Part shown: positions 1-64,000 of the stretch, piece by piece
How positions within the stretch are numbered: the stretch's first letter is position 1
How the letters are laid out: the number at the start of each line of letters is the position of its first letter
Assembly: GCA_022703505.1 (NCBI GenBank)
Contig: JAKLDN010000004.1
Coordinates: 186,001-250,000 of the forward strand
Length of the DNA stretch: 64,000 nt
Reading direction: 5' to 3'
Source of the DNA: Spirochaetota bacterium
GTDB lineage: Bacteria > Spirochaetota > Spirochaetia > Treponematales > UBA12059
Position numbers and translations under genes: made by a program
The notes under the pieces: generated by a model
Told to the model about the DNA's origin: nothing
Seen by the model: the letters and a program-made list of their open reading frames with translations, nothing else
Database searches by the model: none

Positions 1-920
1 TCCAGGCCCGCCTCCCGGTCCAGCTTCCGGAACTCCAGGGCGTTCTCCAGGGCCACCGCCGCGGAATCCGCGAACACCGCAGCCGGGCCTTCCGCCCTGC
101 GTCCCAGGGCTCGGGGCTCCTTGCCCAGGAACTCCAGGATGCCCAGGACCCGGCCCCGGGACACGATGGGCATGTACAGGGAATCCCGGTAGATCACGTC
201 CCCCCGGGAGATGGGCCGGCCGAAGGTCCTGCGGGGACGCCTCTCCTGGAGCACCCAGGCGAAGGTACGGGGCATCCGGTCCTGGGGGATCGGGGGCAGG
301 CTGTCCGCCCCCCGGGCTCCCATGCAATCCAGCCCGTCCTCCGTGACCGCCCAGATGAACACGGCGTCCGCGGACACGATCCCCGCGCTCTGGGCCAGGA
401 TGCGGCCGATGGACTCCCCGGGATTGACCCCCGCGGTGATCACCGTGCTGGCCTGCCGGAGGGCTTCCGCCTCCAGGTAGCGCCGCTCCATCTCCTCCCG
501 CTCGGTCCGTTCCGCCTCGATCCGTGCCATCAGGTCCGTGATCTCGTTGTCGATTCCCAGGTAGAGGGAGGGCACCCCCTCCGCGGTCCTCTCCAGGACG
601 ATGGCCCGGGAGCGTACCCAGCGGTACCGGTCCCGGACGTCCCGGAAGCGGTACTCCTCGGAGAAGAAGTCGGCCTTGCCCGTCTGCAGGAGTCCCACCG
701 CCTCCACGACCCGGGCCCGATCCTCGGGATGCAGGAGTTCGATCCAGCGCTCCCGGGTCATCTCGGACTCGCCGTAGCCGCATTCCTTCCAGAGGGTGTT
801 GCACATGCCCTGTCCGGTGGAGTAATCCCGAAGGAAGATTCCCGCGCCCTTGAGTATATATTCCAGTTTTCCGGATTGTATCAGACGGAGTATCAAGGGG
901 TCGGAAGGCTTCTGGTTCAT
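1..920 (-). CDS. PAS-GAF sensor protein (C-terminus outside window)
   Basis: Reading the complement from an ATG at 920, the frame stays open to the window edge (306 residues). Residues about 30-135 form a PAS_3-type domain, with the W-x3-L-HPEDR segment and the RWVRSRAIV strand. A charged, helical linker (about 136-165, rich in E and R) joins it to a GAF domain (about 166-300) with the typical PIVSRGRVLGILEF strand. No membrane segment is visible, so the sensor is probably cytoplasmic. The output domain (kinase, GGDEF, HD-GYP or phosphatase) lies off the window, so the signalling role is open. TATAGA lies 10 nt before the ATG with a TCGACT box 17 nt further upstream, so the mRNA may be leaderless. 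Confidence 0.8.
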   Translation of the reverse strand, partial: MNQKPSDPLILRLIQSGKLEYILKGAGIFLRDYSTGQGMCNTLWKECGYGESEMTRERWIELLHPEDRARVVEAVGLLQTGKADFFSEEYRFRDVRDRYRWVRSRAIVLERTAEGVPSLYLGIDNEITDLMARIEAERTEREEMERRYLEAEALRQASTVITAGVNPGESIGRILAQSAGIVSADAVFIWAVTEDGLDCMGARGADSLPPIPQDRMPRTFAWVLQERRPRRTFGRPISRGDVIYRDSLYMPIVSRGRVLGILEFLGKEPRALGRRAEGPAAVFADSAAVALENALEFRKLDREAGL

Positions 921-1032
921 CTGACTTCTTTCTATAGCACGCTTTTCAATGGTAGTCGATACTATATACTCGCCCGGAGGAATTGCAAATATTTCTTCAA
1001 GGAATTCCGTTTGTCACGATGCGGAGATAACC

Positions 1033-1794
1033 ATGGAGCTGGACCTTTTCCGCGGCCTACGGGACGCGGATTATCGCAGCCGCGGCCTGATCGTGGCCGA
1101 AGGCCGGCTGGTTGTCGAAAAGGCCCTGGAGGCGGGTCTGCGGATCCGGGCCCTGGTCTGCGTGCCCTCGGCCCGGGGCGAGTGGGAAAGCCGCGCGGAA
1201 GGCCGCTTCGAGGTCCGGGTCCTTCCCCGGTCCGAGATCGAGACCCTGGCCGGATTCCCCTTCCACAGGGGTGTCCTTGCCCTGGCGGAGCGCCCGGAGG
1301 TTCCCGCCCTGGAACCCGGAAACCTACCCCCGGGGAACCTTCTATGGCTCTGGAACGTCACGGACCCGGACAACCTGGGAACCTTGATACGGAGCGCCGC
1401 GGCCCTGGGGGCCGGCGGGGTGCTCCTGGGGCCCGGGTGCGCGGATCCCCTGGGCAGGAAAGCCCTCCGGACCTCCATGGGCAATGCCCTCGTCCGGCCC
1501 CTCCGCCGGGCGGAACTGGATACCCTTCCCCGGCTCCGGGCCGCGGGGCTCCGGCTGTTCGCGGCCGCCCTGACCCCCGATGCCCGCCCGCCGGAATCCC
1601 TGCCCGCCGGAGGCACCTCGGTCCTGGTCCTGGGCAACGAGGGCTGGGGCCTGCCCGCGGAGGTCTCCGACGCCTGCGACGAGCGCGTGGCCGTTCCCAT
1701 GGCCCGGGACGTGGATTCCCTGAACGTGGGAGCCGCCGGAGCCATCCTCATGTACGTCCTGTTCGGACCCCGAGGGTCGGCGGCCGCCGTCTGA
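1033..1794 (+). CDS. SpoU/TrmH-family RNA 2'-O-methyltransferase
   Basis: 253 residues when started at the ATG at 1033, which follows GGAG; an upstream in-frame ATG at 949 would add 28 residues that do not look like this family. The three SpoU motifs are present: the N-x-D-PDNLGTLIRSA segment near residue 108, LGNEGWGLP near 200 and the SLNVGAAGA loop near 231. Together these build the trefoil knot that binds SAM. Residues 1-95 are the substrate-binding domain found in RlmB/TsnR-like enzymes. It probably methylates a ribose in rRNA; the site cannot be told. It is divergent from the PAS-GAF gene. Confidence 0.88.
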   Translation: MELDLFRGLRDADYRSRGLIVAEGRLVVEKALEAGLRIRALVCVPSARGEWESRAEGRFEVRVLPRSEIETLAGFPFHRGVLALAERPEVPALEPGNLPPGNLLWLWNVTDPDNLGTLIRSAAALGAGGVLLGPGCADPLGRKALRTSMGNALVRPLRRAELDTLPRLRAAGLRLFAAALTPDARPPESLPAGGTSVLVLGNEGWGLPAEVSDACDERVAVPMARDVDSLNVGAAGAILMYVLFGPRGSAAAV

Positions 1795-1796
1795 CC

Positions 1797-1829
1797 TCCC
1801 CTGTCCACCGTCTACAGTTCACCGTCCCA
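1797..1829. repeat. Short CTGTCCACCGT-type repeat at the 3' end of the CDF gene
   Basis: Contains CTGTCCACCG followed by TACAGTTCACCGTCC, the same words that recur at 18051-18074, 18814-18830, 32176-32208 and 32263-32286. On the minus strand it encodes the last residues (DGEL) and the TAG stop of the cation exporter gene. Confidence 0.55.
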
Positions 1830-2771
1830 GTCCAGACTCCCCTCGTCCAATCCGTAGCCCTCCCCGCCCTCGTGGGATTCCGACCCCGAGGCCCCCGCGG
1901 GCTCCACGTGGACGACGATGTCCAGGACGTTCTCCACCCGGCGTCGGATCTCCCGCTCGACCGCCCCGGCCAGCTCGTGGGAATCCCGGACGGTCATGGC
2001 CCCGTCCACCTCGATGTCCAGGTCGATGTCCCAGGCTCCCGCGATGCGCCGCATCCGGGCCCTGTGGGGCTTTCCGGCCCCCGGGACCGCCCGGACCGCG
2101 TCGAACAGGAGGGTATACAGCGAGGTGTCCGCGTTCCCGTCCATCAGCTCCAGGTTGGCCTCCCGGAATATCCCGAAGGCGTTCCGGACCACCCACAGGC
2201 CGACCAGGACCGCGGCGACCGGGTCCGCGGCGGGAATCCCGGCGGCCACGGCCAGGAAAAGCCCGGCCAGGACCGCGGCGGAGATCAGGATGTCCCCGGC
2301 CATGTTCTTGCCGTTCGCCCTCAGCATCGCGCTGTCCGCCCTGCGCCCGTAGCGGAACTGGGTCCAGGCCAGGAATCCCTTCCCGGCCATGGATATCGCC
2401 GTGACTACCAGGGCCGCGGGGTCCGGGATCCGGAGGGGCTCGGGCCGGAGCAGGTTCCCCAGGCCCGAGAGGACGAGCTGGCCCCCCGCGAAGAACAGGA
2501 TGAAGGCCAGGGCCGTGGTGGCCACGGTCTCCGCCCGTCCGTGTCCCCAGGGGTGGTCGGAGTCCGCGGGCCGGGCGACGACGCCCGCCACGAAGAGGGA
2601 CAGCCCCGCGATCACGACGTCCGTGGAGGAATCGATCCCGTCCCCCAGCACGGCCAGGCTTCCGGCCCAGATCCCGGTGCCGATCTTGACCAGGGCCAGG
2701 ATCGCGTTCCCGAACAGGGCGATGAGGGAGGCCCTCCGTAGGAGGGTCCCCCTGTCGATTTCTGCACTCAA
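1812..2771 (-). CDS. Cation diffusion facilitator (CDF) metal exporter
   Basis: 319 residues with about six membrane segments and a soluble C-terminal metal-binding (ZT_dimer-like) domain from about 210, including the ferredoxin-like stretch with DIDLDIEVDGAM. The TM2 site reads D47-x3-D51 (GDGIDSSTD). The TM5 site reads N-x3-D (KNMAGDIL), where zinc exporters usually have H-x3-D. The HPWGHGRAE loop after TM3 is typical of the family. It should export a divalent cation (Zn, Mn, Fe or Co) by proton antiport; the altered TM5 ligand makes zinc less certain. The last codons lie in a short intergenic repeat. Confidence 0.88.
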   Translation of the reverse strand: MSAEIDRGTLLRRASLIALFGNAILALVKIGTGIWAGSLAVLGDGIDSSTDVVIAGLSLFVAGVVARPADSDHPWGHGRAETVATTALAFILFFAGGQLVLSGLGNLLRPEPLRIPDPAALVVTAISMAGKGFLAWTQFRYGRRADSAMLRANGKNMAGDILISAAVLAGLFLAVAAGIPAADPVAAVLVGLWVVRNAFGIFREANLELMDGNADTSLYTLLFDAVRAVPGAGKPHRARMRRIAGAWDIDLDIEVDGAMTVRDSHELAGAVEREIRRRVENVLDIVVHVEPAGASGSESHEGGEGYGLDEGSLDWDGEL

Positions 2772-2798
2772 GATCCGTCCCCCTTCACAAGCTCCGGA

Positions 2799-2824
2799 AC
2801 ACTACCGACTTCTTAAATCGGCTC
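2799..2824. repeat. GAGCCGATTT palindrome family, partial copy
   Basis: CACTACCGACTT followed by TTAAATCGGCTCC matches the right half of the complete palindromes at 4023-4063 and 50638-50672. The left arm is missing. It sits upstream of the CDF gene. Confidence 0.5.
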
Positions 2825-2915
2825 CACTATAGATGGTTTTCGGGTTCCCTGTCCATTTTCCGGTGGATGACCGGGCGGTTCCGGTTGTATCGTTGGGTGC
2901 AGGCAAGGAGGAGCT

Positions 2916-4016
2916 ATGGAAGCGCGATCGATCCTTCCCCCCGTCGACGTGATGGACCGGGCGTTCCGGGAGCGGGACGCGGAGTTCGACGGGGTGTTCT
3001 ACGCCGCGGTCACGACAACCCGGATCTTCTGCCGGCCCTCCTGTCCGGCCCGGAAGCCCGGGGAGGGGCGGGTGGAGTTCTACGCCAGCCCCCGGGAGGC
3101 CCTGTTCGCGGGGTTCCGTCCCTGCCTGCGCTGCCGTCCCCTGGAGGCCGGGGGCCGGGCGCCGGACTGGGTCCGGGGTCTCCTGGACGCGGTGGAGGAG
3201 GATCCGGAACGCCGGTTCCGGGACCAGGACCTGCGGGAACTCGGGGTGGATCCCGCGGGAGCCCGGCGCTGGTTCAAGCGGGCCTACGGCATGACCTTCC
3301 AGGCCTACAACCGGGCTCGGAGGCTCGGCCGCGCCTTCGACTCTCTCAAACGGGGGGGGTCCGTGGACGACGCGGCCCTGGGATACGGCTGGGAGTCCTT
3401 TTCCGGCTTCCGGGAAGCCTTCGGCAAGACCTTCGGGGCTCCACCGGGAACCGTGACCGCCGAGGCCGACGGAGCCGCCCGGGCGGTGACGGGTTCCCGG
3501 GACTTCGTGCGCCTGGGCTGGATCGAGACTCCCCTGGGCCCCATGGTCGCGGGGGCCGTGGACGAGGGCCTGTGCCTCCTGGAGTTCTCGGACCGTAGGA
3601 TGCTGGAAACCCAGCTGGACACCCTGCGCTCGCGGTTCCGCCTGCCCCTGGCCCCCTCGGAGAGCCCCCATTTCGAACTACTGCGCCGGGAGCTGTCCGC
3701 CTACTTCGCGGGTTCCCTCCGGGAGTTTACGGTACCCCTGGTCCTGCGGGGAACGCCGTTCCAGGAGCGCGTCTGGCGCGGCCTGCTCGAGGTTCCCCAC
3801 GGAAGCACCGTAAGCTACGCGGCCCTGGCGGAGCGGATCGGGGTTCCCGGGGCGTCCCGCGCGGTGGGACACGCCAACGGGCTCAACCGCATCGCCCTGA
3901 TCGTGCCCTGCCACCGGGTGGTGAACGCCGACGGCCGGGTAGGAGGCTACGGCGGGGGGCTCTGGCGGAAGCAGGCCCTCCTGGACCTGGAGCGGGGGGC
4001 GCGCACCTTCGGGTGA
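2916..4016 (+). CDS. ada: Ada: O6-methylguanine/phosphotriester DNA methyltransferase and transcriptional activator
   Basis: 366 residues, close to E. coli Ada (354). The N-terminal zinc domain has C39, C43, C70 and C73; C39 is the expected methylphosphotriester acceptor that turns the protein into an activator. Residues about 85-185 are an AraC-type helix-turn-helix (RRWFKRAYGMTFQAYNRAR). The C-terminal methyltransferase domain ends with the PCHR active-site box at about 331-334 and the GGLWRKQALLDLE tail. The start ATG follows AAGGAGG. It repairs alkylated DNA and probably controls its own promoter. It converges on the sugar transporter gene across a perfect palindrome. Confidence 0.95.
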   Translation: MEARSILPPVDVMDRAFRERDAEFDGVFYAAVTTTRIFCRPSCPARKPGEGRVEFYASPREALFAGFRPCLRCRPLEAGGRAPDWVRGLLDAVEEDPERRFRDQDLRELGVDPAGARRWFKRAYGMTFQAYNRARRLGRAFDSLKRGGSVDDAALGYGWESFSGFREAFGKTFGAPPGTVTAEADGAARAVTGSRDFVRLGWIETPLGPMVAGAVDEGLCLLEFSDRRMLETQLDTLRSRFRLPLAPSESPHFELLRRELSAYFAGSLREFTVPLVLRGTPFQERVWRGLLEVPHGSTVSYAALAERIGVPGASRAVGHANGLNRIALIVPCHRVVNADGRVGGYGGGLWRKQALLDLERGARTFG

Positions 4017-4022
4017 GTCATT

Positions 4023-4063
4023 TGAGCCGATTTTAAAAGTGCCCGACTTTAAAATCGGCTCAT
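4023..4063. repeat. GAGCCGATTT palindrome, complete copy, between convergent genes
   Basis: TGAGCCGATTTTAAA and its exact complement enclose AGTGCCCGAC: a 15-bp perfect stem with a 10-nt loop. The TGA that opens the right arm on the minus strand is the stop codon of the sugar transporter. It could act as a bidirectional terminator, but similar copies at 2799 and 50638 lie outside convergent 3' ends, so it is a dispersed element. Confidence 0.75.
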
Positions 4064-4977
4064 TTGACCAGGCCGAGCAGGACGCCCCCCGCCGCGGCGA
4101 CCAGGCATCCCGCCAGGGCGGTCCGGGCGGCCCGGGTCCGCGGAGGCGGGTCCCGGAAGACGTAGATCCCGGCCACGGCGCTCACGATGATGTTCAGCTG
4201 GGCGACGGAAAAGCCCCGGCCCGTGCCGATCCGCTCCGTGAGCAGGAGCATGCCGTAGTTGCCCGCGGCCCATAGAGCCCCGGACAGCCCGGAGCGGAGG
4301 TAGTGGCCGGGGCGCGCCATGATCGGTGCCGCGGGATAGGCCAGGCAGAGCGCCAAGGTACCTGCGGCCATCCCCAGGCTCATGGGAAGGGCGGCGCTCC
4401 AGGCGGAAACCCCGCTGGCCCGGATCGGGATGAAGTAAGTGCCGAAGAAGAGGCCCGCCAGGGCCGCCAAGAGCATGCCCTTCACCGTCCGCCCGATGCC
4501 CGTGCCGCCGGCGTCTCCGCCCGCGCCGTTCCCGGTTGCCGGTGTCTCCCCCTTGCGGGCGGAGAGGATCAGCAGGACACCCCCCGTCAGGATCGCCGCG
4601 GCCAGTGCCGTCAGGACCTTGAGCCCCGCGGAGGCGCCCTCGAGCTCCCGGAAGAGGAGAACCCCCCAGCCCAACCCCACGGCCAGGTTCACGGGCACCC
4701 AGATGCCCGCTCCCCGGGCCAGGCCGATCAACTCCGCGGCCGCGAAGGCGGCCACGCCTCCCACGGACCAGAGCAGGCCGCCCAGGAAGACGGGCCAGAA
4801 GGAGGGACGGTCCCAGGCGGAACCCGTAAAGAGGAAGACCAGGGCCGCGACAGCCAGGTTGGCCAGGACGGCGTAGAGGGTTTTGGCCCGGGGATTCGGG
4901 GACCGGACGTCCTGGGATACCGCCAGCCAGGTGCCCCACCCGAGGACGGGCAGGAGGGCGATCAGGAAGCTGCTCAT
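4060..4977 (-). CDS. GRP-family sugar uptake transporter (GlcU/RhaT-like, DMT superfamily)
   Basis: 305 residues, almost entirely hydrophobic, with ten predicted membrane segments in two repeats of five. The motifs GWGTWLAVS at the N-terminus, GGLLWSVGG at about 88-96, and the second-half FFGTYFIPI and GALWAAGNYGM segments fit the glucose/ribose porter family. It probably brings in a monosaccharide with protons or sodium. The ATG at 4977 is 6 nt from a TATACT box with no Shine-Dalgarno, suggesting a leaderless mRNA. Substrate unknown. Confidence 0.8.
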   Translation of the reverse strand: MSSFLIALLPVLGWGTWLAVSQDVRSPNPRAKTLYAVLANLAVAALVFLFTGSAWDRPSFWPVFLGGLLWSVGGVAAFAAAELIGLARGAGIWVPVNLAVGLGWGVLLFRELEGASAGLKVLTALAAAILTGGVLLILSARKGETPATGNGAGGDAGGTGIGRTVKGMLLAALAGLFFGTYFIPIRASGVSAWSAALPMSLGMAAGTLALCLAYPAAPIMARPGHYLRSGLSGALWAAGNYGMLLLTERIGTGRGFSVAQLNIIVSAVAGIYVFRDPPPRTRAARTALAGCLVAAAGGVLLGLVK

Positions 4978-4983
4978 GGCCGG

Positions 4984-4989
4984 AGTATA
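4984..4989 (-). promoter_or_regulatory. Putative -10 box, leaderless start of the sugar transporter
   Basis: On the minus strand TATACT lies 6 nt before the ATG at 4977, so transcription would begin at or next to the start codon. The -35 region is poor. The call rests on the -10 box and the absence of a ribosome binding site. Confidence 0.4.
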
Positions 4990-5240
4990 TCGAAGGGTAC
5001 CGTCGGGGGAATAGCCTGTCCGGAAACAGAACCCCGGCCCGGCGAAGTCGGAGTGTTTCTTTTTTACTCACTTCGTAGGGCAATATTTACACACTATTTC
5101 CAATCGAAACAATTTTATTGGGAACCTCCCGCTCCTCGTCCGTCCCGGAACGGGAACAAGTCGAAGGTGTGTTGTAGTTATTTATTTTTTATTCCTGCAA
5201 TTACGTGCATCGGCATTCGCGGCGACCGGACCGAGCAAAG
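4990..5240. other. AT-rich intergenic region upstream of the hsp20 pair
   Basis: No gene is visible here. Positions about 5060-5220 are much more AT-rich than the surroundings (runs such as TTTATTTTTTATT near 5180), unusual in this genome. It lies directly upstream of the sigma-54 promoter at 5241, where enhancer-binding activators and IHF-like proteins usually bind. No clear activator palindrome was identified. Confidence 0.4.
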
Positions 5241-5258
5241 TTGGCACGAATCCTGCTT
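5241..5258 (+). promoter_or_regulatory. Sigma-54 (RpoN) promoter of the hsp20 pair
   Basis: TTGGCACGAATCCTGCTT matches the -24/-12 consensus (TGGCACG-N4-TTGCT) with GG and GC separated by exactly 10 nt. The predicted start near 5268 gives a leader of about 70 nt before the ATG at 5337. Confidence 0.8.
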
Positions 5259-5336
5259 TACAGTAAGCGAAAGAAAAGACAGCGGCGCCGAGGCGCCGAC
5301 ACCGGGGCAGCGCCCCGAAATACCGAGGAGGTGGAT

Positions 5337-5798
5337 ATGTATACCAACCGATGGGAGCCGTCGACGGCTCTGGACTTCTTCGATTCCCTGGACGTCTTCC
5401 GGGACGAGATGGAACGCTGGGTGGAAGGGGTACGGAGCCCCGAGGTCCGGGGGATCTTCGACCGCACCCTGACCCCCGCCGTGGACGTGATCGAGACCCG
5501 GGACGCCTTCGTGGTGAACGTAGACGTGCCCGGCGTTTCCAAGAAGGACCTTAACGTCACCCTGACCGGCACGGTCCTGAGCATCCAGGGGGAGAAGAAG
5601 GAAGAGGAAAAGGACGACAAGGGCCGAAAGTTCTTCCGCAAGGAGACCTGGGCGGGCGGTTTCCGCCGGACCCTGGATCTTCCGGAAACCGCGGATCCCG
5701 AGAAGGTGAGCGCGGACCTGAAGGACGGGGTGCTCACCGTCACGGTCCAGAAGCGGGAAGAGGTGAAGCCCCGCCTCATCGCCGTCAACGTCAACTGA
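5337..5798 (+). CDS. Hsp20/alpha-crystallin small heat-shock protein
   Basis: 153 residues from the ATG at 5337, which follows GAGGAGG; longer readings start upstream of the promoter. The N-terminal arm (WEPSTALDFFDSLDVF) is followed by an alpha-crystallin domain at about 45-140, with the VDVPGVSKKDLNVTLTG strand and the family signature A/DGVLTVTVQKR. The tail lacks a clear I-x-I motif, which is replaced by LIAVNVN. It is an ATP-independent holdase that binds unfolding proteins in the cytoplasm. It is followed after 19 nt by a second Hsp20 gene, so both share the sigma-54 promoter. Confidence 0.93.
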   Translation: MYTNRWEPSTALDFFDSLDVFRDEMERWVEGVRSPEVRGIFDRTLTPAVDVIETRDAFVVNVDVPGVSKKDLNVTLTGTVLSIQGEKKEEEKDDKGRKFFRKETWAGGFRRTLDLPETADPEKVSADLKDGVLTVTVQKREEVKPRLIAVNVN

Positions 5799-5817
5799 AA
5801 TCGGAAAGGAGGAAGCC

Positions 5818-6174
5818 ATGGAAGCGACGAAGAGCCTGACCGCCCCGAAGCGGCGGTTCGTCAATCCGGCCTGCTCCATCTGCGAGGATGAGGGCACGGT
5901 CATGGTAACGGTGGAGATGCCCGGGGTCCGCAAGGAAGACCTGGAGATCAAGATCGAGGGGAACGAGCTGGTGATCCTGGGGAAGCGCCCCGAGTCCGCG
6001 CCGGAGGGCACCTATCTCCTGCGGGAACGGAGGATCGGGGATTTCCGGAAGACCTTCACCCTGGACGAATCCATCGACCACGAGGGTGTGGACGGCAAGC
6101 TCGCGGACGGGGTCCTCGCCCTGACCCTCAAGGTCAAGGCCGCCGCCCTGCCCCGCAAGATCGCTATCCGGTAG
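5818..6174 (+). CDS. Second Hsp20-family small heat-shock protein
   Basis: 118 residues with AAAGGAGG before the ATG. The alpha-crystallin domain spans about 25-115: VTVEMPGVRKEDLEIKIEG, the RRIGDFRKTFTL strand, and the signature LADGVLALTLKVK, ending in PRKIAIR, whose I-A-I can serve as the C-terminal I-x-I anchor missing in the upstream paralogue. The short N-terminal arm and the complementary tail suggest the two proteins may form mixed oligomers (inference). The operon ends at a strong terminator 18 nt downstream. Confidence 0.92.
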   Translation: MEATKSLTAPKRRFVNPACSICEDEGTVMVTVEMPGVRKEDLEIKIEGNELVILGKRPESAPEGTYLLRERRIGDFRKTFTLDESIDHEGVDGKLADGVLALTLKVKAAALPRKIAIR

Positions 6175-6191
6175 ACAGCCGTCCTGCAGGC

Positions 6192-6222
6192 AAGACCCGA
6201 GCCCGAGCTCGGGTCTTTTTTT
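6192..6222 (+). terminator. Rho-independent terminator of the hsp20 operon
   Basis: AAGACCCGAG-CCC-GAGCTCGGGTCTTTTTTT: a GC-rich stem (AGACCCGAG paired with CTCGGGTCT) followed by seven T residues. Confidence 0.9.
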
Positions 6223-6243
6223 ACCCGTTTTCGGGCACGTTCC

Positions 6244-6272
6244 TTGACATGCCGGGCTCCGATCACCATAGT
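6244..6272 (+). promoter_or_regulatory. Sigma-70-type promoter for the 6279 gene and glmS
   Basis: TTGACA (6244-6249), a 17-nt spacer and CATAGT (6267-6272). The predicted start falls on or next to the ATG at 6279. An in-frame ATG at 6249 overlaps the -35 box and is therefore not the start. Confidence 0.7.
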
Positions 6273-6278
6273 CCCGTC

Positions 6279-6569
6279 ATGGGCGTACCGGTGACACAGA
6301 AAAGCCATCCTCTGTCCCTGGAGCGAAGGCAGTACCTCTGCGAACGCTACGGCCTTTCACCCTCGGACCTGGCCCTCCTCCTGGAGGACCTCTGGGCCTT
6401 CACGGAGGAGACCCCGGAGCGGTACGTCCTCCGCCGGCACTCGGAGCTCCAGAAGAGGGGCTGGACAAACGACGGGATCTTCAAGCGCATCGCCGGGGAG
6501 CTGGCCGCCGGGAGGTTTTCGGCGGAGCCCCTCTCCCTCCGGCAGATCCGGCGCATCATATACGGATGA
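6279..6569 (+). CDS. Conserved-looking hypothetical protein, 96 residues
   Basis: I do not recognise a named family. The protein is soluble, charged and predicted helical. It has a central LLLEDLWAFTEETPERYVL segment and a C-terminal SLRQIRRIIYG, which looks like a conserved tail. The start at 6279 is chosen because the only earlier ATG overlaps the -35 box; a GTG at 6291 is an alternative. No Shine-Dalgarno precedes it, and the -10 box is 6 nt away, so it may be leaderless. It lies 28 nt before glmS and shares its transcript. The composition matches neighbouring genes. Confidence 0.7.
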   Translation: MGVPVTQKSHPLSLERRQYLCERYGLSPSDLALLLEDLWAFTEETPERYVLRRHSELQKRGWTNDGIFKRIAGELAAGRFSAEPLSLRQIRRIIYG

Positions 6570-6597
6570 CCGGCGGCGGCCGGCAAAGGAGCGGACC

Positions 6598-8430
6598 ATG
6601 TGCGGAATCATCGGATATACGGGCCCCCGCAAGGCGCTTCCCCTGCTCCTGCAGGGGCTCCACCTCCTGGAGTACCGGGGCTACGATTCCGCGGGGATCG
6701 CCCTGGCCACGGAAGGCTCCCTCCGGGTCTACAAGAAGGAGGGCAAGCTGGAAAACCTGGAGGCGGTCCTCCCCTCCTCCTCGGCGGCCAAGTCCGGGAT
6801 CGGCCACACCCGCTGGGCGACCCACGGGATCGTGTCGGACAAGAACGCCCACCCCCACCTGGGCTCCAAGGGCCGGGTGGCGGTGGCCCACAACGGCATC
6901 CTGGACAACTGGGCGGAGATCCGCCGGGAGCTGGAGTCCGAGGGGGTGGTCTTCACCAGCGACACGGACAGCGAGGTGATCGCCCAGCTGGTGGAGCGGG
7001 AGCTGGAGACCCGGAAGCCCACGGACGCCGTGATCGCGGCCCTCAAACGGATTTCGGGCACCTACGGGATCGCGGTGACCTTCGCGGACAAGCCGGCTCT
7101 GGTCATCGGTGCCCGGAACGGCAGCCCCCTGGCCATCGGCCTCGGCGACGGTGAGGCCTTCCTGGCCAGCGATCCCTCGGCCTTCGCCTCCCACACCCGC
7201 AAGGCGGTGTTCCTGCAGGACGGGGACATCGCGGTGCTCCAGCCCAAGTCCTGGGAGATCCGCAATCTCCGGGGGGAACTCTCGGACCGGGAGGCCGAGA
7301 CCCTGCCCGCCCGCACCGCGGAGGGCGACAAGGGGGTCCATCCGGACTTCTTCCTGAAGGAAACCTTCGAGCAGCCCCAGGCGGTGGCCCGGGCCCTGGG
7401 GAACGGGGGCCGCCTGGTCAAGGACCTGGGCACGGCCAAGCTGGGCGGCCTGGACATGGCCCCCCGGGAGATCCAGGGCATCCGGGAGATCGTCTTCGTG
7501 GCCATGGGCACGGCCCTGCACGCCGCCCAGATCGGCGCCCGGATCGTGGAGACCTGGGCCCGGATCCCCTCCCGGGCGGAGGACGCCAGCGAGCTCCGGT
7601 CCGCCAACCCCATCGTCCACCGGGACGCCCTGTACGTGGCGGTCAGCCAGTCCGGGGAAACCGCGGACACCCTGGCCGCGGTGCGGGAGATCCAGATGAA
7701 GGGCGGCCGGACCATCGGGATCGTGAACGGGGTCGGGTCCACCCTGGCCCGACTCTGCGGGAGCGGAATCTACGTGCACGCCGGACCCGAACACTCCGTG
7801 GCGGCCACCAAGAGCTGGAGCGCCCAGATCGTCTGCTGCGCCCTCCTGGCCCTTACCGTCGGCCGTTCCCGCTACCTCTCCCTGGGGGAGGGTCGGGAGG
7901 CCGTAGAGGAGCTCGAGGCCCTTCCCGGCAAAATCGAGGAGGCCCTGGCCCTGAATGCCAGGGTGGACGAGCTTGCGAAGCGTTGGAGCGGGGCCCGGAG
8001 CACCCTCTTCCTGGGGCGGGGTGTGCTCTATCCCGCCGCCCTGGAGGGAGCCCTGAAACTCAAGGAGATCTCCTACGTCCACGCGGAGGGATTCGCGGGC
8101 GGGGCCCTCAAGCACGGCCCCCTGGCCCTGGTCAGCCCGGAGGTACCGACCTTCGCCCTCCTGGCGGACGGGGAGACCTTCGACCGGACCCTCTCCAACA
8201 TGTCCGAGGTCCGGGCGCGCAGGGGTCCGGTCATCGCGGTTACGAACCGGGAGGATCCCCGCCTGGCGGACGCCGCGGACGAGATCCTGGTGGTGCCGCG
8301 GTCCCTGGAGGTGCTCGCCCCCGTCCTGGAGACGATCCCCCTCCAGCTCTACGCCCGGGCCGTGGCCTCCGAGCTGGGCCGGGACGTGGACCGGCCCCGG
8401 AACCTGGCCAAGAGCGTCACCACCGAGTGA
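6598..8430 (+). CDS. glmS: Glutamine-fructose-6-phosphate aminotransferase (isomerizing)
   Basis: 610 residues, the standard length. The N-terminal Ntn glutaminase begins MCGIIGYTG with catalytic Cys2. Residues about 235-610 hold two SIS domains that bind fructose-6-phosphate (SQSGETADTLAAVREIQ near 350), and it ends in the conserved NLAKSVTTE. It makes glucosamine-6-phosphate, the first step toward peptidoglycan amino sugars. The ATG follows AAAGGAGCGG. No glmS ribozyme is seen upstream; the space is taken by the small upstream gene. Confidence 0.97.
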   Translation: MCGIIGYTGPRKALPLLLQGLHLLEYRGYDSAGIALATEGSLRVYKKEGKLENLEAVLPSSSAAKSGIGHTRWATHGIVSDKNAHPHLGSKGRVAVAHNGILDNWAEIRRELESEGVVFTSDTDSEVIAQLVERELETRKPTDAVIAALKRISGTYGIAVTFADKPALVIGARNGSPLAIGLGDGEAFLASDPSAFASHTRKAVFLQDGDIAVLQPKSWEIRNLRGELSDREAETLPARTAEGDKGVHPDFFLKETFEQPQAVARALGNGGRLVKDLGTAKLGGLDMAPREIQGIREIVFVAMGTALHAAQIGARIVETWARIPSRAEDASELRSANPIVHRDALYVAVSQSGETADTLAAVREIQMKGGRTIGIVNGVGSTLARLCGSGIYVHAGPEHSVAATKSWSAQIVCCALLALTVGRSRYLSLGEGREAVEELEALPGKIEEALALNARVDELAKRWSGARSTLFLGRGVLYPAALEGALKLKEISYVHAEGFAGGALKHGPLALVSPEVPTFALLADGETFDRTLSNMSEVRARRGPVIAVTNREDPRLADAADEILVVPRSLEVLAPVLETIPLQLYARAVASELGRDVDRPRNLAKSVTTE

Positions 8431-8482
8431 GGACGACGCCCGCGACCCGGTACGAGATTCGCGGAACTGCGCTCCGGTAAAA

Positions 8483-8511
8483 TTGACTTTTACGCGATTT
8501 TTTTATAAAAT
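8483..8511 (+). promoter_or_regulatory. Sigma-70-type promoter of carD
   Basis: TTGACT (8483-8488), a 17-nt spacer that is mostly AT, and TAAAAT (8506-8511). The CarD ATG is only 11 nt downstream of the -10 box, so the leader would be about 4-5 nt at most. Confidence 0.75.
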
Positions 8512-8522
8512 GTCCTTACCAT

Positions 8523-9023
8523 ATGAGCAATTCCCCGGCCACAGAGTTCAAGGTGGATCAGAGGGTCGTCTACCCCAGCCAGGGTGTGGGACGGATCACC
8601 TCCATCACGGAAAAGAAGTTCAAGGACGTCTCCGTCCTGTACTACATCATCTACCTGGAATTCTCCGATATGACCGTGATGGTCCCGGTGGACAAGGCCC
8701 GCGACCTGGGCATCCGCCCCATCGTGCCCAAGGACGAGGCCCTGAAAGCCCTGAACTTCATCGCCGAGGAATACGCCCCCATACCCTCGGATTGGAAGCT
8801 CCGGTACCAGATGAACCTGGACCTCCTCAAGAAGGGCTCCGTCATGGACATCGCGTCCGTGGTGCGTTCCCTCTACCACAGGTCCAAGATCAAGGAGCTG
8901 CCGATCCTGGAGCGCAAACTCTACGATTCCGCCCTCAACCTGCTGCAGGACGAGGTCTCCTTCTCCCTGGCCAAGCCCAAGGACGATATCGCCGAGATCA
9001 TACGCCAGAAGCTGGAAGGCTGA
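8523..9023 (+). CDS. carD: CarD/CdnL-family RNA polymerase-binding transcription regulator
   Basis: 166 residues. The N-terminal RNA-polymerase interaction (Tudor-like) domain runs over about 8-70, with VDQRVVYPSQGVGRITSI and YYIIYLEFSDMTVMVPVD. The C-terminal helical DNA-contacting domain has the expected W-x-LR-Y-Q motif (DWKLRYQMNLDLLKKGS at about 94-110). It stabilises open complexes, chiefly at rRNA and housekeeping promoters. There is no ribosome binding site; the start lies within 12 nt of the -10 box. It converges with the GH31 gene with a 4-nt gap. Confidence 0.93.
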   Translation: MSNSPATEFKVDQRVVYPSQGVGRITSITEKKFKDVSVLYYIIYLEFSDMTVMVPVDKARDLGIRPIVPKDEALKALNFIAEEYAPIPSDWKLRYQMNLDLLKKGSVMDIASVVRSLYHRSKIKELPILERKLYDSALNLLQDEVSFSLAKPKDDIAEIIRQKLEG

Positions 9024-9027
9024 GCCC

Positions 9028-11052
9028 CTAGGGTCTTCGGGCCGTCCTGCGGATGGAGTCGAAGAGGGGAGCGAACCGCGATTCCTCACGGTAGAACACG
9101 AGCGGATACCCCAGGGGCGCCTCCAGGCTGACCGGGCCGCCCCGGAAGGTCCGGCTGGTCCAGAAATGGACCCACCTGTCCGGGGGAAGCCACGAGTCCT
9201 TGAGTTCCTGGCCCTTGCGAAACACCGGGCAGACCAGCAGGTCCCGGCCGTACAGGTATTGGTGATCCAGGAAGCGGACTTCCGGGTCCTCCTCGTAATG
9301 CGTCCACAGATGTCGGATCGGGGGCAGCCCCGCCTCCGAGCACTCCCGGGCGGCCGCCGCGTGGTAGGGTTCCAGGGCCGCGAAAATACCCGCCATCCGG
9401 ACGAAATGCCGGAGGCAGGCGGGGTCGGTCCAGTATTGGCAGTCGGAAAGGGGCTTGTTCCCCTCCTGGGTCCGGAAGACCGGGGAAAACGCGGCCATCT
9501 CGAACCATCGCTCCAGGCATTCGGGCTTGCGGGCCCCGAAGGCTCCGGAAACGCAGCCCCCCGCGTCGAAATGCCAGAACCCGGCCCCGGACAGACCCGC
9601 GGACAGGCCCGCGGGCACCACGCTGGACAGGCCCGCGGCGTCGCTGAAATCCGAAAGCTGGACCCCCGCCCAGAATCCCGACGCCAGGGTCGAGGACCCC
9701 GCCCAGCCCGATCGCTGGAAAAAGGCGATCTCGCCCGAGGCGCCCGCCTCCTCGATCGCCTCCCGGCCCGCCCGGGCCCAGAGCACGGGCCATAGGTTGT
9801 GGAGGTCCTGGGCCTTCTCGCCGGAATGCAGGACCGCGTCGTCCGGGAGACATTCCCCGAGGTCGGCCAGCCAGCCCGACATGCCCGGGTCGATCATCCG
9901 GGAGCGGAGCACGTCCTTGACCCATCGGAACGCCCGGGGGTTCGTCAGGTCCGGCATGACCGCCGTTTGGGACCCGGCCCCGAACCGGTACTCCCCGCCC
10001 CCGGGCGAGCGGACCAGGAGCCCCCGCTCCCGGGCCTCGGCGCACAGGTTTCCCTCGGAAGCCAGGAAGGGATTCACGTAGCCCAGGAACCGCACCCCTT
10101 CCGAACGCAGGGAGGCGATGAATCCGGGGAGGTCCGGATAGAGGTCCGGGTCCGCCTCCCAGTTCCAACGGGGCTGGAGCCCCTGCCGGGTGTCCCGGGC
10201 GCCGCACCAGTCCCGGACCCAGACCGCGGCGACCGGCGCCCCGGCCGTCCGTGCGGCGTCCAGTTTCCGGAGCACCTCCCCCGCCCCGCCCCCCACGCCG
10301 AGGATCGCGCCCTTCCGGGTCCAGGGAGGGATCGGCGGCGGACGCCCCACGCGGCAGGCCAGGGAGGAGACCGTTTCCGCGGCGCTGCCCCCCCGGCCCA
10401 GGGAAATCTCCCGGGGGGTCTTCCGGAATTCCAGGACCGTCTGCCGGGAAGAGCGGAAGTCGAAGCGGGCGAAGGAATCCGTGTCCGCGAATACCCAGTA
10501 TCGATCGGTGGAGACGAAGCACGGAAGGGGCAGGTAGGTCGAGCGGATCCGCCGGGGGTTCCGCTTGAGGTTGGCGGGTATCGGAAGGGGACAGAGCTCC
10601 CGGGCTCCCCCCCGATCCTCCACCCAGAGCGGCACGGACCGGCCCTTGAGGTCCAGCGGGCCGAACCGTTCCCCGCATCCGAGGATGGCCTCCCCGGGTA
10701 CGGCGGCCAGGCGGAACCGGAACCGGTCGTACCGGTCCCTCGGCCGCTCGAGGGTCAGCCGGAGGATTCCGTCCGCGTGCCGGGCGGACAGCCGAAGCCT
10801 GCCTTCGAAATCGATGACCGCGGATCCGGGTGCCGCTTCCTCGGCCCGGAAGCGGCGGAGGGGGGTCCACTTGATCCCGCCTTCCCAGGGAGCGGCCCCG
10901 CGCTTCCCGCCCTCGGCGGTCCGGCTCACCCCCAGCTCCGCGCAGGGCCTGCGTTCGGAATGGGAGAAGACCCGGTGCCCGTCCACGGAGAGGGTGAAGC
11001 CGCCCGGTTCGGCATCCAGGGCGATCAACGGAGCCCGTCCCTCCCGCGGCAT
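9028..11052 (-). CDS. GH31 glycosidase-like protein related to sulfoquinovosidase YihQ, predicted acid/base Asp lost
   Basis: 674 residues from the ATG at 11052, which overlaps the stop of the ankyrin gene (TGATG). E. coli YihQ has 678 residues. The (beta/alpha)8 barrel holds the nucleophile segment GWLADLGECLPDD with D397. The position of the YihQ acid/base aspartate, 67 residues downstream (WAGDQ in YihQ as I recall it), reads WAGVQ, so V464 replaces it. The loop that binds the sulfonate in YihQ aligns as RDWCGARDTRQGLQPRWNW, which changes the Gln and Arg ligands but keeps the Trp. Retained blocks include VRTQEGNKP-like and HYEEDPEVRFLDHQYLYGRD. It has no signal peptide, so it acts in the cytoplasm on a sugar imported by the GPH carrier; substrate and activity are uncertain. 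Confidence 0.8.
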   Translation of the reverse strand: MPREGRAPLIALDAEPGGFTLSVDGHRVFSHSERRPCAELGVSRTAEGGKRGAAPWEGGIKWTPLRRFRAEEAAPGSAVIDFEGRLRLSARHADGILRLTLERPRDRYDRFRFRLAAVPGEAILGCGERFGPLDLKGRSVPLWVEDRGGARELCPLPIPANLKRNPRRIRSTYLPLPCFVSTDRYWVFADTDSFARFDFRSSRQTVLEFRKTPREISLGRGGSAAETVSSLACRVGRPPPIPPWTRKGAILGVGGGAGEVLRKLDAARTAGAPVAAVWVRDWCGARDTRQGLQPRWNWEADPDLYPDLPGFIASLRSEGVRFLGYVNPFLASEGNLCAEARERGLLVRSPGGGEYRFGAGSQTAVMPDLTNPRAFRWVKDVLRSRMIDPGMSGWLADLGECLPDDAVLHSGEKAQDLHNLWPVLWARAGREAIEEAGASGEIAFFQRSGWAGSSTLASGFWAGVQLSDFSDAAGLSSVVPAGLSAGLSGAGFWHFDAGGCVSGAFGARKPECLERWFEMAAFSPVFRTQEGNKPLSDCQYWTDPACLRHFVRMAGIFAALEPYHAAAARECSEAGLPPIRHLWTHYEEDPEVRFLDHQYLYGRDLLVCPVFRKGQELKDSWLPPDRWVHFWTSRTFRGGPVSLEAPLGYPLVFYREESRFAPLFDSIRRTARRP

Positions 11053-11945
11053 CACTGCGCGAACAGTCGGACCATTTCCGGGTTGTGGAAGAGCTCGGCG
11101 TACTTGCGGGCGGAGAACCCGAGCTTGTCCTTCAGATCCGGATCGGCCCCGTAGGACAGGAGCTTCCTGCACAGGGGCACGTCGTTCCGTCCAACCGCGA
11201 TGACCAGGGCGGTCTGCCCGTCCTTGCTGGACAGGTTGGGATTGGCTCCGCGCTTCAGGAGGTAGTCCACGGCGTCCGCGCTTCCCGCGGCCGCGGCGTC
11301 CATGAGGGCGGAGTAGCCGCGGTCCTCGCTCTGCAGGTCCAGGGCCGCGCCGTGCTCCACCAGGAGCTCCGCGACGGCCTGGTGCTTGCTCCTCAGTGCC
11401 AGGCCCAGGAGGGTCACCCCCGCCCGGTCCCTCATGTCCGGTATCATCCCGGCCCGAAGGAAGAGTTCCACCGCCTTGACGTCCCCCTGGCGACAGCATT
11501 CCGCCAGGGACTCGGACCTGTAGGGAATCCCCAACTCCAGAAGGGAAGCCCGGGCCCGGCTGCGGCCTTCCCGCACCAGCCATTCGGCCCGCTCGGTCTC
11601 GTAGTAGGCGGCCGCGCGATCCAGGGAATCCAGGACGGTGACCCCCGTCAGGTATCCGGGGATCCGGAGGGAGGCGTCCTCCCGGTACACGGCCAGGCGC
11701 TTGTCGTTGCCCAGGCACCAGCCCCCGGTGAAGGCGAACCAGGTGGAATGGACGCTTTCCCCGGAGACCGCCAGGAGGATGTGGGAAGCCTTGCGGATCC
11801 GGAATTCCAGGGGCTTGCGGGACTCGTCCTCCCAGGAGGGGCCCAGCTTCAGGGCATAGGCGGAGATGCCCGCCTTGCCCAGATTCTTGAGAAGAGCCAG
11901 GGCGGTCTGGGAGTCCTTCGATCCAAGCAGAACGGCTACTTCCAA
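11052..11945 (-). CDS. TIR-like domain protein with C-terminal ankyrin repeats
   Basis: 297 residues. Residues 1-105 have a TIR-like pattern: the opening MEVAVLLGSKDSQTALALL, an RKASHILLAVSGESVHSTW segment equivalent to the TIR S-x-x-S-x-W box, then KRLAVYRED and IPGYL. The glutamate that TIR NADases carry just after this Trp is not evident (FAFTGG follows). Residues about 145-295 hold at least four ankyrin repeats (for example GVTLLGLALRSKHQAVAELLVEHGAALDLQ). It probably binds proteins; enzymatic activity is doubtful. It is translationally coupled to the GH31 gene. The family may be a spirochaetal core protein rather than a defence gene. Confidence 0.7.
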   Translation of the reverse strand: MEVAVLLGSKDSQTALALLKNLGKAGISAYALKLGPSWEDESRKPLEFRIRKASHILLAVSGESVHSTWFAFTGGWCLGNDKRLAVYREDASLRIPGYLTGVTVLDSLDRAAAYYETERAEWLVREGRSRARASLLELGIPYRSESLAECCRQGDVKAVELFLRAGMIPDMRDRAGVTLLGLALRSKHQAVAELLVEHGAALDLQSEDRGYSALMDAAAAGSADAVDYLLKRGANPNLSSKDGQTALVIAVGRNDVPLCRKLLSYGADPDLKDKLGFSARKYAELFHNPEMVRLFAQ

Positions 11946-12075
11946 GGCTCGGCACTCCTGGGTGACGGGATCGACCGGACGGCGAGCCTCCCCGGGAGCG
12001 CCGGGGGACTCCCTTAGTTCTTCGGCAGGTTCGGGGCGAATCCTTAGCGGGACGGTCGGCGATGCCCGGGAGACC

Positions 12076-13470
12076 TCAGAGCCCCCGTTCCCGGAGGGCC
12101 GCCCGGTTGCTCTCCGCCTTTGCCTTCGACAGGGTGTTGAGGCTTCGGAAGACCAGGACCCCGGCCACGAGGAATAGGGCCGGAAGCAGGGCCGTATGCA
12201 CCCGGATCCCCGCGACGGCGGCCGGGGAACGGGGATCCCGGGCGAAGCCCGTGGCCGCGTGGACCGCCCAGAAACTCAGGGCCTGGACCGCGTAGGAAAG
12301 CCGCCCCGCGAAGGCCCGGAACCCCAGGTAGACCCCATCCTCCCGCTTCCCGGTGCGGACCACGATCCCGTCCACCACGTCCGCCAGGGCGGGCCCGATG
12401 AGGAGCCAGAATCCGCCGAAGGCGGTCCCCCAGAAGAACATGGCCGCGACGAAGGCCCCGTAGGTCCGGGCCGCCAGAAGGGGAAGGCAGAACACGGCCA
12501 GGACCAGGGCGGCGGCCTGCAGGAGTCCCTGGACGTCCCCCCGCCTGCGCAGGAGGACCGTCCAGATCGGCACCGCGGCCAGGGCCCCGAGGAGCATCCC
12601 CGCGAAGATGAAGGTCGTGCTTCGGCCGCCCAGGACGTAATCCCCCACGTAGTGGATGGAGGCGGTCATCGAGATGGTCGCGGACTGGTAGAAGAAGAAG
12701 AGCAGGATGAAGGCCAGGAAATCCCGGTCCCCCAGGGCCTCCCGGAGGCGGGCGAAGAACCCGGGTTCCTCGGACGTGCGGGCCGTCTGCTCCAGGTAAC
12801 GGCGGATCATGGAGGGAGTCTCCCGGACCCCCGGGAGGAGGAGCAGGGCGGACACCAGGGCGACGGCGGCGAAGATCCAACCGTTCGCCGTGTAGGAGGC
12901 GGGATCGCCGTACCGGATCACCAGGGTGGGAAGGATGGCTCCCCCGGCGATGCCCAGGACCCCCACCACCGTCGCTACACCCGCGGCCTTGGCCCGCTCC
13001 GCGGTGCCCCGGAACCGGTCCGGGAATACGGACTGGTAGTTCAGCTCCCAGACGGAATAGAGCCCGTCGTACAGGCACACCGAGAACACGAGCCAGCCGA
13101 AGAGGAGGCCCGGGTGGGTTCCGCCGGCCGGGGATCCCGGGGGGGCGAAGATCAGCACGAAGGATAGGGCGCACAGCACCGTGCCCGCGGCTATCCAGGG
13201 GAAGCGCCTTCCCAGCCGGGCCGCCCAGGGTGTGGGCCGGGCGGTGAGGTACCCGATCAGGGGATCGTTCACGGCGTTCCACAGGGAGTAGACGATCACC
13301 CCCGCGGCCACGAGGCCCGCGGACAGGCCCAGCTCGGTCTCGTAGTACTTGAACACCAGGGCCGCGAATCCTCCCGTGAGGAACTCCGCCAGGAACTTGC
13401 CCATACCGTAGCTGGACATGGTCGGGAAACCCGCCTCCTGTGCACCCATCGCCTCGGTTTTGTCCGACAT
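12076..13470 (-). CDS. GPH-family (MelB-like) sugar:cation symporter
   Basis: 464 residues with twelve membrane segments. The GPH signature lies in the first half: SLWNAVNDPLIGYLTAR followed by LGRRFPWI. The LLIGPALADVVDGIVVRTGKR segment in the second half also fits. It should import a glycoside or hexuronide with H+ or Na+. The ankyrin and GH31 genes follow on the same strand after 130 nt, so substrate import and cleavage are probably linked. The start is backed by GGAGCCACT upstream of the ATG. Confidence 0.88.
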   Translation of the reverse strand: MSDKTEAMGAQEAGFPTMSSYGMGKFLAEFLTGGFAALVFKYYETELGLSAGLVAAGVIVYSLWNAVNDPLIGYLTARPTPWAARLGRRFPWIAAGTVLCALSFVLIFAPPGSPAGGTHPGLLFGWLVFSVCLYDGLYSVWELNYQSVFPDRFRGTAERAKAAGVATVVGVLGIAGGAILPTLVIRYGDPASYTANGWIFAAVALVSALLLLPGVRETPSMIRRYLEQTARTSEEPGFFARLREALGDRDFLAFILLFFFYQSATISMTASIHYVGDYVLGGRSTTFIFAGMLLGALAAVPIWTVLLRRRGDVQGLLQAAALVLAVFCLPLLAARTYGAFVAAMFFWGTAFGGFWLLIGPALADVVDGIVVRTGKREDGVYLGFRAFAGRLSYAVQALSFWAVHAATGFARDPRSPAAVAGIRVHTALLPALFLVAGVLVFRSLNTLSKAKAESNRAALRERGL

Positions 13471-13666
13471 AGTGGCTCCTTCGGATATGGAGAGTAATGC
13501 CCCGGGGGCGGGGGAACAAGGTCCGCACCCCGGATGGGAATTTTTTTCCCGGGTCCGCGGGTGTTCCTTTCCTGCGGATGCCGGCGCCCGGGGTCCCGAC
13601 GGACCCGCTCCCGGCGAAAACCCGCTAATTAAGCTCCGGGAACCGGGAAACCGCCGCTTGGGACGG

Positions 13667-13684
13667 TTGGCACGATTGTTGCTA
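13667..13684 (+). promoter_or_regulatory. Sigma-54 (RpoN) promoter of the DUF2202 gene
   Basis: TTGGCACGATTGTTGCTA is a near-perfect -24/-12 element (TGGCACG-N4-TTGCT) with 10 nt between GG and GC. The predicted start near 13694 leaves a leader of about 60 nt that ends in GGAGG before the ATG at 13753. Confidence 0.85.
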
Positions 13685-13752
13685 TATAGTGTTCATCCTA
13701 TATCCGGGAACAATCCCGGACATCGGAAAACCAAGACATTCGGAGGATCGAT

Positions 13753-14271
13753 ATGAACAGGAAACGAATAACCGCGCTTCTCGCCCTCGCCACCCTCACG
13801 GCAGCCGTCTTCGCGGCAAGCGCCGCCTGGGGCTCCGCCGGGGCCGCCGCAGTCCCCGCGGGGGAACTCACCCTCGAGTCCATGCTGGCATACGCCATCC
13901 AGGACGAGTACCTGGCCCGGGCGGAATACATCGCCATACAGCAGAGGTACGGAATCCAGCGCCCCTTCTCGAACATCCAGCGCTCCGAGGAGAACCACAT
14001 CGCCTGGCTGGTCGATGCGTACAACACCCATGGGCTCCCGGTACCGAAGGACGAGGCGGGCCGCTACGTCAGGATCCCCGCATCCCTCAAGGACGCCTTC
14101 CAGACCGGAGTGGACGCCGAGGTCGCCAACATCGCGATGTACGACCGGTTCCTGGCCACCCCGCTCCTGGCCCGGCCGGAGAACGCCGCCCTGCGGGACC
14201 TCTTCACCCGGCTCCGGGACGCGTCCCAAAACCACCTGCAGGCCTTCCGCACGGGCTTGTCCCGGTACTGA
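13753..14271 (+). CDS. Exported DUF2202 (ferritin-like) protein
   Basis: 172 residues. Residues 1-28 are a signal peptide (MNRKRITALL, then a hydrophobic Ala-rich stretch and a likely AWGSAGA cleavage region). The rest is a four-helix ferritin-like domain with regularly placed metal-ligand residues: DEYLARAEY, RSEENHIAWL, DAEVANIAMYDRF and a final QNHLQAFR. It probably sits in the periplasm or on the envelope and binds a di-metal site; an oxidative or metal-stress role is plausible. It has its own sigma-54 promoter and terminator, so it is monocistronic. Confidence 0.85.
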   Translation: MNRKRITALLALATLTAAVFAASAAWGSAGAAAVPAGELTLESMLAYAIQDEYLARAEYIAIQQRYGIQRPFSNIQRSEENHIAWLVDAYNTHGLPVPKDEAGRYVRIPASLKDAFQTGVDAEVANIAMYDRFLATPLLARPENAALRDLFTRLRDASQNHLQAFRTGLSRY

Positions 14272-14312
14272 TACTACAGAGTACCCTCCCGGCCGCGGTG
14301 CCGCCGCGGCCG

Positions 14313-14345
14313 CCGCCCCCGGCGCGCAGCCGCGGGGCGGTTTTT
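14313..14345 (+). terminator. Terminator of the DUF2202 gene
   Basis: CCGCCCC paired with GGGGCGG around a GC-rich loop, then TTTTT. It overlaps by 2 nt the stop of the convergent permease gene. Confidence 0.75.
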
Positions 14346-15150
14346 ATTCCCCCTTGCCCGCCCGGAGCCAGGGACAGAGCCGGCGTTCCGCCAGGTCCGC
14401 AAGGCCGAAGAGGCCCAGGGCGAGCAGGGAGAGGGCGGCGATCCCCGCGAAGGTCGTGCGGTAGTCCGCCATGGCGTAGGCGTTCATGATGAGGTAGCCC
14501 GCGCCGTACCGGGTGGCGTAGTTCTCCGCGAAGAAGAGGGCCGCGACGCCCATGCCCAGGCCCAGACGAAGGGACGTGAAGATCCGGGGGAGGACCGCGG
14601 GGATGTAGAGATGCCGCAGAAGCTCCGAGCGTCCCATCCCCAGGGAACGGGCGGCCAGGAAGAGCCGTCCGGGGATCTCCGCGATCCCGTCCCGCACGGA
14701 CACGAGGGTCTGGAACACGGCCACCGCGGCGACGAACAGGATCTTGGACAGGTCCCCGATCCCGAAGAGGATCATGAACACCGGCAGGAAGGCGACCTTC
14801 GGAACCGGATGGAGGATCCGCACCGCGGAGCCCAGCAGGAACTCCGCCCGTCGGCTGGCCCCCAGGGCTATGCCGAGCGCGGATCCGAGCAGGATCTGGA
14901 GGGCCGTGGCCGCCAGGACCCGGGCCAGACTGGCGGCCAGGTGGACGGCCAGGTCCCGCCGGGCCAGGTCGGCCAGGGTCGCGAAGGTTTCCCCCGGGGA
15001 GGGGACCGCGCTGGTCCCCAAGCCCAGGTGGAGGACCTGCCAGGCCGCCAGGACCAAGAGCGCCCCGGGGAGGACGGACGCCGGGAAGCCCCGGCGCGCG
15101 GGATCGGACCGGCCGGAGGGGCCCGGGCCGGGGAGCCCCGGGCGCGTCAC
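14344..15150 (-). CDS. NitT/TauT-type ABC transporter permease
   Basis: 268 residues from a GTG at 15150 that overlaps the ATPase stop by 4 nt (GTGA). Six membrane segments. The cytoplasmic loop motif FLAARSLGMGRSELLRHLYIPAVLP is the EAA-type contact for the ATPase. Together with the two upstream genes it forms a complete importer of the nitrate/taurine/thiamine-precursor class. It ends at the DUF2202 terminator, which may serve both directions. Confidence 0.87.
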   Translation of the reverse strand: MTRPGLPGPGPSGRSDPARRGFPASVLPGALLVLAAWQVLHLGLGTSAVPSPGETFATLADLARRDLAVHLAASLARVLAATALQILLGSALGIALGASRRAEFLLGSAVRILHPVPKVAFLPVFMILFGIGDLSKILFVAAVAVFQTLVSVRDGIAEIPGRLFLAARSLGMGRSELLRHLYIPAVLPRIFTSLRLGLGMGVAALFFAENYATRYGAGYLIMNAYAMADYRTTFAGIAALSLLALGLFGLADLAERRLCPWLRAGKGE

Positions 15151-15947
15151 GGCTCCCCCTCCAGCAGGCGACGGACGCCCAGGCAGAATTCGTAGTATTC
15201 CAGCCGCTCCCGCAAGGACGGATCCCCGAACAGGGGGTTGTCCAGGACGGCCCGGATGCGCCCCCGCTCCATGACCGCCACGGAACTTCCCAGGAAGACC
15301 GCCTCCTCGATGTCGTGGGTCACCAGGACCACCGTCAGGTTTTTCGGCGAATCGGAGTGGCTGCACAGGCCCAGGACGGCGCGCTGGAAAGATTCCTTGG
15401 AAAGGGCGTCCAGGGAGCTGGAGGGCTCGTCCAGGAGGAGGAGATCCGGCTCCGCGGCCAGGGCCCGGGCGATGGCGGTCCGCTGACGCTCCCCCCCGGA
15501 CAGCTCCGCGGGGTACTTGTCCGCTCCGTGACCCACGCCGAAATGCTCCAGGAGGGACAGGGCCCGGTCCCGGTCGGCGCCGCGGGAACGCCGGTCCTGG
15601 GCTTCCTTACCGGCCCGGGACCCCCCGCGGCAGCCGAGCTCCACGTTCTGCAGTGCGGTCTTCCAGGGGAAGAGGCCGTAGTCCTGGAACACCAGGGCGG
15701 TACCGGACCTTTCGGCGGGGGGGCGGTCGTCCACGTGAAGGGAGCCGCCGGCGGCCGGTACCAGGCCCGCGATGGCGTACAGGAGGGTGGACTTGCCGCA
15801 GCCGGAAGGGCCCACGACGGCCAGGGAGGACCCCCGGGGCAAGGATAGGTCGAGGCCGTCCAGGGCCCGGTCGAAGGCCGGTCCCGCGGACCGCCCCGCC
15901 CGTCGCCCGCGGGGATAGTCCACGGTCAGGCCGCGCGCCTCGATCAT
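15147..15947 (-). CDS. NitT/TauT-type ABC transporter ATP-binding protein
   Basis: 266 residues. Walker A is GPSGCGKST (about 49-57), the Q-loop lies in FQDYGLFPW, the signature is LSGGERQRTAIARAL, Walker B is LLLLDEPSSSLD and the switch His is in THDIEEA. The FPWKTALQNV segment is typical of the SsuB/TauB subgroup. It energises the permease encoded directly downstream. A 19-nt gap separates it from the binding-protein gene. Confidence 0.93.
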   Translation of the reverse strand: MIEARGLTVDYPRGRRAGRSAGPAFDRALDGLDLSLPRGSSLAVVGPSGCGKSTLLYAIAGLVPAAGGSLHVDDRPPAERSGTALVFQDYGLFPWKTALQNVELGCRGGSRAGKEAQDRRSRGADRDRALSLLEHFGVGHGADKYPAELSGGERQRTAIARALAAEPDLLLLDEPSSSLDALSKESFQRAVLGLCSHSDSPKNLTVVLVTHDIEEAVFLGSSVAVMERGRIRAVLDNPLFGDPSLRERLEYYEFCLGVRRLLEGEP

Positions 15948-15966
15948 CCGGATTCCGCCTCCGGCC

Positions 15967-16914
15967 TCAGCGGGACGCGTCCAGGAGGTATCGTCCCCAG
16001 TCCAGGGTCACGGGCTTGCCCTGGAGGCCCTCGATCCAGGCGGAGACCTTGTCCAGGTACCCGCGGCTCGGAAGCCGGGTCGGCCGGTACTCCGGCAGGG
16101 CCATCAGGTCACGGACCCGGGGATCCAGGCGGAGCCGCTCGACCAGGATGTCCCGGGCCAGGGCGGGGTCCGCCCGGATGTCCGCGACCGCCCGGTCCAC
16201 GGCCCGGTTGAAGGCGGCGATCGCCTCCCGCTTGGCCCCGGCGGCCCGGGCGGTGAAGACCATCACGTCCGGATAGAAGTCGTCCTTGTTCTCGAAGACC
16301 CGCTTCTCCAGACCCGCCAGCTGGCCCATGGAGGCGATGGGTTCGGGAAGGCAGGCCATGTCCACCTTGCCCCGCTTGATCATCTCCAGGCGGGCGGGGA
16401 TGTCCGTGATGAAGACCTTCTCGATCTCGTACCGGCCCGCGAGCCACGCGTCCGCCAGGTAGTTGGAGACGCTCACCTCCATCATGGCCACCGAGGCCTT
16501 CCGGCCCTCCGGGAAGCCCGGGCGCACCAGGAAGGGGAAGGACCCGTCCGTGGAGCTCGTGATCCGGAGGTCGAAGCCGCCCTGGACGTTGTAGACGAAG
16601 GCGACCAGGTCGCTCATGGACCCGTCCACCGCCCCGGACTGTAAGGCCACCTGTCGCTCCGTGGCGTTCGGGAAGACGACCAGCTCGACGGAAACCCCTT
16701 CCCGGGCGAAGTACCCGCGCTTCTCGGCCAGCAGGGCCGGGGCGGAGTCCACGGCGGGCATGAGCCCGACCCGGAGCTCCGGGCCCGCCGCGGACAGGGG
16801 AAGGGCCGCCGGGGCGAGCAGGAAAAGGGCGGCCGAGAGGCGGAAGGACCGGCCGGAGCGGGGCTTGGACCGTATGGAACGCGGCCCCCGCGGGGCCGGA
16901 AGGGCAGCGGGCAT
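15967..16914 (-). CDS. ABC transporter substrate-binding protein (NMT1/THI5-like fold)
   Basis: 315 residues from the ATG at 16914, which follows AGGAGG. An N-terminal twin-basic region and the hydrophobic stretch LSAALFLLAPAALPLSAAG form a signal peptide without a lipobox. The body has the SsuA/THI5 pattern: LRVGLMPAVDSAPALLAEKRGYF, an internal GAVDGSMSDLVAF loop and KRGKVDMACLPEP. It captures a small organic ligand in the periplasm; nitrate, taurine, alkanesulfonate and pyrimidine precursors are all possible. It is the first gene of the three-gene operon. Confidence 0.85.
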   Translation of the reverse strand: MPAALPAPRGPRSIRSKPRSGRSFRLSAALFLLAPAALPLSAAGPELRVGLMPAVDSAPALLAEKRGYFAREGVSVELVVFPNATERQVALQSGAVDGSMSDLVAFVYNVQGGFDLRITSSTDGSFPFLVRPGFPEGRKASVAMMEVSVSNYLADAWLAGRYEIEKVFITDIPARLEMIKRGKVDMACLPEPIASMGQLAGLEKRVFENKDDFYPDVMVFTARAAGAKREAIAAFNRAVDRAVADIRADPALARDILVERLRLDPRVRDLMALPEYRPTRLPSRGYLDKVSAWIEGLQGKPVTLDWGRYLLDASR

Positions 16915-17041
16915 GTTCGAGACCTCCTGGGTTCCGCGCGCTCCGGGGGCTGGAGGGAGCGCCCTTCCTATGCTACCCTCGCCGGCGGGGCCGGTACAAT
17001 ACCCGGCCCGATCCTTCGAGGACGAGGAAGGTGATCCCGTC

Positions 17042-17950
17042 ATGGAATTGCTCGAATGCGGCCTTCCGGCCCTGATCCGGGACCTCTGGATCGCGGCCCG
17101 CCCCTTCTCCCTGAGCCTGGCCCTGTACGCCACGAGCGTGCCCCTGGCCCTGGCCTTCCGGGTGGGGATCCTGCCGGGCGACCGGCCGTGGGTCGGGGCC
17201 TTCCGGGCTCTGCTCGTGACCCTCTCGGGCCTGGCCGTCCAGGCCGCCACGAACCTCATCAACGACTACTTCGAGAGCGGCATCAAGGGCGCCCCGGAAG
17301 CCGAGCGGAAGTACCGGTTCCTGGGCCGGGACCGGGGAGCCTTCGAGATCCTGGTTTTCCTCCTGGCCCTGGCCTGCTTCGGGTTCACGGCCCTGGCGGG
17401 CATCTACCTGGTCCTGACCGTCACCCCGGTACTCCTGTGGATCGGCGCCCTGGGCCTGGCCGGGGGCTATTGCTATACCGGGGAGCCCGTCGTCTACAAG
17501 CGCTTCGGGCTGGGGGCGGTCCTGTCCTTCGCCCTCCTGGGACCCCTGATGAACTATGGGGCCTGGCTGGGGGTCGGAGGGACGCCTTCCTGGCTGCCCG
17601 TGCTGGTGGCCCTGCCGACTTCGCTGTTGATTCCCGCCATGATGCTGTCCAACGAGATCCGGGACGTGGAGCGGGACGCCGAGCTCGGCATCCGTACCCT
17701 GACCGTCCGGATCGGGCGGAAGGCGGGGCAGGCCGTCTACGACGGCTTGCTGCTGGCGACCTTCGGGTGGGCCGCTGCCCTCGTGCTCCTCGACCTGGCG
17801 CCTGCCGCGACCCTGGCCTCCTGGGCCGCCCTGCCCCTGGCGGTCCGGGCCCGGGTCCGGGTGGCCGAACGCCGCCGGGATGCCATTCCGGCGACCAACC
17901 TCCTGCATCTGGTGTTCGGGGCGCTGTATATCGGGGGATTGTTATGGTAG
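17042..17950 (+). CDS. UbiA-family prenyltransferase (MenA-like)
   Basis: 302 residues with about nine membrane helices. The first Asp-rich motif is NLINDYFE (about 77-84) and the second is NEIRDVERDAELGIRTL (about 202-218), which together bind Mg-prenyl diphosphate. The second motif resembles MenA (1,4-dihydroxy-2-naphthoate polyprenyltransferase), so menaquinone synthesis is likely, but no other men gene is nearby. The ATG at 17042 follows GGAAGGTG. The 3' end abuts a large inverted repeat. Confidence 0.85.
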   Translation: MELLECGLPALIRDLWIAARPFSLSLALYATSVPLALAFRVGILPGDRPWVGAFRALLVTLSGLAVQAATNLINDYFESGIKGAPEAERKYRFLGRDRGAFEILVFLLALACFGFTALAGIYLVLTVTPVLLWIGALGLAGGYCYTGEPVVYKRFGLGAVLSFALLGPLMNYGAWLGVGGTPSWLPVLVALPTSLLIPAMMLSNEIRDVERDAELGIRTLTVRIGRKAGQAVYDGLLLATFGWAAALVLLDLAPAATLASWAALPLAVRARVRVAERRRDAIPATNLLHLVFGALYIGGLLW

Positions 17951-18074
17951 CCGGTGGACTGGGGACTGTGGACGGAATTGTCTACCGTCCGCGACGGCCG
18001 GCTAGGCTATAGCGAATGATTCGGCCGAGGTCGGAACACACTTCCGACTACTGTCCACCGTTCACTGTCCACCG
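17951..18074. repeat. Large inverted repeat built of GTGGACTGTGGAC-type words
   Basis: The left arm 17951-17975 (CCGGTGGACTGGGGACTGTG and on) is an imperfect complement of the right arm 18051-18074 (CTGTCCACCGTTCACTGTCC and on). A smaller hairpin (GTCGGAA-CACA-CTTCCGAC) lies inside. The right arm encodes the last residues (YGGQ) and the TGA stop of the cyclase gene. Confidence 0.7.
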
Positions 18075-18691
18075 TACACCAGCTTCCACGCCTTCCCGAC
18101 TCCCGTAGGGGTCTCCTCGAGCTCCCGGAACTCGTAGGGCTGGCCGGCCACGGCCTGCCGGACCGCGTCGGTGGCCAGGATCTCCCCCGCCTTGGCCACG
18201 TCCTCCCCGAGCTTGCTGGAGGCGTTGACCTCCCGGCCGAAGACGTCGGCGTCCCCGATCCGGAGCATCTTCCCGTACCCGAGGCCCACGCAGAGCAGGA
18301 CCTTCTCCTCGTCCGAACGGGTACGGTTGTAGGCGTCGCAGGCGGCCTGCATCTCCAGGGCCGCGTGCAGGGCCTTGGCCGGGTTGCGGAAGATCACCAG
18401 CATGCTGTCCCCCTCGGTCTTGAGGAGGATGCCGTCGTTGTCCTCAAGGACGGGCACCAGGATGCGCTCGCTCTCGTAGATGGTCTGCAGGAAGTGGATG
18501 ATCCCGAACTTGGCCACGTTCCGGGAAAACCCCGAGAGGTCCGTGAACATCACCGCCCAGTCCTCCCCGAAGAGGTCCCAGATCCGGCCGTCGATCCTCT
18601 CCCGGTCGGAACCCGGCTTCAGGCGCTCCTCGATCAGGCGTTCCAGGCGTTCCTCCGAGGCGGTGGATCCGATACGGCGGCGTACGGGCAT
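18062..18691 (-). CDS. Class III nucleotidyl (adenylate) cyclase, stand-alone catalytic domain
   Basis: 209 residues. The metal aspartates are D51 (FTDLSGFS) and D95 (KTEGDSMLVIF), and the purine-binding pair is K91 and D147 or D149. The transition-state residues are N156 and position 160, where K replaces the usual R (GREVNASSKLGE). Residues 1-40 are a short charged leader without sensor domain or membrane segment. It may make cAMP in the cytoplasm; the R-to-K change could lower activity. Both flanks are intergenic repeats, and the last codons lie inside one of them. Confidence 0.85.
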   Translation of the reverse strand: MPVRRRIGSTASEERLERLIEERLKPGSDRERIDGRIWDLFGEDWAVMFTDLSGFSRNVAKFGIIHFLQTIYESERILVPVLEDNDGILLKTEGDSMLVIFRNPAKALHAALEMQAACDAYNRTRSDEEKVLLCVGLGYGKMLRIGDADVFGREVNASSKLGEDVAKAGEILATDAVRQAVAGQPYEFRELEETPTGVGKAWKLVYGGQ

Positions 18692-18717
18692 GGGGGACCT
18701 CCTGAGAGGAGTGTAAT

Positions 18718-18833
18718 CGGTAAACGGTGAACAGTAAACGGGAATGACTTCGGTCCGCGTTGGGTGGCAACGCTAAATCGTATGAACCGGCCGCGACTCT
18801 GGGGTCCCTTCGGTCCGCAGTCCACTGTCCGTC
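18718..18833. repeat. Second GTCCACTGTCC-type inverted repeat
   Basis: CGGTAAACGGTGAACAGTAA on the left and CAGTCCACTGTCCGTCC on the right are imperfect complements, and CTTCGGTCCGC occurs twice inside (18749 and 18809). It is the same family as 17951-18074 and fills the space between the cyclase and the copper chaperone gene. Confidence 0.6.
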
Positions 18834-18834
18834 C

Positions 18835-19044
18835 TTACGGCACCACCTTCACGGCCCGGTACCCCGCGTGGTTCACGGCTCCCTCGAGCTGGGGGCCTCC
18901 GAAACCTTCGCCCTCCACCGTCGCCTCGCCCTTGAGGAGGTCCACGTCCGCCTTGGTCACCCCGGGGACTCCCTCCAGGGCCTTCTTGACCCGCATGACG
19001 CAGTGCCCGCAGCTCATGCCCTCTATGGTCACGATCTTCTTCAC
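18835..19044 (-). CDS. Heavy-metal-associated (HMA) copper chaperone
   Basis: 69 residues starting at a GTG (19044). The metal site is GMSCGHC with C13 and C16 (M-x-C-x-x-C). The fold follows the ferredoxin-like beta-alpha-beta pattern to the end (VKVVP). It carries Cu(I), normally to a P-type ATPase, but none is in the window. A palindrome like CsoR operators lies 24 nt upstream, consistent with copper induction. It could also be a fragment-like stand-alone domain, as is common for CopZ. Confidence 0.9.
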   Translation of the reverse strand: MKKIVTIEGMSCGHCVMRVKKALEGVPGVTKADVDLLKGEATVEGEGFGGPQLEGAVNHAGYRAVKVVP

Positions 19045-19067
19045 GAATCGCTCCTTCGGGGGATCTA

Positions 19068-19088
19068 ATATACCCCCCAGGGGTATAT
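19068..19088. promoter_or_regulatory. CsoR-like copper operator
   Basis: ATATACCCC-CCA-GGGGTATAT, a nearly perfect palindrome with A/T ends and a C/G centre, the classical form of Cu(I)-CsoR sites. It sits just upstream of the HMA gene. The regulator itself is not in the window. Confidence 0.65.
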
Positions 19089-19149
19089 TACTACGAACTC
19101 GGGAAAAAGAAAAGCGCCGAGCTGCCCCGGCGCACGCTTTCTCGAATCA

Positions 19150-19258
19150 CCACGGAGGGCACGGAGAGGAGAGGATCCGGAATACGGGGATTCCAGAAAC
19201 CTCGACGAAGCCCGCAGGGCTTCGTTGCCCGACGGGGCGGCTTATGCCGCCCCGTCGG
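19150..19258. repeat. Double-hairpin element, copy A, with a CCACGGAGG head
   Basis: CACCACGGAGGGCACGGAG (19149-19167) is followed by the conserved AACCTCGACGAAG-CCCGCAGGG-CTTCGTTGCC (stem 1, 19206-19224), then a variable stem of 13 perfect pairs (CCGACGGGGCGGC-TTAT-complement, 19229-19258). The second stem ends exactly at the stop codon of gcvPB and could terminate the gcv transcript. Confidence 0.8.
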
Positions 19259-20692
19259 TCAGCCTCTGTAACACAGGATCGGGCACCGGGCGGCGGCCAC
19301 CTCGTCCAGGCGTCCCACGGGGGTGACGTGGGGTGCCGAGTGCAGCAGCTCGGGCTCGGTCCGGGCCTCCTCGGCGATCTTCAGCAGGGCGTCCGCGAAA
19401 GCGTCCAGGGTCTCCCGGGTCTCGGTCTCCGTGGGCTCGATCATCAGAGCCTCGGGGACGATGAGGGGGAAGTAGATGGTCGGCGGATGGAAGCCGTAGT
19501 CGATGAGACGCTTGGCGATGTCCAGGGTGTGCACCCCCTCCACGAAGTTGCCCATGGCCACGAACTCGTGCATGCAGCCCCGGCCGTACTTCAGGGGGTA
19601 GACCTTCTCGACCTTGGCCTTGAGGTAGTTGGCGTTGAGCACCGCGGTCTCCGCCAGGCGCCGGAGCCCCGGGGCCCCGAGCATGCGGATGTAGGTGTAC
19701 GCCCGCACCAGGACCCCGAAGTTGCCGTGGAAGGCCTTGAGGCGGCCGATGCCGGCCTTGGGCATGGCCATGTCGAAACGCCCGTCCTTCTTGACCGCGA
19801 TCGGGCCCGGCAGGTAGTCCGCCAGGCGCTCCCCCGCGGCGACCATTCCGGATCCCGGGCCCCCGCCCCCGTGGGGGGTGGAGAAGGTCTTGTGGAGGTT
19901 GAAGTGCATGACGTCGATGCCCGCGTCCCCGGGCCGGAAGATCCCGGTGATGGCGTTCAGGTTGGCCCCGTCGCCGTACACGAGGCCCCCCGCGTCGTGG
20001 ACGAGCTTCGCGATCTTCTCGATGTTCCGCTCGAAGAGGCCCAGGGTGCTGGGATTCGTGATCATGATCCCCGCCACGGTGTCGTCCAGGGCCGCCGCCA
20101 GGGCGGCCAGATCCACGCCGCCGTCGGCGTCGCTGGGGATCGTGACGGTCTCGAAGCCGACCATGGAGCAGGTGGCGGGGTTCGTGCCGTGGGCCGAGTC
20201 GGGGATCAGCATCTTCACGCGCTTCAGGTCGCCCCGGTCCCGGTGCCACTTGCGGATCATCAGGACCCCCGCCAGCTCCCCGTGGGCCCCCGCGGCGGGC
20301 TGGAGGCTGGCGGCCTTGAAGCCGCCGATCTCGACCAGCATGGCCTGGAGCCGGTACATCAGCTCCAGGGCGCCCTGGGAGAACTCCGCACCCGCCAGGG
20401 GGTGGGTGGTGCGCCAGCCCGGGAGGGAGGCGGCGGCCTCGTTGGCCTTGGGGTTGTACTTCATGGTGCAGGAGCCCAGGGGGTAGAACTCCGTGTCGAT
20501 GGAGTAGTTCTTCTGGGACAGCCGGGTGAAGTGCCGGACCGCGGTCAGCTCGTCGATCTCCGGGAGGGGAAGGTCGTCCCGCAGGAGCCCCTCGGGCAGG
20601 GCGGTCTCGGGGACGTCCGGTTCCGGGAGGGCGGCGCCGCAGCGGCCGGGGGCGGAGAGCTCGTAGGCGAGGGGTTCGGGTCGAAGGTTCAC
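19259..20692 (-). CDS. gcvPB: Glycine dehydrogenase (decarboxylating) subunit 2
   Basis: 477 residues from a GTG (20692) overlapping the gcvPA stop by 4 nt (GTGA). The PLP-binding lysine lies in HFNLHKTFSTPHGGGGPGSG near residue 275. Residues MLIPDSAHGTNPA and the YPLGSCTMKYNPKA block are family hallmarks. With GcvPA it forms the P-protein, which decarboxylates glycine and passes the aminomethyl group to lipoyl-GcvH. It is the last gene of the gcv operon, and a double-hairpin element starts right at its stop codon. Confidence 0.96.
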   Translation of the reverse strand: MNLRPEPLAYELSAPGRCGAALPEPDVPETALPEGLLRDDLPLPEIDELTAVRHFTRLSQKNYSIDTEFYPLGSCTMKYNPKANEAAASLPGWRTTHPLAGAEFSQGALELMYRLQAMLVEIGGFKAASLQPAAGAHGELAGVLMIRKWHRDRGDLKRVKMLIPDSAHGTNPATCSMVGFETVTIPSDADGGVDLAALAAALDDTVAGIMITNPSTLGLFERNIEKIAKLVHDAGGLVYGDGANLNAITGIFRPGDAGIDVMHFNLHKTFSTPHGGGGPGSGMVAAGERLADYLPGPIAVKKDGRFDMAMPKAGIGRLKAFHGNFGVLVRAYTYIRMLGAPGLRRLAETAVLNANYLKAKVEKVYPLKYGRGCMHEFVAMGNFVEGVHTLDIAKRLIDYGFHPPTIYFPLIVPEALMIEPTETETRETLDAFADALLKIAEEARTEPELLHSAPHVTPVGRLDEVAAARCPILCYRG

Positions 20693-22014
20693 TTGGAGGC
20701 CTCCTTGAGGGACGCGGCCAGGAGGTCGATCTGCTCCTTGGTGTTCATCTCGGTCACGCAGACCAGAAGCTCGTGGGTTCGGTCCGGCCAATACCGGGAG
20801 AGGGGGAGTCCCGGCACCACGCAGCGCCGGGAGAGCTTGTCGTAGATCGACTGGGCGGGCACCGGAGTCTTGACCAGGAACTCCTTGAAGAAGATGTCCT
20901 TCGTCACCGAGAAGCCCGGAAGCTTGGCGATCTCCGCGGCGGCGTAGTGGGCCTTGTGCCAGCAGAGCTCGGCCACCTTCCGCAGGCCGTTTTTGCCGAG
21001 GGTGGCCAGGTAGATGCAGGCCTGGAGCATGACCAGTCCCTGGTTGGAGCAGATGTTGGACAGGGCCTTCTCCCGCCGGATGTGCTGTTCCCGGGCGGAG
21101 AGGGTCAGGACGAAGCCCCGGCGCCCCTCGGCGTCCGAGGCCTGACCGGCGATGCGTCCGGGCATCTTGCGCACGTACTTGGACGCCGCCCCCATCATGC
21201 CCAGGAAGGGGCCGCCGTAGTTCATCGCGTTGCCCAGGGCCTGGCCTTCCGCGGTGACGATGTCCGCTCCGAGTTCCCCGGGGCTCTTGAACAGGCCCAG
21301 GAGGATGGGGTCCGCGTGGACCACCAGCAGGGCGCCCGCGGCATGGACCGCGTCCGCGACGCCGGACAGGTCGTGGACCCGTCCCTCGAAGTCGGGATAG
21401 GCGGCGACCAGGCAGGCGGCCGAAGGATCCAGGGAGGCCGCCGCGGCGGCGGGAGTCCCCGCATACTCCCGGATCTTCACATCCAGGGGCTCCAGATAGG
21501 TCCGGATGACTTCCTTGTATTCCGGGTGCAGGGCCGCGGGCAGGACCACGGTCTCCCGGCCCGGGGCGTTCCGGGCGGCCATGAGAACGGCCTCCGCCAG
21601 GGCGGTGGCCCCGTCGTAGTGGGAGGCGTTCATGGCCTCCACTCCGAAGAGCGAGCCGGCCATGCTCTGGTACTCGAAGATGGCCTGCAGGGTGCCCTGG
21701 GAGACCTCGGGCTGGTAGGGGGTGTAGGCGGAGAGGAACTCCCCGCGGCTCGCGATCGCGGGAACCAGGGAAGGGATGAAGTGGTTGTAGGCTCCCGCTC
21801 CCAGGAACCAGGCGCAGGTCGAGGACGAGAGGTTCTTGGCCGCCAGGGCCTCGATCTCCCGGAGGATCTCCATTTCCGACAGGGCCGGGGGAAGGTCGAG
21901 CTCGGGATAGCGCAGCTTCTCCGGGATATCCCCGAAGAGGGACTCCACCGACGGCTTCCCGATGACCGCCAGCATCCGGCTGCGGTCGGAATCCGTGTTG
22001 GGTATGAAGGGCAC
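20689..22014 (-). CDS. gcvPA: Glycine dehydrogenase (decarboxylating) subunit 1
   Basis: 441 residues beginning MPFIPNTDSDRSRMLAVIG, the standard opening of the split P-protein N-half. It has the FLGAGAYNHFIPS and AYTPYQPEVSQGTLQAIFEY blocks and the EGQALGNAMNYGGPFLG segment near the active site. It is the non-PLP partner of GcvPB. Coupled to gcvPB by a 4-nt overlap; 99 nt from gcvH. The ATG follows AAGGAGC. Confidence 0.96.
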   Translation of the reverse strand: MPFIPNTDSDRSRMLAVIGKPSVESLFGDIPEKLRYPELDLPPALSEMEILREIEALAAKNLSSSTCAWFLGAGAYNHFIPSLVPAIASRGEFLSAYTPYQPEVSQGTLQAIFEYQSMAGSLFGVEAMNASHYDGATALAEAVLMAARNAPGRETVVLPAALHPEYKEVIRTYLEPLDVKIREYAGTPAAAAASLDPSAACLVAAYPDFEGRVHDLSGVADAVHAAGALLVVHADPILLGLFKSPGELGADIVTAEGQALGNAMNYGGPFLGMMGAASKYVRKMPGRIAGQASDAEGRRGFVLTLSAREQHIRREKALSNICSNQGLVMLQACIYLATLGKNGLRKVAELCWHKAHYAAAEIAKLPGFSVTKDIFFKEFLVKTPVPAQSIYDKLSRRCVVPGLPLSRYWPDRTHELLVCVTEMNTKEQIDLLAASLKEASK

Positions 22015-22113
22015 GATTCGCTCCTTACGGCCCCGTAGGGCCCTGGGTACGGAGAGCCGTCCGGGTACCGGGCGGTTCGCCCTCCCGGTAGCTCGGCGGC
22101 CGCCGGGCCGGCC

Positions 22114-22497
22114 TCAGTGGGCGGCCGCTTCCTTCTCGTAATCCCCGGCGGAAAGAAGGCCGTCCCACTCCGAGGGGTTGGTCGGCTCGAACTTGATCAG
22201 CCAGCCCGCCCCGTAGCAGTCCTTGTTGACCGCCGAGGGGTCCCCGCCCAGAGCCTCGTTCACGGCGGCGATCTTGCCGCCCATGGGCATGTACAGGTCC
22301 GAGGCGGCCTTGACCGACTCGATCACCCCGAAGGTCTCGCCCTGCTTGAGGGTCTTGCCCACCTCGGGGAATTCCACGAACACGATGTCCCCCAGGGATT
22401 CCTGGGCGTGGTCGGAGATGCCGGTCACGATCAGGGAGCCTTCCTTGCGGGCCCACTCATGGGAACTGCGGTATCGGGCTGCGGCGTCGATCTTCAT
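22114..22497 (-). CDS. gcvH: Glycine cleavage system H protein
   Basis: 127 residues. The lipoylated lysine lies in ESVKAASDLYMP (about residue 63), with the GDIVFVEFPEVGKTL strand before it. It shuttles the methylamine intermediate among P, T and L proteins. GGAGACG precedes the ATG. No lipoate ligase or L protein gene is in the window, so those components come from elsewhere. Confidence 0.97.
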   Translation of the reverse strand: MKIDAAARYRSSHEWARKEGSLIVTGISDHAQESLGDIVFVEFPEVGKTLKQGETFGVIESVKAASDLYMPMGGKIAAVNEALGGDPSAVNKDCYGAGWLIKFEPTNPSEWDGLLSAGDYEKEAAAH

Positions 22498-22530
22498 ATC
22501 GTCTCCTTCAGAATATAGTGAGAATATCGT

Positions 22531-23625
22531 TCACCGACGATACGCGGGAACGTACAGCGGGCGCTTCACGACGACGGCATCCTTGGGCTTGCCGTGGATC
22601 ACGACCTTCAGGGGCGTCCCGACCTTGGACAATTCCGGAGGGACGAAGGCGTTGGCGGCGTACTTCTTGACTGTGGGGCAGAACATGCCCGCCGCGCAGA
22701 GGCCGACGGTCCGGCCGTCGGTCGCCTGCACTTCGTAGCCTTCCCGGGGAACCCCCCCGGTCACGTCCAGGCCCACGAGCTTCCGCGCCGGGCCTTTCTC
22801 CGCCAGGTCCGTCACGGCCTTCTTGCCCACGAAGTCCTTTTCCAGGTCGCAGGCCCACTTGAAGCCCGCCTCCACGGGGTTGATGGACGGGGAGATCTCG
22901 TGGCCGTGCAGGGGCATCCCCGCCTCGAAGCGCAGGGAATCCCGGGCGGCCAGGCCGATCGGCGCCGCCTCGATGCCCTTCTTCGCGGCCAGGGCCAGCA
23001 GTCCGTCCCAGAGCTTCACGGCGTCCCGGGCGGGGAAGAAGAGCTCGGCCCCGTCCTCGCCGGTGTAGCCGGTGCGGCCGACCAGGCAGGGGACTCCCAG
23101 CAGGGAGCCTTTGGCGCTGGTGAAGCGGGTCATGCCGGGCACGTCGAAGTCCGCGGCCGCGCCGAGGAGCTCGATCGCCCGGGGGCCCTGGACGGCGATC
23201 ATGTAGGTGTCGTCGGAGAGGTCCTCGACCTTGACCCCCGCGGGGGCGTTCTTCCGGAACCAGGCGTAGTCCGTCTCGCGGTTGGAGGCGTTCACCACGA
23301 TCCACCAGCGACCCGGCAGCCGGTAGATGAATAGGTCGTCCGTCACGCCTCCGTCCTCCGCCAGGAGGAGGGAGTACCGGGCGTCCCCGTCCTTCATGTC
23401 CAGGACCCGGGCGCTCACCATGCGGGAGACGAAGTCGTCCGCCCCGGGGCCGGAGACCTCGATCTGGCCCATGTGGTCGATGTCGAACAGTCCCACGGAA
23501 CGTCGGGTGATGAGGTGTTCCTCGACCGCCCCGGTGGGATAGGTTATGGGCATCTCGTACCCCGCGAAGGGCGCCATCTTGGCGCCGCGGGCCGCGTGCC
23601 AGTCGTGGAGAGCTGTGGATTTCAG
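22531..23625 (-). CDS. gcvT: Glycine cleavage system T protein (aminomethyltransferase), probable CTG start
   Basis: 364 residues if translation begins at CTG (23625), which lies 5 nt after a perfect AAGGAGG and gives the N-terminus (M)KSTALHDWHAARGAKMAPFAG, as in other GcvT proteins. The nearest in-frame ATG (23712) would place the Shine-Dalgarno inside the gene, lie upstream of the likely promoter, and add 29 atypical residues. The folate-binding and catalytic region includes GYEMPITYPTG, DIDHMGQIEVSG and GMPLHGHEISPS. It releases ammonia and makes 5,10-methylene-THF. First gene of the operon. Confidence 0.93.
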   Translation of the reverse strand: MKSTALHDWHAARGAKMAPFAGYEMPITYPTGAVEEHLITRRSVGLFDIDHMGQIEVSGPGADDFVSRMVSARVLDMKDGDARYSLLLAEDGGVTDDLFIYRLPGRWWIVVNASNRETDYAWFRKNAPAGVKVEDLSDDTYMIAVQGPRAIELLGAAADFDVPGMTRFTSAKGSLLGVPCLVGRTGYTGEDGAELFFPARDAVKLWDGLLALAAKKGIEAAPIGLAARDSLRFEAGMPLHGHEISPSINPVEAGFKWACDLEKDFVGKKAVTDLAEKGPARKLVGLDVTGGVPREGYEVQATDGRTVGLCAAGMFCPTVKKYAANAFVPPELSKVGTPLKVVIHGKPKDAVVVKRPLYVPAYRR

Positions 23626-23677
23626 GGTGTCCTCCTTGGAACGGGACGGCCGGCGGGGGGATGCCGCCGACAGGGCA

Positions 23678-23706
23678 ATTCTAGCATCGAAACCGGGGAG
23701 CCGCAA
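23678..23706 (-). promoter_or_regulatory. Sigma-70-type promoter of the gcv operon
   Basis: On the minus strand TTGCGG (23701-23706), a 17-nt spacer and TAGAAT (23678-23683). Transcription from near 23671 gives a leader of about 45 nt before the CTG start, too short for a glycine riboswitch. Confidence 0.55.
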
Positions 23707-23793
23707 GGACACGAACCGCCCCGAATGTCACGACGATCGAGGCACCGGGAAGGATCGAGACGCCGAACCTTGTACGGCAATAAAAACGACCCC

Positions 23794-24636
23794 CTAGAAG
23801 GAATTCCGGGAAAGGGGCTGGCCGATATAGACCCCCTCGCCGCCCAGGAAATCCCGGCGCTGACCCTCCACCAGGATCTGCACGTCCTGGACCGTCGGGA
23901 AGGCCGTGGCCGTCCAGACCACCTGCTTGAGCTGGCCGGCGTATCCCTCGATGCCGTAGGAGTTGTACATGAAGGCCTCCGAGAAGTTCAGGTAGGCGGT
24001 GGTGCCGCGCACCTGGGCGGACAGGAGGCGCGTCCCCTGGGGAATGAGGGTGATCAGCTCCTTCCGGAGCTCCTCCTCCCCGGGGCCCCTGAGCAGGGAG
24101 CCGATCGCGTCCGTCAGGGGAGAATCCGTGGCGGGGATCGTGCGCTTCACCTCGTGCCGCGCGATGACCCCATCCCCGTCGATCTTCACGAAATAGAGGG
24201 CGGCGCTCCGAGTCTTCACCGGTCCGGGTTTTTCCGGCTGTGCCTCCGGGGGCTTGGCCGCGGGGCTCTCGGGCGGGGGAGTCTCCACGGGGGCGGGCTT
24301 CGTCCCGGGACCCACGGTCACGGCGTCCCCGCCCGCGGGCTTCTTCGGGGGTTTTCCGGAGGGCTCCTCCTGCACCTGGGGGGCGGGAGCCACGGGCGCG
24401 GGAGCCGGCGCGGAGGGTTCCCGGCCTCCTTGGGTGGAGACGATGTCCAGGAACTTCGTGGATTCCAGGGTCTGCCGAATCCTGCCCAGGTTGGCGAAGA
24501 CCAGGACGAAGACCACGCAGAGGGCGACGAGCCAGATCAGGCATCCGGCCCCGACCCGGGAATTCTTCGAGGATGAGGACGACGAGGAGGAACGGGAGCC
24601 GCGTCGGGAACCAGCCATGGGACCATGATACGACAT
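23794..24636 (-). CDS. Membrane-anchored GerMN-domain protein
   Basis: 280 residues. A Ser-rich basic head (to about 30) is followed by one membrane helix (GCLIWLVALCVVFVLVFANL). A long Pro/Ala linker (about 75-145) leads to a C-terminal GerMN-type domain (about 150-280), with ALYFVKIDGDG, DAIGSLLRGPGEEE and TAYLNFSEAF. Such domains bind envelope components; the role outside spores is unknown. The start could also be the ATG at 24618. It is the fourth gene of the PilZ-TPR-phosphoesterase operon, after a 35-nt gap. Confidence 0.8.
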   Translation of the reverse strand: MSYHGPMAGSRRGSRSSSSSSSSKNSRVGAGCLIWLVALCVVFVLVFANLGRIRQTLESTKFLDIVSTQGGREPSAPAPAPVAPAPQVQEEPSGKPPKKPAGGDAVTVGPGTKPAPVETPPPESPAAKPPEAQPEKPGPVKTRSAALYFVKIDGDGVIARHEVKRTIPATDSPLTDAIGSLLRGPGEEELRKELITLIPQGTRLLSAQVRGTTAYLNFSEAFMYNSYGIEGYAGQLKQVVWTATAFPTVQDVQILVEGQRRDFLGGEGVYIGQPLSRNSF

Positions 24637-24671
24637 GGGAGGGGGATCGGTAAACAGTGGACCGGGGCCGG

Positions 24672-25718
24672 TCACAGGTCGAAAATATCGGTCTCCGGGT
24701 CGAAGGGACCGTCGGGGCGGACCCAGGCGCCCCGGAAGGAGAAGGGCGCGTGGATCTGGACCAGGAGTCCGTCCGCACGGAGGGAGTACCGGCCTTCCAC
24801 GGGCCGGTGCCCGGAGATCCAGCGGGCCCCCTCCTCCGCGGCGCCGCGACCCAGGAGCCCCTCCAGGGTCTCCGCCGCGGCTCCCGGAAGGGCCTGGCCG
24901 TTCGCGGTCCAGGTCAGGGCTTCCACGGTGTCCGGCGCCGCCTCGATCAGCTCCGCCTCGGAGAGGGGGACGGCGGGCTCCGCGTGGCTGGCCGCGAAGC
25001 GGGCGCCCCGGGCCGCCAGGGGCAGGGACTCCTCGAAGGAGGCCAGGGCCTCCCGGAATTCCGGGGGCGTGAAGGCCGAGAGCCAGGCGGCGCACATGGC
25101 CCCCTCGTCGGCGAACTTGTAAAACCCGTGGTCCCCGGAGCCCTCCCGGTTGCGGGAGTTGTCGTGGTTGCCCTTGAGGCAGGCGGCCCGTCCGGGAGCC
25201 CGGATCAGGGTCCGGGCCAGGACATCCAGGGCCGAGAGGGCCCGGGCCATCTCCTCGTCCATGGCCTCCCGGAGGGCGAACCCGGTCAGGGCTTCCCGGT
25301 AGGCCCGTTCCCATCGGAGCGGGGCGTCGGGGCCCTCGGAATGGAAGAGATCGCCCAGCAGCAGGAGGAACGCGGCTCCCTCGTCCAAGAGCTCCAGGAC
25401 GGATCGGGATCCTTCCGGGGGAATCCATTCCAGGGCCCGCCTAAGGAGTCCCGCCCGGGTGTGCAGGTCCGGGAGGACCAGGACGGGGAGTTCCTCGGGA
25501 AGGAGGAGGAGGCCTCCCGGCGCCCCGGAGGGTTTCCTGGGGCGAAGGGCGGGATCGAAGTCCGTTTGGATTCCGGCGGCCCTGCGGAGAAGGCCGGCCG
25601 TCTCCCGGAGGTCCGGGAGGGCGGGCCGGGTTTCCGCCCGTCGCGCCCGCCGCACGAGCTCGTCGGCCCGGCGTCGCCGCGCGGCGCCCGGGAATCCGGT
25701 CCTAGCCCGGGCCGCCAT
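24672..25718 (-). CDS. Calcineurin-like metallophosphoesterase
   Basis: 348 residues. The metal motifs are in order: LPDLH (D-x-H), LLGDLFH (GD), CLKGNHDN (GNHD), ASHAEP (H) and WISGHRPVEG (GH-x). An Arg-rich N-terminal helix region precedes the catalytic domain. The protein is probably cytoplasmic. The substrate is unknown; the long gap between GD and GNHD is filled by a helical insert. The ATG overlaps the end of the TPR gene by 17 nt, so the two are coupled. Confidence 0.82.
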   Translation of the reverse strand: MAARARTGFPGAARRRRADELVRRARRAETRPALPDLRETAGLLRRAAGIQTDFDPALRPRKPSGAPGGLLLLPEELPVLVLPDLHTRAGLLRRALEWIPPEGSRSVLELLDEGAAFLLLLGDLFHSEGPDAPLRWERAYREALTGFALREAMDEEMARALSALDVLARTLIRAPGRAACLKGNHDNSRNREGSGDHGFYKFADEGAMCAAWLSAFTPPEFREALASFEESLPLAARGARFAASHAEPAVPLSEAELIEAAPDTVEALTWTANGQALPGAAAETLEGLLGRGAAEEGARWISGHRPVEGRYSLRADGLLVQIHAPFSFRGAWVRPDGPFDPETDIFDL

Positions 25719-26832
25719 CGCCCGACGCCAGGGACTCCAGGAGGCTCCGGGCCAGGGGGTCCCGGGGGTCCAGCTCCAGGGCCGTGCGGAAGAACCTCTC
25801 GGCCTCGTCCGGCCGTCCCTGCTTCAAGGCCAGGGTGCCCAGGTTGGAGACGATCTTGACGTTGTCCGGCTCCAGGCGGAGGGCGGCTTCCAGGCGCTTG
25901 CGGCATTCCCGGTATTCCCCGAGTTCCAGGAGGCAGATGGCCAGCTCGTTGTAGGTGTCCGCGTCCTCGGCTCCCAGCTCGATCGCCTTCTCGAAGGCTT
26001 CCCGGCCCTCCGCCCAGCGTTTGAGCCGCCGGCAGCCCCAGCCCAGGAGGAACCATCCGTTCCAGACCTTGGGATAGGACGATAGGAATTCCCGGGCCTT
26101 CCCGATCCCCTCCTCTTCCCTTCCCAGGCGGATGAAGTCGTAGGCTTCCTTGAACAGGGTATCCAGGCTGCCCTGGGTCCGGAGCTTCCGGACGATCTCC
26201 CGGGCCCGGGCGACCCGCTCCGCGTCCTCGCCCAGGGTCGCGTAGGTCTCGAAGAGCTCCCGGGCCCGGTCGTAGCCCCGGTTCTTGAGGTGGAAGAAGG
26301 CGGCCTCGTAGTAGGCGTCCGGAACCGGGGGCTCGAAGGCCAGGAGGCGCCGGTAGAGGTCGAAGGCCCGCTGGGAGAACTCCTCCTCCAGGCCGGGGTT
26401 ATCCAGGCGCCCGTACTCCTGGGCCCGTTTCTCGTACACCGAGGCGAGGTTGAGGTAGGACTCGGGCCGATCCGGGTAGAGGCCCCTGAGGGCGCGGAAG
26501 ATCTCCTCCGCCACGTCCAGGTCCCCGTTCCGGCTTTTCAGGATCCCCGCCTCCGACAACTCCCCCAGGATGGAGGGCTTCACGGTGGTCACGAAGCGCC
26601 GGAAGTAGTCCGCGTCGGGATGGTCGGGGCGGTACGCCAGGACCCTCAGCATCCCGGCCAGGAGGGCCTCCAGGACCAGGTCCCCGGGCCGGAAGCGCTC
26701 CGGGTCGCCCCCGGTCTCCACGGGCAGGGCGATGGAGGGATCCAGGAGGAACCCCCCTATGGAGCGGGCGAAGTCCTCGGGGAGGCGGACGTACACGATG
26801 TTCCGGAGCCGGGCCTCGTCTTCATCGTCCAT
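25702..26832 (-). CDS. Tetratricopeptide-repeat protein
   Basis: 376 residues starting at MDDEDEAR (26832), which overlaps the end of the PilZ gene by 11 nt. Several TPR units are visible: GDLDVAEEIFRALRGLYPDRPESYLNLA near 115, and three at the C-terminus ending with GRPDEAERFFRTALELDPRDPLA. There is no signal peptide or membrane helix, so it is a cytoplasmic scaffold. Its operon position suggests a partner in the c-di-GMP/PilZ pathway (inference). Confidence 0.85.
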   Translation of the reverse strand: MDDEDEARLRNIVYVRLPEDFARSIGGFLLDPSIALPVETGGDPERFRPGDLVLEALLAGMLRVLAYRPDHPDADYFRRFVTTVKPSILGELSEAGILKSRNGDLDVAEEIFRALRGLYPDRPESYLNLASVYEKRAQEYGRLDNPGLEEEFSQRAFDLYRRLLAFEPPVPDAYYEAAFFHLKNRGYDRARELFETYATLGEDAERVARAREIVRKLRTQGSLDTLFKEAYDFIRLGREEEGIGKAREFLSSYPKVWNGWFLLGWGCRRLKRWAEGREAFEKAIELGAEDADTYNELAICLLELGEYRECRKRLEAALRLEPDNVKIVSNLGTLALKQGRPDEAERFFRTALELDPRDPLARSLLESLASGDGGPG

Positions 26833-27700
26833 CGGTTTCTCCGCCGCCCTTGGAGCCCGGAGTCCCCCCGGGAGCCTGCGGGCCTTCCTCGGTCCTGGGT
26901 CCTCGGATCTGAACGACATAGTCGTTGACGTGGATCTTGTAGTTCATGGGTACCTGCTGCTCGTCGAACTGGATGGCCACCGCCGCCAGGTCCTTCCGCC
27001 CCTCGACGTCCTCGTAGCGGACCACCTTGCCCTTGATGTCCAGGGCCTCCCGGGGCTCGTCGAATTCCAGCCGGAGCAGGCATTCCTTGCCCACCAGGAA
27101 CTTGGCCAGGCCCACGACGATCACCTTGGCCCCCCCGAAGGAGAGGTCCCGGATGATGCACTTGCGCGGGACCCCCTGGATGAAGACGAAGGTGTCCTTG
27201 GATTGCAGGCAGATGCGGCGCATGGAGTCCGCGGTCAGGAGGATCCGCTCGTCCCGGCGGCGGGTGGAATTGACGTTGGCTTCCAGCAGGCGGCCCAGGA
27301 TCTCGATCAGGTCGTCCGGAGGCTGCTGGGTGTACTGGATATTGATGAACTGGAGGTCCCCGTTGGACTGGGCGTAGGGGGCGAACCCGGTCACCTTGCC
27401 GGCCACGAAGAAGGCCCGGGGATCGGTCTTGTCGGAGATCTTGAAGCAAAAGCGCAGGCTGACCATGTTGTTCGCCCGCTTGACGCGTTCCCCCAGGGCG
27501 CTCTTCGCGCTGGCCAGGATCTTGGCTCCCGAGAACGAGGTGGAATAGATCACGCAGGGCCACTGCTCCCCCAAGCACTTCAGGCAGACCTGCTGGGGAA
27601 GGAGGGCCGTGGATTTGATGACTTCCTTCGTGAAGGTGACGTCGATCGTCCGGTAAGCGTCGTAGTATTTTGAGATCTGCTGGCTTGTGAGTATGGCCAT
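26822..27700 (-). CDS. PilZ-domain c-di-GMP receptor (PlzA-like)
   Basis: 292 residues from the ATG at 27700. An N-terminal PilZN-like half starts MAILTSQQISKYYDAYR and includes LPQQVCLKCLGEQWPC. The C-terminal PilZ domain carries the c-di-GMP motif: an arginine-rich TRRRDER followed by the RDLSFGGAKV (D-x-S-x-x-G) strand. The two-part layout is that of spirochaetal PlzA, which links c-di-GMP to motility and envelope functions. A strong promoter ends 8 nt before the ATG, so the mRNA is probably leaderless. Confidence 0.88.
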   Translation of the reverse strand: MAILTSQQISKYYDAYRTIDVTFTKEVIKSTALLPQQVCLKCLGEQWPCVIYSTSFSGAKILASAKSALGERVKRANNMVSLRFCFKISDKTDPRAFFVAGKVTGFAPYAQSNGDLQFINIQYTQQPPDDLIEILGRLLEANVNSTRRRDERILLTADSMRRICLQSKDTFVFIQGVPRKCIIRDLSFGGAKVIVVGLAKFLVGKECLLRLEFDEPREALDIKGKVVRYEDVEGRKDLAAVAIQFDEQQVPMNYKIHVNDYVVQIRGPRTEEGPQAPGGTPGSKGGGETDGR

Positions 27701-27708
27701 ACGGATCG

Positions 27709-27738
27709 AATATAGGGCATCCGGGCCGCCGAGGTCAA
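27709..27738 (-). promoter_or_regulatory. Sigma-70-type promoter of the PilZ operon, leaderless
   Basis: On the minus strand TTGACC (27733-27738), an 18-nt spacer and TATATT (27709-27714), then 8 nt to the ATG at 27700. No ribosome binding site fits in this space. Confidence 0.7.
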
Positions 27739-27746
27739 CCGAAGCC

Positions 27747-27871
27747 GGGGTGTCCACTAAGTCGGTTACTTATTGGACACCCCTTGCATTTTCTAACGTT
27801 CTCTTGAGAACGTTAGAAAATGCTACACTAAAACCAGCTGTCCAAAAAGCTATCCGGGCTTTTTGGACAGC
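27747..27871. repeat. Triple-hairpin cluster upstream of the PilZ gene
   Basis: Three consecutive stem-loops: 27747-27783 (GGGGTGTCCA-c-TAAGT, loop CGGTT), 27786-27823 (an 18-bp perfect stem starting GCATTTTCTAACG with a 2-nt loop) and 27837-27871 (GCTGTCCAAAAAGC, 7-nt loop). Little unpaired sequence separates them. A similar cluster occurs at 32016-32142. It lies 3' of the membrane protein gene at 27879 and may terminate it. Confidence 0.8.
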
Positions 27872-27878
27872 CCCCTCC

Positions 27879-28646
27879 TTATTCCTTCCAGGGAAAGATC
27901 ATGCCCTTGAGGGTCCGCTTGCCGAGCAGTTCCCGCTCCTCCTCGAGGAGCTCCTCCCAGGGGACCTTCCGGCGGTCCGCCCCGGGATGGGCCTCCAGCC
28001 AGTCGTACTTCTTGAGGACAAGCCTCAGGGCGACCACGGATCCCAGGACGGTCCCCGAGAGCCCCGGGACCAGGAAGGCGGAGAAGACGGACACCACGAG
28101 TCCCGCGGCGGAATAGAGGGCCAGGAGGATCGAGAACCCCAGGTTGTCCGCCAGGAGCAGGAAGCACTTGCGGACCGAGGCCTTCACGGTCCCCGGGAGG
28201 AGGGCGCGGACCGCGGGGAACCACTGGAGGGCCAGGAGGGCGATCAGGAAGCACCAGAAGAGGGTTCCCGCGGCGAACCAGCCCAGGAAGCTTCCCCGGG
28301 AGAGGTAGAAGGGCACGGAGATCCAAAACAGGACGAGGGCGGCGGAGAGCGCCGCCCCGAAGGCCAGACCGAGTACCCCGCGGCGCTTCAGGGCTTCCCG
28401 GAACGCGGGGAGGGAGAGGTTCCGGTATTCCGCGGCGTCCTTGAGAACCTCCGCGCATACGAGGGAGTAGGCGGACAGGACCAGGAAGCCCAGGCCCGGC
28501 CAGACCGCACCTCCGGGAAGCTCCAGCGCCAGGGGCGCCAGGACGAAACCGGCCAGGAGCGCCAGAGCGCCGAGGTTCAGCGCCACCAGGCCCCAGAGGT
28601 GGTCCCAGCCGTCGAAGAACGCCTTTTTGATGAAAAAGCCTGTCAT
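27879..28646 (-). CDS. Polytopic membrane protein of unknown function
   Basis: 255 residues from the ATG at 28646, with six predicted membrane helices (for example LVALNLGALALLAGFVLAPLAL, then LGFLVLSAYSLVCAEVL) and a charged C-terminal tail (WEELLEEERELLGKRTLKGM) that is cytoplasmic. The opening FFIKKAFFDGWDHLWGL resembles small DUF624/YesL-like proteins, but the match is not secure. No transport or catalytic motif is visible. Divergent from the decarboxylase gene, and both promoters share a short space. Confidence 0.7.
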   Translation of the reverse strand: MTGFFIKKAFFDGWDHLWGLVALNLGALALLAGFVLAPLALELPGGAVWPGLGFLVLSAYSLVCAEVLKDAAEYRNLSLPAFREALKRRGVLGLAFGAALSAALVLFWISVPFYLSRGSFLGWFAAGTLFWCFLIALLALQWFPAVRALLPGTVKASVRKCFLLLADNLGFSILLALYSAAGLVVSVFSAFLVPGLSGTVLGSVVALRLVLKKYDWLEAHPGADRRKVPWEELLEEERELLGKRTLKGMIFPWKE

Positions 28647-28667
28647 AATCGACGGTTTACCGCATCC

Positions 28668-28696
28668 TTGACAAAGTGGCAAGCCCGTCCCTATGC
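28668..28696 (+). promoter_or_regulatory. Sigma-70-type promoter of the decarboxylase gene
   Basis: TTGACA (28668-28673), a 17-nt spacer and CTATGC (28691-28696). The predicted leader is about 48 nt to the ATG at 28751. Confidence 0.55.
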
Positions 28697-28750
28697 TCCG
28701 GCTATGCCGTTTTTATAGGACGGTCATCCGACATCCCCAGAGGCAGGCCC

Positions 28751-29926
28751 ATGGAGGATCAGTACCGTTTTCCGCTCGAAAACTACATGTCCCAGGAACA
28801 GTTCGAGCGGATCGAGCGGTTCGCCAGCGACAAGGAAACCCCTTGCCTGATCGTCGATCTCGACATCGTCAAGAAAAAGTACGCCCAGCTTAGGGCCCTC
28901 CTGCCCTACGCCGAGGTCTACTACGCCGTCAAGGCCAATCCCATGGACGAGGTGGTCTCCACCCTCCGGGACCTGGGTTCCAGCTTCGACGTGGCCACCC
29001 GATACGAGCTGGACCAGCTCCTCCGGCTGGGCGTGGATCCCGCACGGATGAGCTTCGGGAACACCATCAAGAAAGAGAAGGACATCGCCTACTTCTACGA
29101 GAAGGGGATACGGCTCTACGCCACGGATTCCACCGCGGACGTGGAGAAGATCGCCCGGGCCGCCCCGGGTTCCCGGGTCTTTTTCCGGATCCTGACCGAG
29201 GGCATGGGAGCGGACTGGCCCCTGTCCCGAAAGTTCGGGAGCCACCCCGACGAGACCCGCCGCCTGGTCCTGCGCGCCAAGGACCTGGGCCTGGAGCCCT
29301 ACGGGATCTCCTTCCACGTGGGCAGTCAGCAGCGGGACATCGGCCAGTGGTCCACCGCCCTCACGACCACGGGGGGGATCTTCAAGTGGGCCCGGGAGGA
29401 GCACGGTATCGAGCTCCAGATGGTCAACATGGGCGGAGGCTTCCCCTCCAACTACCTGGAGCCCACGAACGCCATCGAGGCCTACGCCGAGGACATCAAG
29501 AACTACCTGCTCAACAACTTCGACGGACGCTGGCCCCGGGTCATCATCGAGCCCGGACGGTCCATGGCGGGGGACTGCGGCGTGATCGTGACGGAGATCG
29601 TGAACATAGCCCGGAAGTCCCTGCACGACCTGTACCCCTGGGTCTTCCTGGACGTCGGCAAGTTCGGGGGCCTCATCGAAACCCTGGACGAGGCCATCAA
29701 GTACCCGATCTATTTCAAGGGCTCCGGAAAGCAGGTGGACGTGATCCTGGCCGGGCCCACCTGCGACTCCATGGACATCCTGTACGAGAAGACCACCTAC
29801 ATGATGCCCACCAGCGCCCGCATCGGGGACCGGGCCTACATCCTGACCACCGGGGCCTACACCCAGAGCTACAGCTCCATTTACTTCAACGGCTTCCCGC
29901 CCCTGAAGGCCTACGTCCTGGACTGA
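28751..29926 (+). CDS. Ornithine/lysine-type decarboxylase, fold-type III PLP enzyme
   Basis: 391 residues, the size of eukaryote-like ornithine decarboxylases. The PLP lysine is in VYYAVKANP (about residue 60). The phosphate loop GGGFPSNY, EPGRSMAG and the second-subunit Cys in AGPTCDSMD (about 338) are present. The CDSMD motif favours ornithine or lysine over diaminopimelate, and no lysine-pathway gene lies nearby. It probably makes putrescine or cadaverine in the cytoplasm. It ends at a strong terminator. Confidence 0.9.
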   Translation: MEDQYRFPLENYMSQEQFERIERFASDKETPCLIVDLDIVKKKYAQLRALLPYAEVYYAVKANPMDEVVSTLRDLGSSFDVATRYELDQLLRLGVDPARMSFGNTIKKEKDIAYFYEKGIRLYATDSTADVEKIARAAPGSRVFFRILTEGMGADWPLSRKFGSHPDETRRLVLRAKDLGLEPYGISFHVGSQQRDIGQWSTALTTTGGIFKWAREEHGIELQMVNMGGGFPSNYLEPTNAIEAYAEDIKNYLLNNFDGRWPRVIIEPGRSMAGDCGVIVTEIVNIARKSLHDLYPWVFLDVGKFGGLIETLDEAIKYPIYFKGSGKQVDVILAGPTCDSMDILYEKTTYMMPTSARIGDRAYILTTGAYTQSYSSIYFNGFPPLKAYVLD

Positions 29927-29943
29927 CCCGGTTCGCCGATCAC

Positions 29944-29977
29944 AAAAAAAGCCGCCGGCATCGCCGGCGGCTTTTTA
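29944..29977. terminator. Bidirectional terminator
   Basis: AAAAAAAGCCGCCGGC-AT-GCCGGCGGCTTTTT: a perfect GC stem with A and T tails on either side. It serves the decarboxylase gene and the convergent rlpA gene. Confidence 0.93.
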
Positions 29978-29999
29978 TTTTACGATGCCCGCGGACCTT

Positions 30000-30650
30000 T
30001 CAGAACCGGGTCTCCGTCCGCACCAGGACCCCCGGATACCCGAGGTCGGCCAGGCGCCTAACCAGGGCGTCCCGTTCCGAGGGCGAGATGCCCGTCAGTA
30101 CCACCCGGGTGTAGGCACCCTCGGTCTCCAGGGAGGGGTTCATACCGGAAAGCCGGAGACGCTCCGCCGTTCGCCCGGCGTTCGCAGCGTCCCGGTAGGA
30201 GGCCACCTGGATGCGGACCGTCACGGCCGGGCCGGAGCCCGCCGGGTCCGGGGCGGCCCCCGCCGCGGGGGCTCCCGGCGCGGCCGTTCCGGAGCGCAGG
30301 ACCTCGATCAGGACCCGGGCGGTTCCCGACTCCACCATGCCCAGTGCCCGGGCCCCCGCCTCGGACACGTCCAGGATCCGGCCCCGGGCGAAGGGCCCGC
30401 GGTCGTTGATCCGGAGGACCGCCTCCCGGCCGTTGTCCAGGTTCCGCACCCGCACCAGGGTGCCGAAGGGCAGGGTCCGATGGGCGGCGGTCATGGCCTC
30501 CTTGTCGAAGACCTCCCCGTTGGCGGTCCGGCGTCCGTGGAAGCCCGGGCCGTACCAGGAGGCCTCCCCGGTCTCCGCCTCCGCCGCGGAGAGGGGGGCG
30601 GCCGGGAGGCAGAGGACCAGGATCAGCAGAGCGGCGGTATTCCGATACAT
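30000..30650 (-). CDS. rlpA: RlpA-like septal-ring lytic transglycosylase with SPOR domain
   Basis: 216 residues. Residues 1-22 are a signal peptide (LLILVLCLPAAPLSA). The double-psi beta-barrel covers about 25-115, with GEASWYGPGFHGRRTANGE, FGTLVRVRNL and the catalytic-site RINDRGPFARGRILD. A Pro/Ala linker leads to a SPOR domain (about 145-216) that binds denuded glycans. It probably cleaves or remodels peptidoglycan in the periplasm. It follows the aminotransferase gene after 27 nt. Confidence 0.9.
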   Translation of the reverse strand: MYRNTAALLILVLCLPAAPLSAAEAETGEASWYGPGFHGRRTANGEVFDKEAMTAAHRTLPFGTLVRVRNLDNGREAVLRINDRGPFARGRILDVSEAGARALGMVESGTARVLIEVLRSGTAAPGAPAAGAAPDPAGSGPAVTVRIQVASYRDAANAGRTAERLRLSGMNPSLETEGAYTRVVLTGISPSERDALVRRLADLGYPGVLVRTETRF

Positions 30651-30677
30651 CCTGGATTCAGTATCGGCGGGCCGGGC

Positions 30678-31976
30678 TCATCCCATCAGGGCCCGAGCGG
30701 CGGCGAAGATCTCCGTGTAGAGGGGCTCGACGTCCTCCGCCTCCACGCTGGAGAAGGCCACCCGCAGCCACTTCTCCTGCAGGGCGATGACGCCGATCCC
30801 CTTCTCGTCCAGGAGCTTCTTCCGCAGGGTCTCCGCGGATACCCCGTCGCACTCGAAGCTCATGAAGTACCCGGAGTTGAAGGGAAGGGGCCGGAGGCAG
30901 GCCGGGGCGGGATGCCGGGCCAGGAAATCCTTGACCTTCCGGTACCGCTCTTCAAGGATCTTCCGGTACCGGGCCTTCTGCTCCTCGTAGCCGGGGGTCT
31001 CCAGGGCCTTGTGCAGGATGTACTGGGTCGGGGCCGCGGAGTTGGACACGCAGGAACGGACCACCCCCATCACCTTCTTGACCAGGGCTTCGTACTGGTC
31101 CTCCTGGAACCCCGGACAGCCGAAGGTCAGGAAGCCCGACCGGAAGCCCCAGACGTAGTCCTCCTTGGTCTGCCCGTCCACTTTGGCGGCCAGGATGCGG
31201 GGGTTCCGCCCCGCCAGCCGGGCGAAGAGGGACTCCCGCAGGGTGCCTTCCTCGTACTGGAGGCCGAAATAGGCGTCGTCCGAGACCACCAGGATGTCCG
31301 TCCCTCCCGCGGCGACCTGCTCCAGGGCGGCCACGAGGGCCTCCGCCTCCGCCAGGGTCGGGGAGTACCCGGTGGGGTTGTTCGGGAAGTTCAGGATGGT
31401 CACCACCTTGCCCCGGACCCGGCCCTCGGTCTCCAGGGCCGCCTTGAAGCCCTCCACGTTGAAGCCGCCGCTACGGGTGAACATCGGATAGGTGGCCAGG
31501 CGGGCGCCCTTGCGCTCCTCCAGGATGAGCCGGTAGTTGGGCCAGAAGAGGTCTGGCAGCACCACCGCGTCGCCGGGATCCACGAAGAGGTCCGCCAGGA
31601 AGGAGACGCCGGCGGTCAGGCCCGGCACCACCACGGGCAGGGAGACCGGAACCCCCTTCAGGGAGGGGTTCTTCCGGAGGAGCTCCTCCTTCCACCGCTT
31701 CCGGAGCGCGGGCACGCCCGCGGTGGGGGCGTAGGCCACCGCCTCGACGGGGGAAAGCCCGGGAAGGTGGGCCCGGATCGCGTCCAGGATCATGGGCTGG
31801 CCCTTCACGTAGGACATGCCGATAGTGGCGTTAAAAACCTTGGCCTTTTCCGAGGCTTCCGCGGACTGGGAAAGGATGCCCTTGGGGAAATACATCCGGG
31901 TGCCCGAGGCCGATAGCAGGCGGGCGGCGCAGGTTCCCGTAAGGGTCCGGTTCAGTTCTTCCGCTAGAGGGTTCAT
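30678..31976 (-). CDS. Class I/II PLP-dependent aminotransferase
   Basis: 432 residues from the ATG at 31976, which follows AGGAGGCC. Fold-type I features: substrate and cofactor segment ILNFPNNPTGYSPT near residue 198, the SDDAYFGLQYEEG block with the cofactor Asp/Tyr, and KVDGQTKEDYVWGFRSGFLTFG containing the Schiff-base lysine (K-E-D-Y-x-W-G-F-R is unusual in having K just before the ED pair). The substrate is unknown; the family is annotated as an aspartate-like aminotransferase in many spirochaetes. Confidence 0.85.
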   Translation of the reverse strand: MNPLAEELNRTLTGTCAARLLSASGTRMYFPKGILSQSAEASEKAKVFNATIGMSYVKGQPMILDAIRAHLPGLSPVEAVAYAPTAGVPALRKRWKEELLRKNPSLKGVPVSLPVVVPGLTAGVSFLADLFVDPGDAVVLPDLFWPNYRLILEERKGARLATYPMFTRSGGFNVEGFKAALETEGRVRGKVVTILNFPNNPTGYSPTLAEAEALVAALEQVAAGGTDILVVSDDAYFGLQYEEGTLRESLFARLAGRNPRILAAKVDGQTKEDYVWGFRSGFLTFGCPGFQEDQYEALVKKVMGVVRSCVSNSAAPTQYILHKALETPGYEEQKARYRKILEERYRKVKDFLARHPAPACLRPLPFNSGYFMSFECDGVSAETLRKKLLDEKGIGVIALQEKWLRVAFSSVEAEDVEPLYTEIFAAARALMG

Positions 31977-32015
31977 GGAGGCCTCCTGATTTGGGTGCTT
32001 CGTTGCTCTAACAGG

Positions 32016-32142
32016 GTGTTGAAAAAGGCTATAGAGCCTTTTCAACACTTCCTTAATGTCGCAATTGCGCAGAGAACCGTAAGGTTCTCGAGCAATTGTA
32101 TAGCAGGTTGTTGAAATGCCTCGAGTATTTCAACAACCTGCT
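32016..32142. repeat. Triple-hairpin cluster upstream of the aminotransferase gene
   Basis: Three stems in a row: 32016-32048 (GTGTTGAAAAAGGCT with one bulge), 32061-32098 (outer CAATTGC, inner GAGAACC-GTAA-GGTTCTC) and 32102-32142 (AGCAGGTTGTTGAAAT, 16 perfect pairs). The word GCTTCGTTGC, the junction of the double-hairpin elements, precedes it at 31997-32006. It resembles 27747-27871 in layout but not in sequence. Confidence 0.8.
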
Positions 32143-32175
32143 AAACCGTATAGGAGGTTACTGTGAGTGTCAACG

Positions 32176-32286
32176 GGAAGTGGACAGTGGACGGTGGCCA
32201 GTGGACGGAAGATAGGACAGTTCGCGGCCTACTTCCACGCTCCGATGACAGGAATCGGTAATCGGGCACTGTAGACCGTTCACCGG
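32176..32286. repeat. GTGGACAGTGGAC-type inverted repeat
   Basis: The left arm GGAAGTGGACAGTGGACGGT and its continuation to 32208 is an imperfect complement of the right arm CGGGCACTGTAGACCGTTCA (32263-32286). It is the same family as 17951-18074 and 18718-18833. No gene is visible between 31977 and 32437. Confidence 0.65.
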
Positions 32287-32307
32287 CCATAGGATCTTTT
32301 TGTGTGG

Positions 32308-32362
32308 ATCGACGAAACCCGCAGGGCTTCGTTGCCTTTTGCGGCGGCTTCGCCGCCTCAAA
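32308..32362. repeat. Double-hairpin element, copy B
   Basis: GATCGACGAAACCC-GCA-GGGCTTCGTTGCC, the conserved first stem with one G-to-A change, then a variable second stem TTTGCGGCGGC-TTC-GCCGCCTCAAA (32338-32362). This copy lies upstream of a gene (FMN-binding protein), ending 4 nt before its -35 box, unlike copies A, C and D. Confidence 0.75.
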
Positions 32363-32366
32363 GCCC

Positions 32367-32396
32367 TTGACATAATGGATATTCACTGTCCATTAT
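32367..32396 (+). promoter_or_regulatory. Promoter of the FMN-binding protein gene with an internal palindrome
   Basis: TTGACA (32367-32372), an 18-nt spacer and CATTAT (32391-32396). ATAATGGA (32372-32379) and TCCATTAT (32389-32396) form a perfect inverted repeat that bridges the two boxes, a likely operator. The leader is about 35 nt and carries GGAGGG before the ATG. Confidence 0.55.
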
Positions 32397-32437
32397 ATCT
32401 ATATAGTTTTATTGCTATCTCGCAGGAGGGAGTGCAT

Positions 32438-33235
32438 ATGAAGAAGATTCTCGCGATCGCGTTGATCCTGGCCGTCGCGGGCGCCGCGTTCGCCCAGGCG
32501 CCCAAGGACGGCTTTTACTTCGCCGAGCAGACCGAGTTCTCCAAGAGCGGCTGGCGCTATCAGGCCGTCCTCGAGGTGAAGGGCGGCAAGATCGTGTCCG
32601 CCAACTGGAACGGCGTCAACAACCTCGGGCTGGCGGACAAGAAGACCGTCGCCAAGGCCGGCCAGTACGGCATGGCCAAGGTCGCCAAGCAGGGCGAGTG
32701 GGACGTCCAGGCCGCCCGGGTGGAAGCCGAACTCGTCAAGGTCGGGGACGTTTCCAAGATCGCCGTGAAGGCGGACGGCAAGACCGACGCCATCTCCGGC
32801 GTGTCCATCACCGTGAAGGAATTCTTGGACCTGGTCCCCAAGGCCCTGGCCGCGGGCCCCGTCGCCAAGGGTTCCTACAAGAAGGACGGCTGGTTCTACG
32901 CCAAGGACGCCGCCTTCGACCGCAGCGGGTACGCCGCCACGGCCCTGATCACCATCGTGAACGGCCGCATCGTCGGCGCGGTTTCCAACGCCGTCCACAA
33001 GGACGGGGGCGACAGCAAGTACGTCCGCGCCGTCAAGGGCACCTACAAGATGAACGCCAAGCAGGGAGAGTGGAACGTCCAGTCCGAGAAGATGGCCGCC
33101 GCCCTGGTCAAGGCCCAGGAAGTCTCCAAGATCGCCGTGAAGGCGGACGGAAAGACCGACGCCATCTCCGGCGTGTCCGTGACCGTCGGCGAGTTCTTCA
33201 AGATCGCCGCGGAAGCCCTCAAGGCCGCCCAGTAA
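32438..33235 (+). CDS. Exported protein with two tandem FMN-binding-like domains
   Basis: 265 residues. Residues 1-19 are a signal peptide (ILAIALILAVAGAAFAQ). Two homologous domains follow (about 22-135 and 140-262). Each ends in KIAVKADGKTDAISGVS followed by a T-V strand. The D-A-I-S-G-V-S segments (from D117 and D241) align with the D-x-x-S-G-A-T motif where ApbE attaches FMN, but with Ser at the acceptor (S123, S247). It is likely a periplasmic flavoprotein or a major surface antigen-like protein in electron transfer. The near-identical DNA of the two motifs (32757 and 33128) shows an internal duplication. Confidence 0.83.
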   Translation: MKKILAIALILAVAGAAFAQAPKDGFYFAEQTEFSKSGWRYQAVLEVKGGKIVSANWNGVNNLGLADKKTVAKAGQYGMAKVAKQGEWDVQAARVEAELVKVGDVSKIAVKADGKTDAISGVSITVKEFLDLVPKALAAGPVAKGSYKKDGWFYAKDAAFDRSGYAATALITIVNGRIVGAVSNAVHKDGGDSKYVRAVKGTYKMNAKQGEWNVQSEKMAAALVKAQEVSKIAVKADGKTDAISGVSVTVGEFFKIAAEALKAAQ

Positions 33236-33284
33236 GCCCGAATCCGGCCGGCTCGAATCCGGCCGTTCCGGACTCTGTTGGATA

Positions 33285-33318
33285 CGCCCGGGACCCTTCG
33301 TCCCGGGCGTTCCTTTTT
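33285..33318 (+). terminator. Terminator of the FMN-binding protein gene
   Basis: CGCCCGGGAC-CCTTC-GTCCCGGGCG followed by TTCCTTTTT: a 10-bp perfect stem with a T-rich tail. Confidence 0.9.
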
Positions 33319-33432
33319 CCCGCCGCGGCACCCGGATTTGGCGCTAAGCCGAAAGCCTGCATCCTCCGAAAATTGAAACGGTAAGTCTGCCCGGCATCGG
33401 AATGGCCGGCGGGCCTTCCCAGGAGGAAGCTC

Positions 33433-33627
33433 ATGAAACAGTTCGCCATCCGGGGCACCAGCCAGGCGCCCTCCGTCCTGGAACTCATCAACGAGATCGA
33501 AAACGGATACTTCGTCCGCATCATCCATACCCACGAAGACTGGGAGGACGTCCGGGAAGAGTTCATGACCAAGGAACTCTTCGACACCTGCGTCCGCACC
33601 GGATACATCGCCGAATTGTCCGCCTGA
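33433..33627 (+). CDS. Small hypothetical protein, 64 residues
   Basis: AGGAGGAAGCTC precedes the ATG, a strong ribosome binding site. The product is soluble and acidic (SVLELINEIENGYFVRIIHT, then EDWEDVREEFMTKELFDTCV). I do not recognise a family; the helix-rich pattern suggests a small regulatory or adaptor protein. It has no membrane segment. It stands alone between two hairpins. Confidence 0.75.
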   Translation: MKQFAIRGTSQAPSVLELINEIENGYFVRIIHTHEDWEDVREEFMTKELFDTCVRTGYIAELSA

Positions 33628-33643
33628 AACAAGGAGTCAGACG

Positions 33644-33673
33644 CCGGGCGACGGGTCGAACTCCCGTCGCCGG
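33644..33673 (+). terminator. Hairpin after the small gene
   Basis: CCG-G-GCGACGGG, loop TCGAACT, then CCCGTCGC-CGG. There is no T tract, so termination is uncertain. A triplicated GACTCCT-type repeat (33713-33729) follows, and its complement GGAGTCAG occurs at 33632. Confidence 0.45.
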
Positions 33674-33813
33674 TCGTCGAGAAGGAATCCGCCGCCGTCC
33701 GACGGTTCCCTGACTCCTGACTCCTGACTGCTTCCCTTCCAGTCTCCCGGATGATATCCTGTCCCCGATCGGCGTCCGCTGCGCTGCGCGGCGGGACGCG
33801 TCGGGAGGACTCC

Positions 33814-35091
33814 ATGGGCTCGAACGCCCCCGCCCAAGCGAAAAGCTTCCAGAAACGTCTTTCCGAACTCTACGGCAAGACCGAATCGGCCTCCCAGGCG
33901 AAGCGGTACCTTGACCTTGCCCAACGGGCCTCCGAGGCCTTCGGCGGCGAGCCTCGCTTCTTTTCCGCGCCGGGCCGCACCGAGCTGGGCGGGAACCACA
34001 CGGACCACAACCGCGGCCGGGTCCTCTGCGCCGCGGTCACCCTGGACATCGCCGCGGCCGTGGTGCCCTCCGAGGGCACCGAGGTGGAGCTCTGGTCCGA
34101 CGGCTGGGAGCGCCCCTTCCGCGTGGACCTCGCCCGGACGGATCCGGTGGCCTCCGAGAGAGGCACCACGGAGGCGCTGATACGGGGGGTTGCCGAGGGC
34201 TTCGCCGAGGCGGGGTACCGCACGGGGGGCTTCAAGGGCATCCTGAACTCCCGGGTGCCGGCGGGCTCCGGACTGTCCAGTTCCGCGGCCCTGGAAGTCC
34301 TGCTCGGGACAATCCAGTCGGGATTATACAACGACGGCAAAGTACGGCCCGAAGAGCTCGCCGGGATAGGCCAGCGGGCGGAGAACCGGCACTTCGGCAA
34401 GCCCTGCGGGCTCATGGACCAGACCGCGTCCGCGGTGGGCGGGATCCTGGTCATCGATTTCGAGAATCCCGGGACTCCCCGGATCCGGAAGATCAAGGCG
34501 GATTTCGAAAAGGAAGGCTATGCCCTGGCCGTGGTATCCACGGGGGGCAGCCACGCGGACCTGACCGAGGACTACGCGGCCATTCCGAGGGAGATGCGCG
34601 AGGCCGCCTCGGTCTTCGGCAAGGAGACCCTCCGGGGCCTGGAACCCGGCCAGCTCCTACGGAAGCTGCCGGAGGTCCGCGCCGCGGCGGGAGACCGGGC
34701 TGCCCTCCGGGCCCTGCATTTCCTGGAGGAGAACGAGCGGGTCCTGTCCATGGCCAAGGCCCTGGAGGACGGCCGGGTGAAGCGGTTCCTGAAGCTGGCC
34801 GGCCGCTCCGGATCCTCCTCCTGGCGCTATCTTCAGAACGTCCTGGCGCCCGGGGACCCCCGGAACCAGGGGCTGGCCCTGGCCCTGGCCCTTTCCGAAT
34901 TCCTGCTGGGCAAGCGGGGCGCCTGCCGCGTCCACGGAGGCGGCTTCGAGGGCACCCTCCTGGCTTTTATCCCCCTGGACGGTTTCAAGGAGTACCGGGA
35001 AACCATGGACCGCGTCCTGGGTCCGGGCTGCGTGACCCGGCTGAGGATACGGGAAGAAGGCGCGGGGGAGATCCGGCAAAAGGAGACGTAG
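33814..35091 (+). CDS. galK: Galactokinase
   Basis: 425 residues from the ATG at 33814, which follows GGGAGGAC. GHMP kinase motifs are in order: APGRTELGGNHTDHNRG (galactose binding), VPAGSGLSSSAALEV (ATP loop, about 150-165) and KPCGLMDQTASAVGG with the catalytic Asp. The C-terminal VHGGGFEGTLLAF closes the active site. It makes galactose-1-phosphate. The MFS carrier gene starts 2 nt downstream, so uptake and phosphorylation are coupled. Confidence 0.95.
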   Translation: MGSNAPAQAKSFQKRLSELYGKTESASQAKRYLDLAQRASEAFGGEPRFFSAPGRTELGGNHTDHNRGRVLCAAVTLDIAAAVVPSEGTEVELWSDGWERPFRVDLARTDPVASERGTTEALIRGVAEGFAEAGYRTGGFKGILNSRVPAGSGLSSSAALEVLLGTIQSGLYNDGKVRPEELAGIGQRAENRHFGKPCGLMDQTASAVGGILVIDFENPGTPRIRKIKADFEKEGYALAVVSTGGSHADLTEDYAAIPREMREAASVFGKETLRGLEPGQLLRKLPEVRAAAGDRAALRALHFLEENERVLSMAKALEDGRVKRFLKLAGRSGSSSWRYLQNVLAPGDPRNQGLALALALSEFLLGKRGACRVHGGGFEGTLLAFIPLDGFKEYRETMDRVLGPGCVTRLRIREEGAGEIRQKET

Positions 35092-35093
35092 CG

Positions 35094-36404
35094 ATGACAA
35101 AGGTCCCGAACAGCTTCCGGCCCTTCCTGGGCACGACTTTCCTGATCGGCTTCGGTTTCTTCACGATGGGGCTCATGGATCCCCTCTACGACACCTACGT
35201 GCCCATCTTCCTGGGCAAATACATCCGATCCATGGGCATCGTGGGGTCCGTCATGACCCTGGACAACATTTTTGCCCTCTTCCTGATCCCCATCGTCGCG
35301 GTCTGGTCCGACAAGATCCGTTCCCCGATCGGGCGGCGCATGCCCTTCATCCTGGTCACCCTGCCCCTGACGGCGGTCTGCTTCGCCTGGCTCCCCTACG
35401 CGGCCGCGGCCTCCCTCGCGGCCCTGGTGGCGGCGATCTTCCTGCTCAACATCTGGAAGCAGTCGGCCCGGGGCCCCGTGGTGGCCTTGATGCCGGACAT
35501 CGTGCCGGGGGAATTCCGCTCCGAGGCCAACGGCGTCATCAACACCATGGGCGGCATCGCCAGCATCGTGGGTACCCTGGGGCTGGCCCGGCTCATGGAC
35601 CTGGACGTCACGCTCCCCCTCCTGGGGCCCTCCAAGGGCCGCCTGCCCTTCCCGATAGCGGGAATCCTGGTCGTGGCGGCGACGGCCCTGCTCTTCGCCC
35701 TGGTGCGGGAACGCGGGACCGGGGACGCGTCCGCGGAGCCCCGGGTACGCCTGCTGGAATCCCTTAAGGGCATCGCGGGCAGCGGGGACAAGAGCGCCCT
35801 CCTGATCCTGGCGTCCCTCTTCCTGTGGTTCCTGGGGTACCAGGGGGTCCTTCCCTTCATCGGAAAGTACAGCGTCGAATCCCTGGGGGTTTCCCAGGGG
35901 CGGGCCGCCTTCGCGGCGGGCATGGTGGGTATAGCCTACGCCCTGTTCGCGATCCCCTCGGGCTATGTCGCCCACCGGATCGGACGGAAGCGGGCCATCC
36001 GGACGGCCCTGGCGGCTCTCACGGTCCTGGTATCCCTACTCTTCTTCCTGGATCCCCTCGCGTCCGCCCTGGGACTGGCCGGGATGGGCAAGGTCTACCT
36101 CTTCTGGGGTCTCCTGTTCTTCTTCGGATTGTTCTGGGTGACCGTGGTGACGAACTCCTTCCCCATGCTCTGGCAGATGTCCCGGTACGGCACCGTCGGG
36201 ATCTACACGGGCCTGTACTACACCTTCAGCCAGGGGGCCGCCATCCTCTCCCCTCCCCTGACCGGCGGGATCATCGACCTGGCCGGCTACCGGGGGATCT
36301 TCGCCTTCTGCGCCGTATGCATGGCCGCGGCCTTCACGGTCATGGGCTTCGTGAGCGGCGGGGAGCCCGAAGGGGCCGTCGCGGCATCGGGGGCCGCTTC
36401 ATGA
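35094..36404 (+). CDS. MFS sugar transporter (SLC45-like)
   Basis: 436 residues with twelve membrane segments. The first half has the [18 protein letters not shown] helix, the loop [15 protein letters not shown] and the [20 protein letters not shown] segment typical of SLC45/GPH-related sugar carriers. The second half has [14 protein letters not shown]. It probably imports galactose or a galactoside for GalK, its immediate upstream neighbour (2-nt gap). Confidence 0.85.
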
Positions 36405-36432
36405 AAAGGCGTCCGACGCCGGGGCCCTCCTG

Positions 36433-37359
36433 ATGGACGCCCTGGCCTCCACGATCCGCAAGCTCCTGGCCTCCTACGAGGAGGCCGGGGGCATCAACCA
36501 CTCCGACGGCCCCAACCTCCCCTCCAAGCAGAGCGTGGCCGCCATCGTGGACGACCTGGAGACCCTTGCCTTCCCGGGCTACCGGAGGGAGGACGGCATC
36601 GTGGACACGAACGCCGACTTCCTGATCGGAGAGCTCGTCCACAGGACGGCCCGGAACCTCGTCCGGGAGCTGGAGCGCAGCCTGGACTACCGGCTCCGGA
36701 TGGAGACCGGCCGGGGCTGTCCCGCGGCCTGCCACATGGAGGCCCGGGACCTGGCCTACGACTTCCTGGAATCCCTGCCGGGCATCCGGACCGTGCTGAT
36801 GGAGGACGTGGCCGCCGCCTTCTCCGGGGATCCCGCGGCCAAGAGCGTGGAGGAGGTCATCCTCTCCTATCCCGGCATGGAGGCCATCGTGGCCCACCGC
36901 TTCGCCCACTGGTTCTGGGAACGCCGGATCCCCCTCCTGCCCCGGATGATGAGCGAATACCTCCACGGCAAGACCGGGATCGACATCCACCCCGGGGCCC
37001 GGATCGGGCGGATGTTCTTCATCGACCACGGCACGGGGGTGGTCATCGGGGAGACCGCGGTCATCGGGGACCGGGTGAAGATCTACCAGGGGGTAACCCT
37101 GGGTGCCCTCTCGGTGCGCAAGGCCGAGGGGGACGTGAAGCGCCATCCCACCATCGAGGACGACGTGACGATCTACTCGGGGGCCACCATCCTGGGGGGC
37201 CAGACCGTCATCGGCCGGGGCTCCGTCATCGGGGGCAACGTCTGGCTCACCCGGTCGGTGCCGCCCTACTCCCGGGTCTACATGCCCCAGGGGGACTTCA
37301 TCCTGGAGTGCGACGGGGGTCCCCAGACCCTGGCCTCCGGCTGCGAGGACCGGGACTAG
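36433..37359 (+). CDS. cysE: Serine O-acetyltransferase
   Basis: 308 residues of the longer EpsC-like type. The N-terminal helical domain ([20 protein letters not shown]) precedes a left-handed beta-helix made of hexapeptides from about 180. It includes [20 protein letters not shown], the catalytic His region and GVTLGALS. It makes O-acetylserine for cysteine synthesis. It follows the MFS gene after 28 nt. Its TAG stop overlaps the TAG of the convergent cheD in a shared CTAG. Confidence 0.93.
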
Positions 37360-37958
37360 GAATCCGACCCGTTCCGATCGAACAGGACGACCGGCCCGGC
37401 CTCCCGGGTCCGGATATCCTCGAGGAAGCCGGTCTCCTCCCTGCGGATCGCGGTCAGCCGGGTCCGGGGGATCCGCTTGAGCAGGACCCTGCCGGTCCGG
37501 GAATAGAAGAAAATCTTCCGGGGCAGGTCCCCTCCCACGTCCCGGGCCAGGACGGGGATGCCCTCCCCCTCCAGGTAGGAGAAGGTGAACCGGATGTTGC
37601 TGTCCGAGATCCGGCCCGCGGAGCCTCCCGAGAATTCCAGCAGGGAGGCGGCCCCGAAGACCTTGGCCCGGAGGTCCCGCTTCCGGACACCCTTCTTCAG
37701 CATGTCGTTGATCAGGAGCTCCATGGCGTACATCCCGTACCGGGCGCTCTCGGAAAGCAGGGGTTTGGCGGTGTCCACGGACCCCGGGAGCATGAAGTGG
37801 TTCAGGCCCCCGATCCGCGTCTCGACGTCGAAAAGGGCCACCGCCACACAGGAGCCCAGGACCGTGGAGAGCACGAGGTCCTCGCCGGTGGAGTAGTACT
37901 CGCCGGGGTGCAGGGTGACGACCGGAACCGGGAATCCCCGGATCTCGCAGCGGTACAC
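37356..37958 (-). CDS. cheD: Chemoreceptor glutamine deamidase CheD
   Basis: 200 residues. The catalytic Cys and His are in [14 protein letters not shown] (about 31-44) and GGLNHFMLP (about 50-58), followed by a Thr in the active-site triad. The mid-domain [11 protein letters not shown] loop fits the family. It deamidates Gln in chemoreceptors. It lies 6 nt downstream of a receptor-like gene, its likely partner. It may also bind CheC/CheX elsewhere. Confidence 0.93.
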
Positions 37959-37964
37959 GGTCCC

Positions 37965-39671
37965 TCAGAACAGGGTGACTTCGCCGGACTCCACCCCTTC
38001 CTCCACGGCGAAGTCCCCCAGGACCCCCGCGGTCTTCTTGTGGGTGAAGATCGTGAAGCGCTCGACCATGCGGCGCAGGCGGTCGTTCCGGATGGAGTGC
38101 AGATCGTCCCCTCCCCCCTCGATCCCCTCGGCCTCCAGGGAGGCCCGCCGCTTGAGGGTCTCTATCTCCTTTTTAAGGAGTTCCAGGGTGTCCTTGAGCC
38201 GGGCGAGCCGGTCCAGGGAGGCCCGGGCCGTCCGTATGAGGTCCAGGAACTGCGGAGTGTAGAGCCGGAACGAGGCGATCGCCTCCCGGACCCGTTCCCG
38301 GGAGGACTCCAGGCGCCGGAGCTCGTCCTCCATGCGGCGCACGGAAAGGGCCAGCCTCTCGTCGTTCCGCTCCTGGACCTTGTCGTAGGCCAGGATCTCC
38401 GCGCTGGCGGTCTTGATGAAGGTCTTGGTCAGGTCCGTCGCCTGGCCCACGTCCCGCCCCAGGCTCTCGGTGATCTCGATCATCCCGGCCACGGTGTTGG
38501 AAACCACGGACAGGGCCCGGGTACGGGCTATCTCGATCCGGGACGCGACGACGATGTTCTGGAACTTGCCCAGCAGGGACGCGAGGACCCGGAAGGAGTC
38601 GTTCAGCTGCCGGACCTGCTCGGAAAGGCTCCGGCCCGCCGCCAGGGCCCGCCCCTTCAGGGCCAGGTAGGTCTCCGCCTTCCCCGCGGCCTCCCCGGAG
38701 CCGATCCCGAAGTCCTCGCAGATGCTCACGGTCCGCTGGCGCCGGACCTCCAAGTCTTCCACGAACTTGACGACCTCGTCGACGTGGCCCCCCATGCCGG
38801 ACACGCCTTCCCGGATGCGCTCGATCACGTCCGCGAGCACCGACACCGAAAGATCCGCGACCGCGGCGGTAAAGACCAGTTCGTCCTTGAGGGAGACGGT
38901 CGGATCCTTGAACACCTCCCGGAGGGAGAGTATGACGTGGTCGATGGACTGGCGGAGGATGTCCTGGACCTGGACCCCCTGCATGATCCCCAGGATGGGA
39001 TTCCGGACCCCCGCGGCCTCCTGGGACAGGGTTCCGAAGGCGGCGGCCGCCTCCTGCACGCGGGTGTCCAGGGCGGAAAATCCCTCGGAGAGGGTCCCCC
39101 GGATCTCCTCGAAGAACCGCTCCTGGAGGGCGTCGAGGTCGGTCAGGATGGCCCCCAGGGACCGGAAGGATTCCAGGAGCTTCCTCCCCTGGGCGCTGAT
39201 GTCCTCGGTCACCGAGATCGTCTTGAAGGAGATCTGCTTGAGCTCGTCGGTGATGACGGAGAATCCGCGTCCCGCGGACCCGGACTTCAGGGCCGCGGTC
39301 AGGGCGTTCAGGGAGACGATCTCCATCTCCTCCGAATCGGTCCGGACCCGGGCGATGATCTCGTCCAGGGCCGCGATGCGCTCGATGCCGGCGTTGACGC
39401 TGGCCAGGAAGGTCTTGTCCCGCTCCCGGAGGTCCCGGAAAAAGCTGGAGGCGGAGGCCAGGAAGTCCTCGGCCGAGGCCTTCTCGGACCCGGTCCTGGA
39501 CTGCCGGATCGCGGCCAGGGAATCGCCCGCGGTCCGGGCGCTGGCGTCCGTCTCCGCCACGAGCTTGGGGAAGAGCTCGCCGAGGGACAGGTAGGTGGCC
39601 TCGAGCTCGCGCTCCGTCTCATGCAGGCGCTCGATCAGGGAGGAGACCCCTCGTTCCAGCTGGTCGCTCAT
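37965..39671 (-). CDS. Cytoplasmic methyl-accepting chemotaxis-like protein
   Basis: 568 residues, nearly all alpha-helical coiled coil, without membrane helix, HAMP or sensory domain. A degenerate signalling-tip sequence SLNALTAALKSGSAGRGFSVITDELKQIS lies near residue 120 (N-A-x-I-E-A-A-x-A-G-E-x-G-R-G-F-A-V in classical MCPs), so the hairpin tip is close to the N-terminus. The rest forms long helices. It could be a soluble receptor or a structural relative. Start MSDQLERG at 39671; long upstream open frame is coding shadow. Confidence 0.75.
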   Translation of the reverse strand: MSDQLERGVSSLIERLHETERELEATYLSLGELFPKLVAETDASARTAGDSLAAIRQSRTGSEKASAEDFLASASSFFRDLRERDKTFLASVNAGIERIAALDEIIARVRTDSEEMEIVSLNALTAALKSGSAGRGFSVITDELKQISFKTISVTEDISAQGRKLLESFRSLGAILTDLDALQERFFEEIRGTLSEGFSALDTRVQEAAAAFGTLSQEAAGVRNPILGIMQGVQVQDILRQSIDHVILSLREVFKDPTVSLKDELVFTAAVADLSVSVLADVIERIREGVSGMGGHVDEVVKFVEDLEVRRQRTVSICEDFGIGSGEAAGKAETYLALKGRALAAGRSLSEQVRQLNDSFRVLASLLGKFQNIVVASRIEIARTRALSVVSNTVAGMIEITESLGRDVGQATDLTKTFIKTASAEILAYDKVQERNDERLALSVRRMEDELRRLESSRERVREAIASFRLYTPQFLDLIRTARASLDRLARLKDTLELLKKEIETLKRRASLEAEGIEGGGDDLHSIRNDRLRRMVERFTIFTHKKTAGVLGDFAVEEGVESGEVTLF

Positions 39672-39735
39672 ATCAGGGTAACTATACGTCATTCCCGGAT
39701 CGAAGCGCAAGGAAAGCCGGTACGGTACATCCGCA

Positions 39736-40512
39736 TCAGGAGCGGATCCGGAGAATCGACAGGGTCCTGCGGGACCGGACGTCCACCTCGAAGAGGGCCC
39801 CCTGGATCCCGGCCTCGCCCTCGGCGGATTCCATCTTGAGGGGCATCTGGGTGAGGCTCCGGCGGAGGCAGATCTCCGTCTTGACCCCGATGACCGAGTC
39901 GGCCGGACCCGACATGCCCAGGTCGGTGATGTAGCCGGTCCCCCCGGGGAGGATCCGCTCGTCCGCGGTCTGGACATGGGTGTGGGTCCCCGCCACGACC
40001 GAGGCCTCGCCGTCCAGGTGGAAGCCCAGGGCCTCCTTCTCTTCCGTGGCCTCCGCGTGGAAATCGATGACGGCCAGGTGACTCTTGTGCCGTTTCAGGA
40101 TCTCCTTGGCCGTACGGAAGGGGCAGTCGATGGGATACAGTCGCTCCCGCCCCTGGAGGGACAGGACGAGCCAGGGCACGCCGTCCTTCTCGAAGGCCCG
40201 GAACCCGGATCCCGGGGCCCCGGCGGGGTAGTTGGCGGGCCTTAGGATCCGGGGCTCCGAATCCAGAAGCTTGTCGATGTCCTTCTTTTCCCAGACGTGG
40301 TTGCCCGTGGTGATCACGTCTATTCCCAGGGAAAACATCCGTTCCGCGGCCTCCCGGGTGATCCCGAAGCCTCCGGCCGCGTTCTCCCCGTTGGCGACCA
40401 CCAGGTCCGCCCGGGTCTTCTTGATCAGCCCCGGGAGCCCCGCGAAGAGGGCCCGGAGGCCCGGGTCCCCGATCACGTCTCCCAGCATCAGCACCCGGAC
40501 GGTATCCTGCAC
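39736..40512 (-). CDS. ymdB: YmdB-family metallophosphoesterase
   Basis: 258 residues (TIGR00282 class). The metal ligands are D11 in MLGDVIGDPG, ANGENAAGG (N,E), TTGNHVWEKKD (NH), VIDFHAEATEEK (H) and VAGTHTHVQTAD (H-x-H). Family members hydrolyse 2',3'-cAMP and affect motility or biofilm decisions. The gene follows rny, as in many Firmicutes, with a repeat element in the gap. The GTATCCTGCAT context has no strong Shine-Dalgarno. Confidence 0.93.
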   Translation of the reverse strand: MQDTVRVLMLGDVIGDPGLRALFAGLPGLIKKTRADLVVANGENAAGGFGITREAAERMFSLGIDVITTGNHVWEKKDIDKLLDSEPRILRPANYPAGAPGSGFRAFEKDGVPWLVLSLQGRERLYPIDCPFRTAKEILKRHKSHLAVIDFHAEATEEKEALGFHLDGEASVVAGTHTHVQTADERILPGGTGYITDLGMSGPADSVIGVKTEICLRRSLTQMPLKMESAEGEAGIQGALFEVDVRSRRTLSILRIRS

Positions 40513-40584
40513 GCCGTTCTCCCCGGCCCAGACTCGGGCCCATTCGGGCGTTGAAGCCTTGGAGCGCTTCTACAACCCGAAAAA

Positions 40585-40613
40585 GAGGGAGCGGCGCCCC
40601 GCGCCGCTCCCTC
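40585..40613. terminator. GC-rich hairpin between rny and ymdB
   Basis: GAGGGAGCGGCG-CCCCG-CGCCGCTCCCTC, a 12-bp perfect stem, without a T tract on the minus strand downstream side. It adds to the structured element at 40630-40693; attenuation rather than full termination is possible. Confidence 0.6.
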
Positions 40614-40629
40614 GCTTGTCGATCCGCAA

Positions 40630-40693
40630 ACCTCGACGAAGCCCGAAGGGCTTCGTTGCCGCGATGAAAAAGCGCCTAGCGCTTTTTCATCGC
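40630..40693. repeat. Double-hairpin element, copy C, holding the rny stop codon
   Basis: ACCTCGACGAAGCCC-GAA-GGGCTTCGTTGCC (stem 1, 40637-40655) and then a 15-bp perfect variable stem GCGATGAAAAAGCGC-CTA-complement (40661-40693). On the minus strand the TGA at 40689-40687 inside this stem ends rny, so the last two codons of rny and its stop are part of the element. Confidence 0.85.
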
Positions 40694-42216
40694 GCGTATT
40701 CGACGATGCGAGTCTCACGGATGATCGTGACCTTGATCCGTCCGGGGTACCGCAGGTCCGTCTCGATCTTCTTGGCGATGGACTTGCACAGGTCCTTGGC
40801 GTCGTCGTCGGAGACCTGCTCGTTGTTCACCAGGATCCGGAGCTCCCGGCCGGCCTGGATGGCGTAGGCCTTGTCCACCCCGGAGAAGCTCTCCGCGATG
40901 TTCTCCAGGTTTTCCAGGCGCTTGATATAGTTGTCCAGGGTCTCCCGGCGGGCTCCCGGCCGGGCCGCGCTGATGGCGTCCGCCATCTGGACGATGACGC
41001 TCTCCGGGCAGGAGGGCTCCACGTCCGCGTGGTGGGATCCGATGGCGTTGATGACCCGGGGATCCTCTCCCAGCTTTCGGGCCAGTTCCATGCCGACCTC
41101 CGCGTGGTTCTGGTCCGAGTCCGTCTCGATGCCCTTGCCGATGTCGTGGAGCAGGGCTCCCCGCTTGGCGATCTCCCGGTTGAGGCCGATCTCCGCGGCC
41201 AGCATGCCCGCGATGACGGCCACCTCCTTGGAGTGGGCCAGGACGTTCTGGCCGTAGCTGGTCCGGTAGTGCAGGCGGCCCAGGGCCTTGATCAGCTCGG
41301 GATTCAAGTTGTGGAGGCCCAGGTCGAAGACGACCTTCTCCCCCTCCTCGAAGATCTTCTGGCTGATCTCCCGGGTGACCTTCTGGACGACCTCCTCGAT
41401 CCGGGCGGGATGGATACGCCCGTCGGAGATGAGCCGTTCCAGGGACACCCGCGCGATCTCCCGGCGGACCGGGTCGAAGCAGGAGATGACGACCGCCTCG
41501 GGGGTATCGTCGATGATGACGTCCACCCCGGTCAGGGTCTCCAGGGTCCGGATGTTCCGGCCCTCCCGGCCGATGATCCGGCCCTTCATCTCGTCCGAGG
41601 GCAGGCTGACGCTGGTCACCGTGACCTCGGTGGTCACCTCCGTGGCCAGCCGCTGGATGGTGGTGACCAGGATGTCCCGGGCCTTCCGGTCCGAGGCGAC
41701 CTGGGCTTCCTGCTCGATCTTGTTGATGATGACCTGGGCGTCCCGCTTGGCCTCGTTCTCCAGGCCCTGGATGATGATCTTCTTGGCGTCGTCGGCGGAA
41801 AGGCCGGAGATGCGCTCGAGCTCCTTGCGGTACCGCTCTTCCTGGCCCGCCAGGAATTCCTCTTTGTCCTGGGCTTCCTTCTCCCGGGTCTGCAGGACCT
41901 GCTCCTGCTTGTCCAGGGATTGGACCTTCTTGTCGAGACTCTCTTCCTTCTGAAGTATCCGTCGCTCGAATCTCTGGAGTTCGGCCCTGCGTTCCCGAAC
42001 CTCGCGCTCTTGCTGGTTTCTCTCCCGAATGAGTTGGTCCTTGGCTTCGACGAGGATTTCCCTCTTCTCGGCCTCGGCTTGCTTGACCGCTTCCTGTTTA
42101 ATTCGCTCGGCCGACTGTTCGGCCGAGGAAAGTTGAAATCTGGCATACAGCCAGCGGATCGTCCATCCCAGGATCAAACCAGTAAGAGGAAGGGCTAAGT
42201 ACACTATAGCCTTCAT
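40687..42216 (-). CDS. rny: Ribonuclease Y
   Basis: 509 residues. An N-terminal membrane helix (VYLALPLTGLILGWTIRWLYA) is followed by a long coiled coil (about 30-185), a KH domain (about 205-270, IIGREGRNIRTLETLTGVDVI) and an HD domain (about 330-425) with HDIGKGIE and the downstream D. It is a membrane-bound endoribonuclease that starts mRNA turnover. The AGGAGGAGCC box precedes the ATG. Its transcript runs on to ymdB through copy C of the repeat. Confidence 0.97.
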   Translation of the reverse strand: MKAIVYLALPLTGLILGWTIRWLYARFQLSSAEQSAERIKQEAVKQAEAEKREILVEAKDQLIRERNQQEREVRERRAELQRFERRILQKEESLDKKVQSLDKQEQVLQTREKEAQDKEEFLAGQEERYRKELERISGLSADDAKKIIIQGLENEAKRDAQVIINKIEQEAQVASDRKARDILVTTIQRLATEVTTEVTVTSVSLPSDEMKGRIIGREGRNIRTLETLTGVDVIIDDTPEAVVISCFDPVRREIARVSLERLISDGRIHPARIEEVVQKVTREISQKIFEEGEKVVFDLGLHNLNPELIKALGRLHYRTSYGQNVLAHSKEVAVIAGMLAAEIGLNREIAKRGALLHDIGKGIETDSDQNHAEVGMELARKLGEDPRVINAIGSHHADVEPSCPESVIVQMADAISAARPGARRETLDNYIKRLENLENIAESFSGVDKAYAIQAGRELRILVNNEQVSDDDAKDLCKSIAKKIETDLRYPGRIKVTIIRETRIVEYAR

Positions 42217-42244
42217 GGCTCCTCCTACTTACTATTAGGAATTG

Positions 42245-42272
42245 ATTATACGAATCGACTCCCATTTGTCAA
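42245..42272 (-). promoter_or_regulatory. Sigma-70-type promoter of rny
   Basis: On the minus strand TTGACA (42267-42272), a 16-nt spacer and TATAAT (42245-42250): both boxes match the consensus exactly. The leader is about 20 nt. Confidence 0.85.
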
Positions 42273-42291
42273 GAAAGAACGTGGATCGGAA

Positions 42292-42320
42292 TTGACGGCC
42301 CGGGCAGGCGGGTCTATAGT
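42292..42320 (+). promoter_or_regulatory. Sigma-70-type promoter of the RRM gene
   Basis: TTGACG (42292-42297), a 17-nt spacer and TATAGT (42315-42320). It is divergent from the rny promoter, with the -35 boxes 19 nt apart. The leader of about 90 nt includes a small hairpin (CCGCCC-TG-GGCGG near 42357-42370), and it may matter for regulation. Confidence 0.8.
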
Positions 42321-42415
42321 TTAAGCGCGTCCGCTCTTCAAGGAAGGACGTCGAACCGCCCTGGGCGGGTCGAATCGCGGGCCGTTCATCGGCCACCACC
42401 CCGAGGATTCCCGGC

Positions 42416-42706
42416 ATGGCTAAAAAGATCTACGTGGGGAACGTAAGCTTCTCCACCACCGAATCCAGCCTGAAAAATCTCTTCTCCCAGTACGGGGAAG
42501 TGCTTTCCGCGAACGTCGTCATGGACCGCGTCACGGGCCGGTCCAAGGGGTTCGCCTTCGTGGAGATGGCGGACGACGCGGCGGCCCAGTCGGCCATCCA
42601 GGCCCTGGACGGCAAAGAGTTCGAGGGACGCCAAGTCCGCGTGAACGAGGCCATGGACAAGCCCCGGTCCTCCGGGGGATACGGAGACCGCTCCAACCGG
42701 TACTGA
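42416..42706 (+). CDS. RRM-domain RNA-binding protein
   Basis: 96 residues with one RRM. RNP2 is KIYVGNVSF (4-12) and RNP1 is RSKGFAFVEM (about 42-51). A short Gly/Arg/Ser tail (RSSGGYGDRSNRY) follows. It resembles bacterial and cyanobacterial Rbp proteins, which act as RNA chaperones, often under cold stress. Sits opposite rny, from which it is transcribed divergently; a shared role in RNA handling is plausible but unproven. Confidence 0.95.
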   Translation: MAKKIYVGNVSFSTTESSLKNLFSQYGEVLSANVVMDRVTGRSKGFAFVEMADDAAAQSAIQALDGKEFEGRQVRVNEAMDKPRSSGGYGDRSNRY

Positions 42707-42750
42707 ACCCGTCCGCCGCGACCCGCGCGGCTTCCGAGTACCGCACTTCC

Positions 42751-42777
42751 GCCCCGCCCCCCGGCGGGGCGCTTTGT
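42751..42777 (+). terminator. Terminator of the RRM gene
   Basis: GCCCCGCC-CCCC-GGCGGGGC then GCTTTGTT. It is GC-rich with a short T-rich tail. Confidence 0.8.
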
Positions 42778-42789
42778 TATAAAAATGTA

Positions 42790-42917
42790 GACAGGATGTA
42801 CAAGATTCTGAACGGATGAACAGGATACTGAAGCAAAGAAAGAAGTGAAAAAAACGCGATTCCTCCTGTTCTCCTTCCCATCCTGTTCATCCTGGATCCA
42901 ATCCTGTCCATCCTGTC
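42790..42917. repeat. Large imperfect inverted repeat of GACAGGATG words
   Basis: The left arm 42790-42825 (GACAGGATGTACAAGATTCT and on) pairs with the right arm 42881-42917 (TCCTGTTCATCCTGGATCCA and on). The two arms share about 80% of positions. The space between them is A-rich (GAAGCAAAGAAAGAAGTGAA). It ends 4 nt before the stop codon of rluD. Confidence 0.8.
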
Positions 42918-42921
42918 GGAA

Positions 42922-43881
42922 TTATCCGGAAACCGTATTCGATTCCCCGAATTCCGCGCGGAGGGCCGCCAGGACCCGGCGGAAGCGCTCCGGGACCTCC
43001 GCCGTGAACGTGGAGGGCTCGGAGCGCCCGGGCAGGAGGATGCGGAGCCGCCGGGCGTGGAGCATGAGGGTGGCCTCCGGGAACCGCAGATCCCGGCGCC
43101 CGTAGAGAGGGTCCCCCAGGATCGGGCAGCCCAGGGCTTTCATATGCACGCGGAGCTGGTGGGTCCGACCGGTCCGGGGTCGCAGGGCGACGAGACTATA
43201 GGGTCCGAGGCTTTCCAGCACCTTCCAGTCTGTGACGGCGAGCTTGCCTCCGGTTTCCACGGGGGCGAAGCGCTTCCGGTCCCGGGGATCCCGGCCCATC
43301 CGGCCCTCCACCCTGCCCGACGGGGCGGGAAGGGGGCGGGAGCAGAGGGCGAGATACTCTTTCAGGACCCGGCGGTCCCGGAACTGGGCGGAAAGGAACT
43401 CCTGGGCCTCCGCGTCCTTGGCCGCGATGAGGAGCCCCGAGGTGTCCTTGTCCAGGCGGTGGACGATCCCGGCCCGGTCCGGCGCCGCCCCCGGGGCGGA
43501 TCCCCGGTCGCCCGCCTCCGCGCCGCCGCCGGGCCGCCGGCCGGCCAGGGCGTTGGCCAGGGTCCCGCTCCAGTTGCCGTGGGCGGGATGGGTCACCATG
43601 CCCTGGGCCTTGTCCACCACGATCACCCGCTCGTCCTCGTAGAGGACCGAAAGGGGGATGTCCTCGGGCTCCAGGCCCGCGGGGATCTCCTCTTCCCATG
43701 TAAGTGAAAGTCGGTCCCCCTCCCGGAGCACCCGGGAGGGCTTGGCGGGTCTCCCGTTCACCGCGGCCGAGCGGAGGCGGGCTTTCAGCTGGGACCGGCT
43801 CAGGAGTCTCAGCGTCTCGGACACGTACACGTCGAGCCGGGCGTTCCCCGGTCCCTCGACGATACCTTCGAAGGATGCCAT
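42922..43881 (-). CDS. rluD: RluD-like 23S rRNA pseudouridine synthase
   Basis: 319 residues from the ATG at 43881. An N-terminal S4-like domain (LDVYVSETLRLLSRSQLKARL) precedes the catalytic domain with GIVHRLDKDTSGLLIAAK, where the Asp of RLDKDTSG is catalytic. TGRTHQLRVHMKALGCPILGD is the second signature. It likely modifies helix 69 or another site of 23S rRNA. Residues around 140-160 (GGGAEAGDRGSAPGAAPD) are a small insertion not usual in the family. Confidence 0.93.
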   Translation of the reverse strand: MASFEGIVEGPGNARLDVYVSETLRLLSRSQLKARLRSAAVNGRPAKPSRVLREGDRLSLTWEEEIPAGLEPEDIPLSVLYEDERVIVVDKAQGMVTHPAHGNWSGTLANALAGRRPGGGAEAGDRGSAPGAAPDRAGIVHRLDKDTSGLLIAAKDAEAQEFLSAQFRDRRVLKEYLALCSRPLPAPSGRVEGRMGRDPRDRKRFAPVETGGKLAVTDWKVLESLGPYSLVALRPRTGRTHQLRVHMKALGCPILGDPLYGRRDLRFPEATLMLHARRLRILLPGRSEPSTFTAEVPERFRRVLAALRAEFGESNTVSG

Positions 43882-44038
43882 ATCCCTTCCCGCGCGGATT
43901 TCGGATCGGGCAGTTGAGCCGGCCCGCGTTATCCTGTATCGTAATGGTTCGGCCGCGCGCGTCCGAGTATACGATCCCCGGGTGGTTCCGGGCAATGGCG
44001 CGGTCCGAGCCCGACTTTGGGGTACGCCGGAGGAAGCC

Positions 44039-44809
44039 ATGTGGTCCACCTTCGCCCTCTCACCCGGAACGACCTACGCGATCCGGTTCCCGGGGGTCAA
44101 CCTCTATTTCCGCGCCGAGGGGGTCCTCTGGGGCGTCGCCTCGGAGTTCGTCGCCAAGCCCCAGCGCCCCGCCCCGGCCGCGGTGGTTCGGAACCCCCCG
44201 AAAACCCTGGAGTGGAAGTACTCCGCCCTGCTGGGGGCCGCGGAGCTCACCCTCCGCCCTACCCTCTCCCCCCGGGCCTACGAGGTCCAGCTGACCCAGG
44301 CGGTATCCATCCTCCCGGGGGTGGAACTGGACGGGTACGTGTTCCTGCCCCTGCGGGCGGAGGTCCTGGCCGCGGAGGGGACCATCCTGGCCTCCCTTCC
44401 CCTACAGCGCCGGAAGAACTCCTGGTTCGGGTCCCCCCAGGAGGGCGTCCTCTGCGAGGCCGTGGTATCCGCGTTCAGCGCCGCGGAGGAACTGGGAAGA
44501 TTCCTGGCGGATCCTTCCCCGGCCCTCGCGGTCTGTCCCATCTCCGTGCGGAACGACATGGCCGAGGGCATGGACCTGGTCCGGCTCTGCATTCCCACGG
44601 ACATCCTGTCCGTCTACGGCGGGGAGGGGATCTACGCGACGGATCGGGTCCTGTGCTCCTTCACGTCCGACGGCTTGCAGGTCCGGCCGAAGCGCGGCAT
44701 GGACCCCCTGCTGGGACGGATGGAGGTCCGCCACGCGGCCCGGAAGGGCCCCGAGGAACGGTTCTTTTCCCGGGGGATGGACATCCTCCGGTACATCACG
44801 GGAATTTAA
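44039..44809 (+). CDS. DUF432-like protein of unknown function
   Basis: 256 residues from the ATG at 44039, preceded by GGAGGAAG. Beta-rich, acidic and without signal peptide or membrane helix. The segments EWKYSALLGAAELTLRPTLSP, LQRRKNSWFGSPQEGVLCEAV and RLCIPTDILSVYGGEGIYATD look like conserved blocks, and I judge it most like DUF432, which is often found next to or fused with MscS channels. It lies 18 nt before an mscS gene here, supporting a role in channel gating or regulation. Confidence 0.6.
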   Translation: MWSTFALSPGTTYAIRFPGVNLYFRAEGVLWGVASEFVAKPQRPAPAAVVRNPPKTLEWKYSALLGAAELTLRPTLSPRAYEVQLTQAVSILPGVELDGYVFLPLRAEVLAAEGTILASLPLQRRKNSWFGSPQEGVLCEAVVSAFSAAEELGRFLADPSPALAVCPISVRNDMAEGMDLVRLCIPTDILSVYGGEGIYATDRVLCSFTSDGLQVRPKRGMDPLLGRMEVRHAARKGPEERFFSRGMDILRYITGI

Positions 44810-44827
44810 CCCCCAGGAGGAGCCGCC

Positions 44828-45673
44828 ATGCAGGGATCTGCCCCCGTGGTCCGGGCCTTGGACAACCTGAATCTGAGAAAATCCCTGGACGACCTGATCA
44901 CCCTGGAAGCCCTGGGCACGGCCCTCAAGCTCGCGGGAATCCTGGTCCTGGGCCTGATCGTCGTGCGGGTGGCCGTCGCGGTGACCCGGAGGTTCAGCCG
45001 GAAAACCCTTTCCCCCAGGACCTCGGAGCTCCTGGTCAAGTTCGTGCGGTATACCGGCTTCTTCCTTGTGGCCGTGAACCTGGCCAACGCGGCGGGCCTG
45101 GACCTCTCGGCCCTCCTGGGGGCCGCCGGGATCGCGGGGATCGCCATCGGCTTCGCGGCCCAGACCTCCATCTCCAACCTGATCAGCGGGATCTTCCTCC
45201 TGACCGAGAAGGCCTACGCCGTGGGGGACGTCCTGGACGTGGGCGGCGGCACCGTAGGGGTCGTGGATTCCATCGATATGCTCTCGGTCAAGCTCAAGAC
45301 CTTCGACAACCGCCTGGTCCGGATCCCCAACGAGACCCTGGTCAAGTCGAACATCACCAACGTCACCCGCTACCCCATCCGCCGCCTCAACATCAACATC
45401 ACCATCACCTACGGGGACGACATCGAGAAGGCCCGCCGGATCCTACTGGAAACCGCGGACGCCAATCCCTGGATCCTCCGTTCCCCCAACCCCATCTTCA
45501 TCGTGGAGGGCTTCGGGGAGAGCGGGATCAACCTCTTCTTCGGGGTATGGTTCACCAAGGACGAGTTCGTGGACGCCAAGAACTCGATGTACATCGAGAT
45601 CAAGAGGCGCTTCGACGAGGAGAAAGTGGAGTTCGCCTTCCGGACTGTGACGGTGTACCAGAAAAAGGGATAG
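44828..45673 (+). CDS. mscS: Small-conductance mechanosensitive channel
   Basis: 281 residues. Three membrane segments; the third, pore-lining one has LSALLGAAGIAGIAIGFAAQ, the Ala/Gly-packed helix of MscS. The SNLISGIFLLTEKAYAVGDV motif follows, and then the cytoplasmic vestibule (VDSIDMLSVKLKTFDNRLV, RIPNETLVKSNITNVTRYP). It opens on osmotic downshock to release solutes. It shares a transcript with the DUF432-like gene, and its 3' end meets element D. Confidence 0.95.
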   Translation: MQGSAPVVRALDNLNLRKSLDDLITLEALGTALKLAGILVLGLIVVRVAVAVTRRFSRKTLSPRTSELLVKFVRYTGFFLVAVNLANAAGLDLSALLGAAGIAGIAIGFAAQTSISNLISGIFLLTEKAYAVGDVLDVGGGTVGVVDSIDMLSVKLKTFDNRLVRIPNETLVKSNITNVTRYPIRRLNINITITYGDDIEKARRILLETADANPWILRSPNPIFIVEGFGESGINLFFGVWFTKDEFVDAKNSMYIEIKRRFDEEKVEFAFRTVTVYQKKG

Positions 45674-45690
45674 GCCGCCTTTGCAGGACT

Positions 45691-45852
45691 CACCACGGAG
45701 GACACGAGCTCACGGAGGGCGACCGGCCGGCGCTGCCGGCCGGTCGGCGCCGAAGCGAGCTTCGGCGATCCCGACTCCGACAACCTCGACGAAGACCACA
45801 GGTCTTCGTTGCCGCTAGGCTGACATATAGTCAGCCTAGCGCCCTCCGTGGT
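45691..45852. repeat. Double-hairpin element, copy D, enclosed in a larger stem
   Basis: CACGGAGGGC (45711-45720) and GCCCTCCGTG (45841-45850) close a structure with four internal hairpins: 45721-45745 (GACCGGCCGGC-GCT-complement), 45748-45767 (CGCCGAAGC-GA-GCTTCGGCG), stem 1 at 45790-45808 (CGAAGACC-ACA-GGTCTTCG) and a variable stem at 45813-45841 (CGCTAGGCTGAC-ATATA-GTCAGCCTAGCG). The upstream head is CACCACGGAGGACACG. Stem 1 keeps pairing by a compensatory change against copies A and C. Confidence 0.85.
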
Positions 45853-46644
45853 TTAATCAATAAAACCATCCCCGGCGCGGCCCGCGCGGGTGGGCTTGTC
45901 GTAATATTCCACGTTCCAGAGGAAAAGGCCGCAGGCGGGGGCCGTGGACCCGGCCCGGCTCCGGTCCCGGGACTCCAGGACCTCCCGCATCCAGGAAGGA
46001 TCCCTCCCCTCGCCCTGGTACTCCACCATGGATCCCACCAGGGACCGGACCATGCGCAGGAGGAAGGCGTTCGCGGAGATCTCGAAGACCGCCTGCCCGC
46101 ATTCGAACCTCCAGGAGGCGGAGTGCACGAAGCGGTACCGGTTTTCCGAGGGATCCCTCGCGGCCGAGAAGGCGGTGAAGTCGGTTTCCCCGATCAGGAC
46201 GGAGGCCATGGCGTTCAGGGCCCGCAGGTCCGGGACCCGCCGGAGGTGCCAGGCGTACCGGGCGCGCCCGGGAGGGCACTCCCGGGATGTCTCGATGAAG
46301 TATCGGTAGGTCCGGAGCCGGGCGTCGTACCGGGCGTGGAAATCCGGATCCGCCTCCCGGGATTCCAGGATGCGGACATCCCGGGGCAGGAAACGGTTCA
46401 GGGCCAGGCGGAAACGGTCCCCGGGTATGGAGGGCATGTCCGACCGGAAGTGCGCGGTCTGGCGCTCCGCGTGGACCCCCGCGTCCGTCCGTCCCGCCCC
46501 GACCGCCTCCACGGGATGGCCGTGGAGGGCCCCCAGGGCCTTCTCCAGCTCCTCCTGCACGGAGCGGGCGTTCTTCTGCCTCTGCCAGCCGGAAAAATCC
46601 GTCCCGTCGTAGGACAGGTCCAGTCGAACGGTCCGCTCACTCAT
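45853..46644 (-). CDS. truA: tRNA pseudouridine(38-40) synthase
   Basis: 263 residues. Catalytic Asp in VGAGRTDAGVHAERQTAHF (about 50-60), with the YDGTDFSGWQRQ start and ISANAFLLRMVRSLVGSMVE at about 185. It isomerises uridines in tRNA anticodon stem-loops. Its start overlaps the DUF2225 stop by 8 nt; it is the last gene of the operon. The stop codon lies 2 nt from element D. Confidence 0.96.
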   Translation of the reverse strand: MSERTVRLDLSYDGTDFSGWQRQKNARSVQEELEKALGALHGHPVEAVGAGRTDAGVHAERQTAHFRSDMPSIPGDRFRLALNRFLPRDVRILESREADPDFHARYDARLRTYRYFIETSRECPPGRARYAWHLRRVPDLRALNAMASVLIGETDFTAFSAARDPSENRYRFVHSASWRFECGQAVFEISANAFLLRMVRSLVGSMVEYQGEGRDPSWMREVLESRDRSRAGSTAPACGLFLWNVEYYDKPTRAGRAGDGFID

Positions 46645-47521
46645 CGTCGGAATCGTCGTCCTGGTGGAGCTCCGCCTTGATCCGATCGTAGAGGTCCCGG
46701 GCCTTGTCCAGGAGGGGCCCCGGCTTGGCCTTGGATCGCTTGCCCAGGCCGAACATCTTGGCGATGGTGCGCTTGGACTCGTCCAGGATCTTCTCCCGGT
46801 AGGCCGGGTTCCCCCGGTTTCCGTACTTGAGCTCCAGGACCCCGGAGAGGTACAGGGCCCCCTCGTAGCCGTAGTTCTTGTCCGTGTCCGGCCCCATCCA
46901 CCGGGCCCCTCCGATGGGTTCCTTGCCCGACTGCTCCCGTTCGATCGCCCCCCGGTAGAGGACCCGGGCCTTGCGGTAGAAGACCAGGGCCAGGTAGTCG
47001 AAGTTCTCGTTCGGGGCCTTCTCGTGGAGGTGGCCGCAGAGCCAGGCCGCCCGGAGGCAGCACATCGCCCCCTTCAGGGTGGGCGAAAAATCCTTGGGGA
47101 AGTGCTCGTAGCAGAGCACCGCGAGGTAGTAGCTGGCCGCTCCCTCCAGGATCCGCCGGGAACCCTGGAAGTCCAGGCCCTCGAACACCTTCTGGACCTG
47201 GGCTATCCGGGCGGAGGTCTCCCCCTCCAGGACGTCCAGGGCCTTCTGGGGGGCCGCGGAAAAATCGGACCTGAGGGCGGCGTAGAAGCAGGAGGGGCAG
47301 ACGGTCACGTCGTAGACCAGGGGCTGGACCTCCCCGAAGTCCCGCATGGGTATGTACTGCCGGTGGAGCTCGTCCGTGAGGTCCCCCGCGTTCACCCTCC
47401 CGGAAAAAAGCTCCTCCCGGTGGAAAGCCGCCCCGCAGACCGGACAGCGCACGGCCTCCTTGGAGAAGAACGTGATCTTCTTGTCCTTGTCTTCCTTCCC
47501 CTTCATCAAGAGTCCCTTCAT
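46637..47521 (-). CDS. DUF2225 zinc-binding protein
   Basis: 294 residues starting at an ATGA overlap with acpS; a second ATG at 47506 is possible. Two CxxC pairs (CPVC at about 25-28 and CPSC at about 75-78) suggest a zinc site. The rest is helical, with TPR-like stretches (YYLAVLCYEHF, FDYLALVFYRKARVLY) and a Lys/Asp-rich tail (LHQDDDSDDE). Function unknown; widespread in spirochaetes and Firmicutes. Confidence 0.85.
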   Translation of the reverse strand: MKGLLMKGKEDKDKKITFFSKEAVRCPVCGAAFHREELFSGRVNAGDLTDELHRQYIPMRDFGEVQPLVYDVTVCPSCFYAALRSDFSAAPQKALDVLEGETSARIAQVQKVFEGLDFQGSRRILEGAASYYLAVLCYEHFPKDFSPTLKGAMCCLRAAWLCGHLHEKAPNENFDYLALVFYRKARVLYRGAIEREQSGKEPIGGARWMGPDTDKNYGYEGALYLSGVLELKYGNRGNPAYREKILDESKRTIAKMFGLGKRSKAKPGPLLDKARDLYDRIKAELHQDDDSDDE

Positions 47522-47895
47522 CGGCCGTCCTCGATCACCACCATCGCGATGGCGTTGTCCCGTTCGTGGGTCAGGGACAGGAGGATCCTCCCGCCTCCGG
47601 CGGCCTGGAATTTCTCCAGCGCCGTACCGGCCAGGACGATGTCCGGCCGCCCGTAGGGGGTGTTCTCCACCTGGATGTCCCGGAGCTTGATCCCCGCCAG
47701 GCCCGTGCCAAGGGCCTTGCCGAAGGCCTCCTTGGCCGCGAACCGCGCCGCCAGGGATAGGGAGAGGGTATCTCCCCGGCTGCGGGCCGCGGAGAGCTCC
47801 TCGGGATGGAAGAACCGTTCCGGGAGGCCCGGCACGGTCAGCCAGTGCTCGATCCGGCGGACGTGCACGACGTCCACGCCGATACCCAGGATCAT
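47518..47895 (-). CDS. acpS: Holo-[acyl-carrier-protein] synthase
   Basis: 125 residues. Opens MILGIGVDVVHVRRIE with the Mg-binding Asp, and contains FAAKEAFGKALGTG with the metal Glu and coenzyme-A-binding Lys. It attaches 4'-phosphopantetheine to ACP. The gene overlaps cdaR by 4 nt (ATGA) upstream and DUF2225 by 4 nt downstream. Confidence 0.96.
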   Translation of the reverse strand: MILGIGVDVVHVRRIEHWLTVPGLPERFFHPEELSAARSRGDTLSLSLAARFAAKEAFGKALGTGLAGIKLRDIQVENTPYGRPDIVLAGTALEKFQAAGGGRILLSLTHERDNAIAMVVIEDGR

Positions 47896-48848
47896 CGGGA
47901 CACCTCCGAGCTTCGGACTACGGCCAGGGTGACGGCGCCGGGGGTCCAGGCCTCCGGGCTCACCCCCGGGGGCACCCGGATCCCCACGGGCACGGTATAC
48001 ACTCCCGGCTCGTCGATCAGGGACAGGTCCGCGTACAGGGCGTCCGGGGCGGGCGTGAGGAAGGAGAGGTCGTTCCGGGCCCCGGCGACCCGCAGGGTGC
48101 CGGAGGGAAGTTCCCCAGCCACGGCCAGCCCCGGCGCCAGGCCTTCCAGCCGGATGGGAAGCCCTTCGAAACTCCGGTAGGCCAGGGCCCTCTGGATCTT
48201 GGCCCGGAACTCCACCGTCCCCGGCCCCGTGAAGCCCAGGAGGGGATCCCGCTGCTGGAGGCGGAGGACGGCGCTGAAGTCCTCGCTCCGTCCGGACAGC
48301 TCGATGAACTCGGTGGTTACGTCCGTGGCCTTCCGCACGAGGCTGGCGGGACCCTCGATCTCCGCGGTCGGGGGCACGAGCTCGGACGAGGCCAGCTCGA
48401 AGCCGGGGTCCGGGAAGCCCCGGAAGCTCGGGACCACGGGCACGGAGCGGGTGATCCTCTGTTCCAGGGCTATGGCCACCTCGGAGGGATCCACCCGGAT
48501 CTCCAGGGGATCTATCCCGACGGCGCTGCCGCGCTTCTCCACCACCACGGGCACCCGGTAGACCCCCTCGGCCTTGAACTCCGAGAGGTCCAGGACCGCC
48601 TCCAGGTCACCCTCCTGGACGGCGAAGATGGAGTTGGCCTCTCCCTTGAGCACGATCCGCACGGTCCGGGGGTAGGCGGAGGAGGGGGCCAGGTCCTCGC
48701 TCCCCACCAGCCGGAGGGGCACGGCAAGGGGGCGCTCCTCCAGACGGTTCAGCTGGTTGAAGGAGAACAGGAGCACCGCCGCCATGAAGGACAGGATCTT
48801 GGCGGGCCAGTTCTCCAGGATCCGCTCCAGGATCGGCTTACGGCTCAT
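47892..48848 (-). CDS. cdaR: YbbR/CdaR-domain regulator of CdaA
   Basis: 318 residues. A membrane helix near the N-terminus (PAKILSFMAAVLLFSFNQL) anchors at least three YbbR-like beta domains outside the membrane (about 40-110, 125-205 and 215-300). In Bacillus and Staphylococcus CdaR binds the transmembrane part of CdaA and controls c-di-AMP output. Start overlaps cdaA end by 11 nt. Confidence 0.9.
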   Translation of the reverse strand: MSRKPILERILENWPAKILSFMAAVLLFSFNQLNRLEERPLAVPLRLVGSEDLAPSSAYPRTVRIVLKGEANSIFAVQEGDLEAVLDLSEFKAEGVYRVPVVVEKRGSAVGIDPLEIRVDPSEVAIALEQRITRSVPVVPSFRGFPDPGFELASSELVPPTAEIEGPASLVRKATDVTTEFIELSGRSEDFSAVLRLQQRDPLLGFTGPGTVEFRAKIQRALAYRSFEGLPIRLEGLAPGLAVAGELPSGTLRVAGARNDLSFLTPAPDALYADLSLIDEPGVYTVPVGIRVPPGVSPEAWTPGAVTLAVVRSSEVSR

Positions 48849-49641
48849 CGGGACCTTCCTCCTCCGCGGCGGAGGTCTCGGAGAAGTCCAGGAGGGCCGC
48901 CAGGCGGCGCTGGACCAGGGACGCCGTCAGGTTGTAGTGGAGCTTGGCGTCGTAGGCCAGGGAGAGGGCCCCGGTCTCCTCCGAGACCACCAGGACCACG
49001 GCGTCGGATTCCTCCGAGAGCCCCAGGGCCGCGCGATGCCGGGTCCCGAAGCTCTTGCGGATGTCCTGCTGCTCCGAGAGGGGCAGGAAGCACCCCGCGG
49101 CCACGATCCGGCCCTCCGCCAGGACCAGGGCCCCGTCGTGCAGGGGGGTGTCGTGCCCGAAGATCGTCAGGATCAGGCTCGAGGATATCTCCGCCCCCAG
49201 CCGGGTCCCCGTGTCGATGATGTTCTTCAGGCCCACGCTGCGGGAAAAGACGATCAGGGCTCCGCGCCGCCGGGACGCCAGGACCTCCGCCGCGCTCAGG
49301 ACAGAGTCCAGCTGGGTGGACCGAGGACGGCGGCCGGCCCGGAAAAAGCTGCCCTGGCCGATCCGCATGAAGATCTTCCGGAGCTCGGGCTGGAAGACGA
49401 TGGCCAGGGCGATGACGAGCCCCGGGGCCAGGATGTTGAGGATCCAGGTGAGGGTATCCAGGCGCAGGAAGAAGGACGCCGCGTAGACGACGGCCATGAA
49501 GACGGCGCCCTTGACCAGCTGCACGGCCTGGGTGCGGACCAGGATCTGCCAGGTCTTGTACACCAGGAAAGAGAGGATGAGGATGTCCAGGGCGGGTCGT
49601 ACGAAGGTCCCGTACAGCCCGGTCACGGTGCTCCATCCCAT
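48838..49641 (-). CDS. cdaA: Diadenylate cyclase CdaA
   Basis: 267 residues from the ATG at 49641, overlapping the folP stop (TGATG). Three membrane helices fill residues 1-85. The DAC domain has the DGA motif in TPLHDGALVLAEGRI and the RHR motif in FGTRHRAALGLSEESDAVV. It makes c-di-AMP, which controls potassium transport, osmotic balance and cell-wall stability. Positioned between folP and cdaR in a coupled operon. Confidence 0.96.
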   Translation of the reverse strand: MGWSTVTGLYGTFVRPALDILILSFLVYKTWQILVRTQAVQLVKGAVFMAVVYAASFFLRLDTLTWILNILAPGLVIALAIVFQPELRKIFMRIGQGSFFRAGRRPRSTQLDSVLSAAEVLASRRRGALIVFSRSVGLKNIIDTGTRLGAEISSSLILTIFGHDTPLHDGALVLAEGRIVAAGCFLPLSEQQDIRKSFGTRHRAALGLSEESDAVVLVVSEETGALSLAYDAKLHYNLTASLVQRRLAALLDFSETSAAEEEGPDEP

Positions 49642-50543
49642 CAGGGAGTACCCTTCCCTTCCGCGGCCGTCCGGCCCAGGATCGCGCCGAAAACCTTGAG
49701 GGCGTCCACGGTTTCCGGGACGTCGTGGACCCGGAATACGTCCGCGCCTCCTAGGAAGGCCGCGCAGGCCGCCGCGATCGATCCCGCCAGGCGCTCCTCC
49801 ACGGCCCTGCCCGTCAGGGCGCCCAGGAAGGACTTGCGGGACAGGCCCACCACGACAGGATAGCCGTGGGCGCGCAATTCCGCAAGGCGACCCAGGAGGT
49901 CGAGGTTGTCCTCCAGGCGCTTGCCGAAGCCGATCCCGGGATCCAGGAGGATCCGGTCCCCAGGTATGCCCGCCGCCCGGGCCCGGTCCGCGGCGGCCAG
50001 GAGGTAGTCCCGGACCTCCCCGGCGCAGTCCTCGTACCAGGGGGCGTTCTGCATGGTCGCGGGCACGCCCTTCTTGTGCATAAGGATGACCGGGACGCCC
50101 CGCTCGGCGCAGAGGCCCGCCAGGTCCGGGTCGTCCTCCAGGGCGGAGACGTCGTTGACCAGGTCGGCCCCGGCCTCCAGGGCGGCCCGGGCCACGGCCG
50201 CCTTCCGGGTGTCCACGGACAGGACCGGGTCCAGGCCCTCCGCGGCCGCGGCGGCCCGGACGGCCCGGATCGCGGGCTCCACCCGGGCGATCTCCTCCTC
50301 CGCGGACAGGTACGCCGAACCCGGACGGGTGGACTCCCCGCCGATATCCAGGATCGAGGCCCCCGCCCGGAGCATGGCCAGGGCCGTCCGGGCCGCGGCT
50401 TCCGCCCCGGAGACCCGGCTGCCCTCCCAGAAGGAATCCGGTGTCGCGTTCAGGATGCCCATTACGTGCCGGGTCCCCGCCAGGGCCAGGGATCGGCCGC
50501 GGGGAAGGGACAGGATCGTCGGAACGACGGACGGCGGTTTCAG
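49641..50543 (-). CDS. folP: Dihydropteroate synthase, probable CTG start
   Basis: 300 residues if started at CTG (50543), which lies 8 nt behind AAGGAGG. The next upstream ATG (50636) lies at the edge of a palindromic repeat and is unlikely. Conserved blocks: VMGILNATPDSFWEGS, DIGGESTRPGSAYLS, DLVNDVSALEDDP, LLDPGIGFGKRLEDNL and GLSRKSFLG. It joins p-aminobenzoate to the pterin precursor of folate. First gene of the six-gene coupled operon ending with truA. Confidence 0.92.
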   Translation of the reverse strand: MKPPSVVPTILSLPRGRSLALAGTRHVMGILNATPDSFWEGSRVSGAEAAARTALAMLRAGASILDIGGESTRPGSAYLSAEEEIARVEPAIRAVRAAAAAEGLDPVLSVDTRKAAVARAALEAGADLVNDVSALEDDPDLAGLCAERGVPVILMHKKGVPATMQNAPWYEDCAGEVRDYLLAAADRARAAGIPGDRILLDPGIGFGKRLEDNLDLLGRLAELRAHGYPVVVGLSRKSFLGALTGRAVEERLAGSIAAACAAFLGGADVFRVHDVPETVDALKVFGAILGRTAAEGKGTP

Positions 50544-50637
50544 GTGCGTACCCTCCTTGGCGTGGGCCGGCCGCGAAAGCCACCTTGAAATCCGCGATTG
50601 GGAGCAGCGATGCAGCGCAACCGCAAGCAATCTCAAA

Positions 50638-50672
50638 GCCGATTTAAAAAGTGACCGTCTTTTGAAATCGGC
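50638..50672. repeat. GAGCCGATTT palindrome, third copy
   Basis: GCCGATTTAAAAAGTGACCG and GTCTTTTGAAATCGGCTCA form a stem with a mismatch near the loop (GCCGATTT paired with AAATCGGC). The loop AAAGTGACCG resembles the loop in the complete copy at 4023. It lies between the divergent folP and 50750 genes. Confidence 0.7.
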
Positions 50673-50749
50673 TCAAAGTATACACACTTTCGGGGCCTTC
50701 GGAACACCCGGGTGCTTGCGGAAACCCCGCATCCCGGGCAGGATGGGCC

Positions 50750-51244
50750 ATGCGGCAGACGGAATTGAAGATCCTGAGGCTCCACGCCCCCCTGAGATAC
50801 GCCCCCGCCCCGATCTCCGGAGGGCGTCCCTTTCCCCCAAGGGAACGCCCTTCCGAGGGAGCGGAGGACGCGGCCCTTTACGAGCCCGACTCGATCGTCC
50901 GGTTCGATCCCCGGGACGGTCCCCGAGCCCTGCCCTCCCTGCCCGAACCGGCGGCGGCCGGCTGGGCGCCGGCCAGTTCCGCGCCGCACGGAACCGTGCG
51001 GGACACGTCCGGCCCGGGCGCCCTGTGCCTGGAGCCCGGGGCGTACGGGTTCCTGCAGGGTGCGGCCGCCTCGGAGGGGGAATGGCTCGGCCTGATCGAG
51101 GCCTTCGCCCGACAGGCCTGGTGGGAAGGGACGGAATGCGAGGGGCCTTACATAGTCCGGCGGGTACGGGAGGACGGGAGGTGGGCCGCTCAGGTCTGGA
51201 GACGGCTGGCCGGGGAGAGTCGGGATCCGGCGGGCGGGGGCTGA
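50750..51244 (+). CDS. Hypothetical protein, 164 residues
   Basis: I do not recognise the family. Residues 1-85 are rich in Pro, Arg and Ala and look unstructured. Residues about 100-150 form a compact-looking unit (LEPGAYGFLQG, LGLIEAFARQAWWEGTE, RVREDGRWAAQVWRRL) that may be a small fold. No signal peptide or membrane segment is clear. The upstream region has no strong Shine-Dalgarno (GGCAGGATGGGCC is weak). Coding bias fits the genome, but it may be a small, lineage-specific gene. Confidence 0.5.
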   Translation: MRQTELKILRLHAPLRYAPAPISGGRPFPPRERPSEGAEDAALYEPDSIVRFDPRDGPRALPSLPEPAAAGWAPASSAPHGTVRDTSGPGALCLEPGAYGFLQGAAASEGEWLGLIEAFARQAWWEGTECEGPYIVRRVREDGRWAAQVWRRLAGESRDPAGGG

Positions 51245-51289
51245 CGGACCCGGGAGCGCCGGCCGGGCTTCTACCTCGGGCCCCGGCGC

Positions 51290-52687
51290 TCAGGTCTCGG
51301 AGGGCAGGGTGATCCGGAAGGCCGCCCCGGGAACCCCCGTCTCCACGGTGAACTCGCCGCCCAGCTGGGACACGAGGCTCCGGATCAGGAGGAATCCCAG
51401 CCCCTCCGCATCCTCGGCGCGGAACCCCTCCGGCATGCCGGGCCCGTCGTCGGAAAACCTAACCGTCAGGGAGTCCTCGGAGCCCCGGACCGACAGCCCC
51501 AGGGAAAGGACGGCTCCGGGCTTCCGGGCGTACTTGAGGGCGTTCGTGACGAGTTCGTTCACGGCCAGGCCGACCAGGGCCGCCCGTTTCGAATTGACCG
51601 TGACCTCGTCCCGGTCCACCCGCAGGTCCACCCCGCCCGCGTTCCGGATGAACGCGGAGGTCACGGAGCGGCAAAGATCCTCCAGGTAGGAGCCGAGCTC
51701 GATGCGCGCGACGTCCGAGGACCGGAGGAGCCGGTCGTAGACCAGGGACAGGGCCTGGATGCGGCTCTGGGACTCCTCGAAGAGGACCGCGTCCTCGGGA
51801 TCCCGGACATGGTCGGAGGCCAGGGACAGAAGGCTGGCGATCATGGCCAGGGTGTTCTTGACCCGGTGCTCCAGTTCCCGGAACAAGAGCTCGCTCCGCC
51901 GGAGGGCCGATTCCAGGGCTTCCTGGCTCCGGACCCGCTCCGTGGCGTCCCGGGACACCCCCAGGACGTGGGTCGGGGCGCCCGCCTCGTCGTAGATCAC
52001 CGAGGTGGTGATCTCCACGGTCTTCACGGAACCGTCCTTGCAGGGTTGGTCGTACTTGTCGGTGATCGGCGCGGGCCGGACGCCCCGGGCCAGGGACTCG
52101 AGGCCCGCACGCAGCGCGTCCATCGCCCGGCCGTAGGATTCCGGGGTCATGGACTCCCGCATGTCCTCCGCGAGGGCCTCCTCCACGGTCAGGCCCCGAA
52201 GCCGCAGGATCGAGGGGCTGATGTATTCGTAGGCCTTGGCCCGGAGATCCCAGGTCCAGATCACGTCCCCGGCGTTCTCCGCCAGGAGGCGGTACCGCTC
52301 CTCGCTCTTCCGGAGGCGCTCGTCCTGGTCCCGGCGACTGACGGCCGCCAGGACGGTGGCCCGCACGCTGCGGGGAGGGTCGTCCCGGAGGATGTAGGAA
52401 TGCGCCCCGGACACCCCGATGGCGTTCCGGTCGTCCTCGAAGGTATCCGGGGTGACCACCGCCACGACCGTGTTTCCCCGGGCGCGCAGGATCCTCGGGA
52501 GGTCGGTCTTCTCGTGGAGCCATTCCCGGGCTTGTTCGGGCCGGACCAGGTCCAGGATCACCACCCCCGGCGGGACCGACTCGGGTTCGGATACGACGGT
52601 CACGGCAAAGCCCGCTTCCCGGAGGTGGCCCGCGAGATCCTGCCCGCCCTCCCGGGATAAAAGTACAACTCCTGCTGGAATCTCCAT
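51290..52687 (-). CDS. Sensor histidine kinase with a receiver-like and a PAS domain (HWE/HisKA_2 class)
   Basis: 465 residues. Residues 1-120 look like a degenerate receiver domain (VVILDLVRPEQAREWL). Residues about 125-250 are a PAS domain with RYRLLAENAGDVIWTWDL. The phosphoacceptor His lies in RELEHRVKNTLAMIASLLSL (HisKA_2, about 275-290). The HATPase_c domain contains NELVTNALKYA and SDDGPGMPEG. It is a soluble sensor; no response regulator is adjacent. It follows alaS after 54 nt. Confidence 0.9.
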   Translation of the reverse strand: MEIPAGVVLLSREGGQDLAGHLREAGFAVTVVSEPESVPPGVVILDLVRPEQAREWLHEKTDLPRILRARGNTVVAVVTPDTFEDDRNAIGVSGAHSYILRDDPPRSVRATVLAAVSRRDQDERLRKSEERYRLLAENAGDVIWTWDLRAKAYEYISPSILRLRGLTVEEALAEDMRESMTPESYGRAMDALRAGLESLARGVRPAPITDKYDQPCKDGSVKTVEITTSVIYDEAGAPTHVLGVSRDATERVRSQEALESALRRSELLFRELEHRVKNTLAMIASLLSLASDHVRDPEDAVLFEESQSRIQALSLVYDRLLRSSDVARIELGSYLEDLCRSVTSAFIRNAGGVDLRVDRDEVTVNSKRAALVGLAVNELVTNALKYARKPGAVLSLGLSVRGSEDSLTVRFSDDGPGMPEGFRAEDAEGLGFLLIRSLVSQLGGEFTVETGVPGAAFRITLPSET

Positions 52688-52741
52688 TCCTTCAGTATCC
52701 CGGGAAAAAGCCGGATTGTCCAGATGGAATCCGGGTCGGGA

Positions 52742-54532
52742 TTACTCCAGGACCGCCCGGATCCGGCGGACCCCGGCGCTGGAGCTCTGCTCCTTCTGGA
52801 TCACGAATTTCCCCAGCACCCCGGTGTGCTCCACGTGGGGTCCCCCGCAGACCTCCTTGGAGAAGTCCCCGACGGTATAGACCTTCACGCTCTCCCCGTA
52901 TTTTTCCCCGAAGAGGGCCATGGCCCCTTCGTCTTTAGCCTCCTCCAGGGTCTCCACCTTCATGGAGACCGGGAGGTCCCTGCGGATCTGCTCGTTCACG
53001 ATCTCCTCGACCTTCCGGATCTGCTCCGGGGTCATGGGATCGGGGTGGGAGAAGTCGAACCGCAGGCGCTCGGCGGTGATGTTGGACCCCTTCTGGGCCA
53101 CGTGGTCCCCCAGGACCATGCGGAGGGCCTTGTGCAGCAGGTGGGTGGCGGTGTGGTATTTGACCGCCGCCTCCCCGTGGTCCGCGAGTCCCCCCTTGAA
53201 GACCTGCTCGCTCCCGGCCCGGGAGAGTTCCTGGTGCTTCTTGAAGGCCTCGTCGAACTCCGGGCGGTCCACGGTCATCCCGCTCTCCGCGGCCAGCTCC
53301 TCGGTCAGCTCGATGGGGAAGCCGTAGGTGTCGTAGAGCTTGAAGGCCAGGCGGCCGGACATGACCTTCCGGGGGTTCTTGAGGAGGTTGGGCAGCATCT
53401 TCTCGAACTCGTGCTCCCCCTTCTGGAGGGTCTCCAGGAACTTGGTCTCCTCCTTGGCCAGCTCCTCCAGGATGCGGCCCCGGTTTTCCACCAGCTCCGG
53501 GTAGGGACCCCGGTAGACTGCGATCACAACCTCCGCGATCCCGGGGAGGAAGCTCCCCTCGATGCCAAGCTTGCGGCCGTGGCGCACGGCCCGGCGGATG
53601 ATGCGCCTAAGGACGTAGCCCGCCCCCACGTTGGAGGGGGTGACCGCCCGGGGATCCCCCAGGATGAAGGTGGAGGTCCGGGCGTGGTCCGCGATGATCC
53701 GGAAGGACTTGCCGGATTCGTCCCCGGCGGCGTAGGTCTTCCCGCAGGCCCGGCCGATGGCGGCCAGGACGTCCGTGAAGGCCTCCGTGTCGTACACGCT
53801 CTTCTTGCCCTGGAGCATGGCCACGGTGCGCTCGATGCCCATGCCCGTGTCCACGCAGGGGGCCTTCAAGGGGGTGTAGCGACCCTCGGAGTCCTTGTTG
53901 TACTGCATGAACACGTCGTTCCAGACCTCGAAGTACTTGCCGCAGTGGCAGCCGGGGCGGCAGTCCGGCCCGCAGGCGGACTTCCCGGTGTCCACGAACA
54001 TCTCGCTGTCCGGGCCGCAGGGGCCGGTCTCCCCGGCGGGGCCCCACCAGTTGTCCTCCCGGGGAAGGTAGTGGATCCGCTCGGCGGGGATGCCCAGCTT
54101 CTTCCAGATCTCCGCGGACACGTCGTCCCGGGGTATCCCCTCTTCCCCGGCGAAGACCGTCACGGAGAGTTTGTCCTTGGGGATGCCCAGCCACTTCGGG
54201 TCCGTGAGGAACTCGAAGCTCCAGGCCAGGGCCTCCTCCTTGAAGTAGTCCCCCAGGGACCAGTTGCCCAGCATCTCGAAGAAGGTGAGGTGGCTGGGGT
54301 CGCCCACGGCGTCGATGTCCCCGGTGCGGATGCACTTCTGGTAGTCCGTGAGGCGCTTGCCGGCCGGATGGGGCTCGCCCAGGAGGTAGGGCACCAGGGG
54401 GTGCATGCCCGCGGTGGTGAACAGGACCGTCGGGTCGTTCTCGGGGATCAGGGACTTGCCGGAGATCTCGGCGTGGCCCTTGGACTTGAAGAACTCTATG
54501 TATTTGCCGCGGAGTTCGTGGATGGTGATCAT
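52742..54532 (-). CDS. alaS: Alanine-tRNA ligase, short form without the C-terminal domain
   Basis: 596 residues. The class II catalytic core covers about 1-400 with TTAGMHPLVPYLLGE, SHLTFFEMLGNWSLGDYF and the Cys/His cluster ACGPDCRPGCHCGKYFEVWN. The editing domain includes TATHLLHKALRMVLG (H-x3-H) and VCGGPHVEHTG. The coiled-coil/C-Ala (DHHA1) domain of about 250-300 residues found in most AlaRS is missing; the protein ends just after VRRIRAVLE. Short AlaRS of this kind are, to my knowledge, typical of spirochaetes. ATG follows GTGATC. Confidence 0.95.
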   Translation of the reverse strand: MITIHELRGKYIEFFKSKGHAEISGKSLIPENDPTVLFTTAGMHPLVPYLLGEPHPAGKRLTDYQKCIRTGDIDAVGDPSHLTFFEMLGNWSLGDYFKEEALAWSFEFLTDPKWLGIPKDKLSVTVFAGEEGIPRDDVSAEIWKKLGIPAERIHYLPREDNWWGPAGETGPCGPDSEMFVDTGKSACGPDCRPGCHCGKYFEVWNDVFMQYNKDSEGRYTPLKAPCVDTGMGIERTVAMLQGKKSVYDTEAFTDVLAAIGRACGKTYAAGDESGKSFRIIADHARTSTFILGDPRAVTPSNVGAGYVLRRIIRRAVRHGRKLGIEGSFLPGIAEVVIAVYRGPYPELVENRGRILEELAKEETKFLETLQKGEHEFEKMLPNLLKNPRKVMSGRLAFKLYDTYGFPIELTEELAAESGMTVDRPEFDEAFKKHQELSRAGSEQVFKGGLADHGEAAVKYHTATHLLHKALRMVLGDHVAQKGSNITAERLRFDFSHPDPMTPEQIRKVEEIVNEQIRRDLPVSMKVETLEEAKDEGAMALFGEKYGESVKVYTVGDFSKEVCGGPHVEHTGVLGKFVIQKEQSSSAGVRRIRAVLE

Positions 54533-54578
54533 GGCCGGGAGTGTAGAACAGCCCCACGGCCCTGGTCAAGGTTCGGGG

Positions 54579-55811
54579 CTACTCCGCGTCGGGATTGCGC
54601 TCCCGGATCTGCTGGATTCGGGGCAGGATCTCGAAGAAGATCTCGATCAGGGAAGGATCGAACTTCGTGCCCGCCAGGGACCGGAGTTCCGAGTAGACCT
54701 TGTCCTCGTCCCAGGGTTCCTTGTAGACCCGCCGGCAGATGAGGGCGTCGTACACGTCCGCGATCGAGACGATCCGGCCCCAGAGGGGGATCTCCTCGCC
54801 CTTGCGGGTCCGGGGGCTTCCGTCCCTGCGTTTCTTCAGGATCTTCCCGGTGTCGGGATCCACCCAGCCCGGATACCCGCCCTTCCCGTCCCAGCTCTCG
54901 TGGTGGGTCAGGGCCACCTCCGCCGCTACGGAATCCAGGTCGGACTGGGGATCGTCGAAGAGCTTGGCCCCGTAGAGGGTGTGGGTTTGCATGATCTTGT
55001 ACTCGTCCTCGGTGAACCGGGCGGGTTTCTTCAAAATCACGTCGCTGATGGCCACCTTGCCCACGTCGTGGAGCATGGCCGCCAGCTTCAGGAGGTCCTT
55101 CTGCTTGTCCCGTTCCTTCTCCGGCACCCCGTTCTTGAAGGCCCAGCGGTCGTAGATCTCCACGGCGTACCCGGCCACGCGGTTGACGTGGGCTCCCGTC
55201 TCCTTGGGATCCCGCATCTCGGCCATCCGGATCATCCGCAGGATCATGGCCCGGGTGAGGTAGGCTCTCTGGAGGGCGACGGTGGCGTTGGAGGCGAAGT
55301 GGGTGACCAGGATCTCGTCGTCCTGGCTGAAGGGGACCACGTTGCCGGCCGGATCCTTGGCGTTGATGACCTGGATGACCCCCAGGACCACGTTGTTCTG
55401 GGTCTTGAGGGGGATGGTCATCATGGAGGTGGTCTTGTACTGGGCGATCGTGTCGAACTTGGTGTCGTAGCTGAAGGGGCAACCCGGGGGCAGGTTGTAC
55501 ACGTCGGGGATGTTCACGAACTCCCCGGTCTTGGCCACGTACCCGGAGATCGTCTTCTCGTTCACCGGGATCGTGAAGATGCTGTAGATGAGCTTCTCCC
55601 CCGGGGGGAGGGCCTGCTGCTTGGTGTCGTTCTGGGAATACTTGATGGCGAGGGTCTCGCCCTCCTTGATGTAGATGGAGCCCGCGTCCGCGTTGACGAC
55701 GCGTCGGGCTTCCAGGAGGATCCGCTCCAGGAGGAGGTCGTAATCCCGGATCTTGTTGAGTTCAGAGTCGATCTGGATGATGGACTGGATGTCCGTGTGC
55801 TCTAGCGGCAT
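54579..55811 (-). CDS. GAF-HD-GYP c-di-GMP phosphodiesterase
   Basis: 410 residues from the ATG at 55811, preceded by GGGGAGCG. The N-terminal GAF domain covers about 15-175 (LLLERILLEARRVVNADAGS, TSMMTIPLKTQNNVVLGVIQ). The HD-GYP domain follows with LHDVGKVAISD, THHESWDGKGGYPGWV and IADVYDAL. It should degrade c-di-GMP in response to a ligand or redox cue sensed by the GAF domain. It is the likely counter-enzyme to the signal read by the PilZ protein (27700). Confidence 0.93.
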   Translation of the reverse strand: MPLEHTDIQSIIQIDSELNKIRDYDLLLERILLEARRVVNADAGSIYIKEGETLAIKYSQNDTKQQALPPGEKLIYSIFTIPVNEKTISGYVAKTGEFVNIPDVYNLPPGCPFSYDTKFDTIAQYKTTSMMTIPLKTQNNVVLGVIQVINAKDPAGNVVPFSQDDEILVTHFASNATVALQRAYLTRAMILRMIRMAEMRDPKETGAHVNRVAGYAVEIYDRWAFKNGVPEKERDKQKDLLKLAAMLHDVGKVAISDVILKKPARFTEDEYKIMQTHTLYGAKLFDDPQSDLDSVAAEVALTHHESWDGKGGYPGWVDPDTGKILKKRRDGSPRTRKGEEIPLWGRIVSIADVYDALICRRVYKEPWDEDKVYSELRSLAGTKFDPSLIEIFFEILPRIQQIRERNPDAE

Positions 55812-55953
55812 CGCTCCCCATTCCGAACCCCCCGGGGCCGCACCCCGGGTGAGATGTACGGCGTCTCCCTTAAAGGATCGGCCGCAGGAAGGCCAAGCTG
55901 AAATTGTAACGGAAAAATGCCGCCCGTGCAAATGGACTTTTTGGAAATAAAAC

Positions 55954-56979
55954 TCAATCCTCCGCTGAGGCCACGGAATCCCGCTCGACGAGCCTCACGG
56001 GCAGCCGGATCTCCGTCTCGACCGGCTCGATCCCCCGGACCAGCTTCATCAGCATGGACACGGCCGCCCGCCCTTTCCCGTAGACGTCCTGGTGTATCGT
56101 CGTCAGCCGGGGGCGGATCAGCCGGGCGAAAATGTTGTCGTCGAATCCCGTGACGGAAACGTCCTGGGGGACCCGCGTGCCGTGATCCCCCAGGAACGAG
56201 ACGGCTTCGGCCGCGTAGTAGTCCGAGGAGAACAGCAGGGCCGTATACTCCAGGGGGCGCCGGGAGAGGCGTCCGTACAGCTCGCGCCGCTCCGCGGGAT
56301 CCTTGGAGACCACGACGAACCGGTCCCCCCCGAACTCCAATCCCTTGTCGGCGAAGGCCTTGCGGCACCCCTCGAACCGGAACCGGTCTCCCCCCGGGTG
56401 CACGTCGTCATTAGCCAGGAACAGGACCCGGCGGTGTCCCCGGGACAGCACGTAGTCCGCGATCCGATACCCTCCCTGGAAGTCGTCCAACCCTATCCTA
56501 TGGAATCCCCGGTCCTTCCCCTCGAAATAGGTGTCCACGAACACGACCGGCGTCTCGATGCTCCCGCGAATTGCCCTGCACAGGGCGGCGGGCACCCACA
56601 GGAGCACCAGCCCGTCCAGCTTCCAGGTCCGGGCGAGCCGGATCACCTCGTCCTCGTCGCTGGTCGCATGCAGCATGAGGAAGTAGCCGTTTTCGCGGAT
56701 CTCCTCCTCCATGGCCCCCAGGATGCTGGAGGAAAACGGGTCCTCCAGGACCGTCTCGTCCCTGCGGGGTTCCATGAAGACGATCACGCCGATGATCCGG
56801 GAATTGCGTCGCGCCAGGATGACGGCCCCCATGTTGGGAGCGTATTCCTCGTCCTTGAGGAACGCCTCCACCCTCCGGCGCGTCTCCGAAGACACGCGCG
56901 CCGTCCTGCCGTGCAGCACGTTCGAAACCGTCGTGGGGCTGACGCCTGCCTTTCGGGCTATCTCCTTGATGGTGGGCAT
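55954..56979 (-). CDS. LacI-family transcription regulator
   Basis: 341 residues. Helix-turn-helix MPTIKEIARKAGVSPTTVSNVLHG and the hinge helix RRNSR at about 60. The periplasmic-binding-like effector domain follows (RIIGVIVFMEPRRDE, VTGFDDNIFARLIRPRLTTIHQDV). It lies 33 nt downstream of the GH4 gene, so it is probably the repressor of that operon, acting on the palindrome at 61641. The ligand is likely the imported sugar or a breakdown product. Confidence 0.92.
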   Translation of the reverse strand: MPTIKEIARKAGVSPTTVSNVLHGRTARVSSETRRRVEAFLKDEEYAPNMGAVILARRNSRIIGVIVFMEPRRDETVLEDPFSSSILGAMEEEIRENGYFLMLHATSDEDEVIRLARTWKLDGLVLLWVPAALCRAIRGSIETPVVFVDTYFEGKDRGFHRIGLDDFQGGYRIADYVLSRGHRRVLFLANDDVHPGGDRFRFEGCRKAFADKGLEFGGDRFVVVSKDPAERRELYGRLSRRPLEYTALLFSSDYYAAEAVSFLGDHGTRVPQDVSVTGFDDNIFARLIRPRLTTIHQDVYGKGRAAVSMLMKLVRGIEPVETEIRLPVRLVERDSVASAED

Positions 56980-57012
56980 CTCGGCTCCGTCCGTTCTAAG
57001 CGGAAGGTCCGC

Positions 57013-58368
57013 CTATTTCAGGTATCCCAGCCATCGGCCCTGCTGGTCGATCATCCGGTCCACCATCGCGCGGATGCCCCGGACCTGATGCACCACGGGA
57101 TTGGCCAGCAGGGCCTGGACCACAAGATCCTTCCTGCCCCGGATCACGGCCTCCGCGGTCAGGTCGTAGACCCCCGTGTAATTCCGGAGAAGGGCCAGGT
57201 ATCCCTTGGGCAGGCCGGAAACCTTCATCCCCGTCACGCCCCGCCGGTCCACGACGGCCGGTACCTCCACGGCGATCCAGGAAGGCAGATCCTCCAGCAG
57301 GCCGTCGTTGAGCACGTTCACCGCGGATTCCCGGAAACCGGTCCCCCCCAGGATACCGTCGATGATCGGGACGACCCTCTCCATGGTCTGGAGGCGGATC
57401 TCCGGCTTCACCGGCTGGGTCAGCATCGCCCGGTAATAGTCGTAGAAGTCCAGGATGCCCCGATGGTCCACCACGTCCCATGCCCAACCCAGGTATTCCC
57501 CGAAGTGGCTGTCCGTGGTGATCGGGAGGAGCCCGTAGTTCTCAAGCATGAACTCCACGAGCCTACGATCCGCCCATTCGAATCGGCTCGTGCGGTCCGC
57601 GATCTCCTTTTCGAACTGCTCGTGGCCGGTCAGGACCCCGGTACTCAGGAAGTCTCCGTATACGTCGCTGTAGCCCGGCTCGCGAAGGAAAAACTCCCGG
57701 GCGCGCTTCCTCACCTCGGGATACAGGTCCTTGCCGGTCGCGGCCTCGGTAAGCTCGATCATGCAGCTGAAGTGGTTGAGCCCGGCGGCGGTGAAGCTCA
57801 AGTCCCTCTCGTCCATGCCCAACATCCGGGGAAGCCATCGGGAAAGCCAGCCTATCTCGTGGCAGAGCCCCACGAACCGCGCCTCGGGGAACGCCCGTTT
57901 CACCGTCGTCACGATGGCCGTCATGGGGTTGGAATAGTTGAATATCCAGGCCTCCGGACAGAGCTCCACGGCGTCCCGGACTATCTCCAGGATCACGGGG
58001 ACGATGCGAAGCGCGTGGAACACCCCTCCGGGCCCCCCGTTCTCGCCGTAGACCTGCCGGAACCCGTACTGGAGGGGGATCTTCCAGTCCTCGTCCCAGA
58101 GCTGGAACCGGTTGCCCACCTCGATGGAGGAGATGATGAATCGGGCCCCCCGGAAGGCGGTCCGGCGGTCCGTCGTCGCGCTTACCGTGTACTTGAGGTC
58201 GTTCTTGCGGATGAAATCCCGGGCCGTCTTGAGAACCCCCTCCAGGGACTGCGCGTTGATGTCCAGGAGGACGATTTCGCTACCCTCCAGGGCGCCGCTG
58301 CAGAAGATATCCCCGAGGGTCCCGTGGCCGAACTGGGCGCTTCCCGCCCCGACCAGTACGATTTTCAT
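57013..58368 (-). CDS. GH4 glycosidase, probable alpha-galacturonidase (LplD-like)
   Basis: 451 residues. The NAD-binding opening is MKIVLVGAGSAQFGHG. The Mn and NAD segment IFNYSNPMTAIVT and the active-site motif LCHEIGWLSRW are present. In GH4, CHEV/CHEI is reported for alpha-galacturonidases (TM0752, B. subtilis LplD), while other motifs mark alpha-galactosidases, alpha-glucuronidases and phospho-glucosidases. The enzyme needs NAD+, Mn2+ and reducing conditions and acts in the cytoplasm. The gene order SBP-permease-permease-GH4 matches lplABCD. Start at 58368; length usual for the family. Confidence 0.9.
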   Translation of the reverse strand: MKIVLVGAGSAQFGHGTLGDIFCSGALEGSEIVLLDINAQSLEGVLKTARDFIRKNDLKYTVSATTDRRTAFRGARFIISSIEVGNRFQLWDEDWKIPLQYGFRQVYGENGGPGGVFHALRIVPVILEIVRDAVELCPEAWIFNYSNPMTAIVTTVKRAFPEARFVGLCHEIGWLSRWLPRMLGMDERDLSFTAAGLNHFSCMIELTEAATGKDLYPEVRKRAREFFLREPGYSDVYGDFLSTGVLTGHEQFEKEIADRTSRFEWADRRLVEFMLENYGLLPITTDSHFGEYLGWAWDVVDHRGILDFYDYYRAMLTQPVKPEIRLQTMERVVPIIDGILGGTGFRESAVNVLNDGLLEDLPSWIAVEVPAVVDRRGVTGMKVSGLPKGYLALLRNYTGVYDLTAEAVIRGRKDLVVQALLANPVVHQVRGIRAMVDRMIDQQGRWLGYLK

Positions 58369-58424
58369 GGCTTGATGCTCCTTGACCTTCCCGGCCCACC
58401 GTGGGCGGCGGGCCGCGACGTCGG

Positions 58425-59312
58425 CTATTTTATGGAACCTTCCAGCATGCCCTTGATGATATAGCGCTGGGCGAACAAATATAGAAGGACGACCGGGATG
58501 ATTGCAATGAGGGTCGACGTGAGGATGAGATCCCATTGCTTCAGGTAGGCGCCCGCGAAGGCCGTCACCGCGATGGGTATCGTCTGAACCACCCCGTTCG
58601 ATCCGAGCACGAGCAGGGGTAAAAGGTAATCGTTCCAGATCCAGATCCCGTTCAGGATCATGACCGTCACGATGATGGGCTTGAGAAGGGGAAACACGAT
58701 TTCGAAGAAGATGCGGGCCCGTCCGCAACCGTCGATGGTCGCGGCTTCCTCCAGCTCGTAGGGTATGTTCTTGATGAAACCGTGGAACACGAAGATCGAC
58801 AGCGGCGCCCCGAAGCCCAGGTACGCGAAGACGATGCCCGGAACGGTCCCCAGAAGCCGGATTCCGGCGAAATCCCCCATGACCCGCATCCATCGCACCA
58901 GGGGATACATGAGAACCTGGAAGGGTATGACCATGGCCGCCACGAAGGCCATGAACAGGGCCGTCGACCAGGCCGTCCGGTTCCGGACGAGCACCCAAGC
59001 CGCCATGGAGGAGAACAGGATGATCACCACCAGGGACAGGGCCGTGATGACCGTGCTGTCCGCGAAGGCCCCGAGGTAGTCGACCGTGGGATTCCGGAAA
59101 ATGAGGGAGACGTTCTCGAAAAGCTGACTCCAATCCGCGGGCCAGGCGACGGCGTTGAAAATGATCTCCCGGGAAGTCTTGGCGGAGTTCAGGACCACGA
59201 GCGCGAAGGGGAACATGAACAGCAGGAACAGCAGGAAGGTGATGAGCTCGAGGGCGGGGATGCCCGCCGGTCCGCTCCTCCCGGTCCGCGGCGACGTTCG
59301 CGAGGGGGTCAT
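58425..59312 (-). CDS. Carbohydrate ABC transporter permease (MalG type)
   Basis: 295 residues from the ATG at 59312, which overlaps the upstream permease stop (TGATG); a GTG at 59315 is an alternative. Six membrane helices. The ATPase-contact EAA motif reads YELEEAATIDGCGRARIFFEIVFPL. Together with the preceding permease and the binding lipoprotein it imports a mono- or disaccharide. No ATPase gene is in the operon, so a shared MsmX-type subunit is probably used. Confidence 0.92.
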   Translation of the reverse strand: MTPSRTSPRTGRSGPAGIPALELITFLLFLLFMFPFALVVLNSAKTSREIIFNAVAWPADWSQLFENVSLIFRNPTVDYLGAFADSTVITALSLVVIILFSSMAAWVLVRNRTAWSTALFMAFVAAMVIPFQVLMYPLVRWMRVMGDFAGIRLLGTVPGIVFAYLGFGAPLSIFVFHGFIKNIPYELEEAATIDGCGRARIFFEIVFPLLKPIIVTVMILNGIWIWNDYLLPLLVLGSNGVVQTIPIAVTAFAGAYLKQWDLILTSTLIAIIPVVLLYLFAQRYIIKGMLEGSIK

Positions 59313-60199
59313 CACATCTCCACCTCTTTCTTCTTGTTGATGGAGACCTGGATCAGGGCCACGACAACCAGGGAGACGAACAATACGACCGCCTTGGCCT
59401 GGGCCTCCGCCATGCGGTTGGCGGTCGCCGTATTGAAGATGTTCATCGCCAGAAGCTGGCTGGCCTTTACCGGCTGGTCCAGGAACCTGGTGGCGGGCCC
59501 CCCGTTCGTTAGCGTGAAGTTCATGTCGAACTGCTTGAACGAGGTCGTCAAGGTGAGGAACAGGGATATCGTGAAGGCGTTGGCCATCATGGGGATGAGG
59601 ATCTTGAAGACCCGGGTGAGGTACCCGGCCCCGTCGACGGTCGCCGCCTCCATAAGGGAAGCCGGTATGCTCTGGATTGCCGCGATATAGATTAGCATGA
59701 TGTATCCGGCATACTGCCAGGTGTTCACCGCGGACATGGCCCAGATGACGCTGCCCGACCGGCTGAGGAAGGAGGACTGGAGGAACTCCAGGGATAGGGC
59801 CTCGCCCAGGTCGACCAGGATGCTGTTCAGGATGAACTGCCAGATGTAGCCCAGGACGATGCCGCCGATCAGGTAGGGCACGAAGAACCCCGCACGGAAG
59901 AAATTCCGGAACCGGATCCGGCTAGTCACGATGAGGGAAAGGACGAAACTGACCACGTTGACCAGGACGACGTTGATGAGGGTATACCCCATGGTGGCCA
60001 GGAAGGAGTAGATGAAGTCCGGGGCCGAGAACAAGCTCCGGAAATTCTCGAGCCCCACGAACGCCACGTCCGGGTTGACCCCGTTCCAATCGGTCATGGA
60101 GTAATAGAGGCCCAGGAAGAACGGGATGATGATGATCATCACGAAGGCGAAGACGCACGGCGCGAGAAAGAGAACGTTCACCAGGGTATTCTTGCGCAT
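59312..60199 (-). CDS. Carbohydrate ABC transporter permease (MalF type)
   Basis: 295 residues from the ATG at 60199, preceded by AAGGAGG; a frame extended to 60298 would add 33 charged residues before the Shine-Dalgarno and is unlikely. Six membrane helices, beginning VLFLAPCVFAFVMIIIIPFF. The EAA motif reads ASLMEAATVDGAGYLTRVF. Pairs with the downstream MalG-like permease; the overlap of stop and start codons couples their translation. Confidence 0.92.
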   Translation of the reverse strand: MRKNTLVNVLFLAPCVFAFVMIIIIPFFLGLYYSMTDWNGVNPDVAFVGLENFRSLFSAPDFIYSFLATMGYTLINVVLVNVVSFVLSLIVTSRIRFRNFFRAGFFVPYLIGGIVLGYIWQFILNSILVDLGEALSLEFLQSSFLSRSGSVIWAMSAVNTWQYAGYIMLIYIAAIQSIPASLMEAATVDGAGYLTRVFKILIPMMANAFTISLFLTLTTSFKQFDMNFTLTNGGPATRFLDQPVKASQLLAMNIFNTATANRMAEAQAKAVVLFVSLVVVALIQVSINKKKEVEM

Positions 60200-60294
60200 C
60201 AAGGTGCCCTCCTTCGCTTCCTCCGTCGGTTCCCGGAGGCCGGGGACCGACCGGCGGGTTCGATCGTCCCGCCGTCGGCCTCCCGGACGGATGC

Positions 60295-61575
60295 TCACTT
60301 CATGCCGGGCAATCCGGCGATCGCCTTCTTCATGTCCGCTATGAACTGGGAGAGGTTGTTCGGGTTCTGCGCGAACAGGTCGTACACGGGCGCGAAGACG
60401 TTCTGGCCGGCGCCGTCGGGAAGCATCCCGAAGAAGACGCCGTAGTTGCCGCCGCGGGCGTTGGCCGCCATCAGTTCCTGGCTGAGCTGGCCGCTGGGCT
60501 TGAGGGTTACGGACTTGAACGCGGGGATCATGCCCGCCTTGTTGACCATGTAGTCGTGCCCTTCCGGCGTGGTCGCCATGGCGGCCAGGAAGGCTTTCGC
60601 GGCCTGGGCGTTCGGGCTCTTGCTGTTCACGACGTACCAGCTGGGGGCGAACAGATACAGGCCCTTCTCCTCGGTGTCCAGGAACGCGTGGGGCGCGTAT
60701 CCGATCTTGAAGGTCACGCCCAGCTGCTTGAGATTGGGATCCACCCAGTTCCCCTGGTGGAGAAACGCCGTCTTGCCCTGGGCGAACGCCCCGACCTGGT
60801 CGTCGTAGCTGCCGTTCAGGAGGATGTTCCGGTCCGCGTATTTGAAGAGGAGCTGCACGTACTTGGCGTACTGGGTGAACCGGGGCTCGTCCATCTCCCC
60901 CTTGAGGGCCTTCTGGATCACGCTGGTGTCATCGAACGGCAGCCCGCCGCCCCAGTAGCAGGCCAGGTTGTGCTGGCCGGCCACCCACCACATCCCCCCC
61001 GCCACGGAGGCGGCCATGGAAACGGGGGCGGATATCCCGAGCTCCTTTTTCTTCGCGTCCAGGGTCTTGAAGGCCTTTTCGTAGGCCGCGCGCGTCGTCA
61101 GGGACGCGGGATCGATGCCCGCCTTGGCCAGGATGTCCGCATTATACGCGAGCCCGTATCCCTCGATGGCGACGGGGAATCCCAGGACCTTGCCGTCCAC
61201 CTTGAAGGCCAGGTCGGTGTCCTTGACCCAGGGTTCGGCGCTTAGATCCGCGATGTAGTCCTTCCAGACCTCGTAGTGCCCCCGGCCCTCGATCTGGAAG
61301 ATGTCCGGCATCTGGCCGGCCTGGGACTTGGCCTTCAACGCTCCGCCGTAATCGCCGCCCCCGCCCAAGGTCTCTACCTTGACGGTGACGCCGGGGTGGG
61401 CCGCCGAATAGGACGCCGCGTAGCCGTCCAGGGCGTCCTTGATCTCGACCTTGAGCTGGAACATGTTGACGGTCACGTCCTGAGGTTTCGGAGCTTCCTT
61501 CTTGGCGCAGGAGGCCGTCATAAGTATGGCAAGCGCCAGCCCTGCCGCTGCGAGCGTGGAAACCGCTTTCTTCAT
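60295..61575 (-). CDS. Carbohydrate ABC transporter substrate-binding lipoprotein
   Basis: 426 residues. Signal peptide with lipobox LMTASC (Cys23), so it is a membrane-anchored lipoprotein. The mature part has the family-1 extracellular sugar-binding features (GALKAKSQAGQMPDIFQIEG, ILAKAGIDPASLTTRAAYEK, GWVDP-like GNWVDPNLKQLGV). It is the first gene of the galacturonide-type operon, with a palindromic operator at 61641 and promoter at 61665. The strong GGAGG before the ATG and high expression potential fit a binding protein. Confidence 0.9.
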   Translation of the reverse strand: MKKAVSTLAAAGLALAILMTASCAKKEAPKPQDVTVNMFQLKVEIKDALDGYAASYSAAHPGVTVKVETLGGGGDYGGALKAKSQAGQMPDIFQIEGRGHYEVWKDYIADLSAEPWVKDTDLAFKVDGKVLGFPVAIEGYGLAYNADILAKAGIDPASLTTRAAYEKAFKTLDAKKKELGISAPVSMAASVAGGMWWVAGQHNLACYWGGGLPFDDTSVIQKALKGEMDEPRFTQYAKYVQLLFKYADRNILLNGSYDDQVGAFAQGKTAFLHQGNWVDPNLKQLGVTFKIGYAPHAFLDTEEKGLYLFAPSWYVVNSKSPNAQAAKAFLAAMATTPEGHDYMVNKAGMIPAFKSVTLKPSGQLSQELMAANARGGNYGVFFGMLPDGAGQNVFAPVYDLFAQNPNNLSQFIADMKKAIAGLPGMK

Positions 61576-61640
61576 TTTCCTCCCCCTTTTGGTCCTTTCG
61601 GGCCTGCATGGCCGCGTCCGCGAATTCGCGGTCCACGGGT

Positions 61641-61658
61641 AGGTGTTTCGCAACACCT
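61641..61658. promoter_or_regulatory. LacI-type operator of the GH4 operon
   Basis: AGGTGTTTCGCAACACCT, an 18-bp palindrome with a central CG and one asymmetric pair. It lies at about +1 to +18 relative to the start predicted from the promoter at 61665. The operon's LacI gene (55954) is the obvious candidate regulator. Confidence 0.75.
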
Positions 61659-61664
61659 GTTTCA

Positions 61665-61692
61665 ATTGTAGCACCAGGCCCGGGGGTGTCAA
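61665..61692 (-). promoter_or_regulatory. Sigma-70-type promoter of the GH4 operon
   Basis: On the minus strand TTGACA (61687-61692), a 16-nt spacer and TACAAT (61665-61670). Transcription from near 61658 gives a leader of about 83 nt. Confidence 0.85.
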
Positions 61693-61827
61693 GAAAAAGA
61701 AGGCCGTATCGGGAAGAATCGGCGTATATCTTCCCTACGGACCAGGAAGGAAAGTCGAGATTGGGAATAATGGAGATCCGGACTCCGGGTTCGGACTCTC
61801 TAGCTTCTCCGGGAAATGCGGAGCCGC

Positions 61828-62676
61828 TCAGATCGCGGCGTATTCCGCGAAGGAGGCCTGCTCCCGGAGCTTGGTGAGGGCGCGCTTCTCGATCTGCCGC
61901 ACCGTCTCCGGAGAGATCCCCAGCTCCGAGCCGATCTGCTTGAGGGTGTAGCGCTCTCCGCCGAAGAACTCGAAGCGGTAGAGCAGGATGCGCCGCTCCT
62001 TCTCCAGGAGGAGTTCCAGCATCCGCAGTACCTTCTCCCGGGCGCAGACCTCGTCCAGCTGGCGGGAGGGTTCGTAGGTGGTGTCCTCCACGATGTCGAT
62101 CACCGAGCCGGAGTCGTCGCCGTCCTCGGCGTCCAGGGAGACCATGCTTCCCGACATCTCCAGCACGGAGTTGACGGACTCCTCGGACACCCGGAGGTCC
62201 CGGGCGATCTCGGCGCTGGTGGGTTCGGTCTGGAGGGTCTGGGTGAGGGCGTTGTAGGTCCGCTGGATCCGCTTGAGGAGCTCCTCCTTGCGGTGGGGAA
62301 GACGGATGGCCCGGCGGCTGTTGACCAGGGACCGCGTGATGGCCTGCTTGATCCACCAGGACGCGTAGGTGGAAAACCGCACGTTCCGGCGGTCGTCGAA
62401 CTTCTCGGCGGCCTTTATGAGGCCCATGTTGCCTTCCTGGATCAGGTCGATGAGGGGGACGTCGTAGGCGGAGAAGGTCCGGGCGATCTTGACGACCAGC
62501 CGGAGGTTGGCCTCGATCAGGCGTCCGCGGGCCTCCTCGTCCCCTCCCCGGATCCGCCGCGCAAGCTCGCGCTCCTCCTCCGCCGTGAGGAGGGGAATGG
62601 TCTTGATCTTGCCGTAGTACGAGCGGAGGCTGTCGTCGGGATCCGCGGCATGGGTCTTGCTAATCGTGGTACTCAT
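61828..62676 (-). CDS. Group-2 sigma-70-family sigma factor (RpoS/SigA-like)
   Basis: 282 residues from the ATG at 62676. Region 1.2 starts at DSLRSYYGKIKTIPLLTAEEE, region 2 has IEANLRLVVKIARTFSAYDVP, DLIQEGNMGLIKAAEKFD and RFSTYASWWIKQAITRSL, and region 4 ends with LKQIGSELGISPETVRQIEKRAL. It lacks the long region 1.1 and non-conserved insert of spirochaetal housekeeping RpoD, so it is a small alternative sigma, similar in size to Borrelia RpoS. A sigma-54 promoter lies 14 nt before the ATG. Confidence 0.9.
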   Translation of the reverse strand: MSTTISKTHAADPDDSLRSYYGKIKTIPLLTAEEERELARRIRGGDEEARGRLIEANLRLVVKIARTFSAYDVPLIDLIQEGNMGLIKAAEKFDDRRNVRFSTYASWWIKQAITRSLVNSRRAIRLPHRKEELLKRIQRTYNALTQTLQTEPTSAEIARDLRVSEESVNSVLEMSGSMVSLDAEDGDDSGSVIDIVEDTTYEPSRQLDEVCAREKVLRMLELLLEKERRILLYRFEFFGGERYTLKQIGSELGISPETVRQIEKRALTKLREQASFAEYAAI

Positions 62677-62689
62677 CGTACCAGTATAT

Positions 62690-62707
62690 ATGCAGGTTGC
62701 GTGCCAA
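62690..62707 (-). promoter_or_regulatory. Sigma-54 (RpoN) promoter of the group-2 sigma gene
   Basis: On the minus strand TTGGCACGCAACCTGCAT matches TGGCACG-N4-TTGC with exactly 10 nt between GG and GC. The start of transcription would be near 62680, only about 4 nt from the ATG at 62676. The upstream in-frame ATG at 62736 lies on the far side of the promoter and is rejected. Confidence 0.75.
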
Positions 62708-62867
62708 GTTTTATTCGACAGGTGAGCCGAAAACATTTCTTTGTATGGAATAGAGTTATCGTCTATATATCACGGAGGGGGCAGGAATTCAAGAAAAACC
62801 GTATGTTTTTTTAGACTTTAGGCGTTCACGGGCGTATAAAAAAGTACAAGGGTGGGGGGGCCCTGGG

Positions 62868-62996
62868 TCAATTCGGAGCGGAGGAGTCGACGGCGGAACC
62901 CTGGACGGTGCGGGGGCCCCGCTGTTCCGACGGGTATTCGCGGATGAAGGTGAATACGGCGAAGATCGTAATGACCACGATGACCAGTTTCCGCAT
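62868..62996 (-). CDS. Small membrane protein, 42 residues
   Basis: An ATG at 62996 follows GGAGGAAGT, an excellent ribosome binding site. The product has one hydrophobic helix at the N-terminus (LVIVVITIFAVFTFI) and a polar tail (REYPSEQRGPRTVQGSAVDS and on). It lies 64 nt downstream of the LysM-M23 gene on the same strand, so it is likely co-transcribed. Function unknown; it may be an envelope-associated peptide. Confidence 0.65.
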   Translation of the reverse strand: MRKLVIVVITIFAVFTFIREYPSEQRGPRTVQGSAVDSSAPN

Positions 62997-63060
62997 ACTT
63001 CCTCCCGAACCGTATCGCATACTACCGTCGAAGCGCCCGCACGTCAATGAAGGAACAGGG

Positions 63061-64000
63061 CTACTTGAGGAGTTTAAGGGGGTCCACGGCGCTCCCCCGC
63101 TTGAATACCGAGAAATGCAGGTGGGGTCCGGTGCTGTATCCCGTGGTGCCCACGGATCCCAGGGCGGCCCCCTGCCGCACCGTCGTCCCGCGCTTCACGG
63201 AAACCTTGCTCAGGTGGGCGTAGAGGGTCTGGTAGGAATCCGGGTGGGTCAGGATCACGTAGTTGCCGTAGATCGCGTTGTAGCCCGTGTCCGCGACCCG
63301 GCCGTCCATGGCGGCCTTGACGGGGGTACCCTCGGGGGCGACGATGTCGATGGCGTTGTGGAACTGGCGGATCCCCGTGAAGGGATTCGGGCGATACCCG
63401 AAGGGCGAGCTCAGGGAACCCCGAACCGGCCACGCCACCAGCTCCCCCAGGGCCTTTTTAAGCTCCGTCGCGGACATCCGGGCTCCGGGGATGAAGAGGG
63501 ACTGGCCGGGCCGGATCACGGAGGATCCCAGGTCGTTGGCGTCCAGGATGGCCGTAGCTCCGACCCCGTACCGGGCCGCCACGGAACCCACGGATTCGCC
63601 CCGGGCCACCACGTGCACGATCCCGGAGAGGTTGGGAATCCGGAGCCGGGTTCCGGCCCGGATCCGGCGGGCGTCGGAGATCCCGTTCATGCTGATGAGG
63701 GCGTCCAGGCTGACTCCGTGGCGGGCGGCTATGGAGGACAGGGCATCGCCGGGCCGGACCACGTAGGTCGAAACGGACAGGGTCAGAGGCAGGGAAGGCA
63801 TGTCGATCCCGGTACCCGCATCCCCCGGCTCCCCGAGCTCGGGGGAGACGAAGCGGGAAAGGATTTCGTGGGAGGAAACCTCTTCATGCAGGGTCATCCG
63901 GGCCGGAGGGCGGTATCCCGCCGAAATCCCGCCCGCGGCCCCGAAGGCCGCCAGGACCGTCAGGATGCCCGCCCCGGCGATCCCGGCGGACCGCGCCGAA
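63061..64000 (-). CDS. LysM-M23 peptidoglycan-binding peptidase-like envelope protein (5' end outside window)
   Basis: The reading frame stays open to the window edge. The visible part has a membrane-like helix at its start (AGIAGAGILTVLAAFGAAGG), two LysM domains (about TYVVRPGDALSSIAARHGVS and HVVARGESVGSVAARYGVG), then an M23 domain. Zinc ligands are H and D in FHNAIDIVAPEGTPV and the last H in GPHLHFSVF. It should act on or bind peptidoglycan at the inner membrane, in growth or division. An internal ATG at 63897 is not the true start. Confidence 0.88.
   Translation of the reverse strand, partial: SARSAGIAGAGILTVLAAFGAAGGISAGYRPPARMTLHEEVSSHEILSRFVSPELGEPGDAGTGIDMPSLPLTLSVSTYVVRPGDALSSIAARHGVSLDALISMNGISDARRIRAGTRLRIPNLSGIVHVVARGESVGSVAARYGVGATAILDANDLGSSVIRPGQSLFIPGARMSATELKKALGELVAWPVRGSLSSPFGYRPNPFTGIRQFHNAIDIVAPEGTPVKAAMDGRVADTGYNAIYGNYVILTHPDSYQTLYAHLSKVSVKRGTTVRQGAALGSVGTTGYSTGPHLHFSVFKRGSAVDPLKLLK

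Follow-up and report, generated by a model that had tools for sequence, protein, structure and literature searches.

The closest solved relatives of the protein described here are the GH31 sulfoquinovosidases YihQ, SftG and SmoI (5aed, 6pnr, 5ohs and 8r56). In GH31 sulfoquinovosidases both the nucleophile and the acid/base serve a Koshland mechanism (PMC11968277), and replacing the acid/base Asp by Ala in another GH31 subfamily renders the enzyme inactive (PMC9061262). Pseudoglycosidases, which keep a glycosidase fold, have lost catalytic residues and are selected for another role, are known among GH18 chi-lectins such as YKL-39, GH1 klothos and the GH33-like CyRPA (PMC7828330). In the literature searched we found no description of a GH31 pseudoenzyme or pseudoglycosidase, which is not proof of absence.

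Here, we analyze a GH31 gene in a stretch of 64,000 nucleotides of spirochaete DNA (the window). Its product has length, domains and fold in common with YihQ, SftG and SmoI and keeps the nucleophile and part of the -1 site. In contrast to these enzymes, D472 (YihQ numbering) is replaced by Val, Q288, R301, Y508, H537 and Q262 are also replaced, and in the wider altered lineage conservation has moved from the catalytic loops to the C-terminal domain. The described pseudoglycosidases come from animals or protozoa and have known ligands or partners, whereas the window protein is a bacterial, probably cytosolic GH31 protein that resembles them in its fold, its lost catalytic residues and its apparent selection for another role.

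Results

A full-length YihQ-like protein is encoded beside carD

The gene and its neighbours are the following:

9028..11052, minus strand: GH31 YihQ-like protein, predicted pseudoglycosidase, 674 aa (ORF, Pfam GH31 domains, NCBIfam PRK10426, phmmer to 5aed)
8523..9023, plus strand: carD, convergent neighbour and positional anchor of orthology across genera
11052..11945, minus strand: upstream gene for a protein with ankyrin repeats and a weak TIR-like N-terminal domain (TIR_2 E=0.023, below cut-off)
12076..13470, minus strand: GPH/MelB-like sugar symporter, on the same strand as the GH31 gene and further upstream

The window protein matched 5aed with E=1.7e-145 (phmmer) and was 37% identical to E. 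coli YihQ in the MAFFT alignment. The N-terminal, barrel and C-terminal GH31 domains of Pfam are all present, with the TIM barrel and C-terminal profiles at 124 and 61 bits, over the Pfam cut-offs, and the protein scored 613 bits on the NCBIfam model of the YihQ family (PRK10426; cut-off 553). The first-pass annotation, made from the window sequence, had described the protein as full-length, and the 674 residues, the three Pfam domains and the NCBIfam match bear this out. The genome (3.66 Mb, 14 contigs) holds only one further strong GH31 match, C1:191102-192793. This canonical paralogue reached 913 bits on the same NCBIfam model and carries the complete set of Q288, R301, W304, D405, D472, Y508 and H537 (YihQ numbering).

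The AlphaFold2 model of the window protein, built from four sequences, had a pLDDT of 56.5 and a pTM of 0.57, with pLDDT <50 around residues 397-420 and 447-542. When this low-confidence model was searched with Foldseek, YihQ was the best of all PDB chains (TM 0.70).

The acid/base and most sulfonate-site residues are replaced

The positions compared with YihQ, all numbered from the MAFFT alignment and the first one also aligned with phmmer, are:

9661..9663, minus strand: V464 (GTC; the plus strand reads GAC), in the place of the YihQ acid/base D472
9862..9864, minus strand: D397, nucleophile position kept (YihQ D405)
10213..10215, minus strand: R280 for YihQ Q288, sulfonate-site position
10174..10176, minus strand: Q293 for YihQ R301, sulfonate-site position
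9553..9555, minus strand: C500 for YihQ Y508
9466..9468, minus strand: Q529 for YihQ H537

The Asp nucleophile of the GH31 motif GW.AD.GE was found as D397 in GWLADLGE, 67 residues before V464, as previously read. Active GH31 enzymes have an Asp acid/base in WxGD; codon 464 is GTC, and V464 stands opposite YihQ D472 in both alignments, facing the D of WAGDQ in the phmmer alignment to 5aed, which confirms the Val proposed for this position. A second YihQ entry, 5aee, reads WAGNQ, with N in the V464/D472 column. The fold matches also included an A. tumefaciens entry with 'mutant D455N' in its title.

At the sulfonate site of YihQ, which we take to be Q288, R301, W304 and Y508, the window protein reads R, Q, W and C; W304 (W296 here) is the sole residue retained. 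The altered Gln and Arg positions noted earlier are thus Q288 to R280 and R301 to Q293. The loss of H537 comes in addition to the residues named then, and Q262 is replaced by G. With D397, R447, W296 and D496 kept, part of the -1 site is intact.

A survey of this position in close homologues, proposed with the original observation, returned Thr. The two further species of the genus that were compared carry T464 (ACC) and share R, C and Q with the window protein at the positions of Q288, Y508 and H537. The acid/base column therefore reads V/T/T, the Asp is gone in 3/3 species, and R280, C500 and Q529 are fixed in 3/3. Because orthologues of the same genus carry Thr, the replacement at V464 is genuine and predates this species.

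Orthologues at the carD locus form a series

The search took in 23 genomes from the family and 294 from the order, plus added regions. In this spirochaete order, many genera belonging to two families have this GH31 gene next to carD; its usual setting in the second family is ankyrin protein, GH31, EamA transporter, ispDF and convergent carD. Among the carD-linked copies, L010 and L012 are catalytically complete, with R301 to Q as the sole change. Both Asp residues and H537 are also present in L011 and L013, where Q288 and Y508 are changed. In the window's genus the acid/base and H537 are lost. In nine genomes of the other family, the acid/base column holds D, E, G or a gap and many further residues are lost; the nucleophile is changed from D to E in three of the nine. 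The copy L022 (genome G003) has lost the nucleophile motif. From intact to nucleophile-less, nearly all carD-linked orthologues have long open frames. In several related copies D or E still occupies the acid/base column; the lineage as a whole is not uniformly dead. Elsewhere in the phylum, D405, D472 and H537 were kept in 5/5 of the closest relatives examined.

In two genomes of a sister genus (L102 and L103, in G005 and G004), the carD-ispDF-ankyrin locus is present and GH31 is absent. These loci are natural empty sites for the study of GH31 gain or loss.

A careful maximum-likelihood tree was built without the catalytic-loop columns and without the very divergent L016, L022, L023, L033 and L034, whose placement in a quick tree was uncertain; the orthology of L016, L022, L023 and L034 rests on their place beside carD. 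The window's trio was supported at 100/100 and the altered lineage (12 rows) at 96/93. One of the 12 rows, L009, still has D472 and H537. Together with L010-L013, the altered lineage forms a 16-row group (100/99), nested in a larger group (100/99) whose members mostly have Q in place of R301. According to this tree, the loss of the acid/base in the window's genus is separate from the D to E and D to G changes of the other family.

The next relatives of the window protein are YihQ-like proteins with R301 to Q (L010, L012 and L014 from the same order and L004 from beyond it), and the nearest, L010 and L012, share its position at carD. Unlike the window protein, they keep the complete catalytic set of D405, D472, R455 and H537; from their residues they are probably active, perhaps on a different sugar.

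A well-supported YihQ-like group with R301 to Gln has an otherwise complete active site (L010, L012, L014, L015, L054, L004, L055, L047, L056 and L066). Its members may not be strict sulfoquinovosidases although they pass as YihQ.

In the altered copies L080, L084, L085 and L081 of the other family, the acid/base motif is often GER or GDR, not GDQ, and D504 is Glu. This repeated pattern might reflect different chemistry rather than decay.

In the wider lineage, constraint has shifted from the loops to the outer domains

The GH31 reading frame is open in all three species, and dN/dS among them was 0.23-0.27, higher than in the canonical paralogue (0.14-0.19) and in carD (about 0.05). These values argue against simple gene death. 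Two marks of a pseudoglycosidase were found: an intact gene under purifying selection (dN/dS 0.23-0.27, open frames) and a conserved catalytic residue lost throughout the genus.

We compared columns that are ≥95% conserved in active relatives, with the catalytic loops set from barrel strand ends in YihQ numbering rather than from coordinates. The genus has lost 10/43 such columns in the loops vs. 3/61 elsewhere (Fisher p = 0.007), and the related family 21/43 vs. 10/61 (p = 0.0005). In active relatives, mean pairwise identity per column was 0.74 in the loops and 0.45 in the C-terminal domain, whereas in the altered lineage it was 0.39 and 0.64, and for neither set did any of 5000 column shuffles give a difference as large. 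All these p values are optimistic, since columns were treated as independent. Constraint is inverted in the wider lineage. In the genus alone the difference had the same direction and was not significant (p = 0.067). In the same three genomes the canonical paralogue had 0.93 in the loops and 0.66 in the C-terminal domain, and the window protein 0.68 and 0.77; the rest of its barrel, at 0.68, equals its loops. Per-column conservation in the altered lineage is highest in:

9043..9369, minus strand: C-terminal beta-domain, aa 562-670

Constraint was also gained in the N-terminal beta-domain, at residues 19-43 and 64-119.

These data suggest (i) a retained non-hydrolytic role, given that selection persists and in the wider lineage acts most strongly on the C-terminal domain; and (ii) protein contacts no less than sugar binding, given a pocket without excess conservation beside beta-domains with more of it.

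Neighbouring genes

The TGA of the ankyrin gene shares one base with the ATG of the GH31 gene (TGATG), and the two genes are probably translationally coupled in this species. The ankyrin gene is present in 125/294 genomes of the order, most of which lack this GH31, and this weakens a specific pairing of the two. In a profile search its N-terminal domain had no match in the PDB, and this domain was unresolved in the predicted structure. The GH31 protein had no match in the anti-phage defence library.

The neighbours (carD, glmS, the ankyrin protein and a distant GPH symporter) do not make up a sulfoquinovose catabolic cluster. Some active relatives adjoin a GPH carrier; a functional link of the window GH31 to its GPH symporter was considered and rejected, the symporter being only about 24% identical to those carriers. 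L010 lies behind an SftI-like isomerase that matches the sulfoquinovose isomerase model below cut-off, and at L081, an altered copy, the same isomerase still lies between the ankyrin and GH31 genes. These isomerases suggest that the ancestor worked in sugar catabolism.

Discussion

Our preferred explanation, which we hold to be fairly likely, is that the window gene encodes a pseudoglycosidase: a full-length, probably cytosolic protein, vertically inherited at carD and selected for a non-hydrolytic role that lies mainly in the outer beta-domains. With Val at the acid/base and with H537 and most sulfonate-site residues gone, classical retaining hydrolysis would be lost, and on these residues classical hydrolysis of sulfoquinovosides by this protein is very unlikely. 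The pseudo-enzyme option, one of several in the first-pass annotation, is supported by these losses together with the persistence of purifying selection. The ancestor would have been an active GH31 enzyme at the carD locus that descended vertically, lost its acid/base, H537 and most of its sulfonate site, and remained under purifying selection for a role of the outer beta-domains, above all the C-terminal one. The retained job is probably a non-cutting, previously undescribed one. We infer loss of activity, with binding as the retained function: most likely it would bind a partner protein, or hold a ligand without turning it over. The obvious candidate partner would be the co-encoded TIR-like/ankyrin protein; naming it is a guess, and the many genomes that have the ankyrin gene without this GH31 leave such a partnership weakly supported.

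An active retaining enzyme without the classical acid, which would form a glycosyl-enzyme on D397 and depend on a good leaving group or a non-water acceptor, seems unlikely. Myrosinases (GH1) are retaining without a classical acid and use a good leaving group, and acid/base mutants of GH31 enzymes accept such substrates or non-water acceptors in vitro. Transglycosylation or good-leaving-group substrates might be conceivable here: the retention of D397, R447, W296 and D496, a point against a pseudoglycosidase, would allow some chemistry with activated donors, and the fixation of R280, C500 and Q529, in three sequences only, could mark a newly specific pocket as well as a loss of constraint. However, the key position itself varies (V/T/T), conserved loops would be expected of an enzyme with a new pocket, whereas the loops here are no more conserved than the rest of the barrel, and no gene cluster was found that points to a good-leaving-group or transfer substrate. 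We consider it improbable that the protein is a normal hydrolase with its acid/base moved to another Asp or Glu, the sequence candidates being D468, D471, D496 and E400. D471 is conserved in the genus at no canonical Asp position (FSDAAG, FSDAAG, FNDASG), but D468, D496 and E400 occur beside D472 in normal enzymes and hence are no replacements, and the conserved DD of the canonical WSxDDG is lost, as are H537 and most sulfonate-site residues.

We give little credence to a gene on its way out, that is, an inactive copy under relaxed selection with stops yet to come. Its dN/dS does exceed that of the canonical paralogue, and the locus lacks GH31 in two genomes of a sister genus; yet dN/dS stays at 0.23-0.27 with the frame open in 3/3 species, the C-terminal domain is less conserved in active enzymes than in the altered lineage, and several genera of another family still carry altered copies. 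A sequencing or assembly error can be practically dismissed: GTC is one base off GAC, but the orthologues independently read ACC and several other active-site positions are altered together.

The pseudoglycosidase reading may tentatively be extended, as a distinctly less secure proposal, to a family of GH31 pseudoenzymes spanning the lineage at the carD locus, in which every stage from intact to nucleophile-less would be preserved, selection would have moved from the active site to the C-terminal beta-domain, and the protein would act as scaffold or regulator with the TIR-like/ankyrin protein. One orthologous gene at one locus offers a natural bacterial series from enzyme to apparent pseudoenzyme along which the shift of constraint can be measured, and it makes the recruitment of an enzyme to a non-catalytic role directly testable. 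Since the window protein passes the NCBIfam cut-off, annotation pipelines would label it alpha-glucosidase or sulfoquinovosidase, and surveys counting yihQ genes could score this genome twice.

Other genes in the window

A cluster of ABC permease, ATPase and NMT1-like binding protein genes lies at 14347-17262 (minus strand). It is faced by a UbiA prenyltransferase gene at 16616-17950 (plus strand), whose listed ORF overlaps the binding-protein ORF. At 2916-4016 (plus strand), an Ada-type protein combines an Ada metal-binding domain, an AraC-type helix-turn-helix and an O6-methylguanine methyltransferase.

Follow-up and report, generated by a model that had tools for sequence, protein, structure and literature searches.

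BIME and REPIN are terms for arrangements of REP-type repeats, and the origin and upkeep of perfect palindromes are an open problem for REP elements and RNA stems alike. The relevant passages of two articles (PMC3733652, PMC6006769) describe REP, BIME and REPIN sequences as numerous extragenic palindromes that form inverted dimers, lie near 3′ ends and between convergent genes, and occasionally occur within genes. The passages on CGTC-tagged REPs (PMC3733652) add an unpaired CGTC tag, a stem starting with AT pairs and a CCA tail. REP motifs have also been reported in Spirochaetota genomes (PMC12306157), in passages that do not describe the unit plan presented below. A different line of work concerns hairpins that arise by template switching. 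In the sections of Monttinen and Loytynoja that treat its signatures (PMC8794818), adjacent DNA is copied into an inverted arm, several bases change together in pairs and loops are inverted, so that perfect stems and simultaneous compensatory changes appear in one event. Further points of comparison are the small hairpin-associated inversions of plastids, as far as the available descriptions go, in which an interior or loop is flipped between inverted repeats, and the mitochondrial repetitive hairpin elements (PMC2800124), which by their partial description are short, intergenic and contain hairpins.

The element analysed here resembles the REP, BIME and REPIN sequences of those passages in all the respects listed, but it has two hairpins per unit, carries no GTAG or CGTC tag, has no linked RAYT, and contains a locus-specific palindrome whose arms at some loci appear to be copied from the host. 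It resembles the template-switch hairpins as described in its perfect stems, compensatory changes and inverted loops, but here these recur beside one conserved hairpin at many loci, in some of which the source arm is coding. Whereas the plastid inversions offer the same kind of flip, here it occurs at two scales and in a bacterial repeat; and in contrast to the mitochondrial elements, as described, the present one is bacterial and has a variable palindrome. What is special here is the recurrence of copying beside one conserved hairpin. We propose, as the probable explanation, a REP/BIME-like DNA element in which fold-back copying (template switching during replication) both makes and repairs the palindromes.

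Architecture of the element between mscS and truA

The window, by which we mean the whole 64,000-nucleotide stretch of DNA that was analysed, is part of contig C9 of a 3.66-Mb assembly in 14 contigs (G000). The element is flanked by convergent genes for an MscS-type channel (PF00924, PF21082) and TruA (TIGR00071, above cut-off). It was originally predicted to consist of four hairpins within a 10-bp closing stem in 140 nt, and RNA and DNA folds, on both strands, confirm this. In the RNA fold of positions 45711–45850, the closing stem CACGGAGGGC/GCCCTCCGTG encloses four strong hairpins at −98.8 kcal/mol, compared with a mean of −54.1 (sd 3.7) for shuffled sequences (z −12.0; 0 of 200 shuffles fold as well). 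On the minus strand the value is likewise −98.8 (z −9.7), and DNA parameters give −59.2 (z −10.7). The spacer adds a weak stem of 2–3 bp, which is missing from the DNA centroid. Hairpins A and D each share a base with the closing stem (45720 and 45841, respectively), and at these bases the 10-bp stem and the 12-bp hairpins, at their full lengths, compete. The parts are listed below, where R1 denotes the covariance model of the unit that we used for genome searches.

44828–45673, plus strand: MscS-type channel gene, upstream of the element
45684–45717, plus strand: left head, CAGGACTCACCACGGAG...CACGGAG, a degenerate CACRGAG array (from sequence and pattern counts)
45694–45700 and 45711–45717, plus strand: heptamers of the left head, with a decayed one at 45703
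45711–45720, plus strand: 5′ arm of the 10-bp closing stem, CACGGAGGGC (from sequence, RNA and DNA fold)
45720–45746, plus strand: hairpin A, the locus-specific palindrome of unit 1, with 12-bp arms CGACCGGCCGGC/GCCGGCCGGTCG and loop GCT
45748–45767, plus strand: hairpin B, a conserved hairpin of type I, CGCCGAAGC-GA-GCTTCGGCG, then AT (R1 match C9:231716-231770)
45770–45784, no strand: spacer separating the two inverted units
45789–45809, minus strand: hairpin C, a conserved hairpin of type II, reading ACGAAGACC-TGT-GGTCTTCGT on the minus strand (R1 match C9:231784-231845, minus)
45813–45841, minus strand: hairpin D, the locus-specific palindrome of unit 2, with 12-bp arms CGCTAGGCTGAC/GTCAGCCTAGCG and a 5-nt loop
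45841–45850, plus strand: 3′ arm of the closing stem, GCCCTCCGTG (from sequence, RNA and DNA fold)
45844–45851, minus strand: right head, an inverted CACRGAG repeat, CTCCGTGG on the plus strand (from sequence)
45853–46644, minus strand: truA, converging on the element

The four-hairpin structure combines two families of dispersed repeats and is not a single RNA gene. Unit 1 (hairpins A and B, plus strand, type I) and unit 2 (hairpins D and C, minus strand, type II) are enclosed by facing CACRGAG repeats, and it is these repeats that form the closing stem. Similar composites lie at unrelated loci (C11:162040, 90% over 115 bp; C13:83478, 86% over 135 bp), so copies do spread. The arms of hairpin A recur in both, identical in C13:83478 and shortened in C11:162040.

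Plan and distribution of the double-hairpin units

A BLAST search of G000 with the element gave 26 matches, which on reading show a modular plan. Each unit has a locus-specific perfect palindrome (mostly with 12-bp arms and loops of 3 or 4), separated by G or GCA from the conserved hairpin that follows it (CGNCGAAG...CTTCGNCG). This hairpin is CGCCGAAGC...GCTTCGGCG in type I and ACGAAGCCC...GGGCTTCGT, followed by CGA, in type II. R1 found 99 matches in G000 at E<=0.1, of which 94 in 63 clusters were kept, the other five being short opposite-strand echoes of listed units. Nine of the 63 clusters are +/− pairs, i.e. BIME-like inverted dimers, and units alone are far commoner than four-hairpin composites. 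The window contains three further units:

19200–19261, minus strand: unit abutting a stop codon
32307–32367, minus strand: degenerate unit
40631–40685, minus strand: unit at the 3′ end of rny (RNase Y), whose outer arm starts in the last codons of rny

Among 30 genomes (the own genome and relatives), seven have R1 matches at E<=0.001: 80, 69 and 43 in the three genomes of the own genus, 39, 26 and 14 in one other genus, and 2 in one genome of another family. In a phylum sample searched at E<=1e-5 with stricter filters, 5 of 392 genomes matched. A blastn search of plasmids and phages with a 181-base query gave no match, and viral contigs gave 0 matches to the exact type I pattern. Among named genomes, exact type I hairpins point to uncultured spirochaetes. 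They also occur in other phyla (L178, L185, L186, L188, L191, L196) with weak R1 scores of 26.6–37.4 bits, the strongest (37.4 bits, L178) being in a Pseudobdellovibrionaceae MAG. The proteins of 11 loci with clustered units, read by eye, belong to ordinary host genes, among which no transposase was recognised, and literature searches by title or abstract start found no description of this unit family. One degenerate unit (L072:2158-2206) lies within the coding region of an mnmE/trmE-like gene, so named by reading its protein, and locus L184 has seven type I hairpins at a spacing of 43 bp.

Covariation and inversion in the locus-specific palindrome

Covariation among homologues had been suggested as a check on the original prediction, and the stems are indeed kept, with strong covariation. 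In alignment A1, the locus-specific helix has no unpaired cell, 10 of its 12 pairs change on both sides, and one cell is a G-U pair. Alignment A2 comprises 61 distinct rows from loci outside A1, and the ten inner pairs of its helix 2 contain 177 double-changed cells versus 3 single-changed ones (G-U); slid controls are far lower and collapse. The conserved hairpin has more G-U and unpaired cells than the locus-specific helix. Orthologues in G001 and G002 provided 42 rows, one without a hairpin in one species and one unrelated, and thus 40 hairpin comparisons. Their 503 pairs contain 31 double and 7 single changes, where independent changes of the two sides would predict about 2 double and 64 single; in this count some G000 units enter twice, against G001 and against G002, and the two C1:365010 rows were re-paired by hand to match an inverted interior before changes were counted.

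These numbers depend in part on how hairpins were collected. A locus-specific hairpin was extracted from 80 of the 94 units (14 gave none), of which about five are visibly the conserved hairpin instead. The extractor accepts at most one mismatch and up to two G-U pairs, and R1 also demands structure. Since extractor and model both demand a stem, the counts miss decayed arms and understate single changes. The scarcity of G-U steps is not due to this bias, because up to two G-U pairs were accepted.

Loops and interiors have also been inverted. Three of 15 changed loops of the same length, in a list compiled by hand with mostly one row per locus, are exact inversions; the nominal P of 0.0016 is too small, given the few inversions and the fact that TTC and GAA are common loops in the family. 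At C1:365010, the interior of the composite aligns to G001 in reverse (146 bp, 89.7%) while its flanks align forward; orientation is kept in the other eight composite comparisons.

Judged from these sequences, the covariation of the locus-specific stem is of a DNA type, with paired changes that almost lack G-U steps, inversions, and arms copied from host genes (see below). The initial suggestion of a multibranched cruciform or RNA is supported in part. A single multibranched RNA as the functional unit is disfavoured by the DNA-type covariation and by the units being mostly alone, with +/− pairs in only those nine clusters, and a cruciform or single-strand DNA hairpins fit better.

Host origin of palindrome arms at several loci

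We compared twelve sites, and then seven more, with G001 and G002. Four cases show an outer arm that extends into protein-coding sequence with a plain homologue in relatives. At rny, the protein ends in RETRIVEYAR* in 13 of the 13 genomes compared, and palindromes at this end occur only in G000, G001 and G002, with none seen in the ten genomes of other genera. In G002, the coding end is followed by a loop holding the stop codon and then by a 19-nt inverted copy. The inverted copy is imperfect in G001, and in G000 the last codons ACGCGCGATGA start the outer arm of the next palindrome. A SpoIIE-type phosphatase gene (C9:70218) ends in ...GQVIESL*, with homologous ends in G001, G002, G011, G004 and G008, all of which are without a unit there; the inverted copy and the conserved hairpin are found in G000 only. 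A DcuC-type gene (C7:615152) ends in SVAFGYG*, compared with SVAIGYR* in both relatives, both of which are again without a unit. The Vut_1 gene (C2:933) is a partial case, in which a 21-bp arm is native at its start and the remainder is without a clear homologue. We did not count C7:282674: there, the sequence of the outer arm is present in G002 and the inner arm is missing, but a possible remnant lies close by. Long arms (at least 15 bp) occur in 12 of 80 units, which include all these host-arm cases of G000.

Since the source arm is under protein constraint, the inner arm, which adjoins the conserved hairpin, is most simply explained as copied from the outer arm. At the rny, SpoIIE-type and DcuC-type loci, an arm is a reverse-complement copy of flanking DNA that existed before, as expected of template switching. 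The loci without a unit may be losses. Furthermore, arms need not be host-made: those of composites are alike between copies (e.g. CGACCGGCCGGC, at three loci), so arms also travel with the element. The setting is nevertheless a useful one, in that many loci are available within a single bacterial genus, and at some of them the source arm belongs to coding sequence that protein function holds constant. Because source and copy can be told apart at these loci, fold-back copying is directly testable. The setting also cautions against taking compensatory changes by themselves as proof of RNA selection.

Proposed fold-back copying beside the conserved hairpin

We infer the fold-back copying from its products. 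In the proposed mechanism, the conserved hairpin would stall oncoming DNA synthesis, and the new end would fold back on itself, at an apex that is rich in GC and usually reads GGC or CGC, and copy the sequence just synthesised. The copying strand would then rejoin the template at the CG that adjoins the conserved hairpin, where it precedes the GC of that hairpin. The outcome would be that perfect palindromes are made and kept in repair, with loops or interiors flipped now and then. Among 80 units, 66 have CG at the foot of the arm and 52 have GGC or CGC at the apex, as would be expected if the fold-back starts at a GC-rich apex and returns at CG. Tandem arrays (C8:436287, C9:19179 and others) have a repeated segment that starts in or near the palindrome loop, which suggests synthesis errors at the hairpin, and the inner copies of several arrays (L075, L078, L094, L098, L184) have one arm only.

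A more far-reaching version, which we advance tentatively, is that the conserved hairpin acts in cis as a palindrome maker, with fold-back during replication writing an inverted copy of the adjoining host DNA at any place where the hairpin happens to be. If this is true, the element continually renews its second hairpin out of whatever sequence is local, the final codons of important genes among it, and nested copies are flipped at two scales, that of the loop and that of the whole interior.

Location at 3′ ends and a possible role in RNA

For gene calling we used a codon-model gene finder whose seed set comprised six genes of the window that, going by their proteins, we took to be real. With these calls, 30 of the 63 clusters lie between convergent genes, 25 between tandem and 3 between divergent genes, 4 are inside a predicted gene and 1 is unassigned. 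Convergent pairs thus account for 30 of the 58 classified intergenic clusters versus 9 of 59 gene pairs in the window (Fisher P 3e-5). Of 70 locus-specific palindromes, 53 face the 3′ end of a gene, and the stop codon is often no more than a few bases away; 10 of these 53 begin exactly at the stop codon. At C9:205200, the G001 unit lies inside a CACAGAG element downstream of the gene, and in G000 the intervening head is missing; this comparison points to one way in which palindromes can come to abut stop codons.

The preference for convergent genes, the orientation towards 3′ ends and the very stable RNA fold would all be accommodated by an RNA element at 3′ ends, i.e. by bidirectional terminators or mRNA stabilisers between convergent genes whose stems are kept paired by selection on the RNA. 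Such selection could favour perfect stems, but it should leave G-U pairs, and the variable stem is almost without them. It also does not account for inverted loops, an inverted interior, or coding sequence copied into arms. Moreover, no T-tract terminator was predicted at the element, which supports the early view that the structure goes beyond a terminator, and no consistent T-tract was seen. We therefore regard this explanation as rather unlikely. A role in RNA (termination or 3′-end stability) is possible as a secondary function, and locations 3′ of genes may just be tolerated sites.

Relationship to tagged REPs and RAYT genes

The DNA element that we favour has the general properties of REPs: many extragenic palindromic copies (94 in 63 clusters, with 4 of the 63 inside a predicted gene), inverted dimers, and a 3′ location in convergent or tandem arrangement. 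Dispersed extragenic palindromes, inverted dimers and 3′ location, together with the five Y1_Tnp genes of the genome, could suggest a REP/REPIN family of the classical kind that is moved by a RAYT (Y1 HUH transposase). However, GTAG directly precedes the palindrome in 3 of 80 units (GT[AG]G in 4 of 80), and a TAG before the palindrome, where present, is usually the stop codon of the gene. On inspection of A1, the CGTC of type II is mostly paired, and there is neither an AT start nor a CCA tail. The five Y1 genes of G000 have no significant unit in their flanks of 1.5 kb (best E 0.11, L030). No REPtron, i.e. a RAYT/tnpAREP gene flanked by repeats, emerged from the 14 Y1 loci scanned with R1, which gave one weak match (E 0.001, L115 of G010) and two at E>0.1. 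Furthermore, G002 has 43 units and no Y1_Tnp match, whereas units are absent from G008 and G009, which have 6 and 5 Y1 genes, respectively. Since the defining tags and the RAYT linkage fail, we do not place the element in the tagged REP superfamilies, and mobilisation by a RAYT is unlikely.

The Y1_Tnp genes, being neither linked to nor co-distributed with the units, were rejected as a RAYT partner. The five in G000 (L027–L031) are solitary, encode proteins with MRKPRELKEGALYHVTARANR-like starts and have no units nearby.

The CACRGAG heads

The CACRGAG pattern occurs 37 times forward and 33 times in reverse in G000. Heptamer arrays are present in 61 of 296 phylum genomes, with up to 96+97 (193) copies of the double-heptamer pattern, and often occur as facing pairs; a reversed control of the pattern gave almost no matches in the 296 genomes. 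The units are distributed differently, so heads and units are two independent families, and the original prediction was right in this respect. A literature search with six CACRGAG strings of 15–16 bases found no paper containing any of them.

One could instead see a MITE here, with the heads as terminal inverted repeats and the pair of double hairpins as its interior. In most +/− composites, heads do face each other (C10:26809 and C1:630044 have a head on just one side), and some copies have an outer inverted repeat, CAGGACTCACCACGGAG. However, CACRGAG in 61 of 296 phylum genomes contrasts with units in 5 of 392, most units are without heads, and between mscS and truA in G001 the same facing heads surround unrelated sequence, all of which makes a MITE improbable, even more so than a RAYT-mobilised family. 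Least plausible is a discrete structured small RNA or riboregulator: the fold is complex, stable and covarying, but the window has 0 Rfam matches at the gathering threshold, a scan of 44800–46700 showed no promoter-like site, the units are dispersed and mostly single, and their variation is of a DNA type.

Between mscS and truA in G002, a head and the first arm of hairpin A are kept and fused to the end of truA. The truA open frame there (L119) ends within the element remnant, and the last residues of the protein are changed. In G001 and G002 (L120, L204, L208), CACRGAG elements that are free of units carry another repeat inside, which is rich in AACAGGAT/GACAGGAT motifs.
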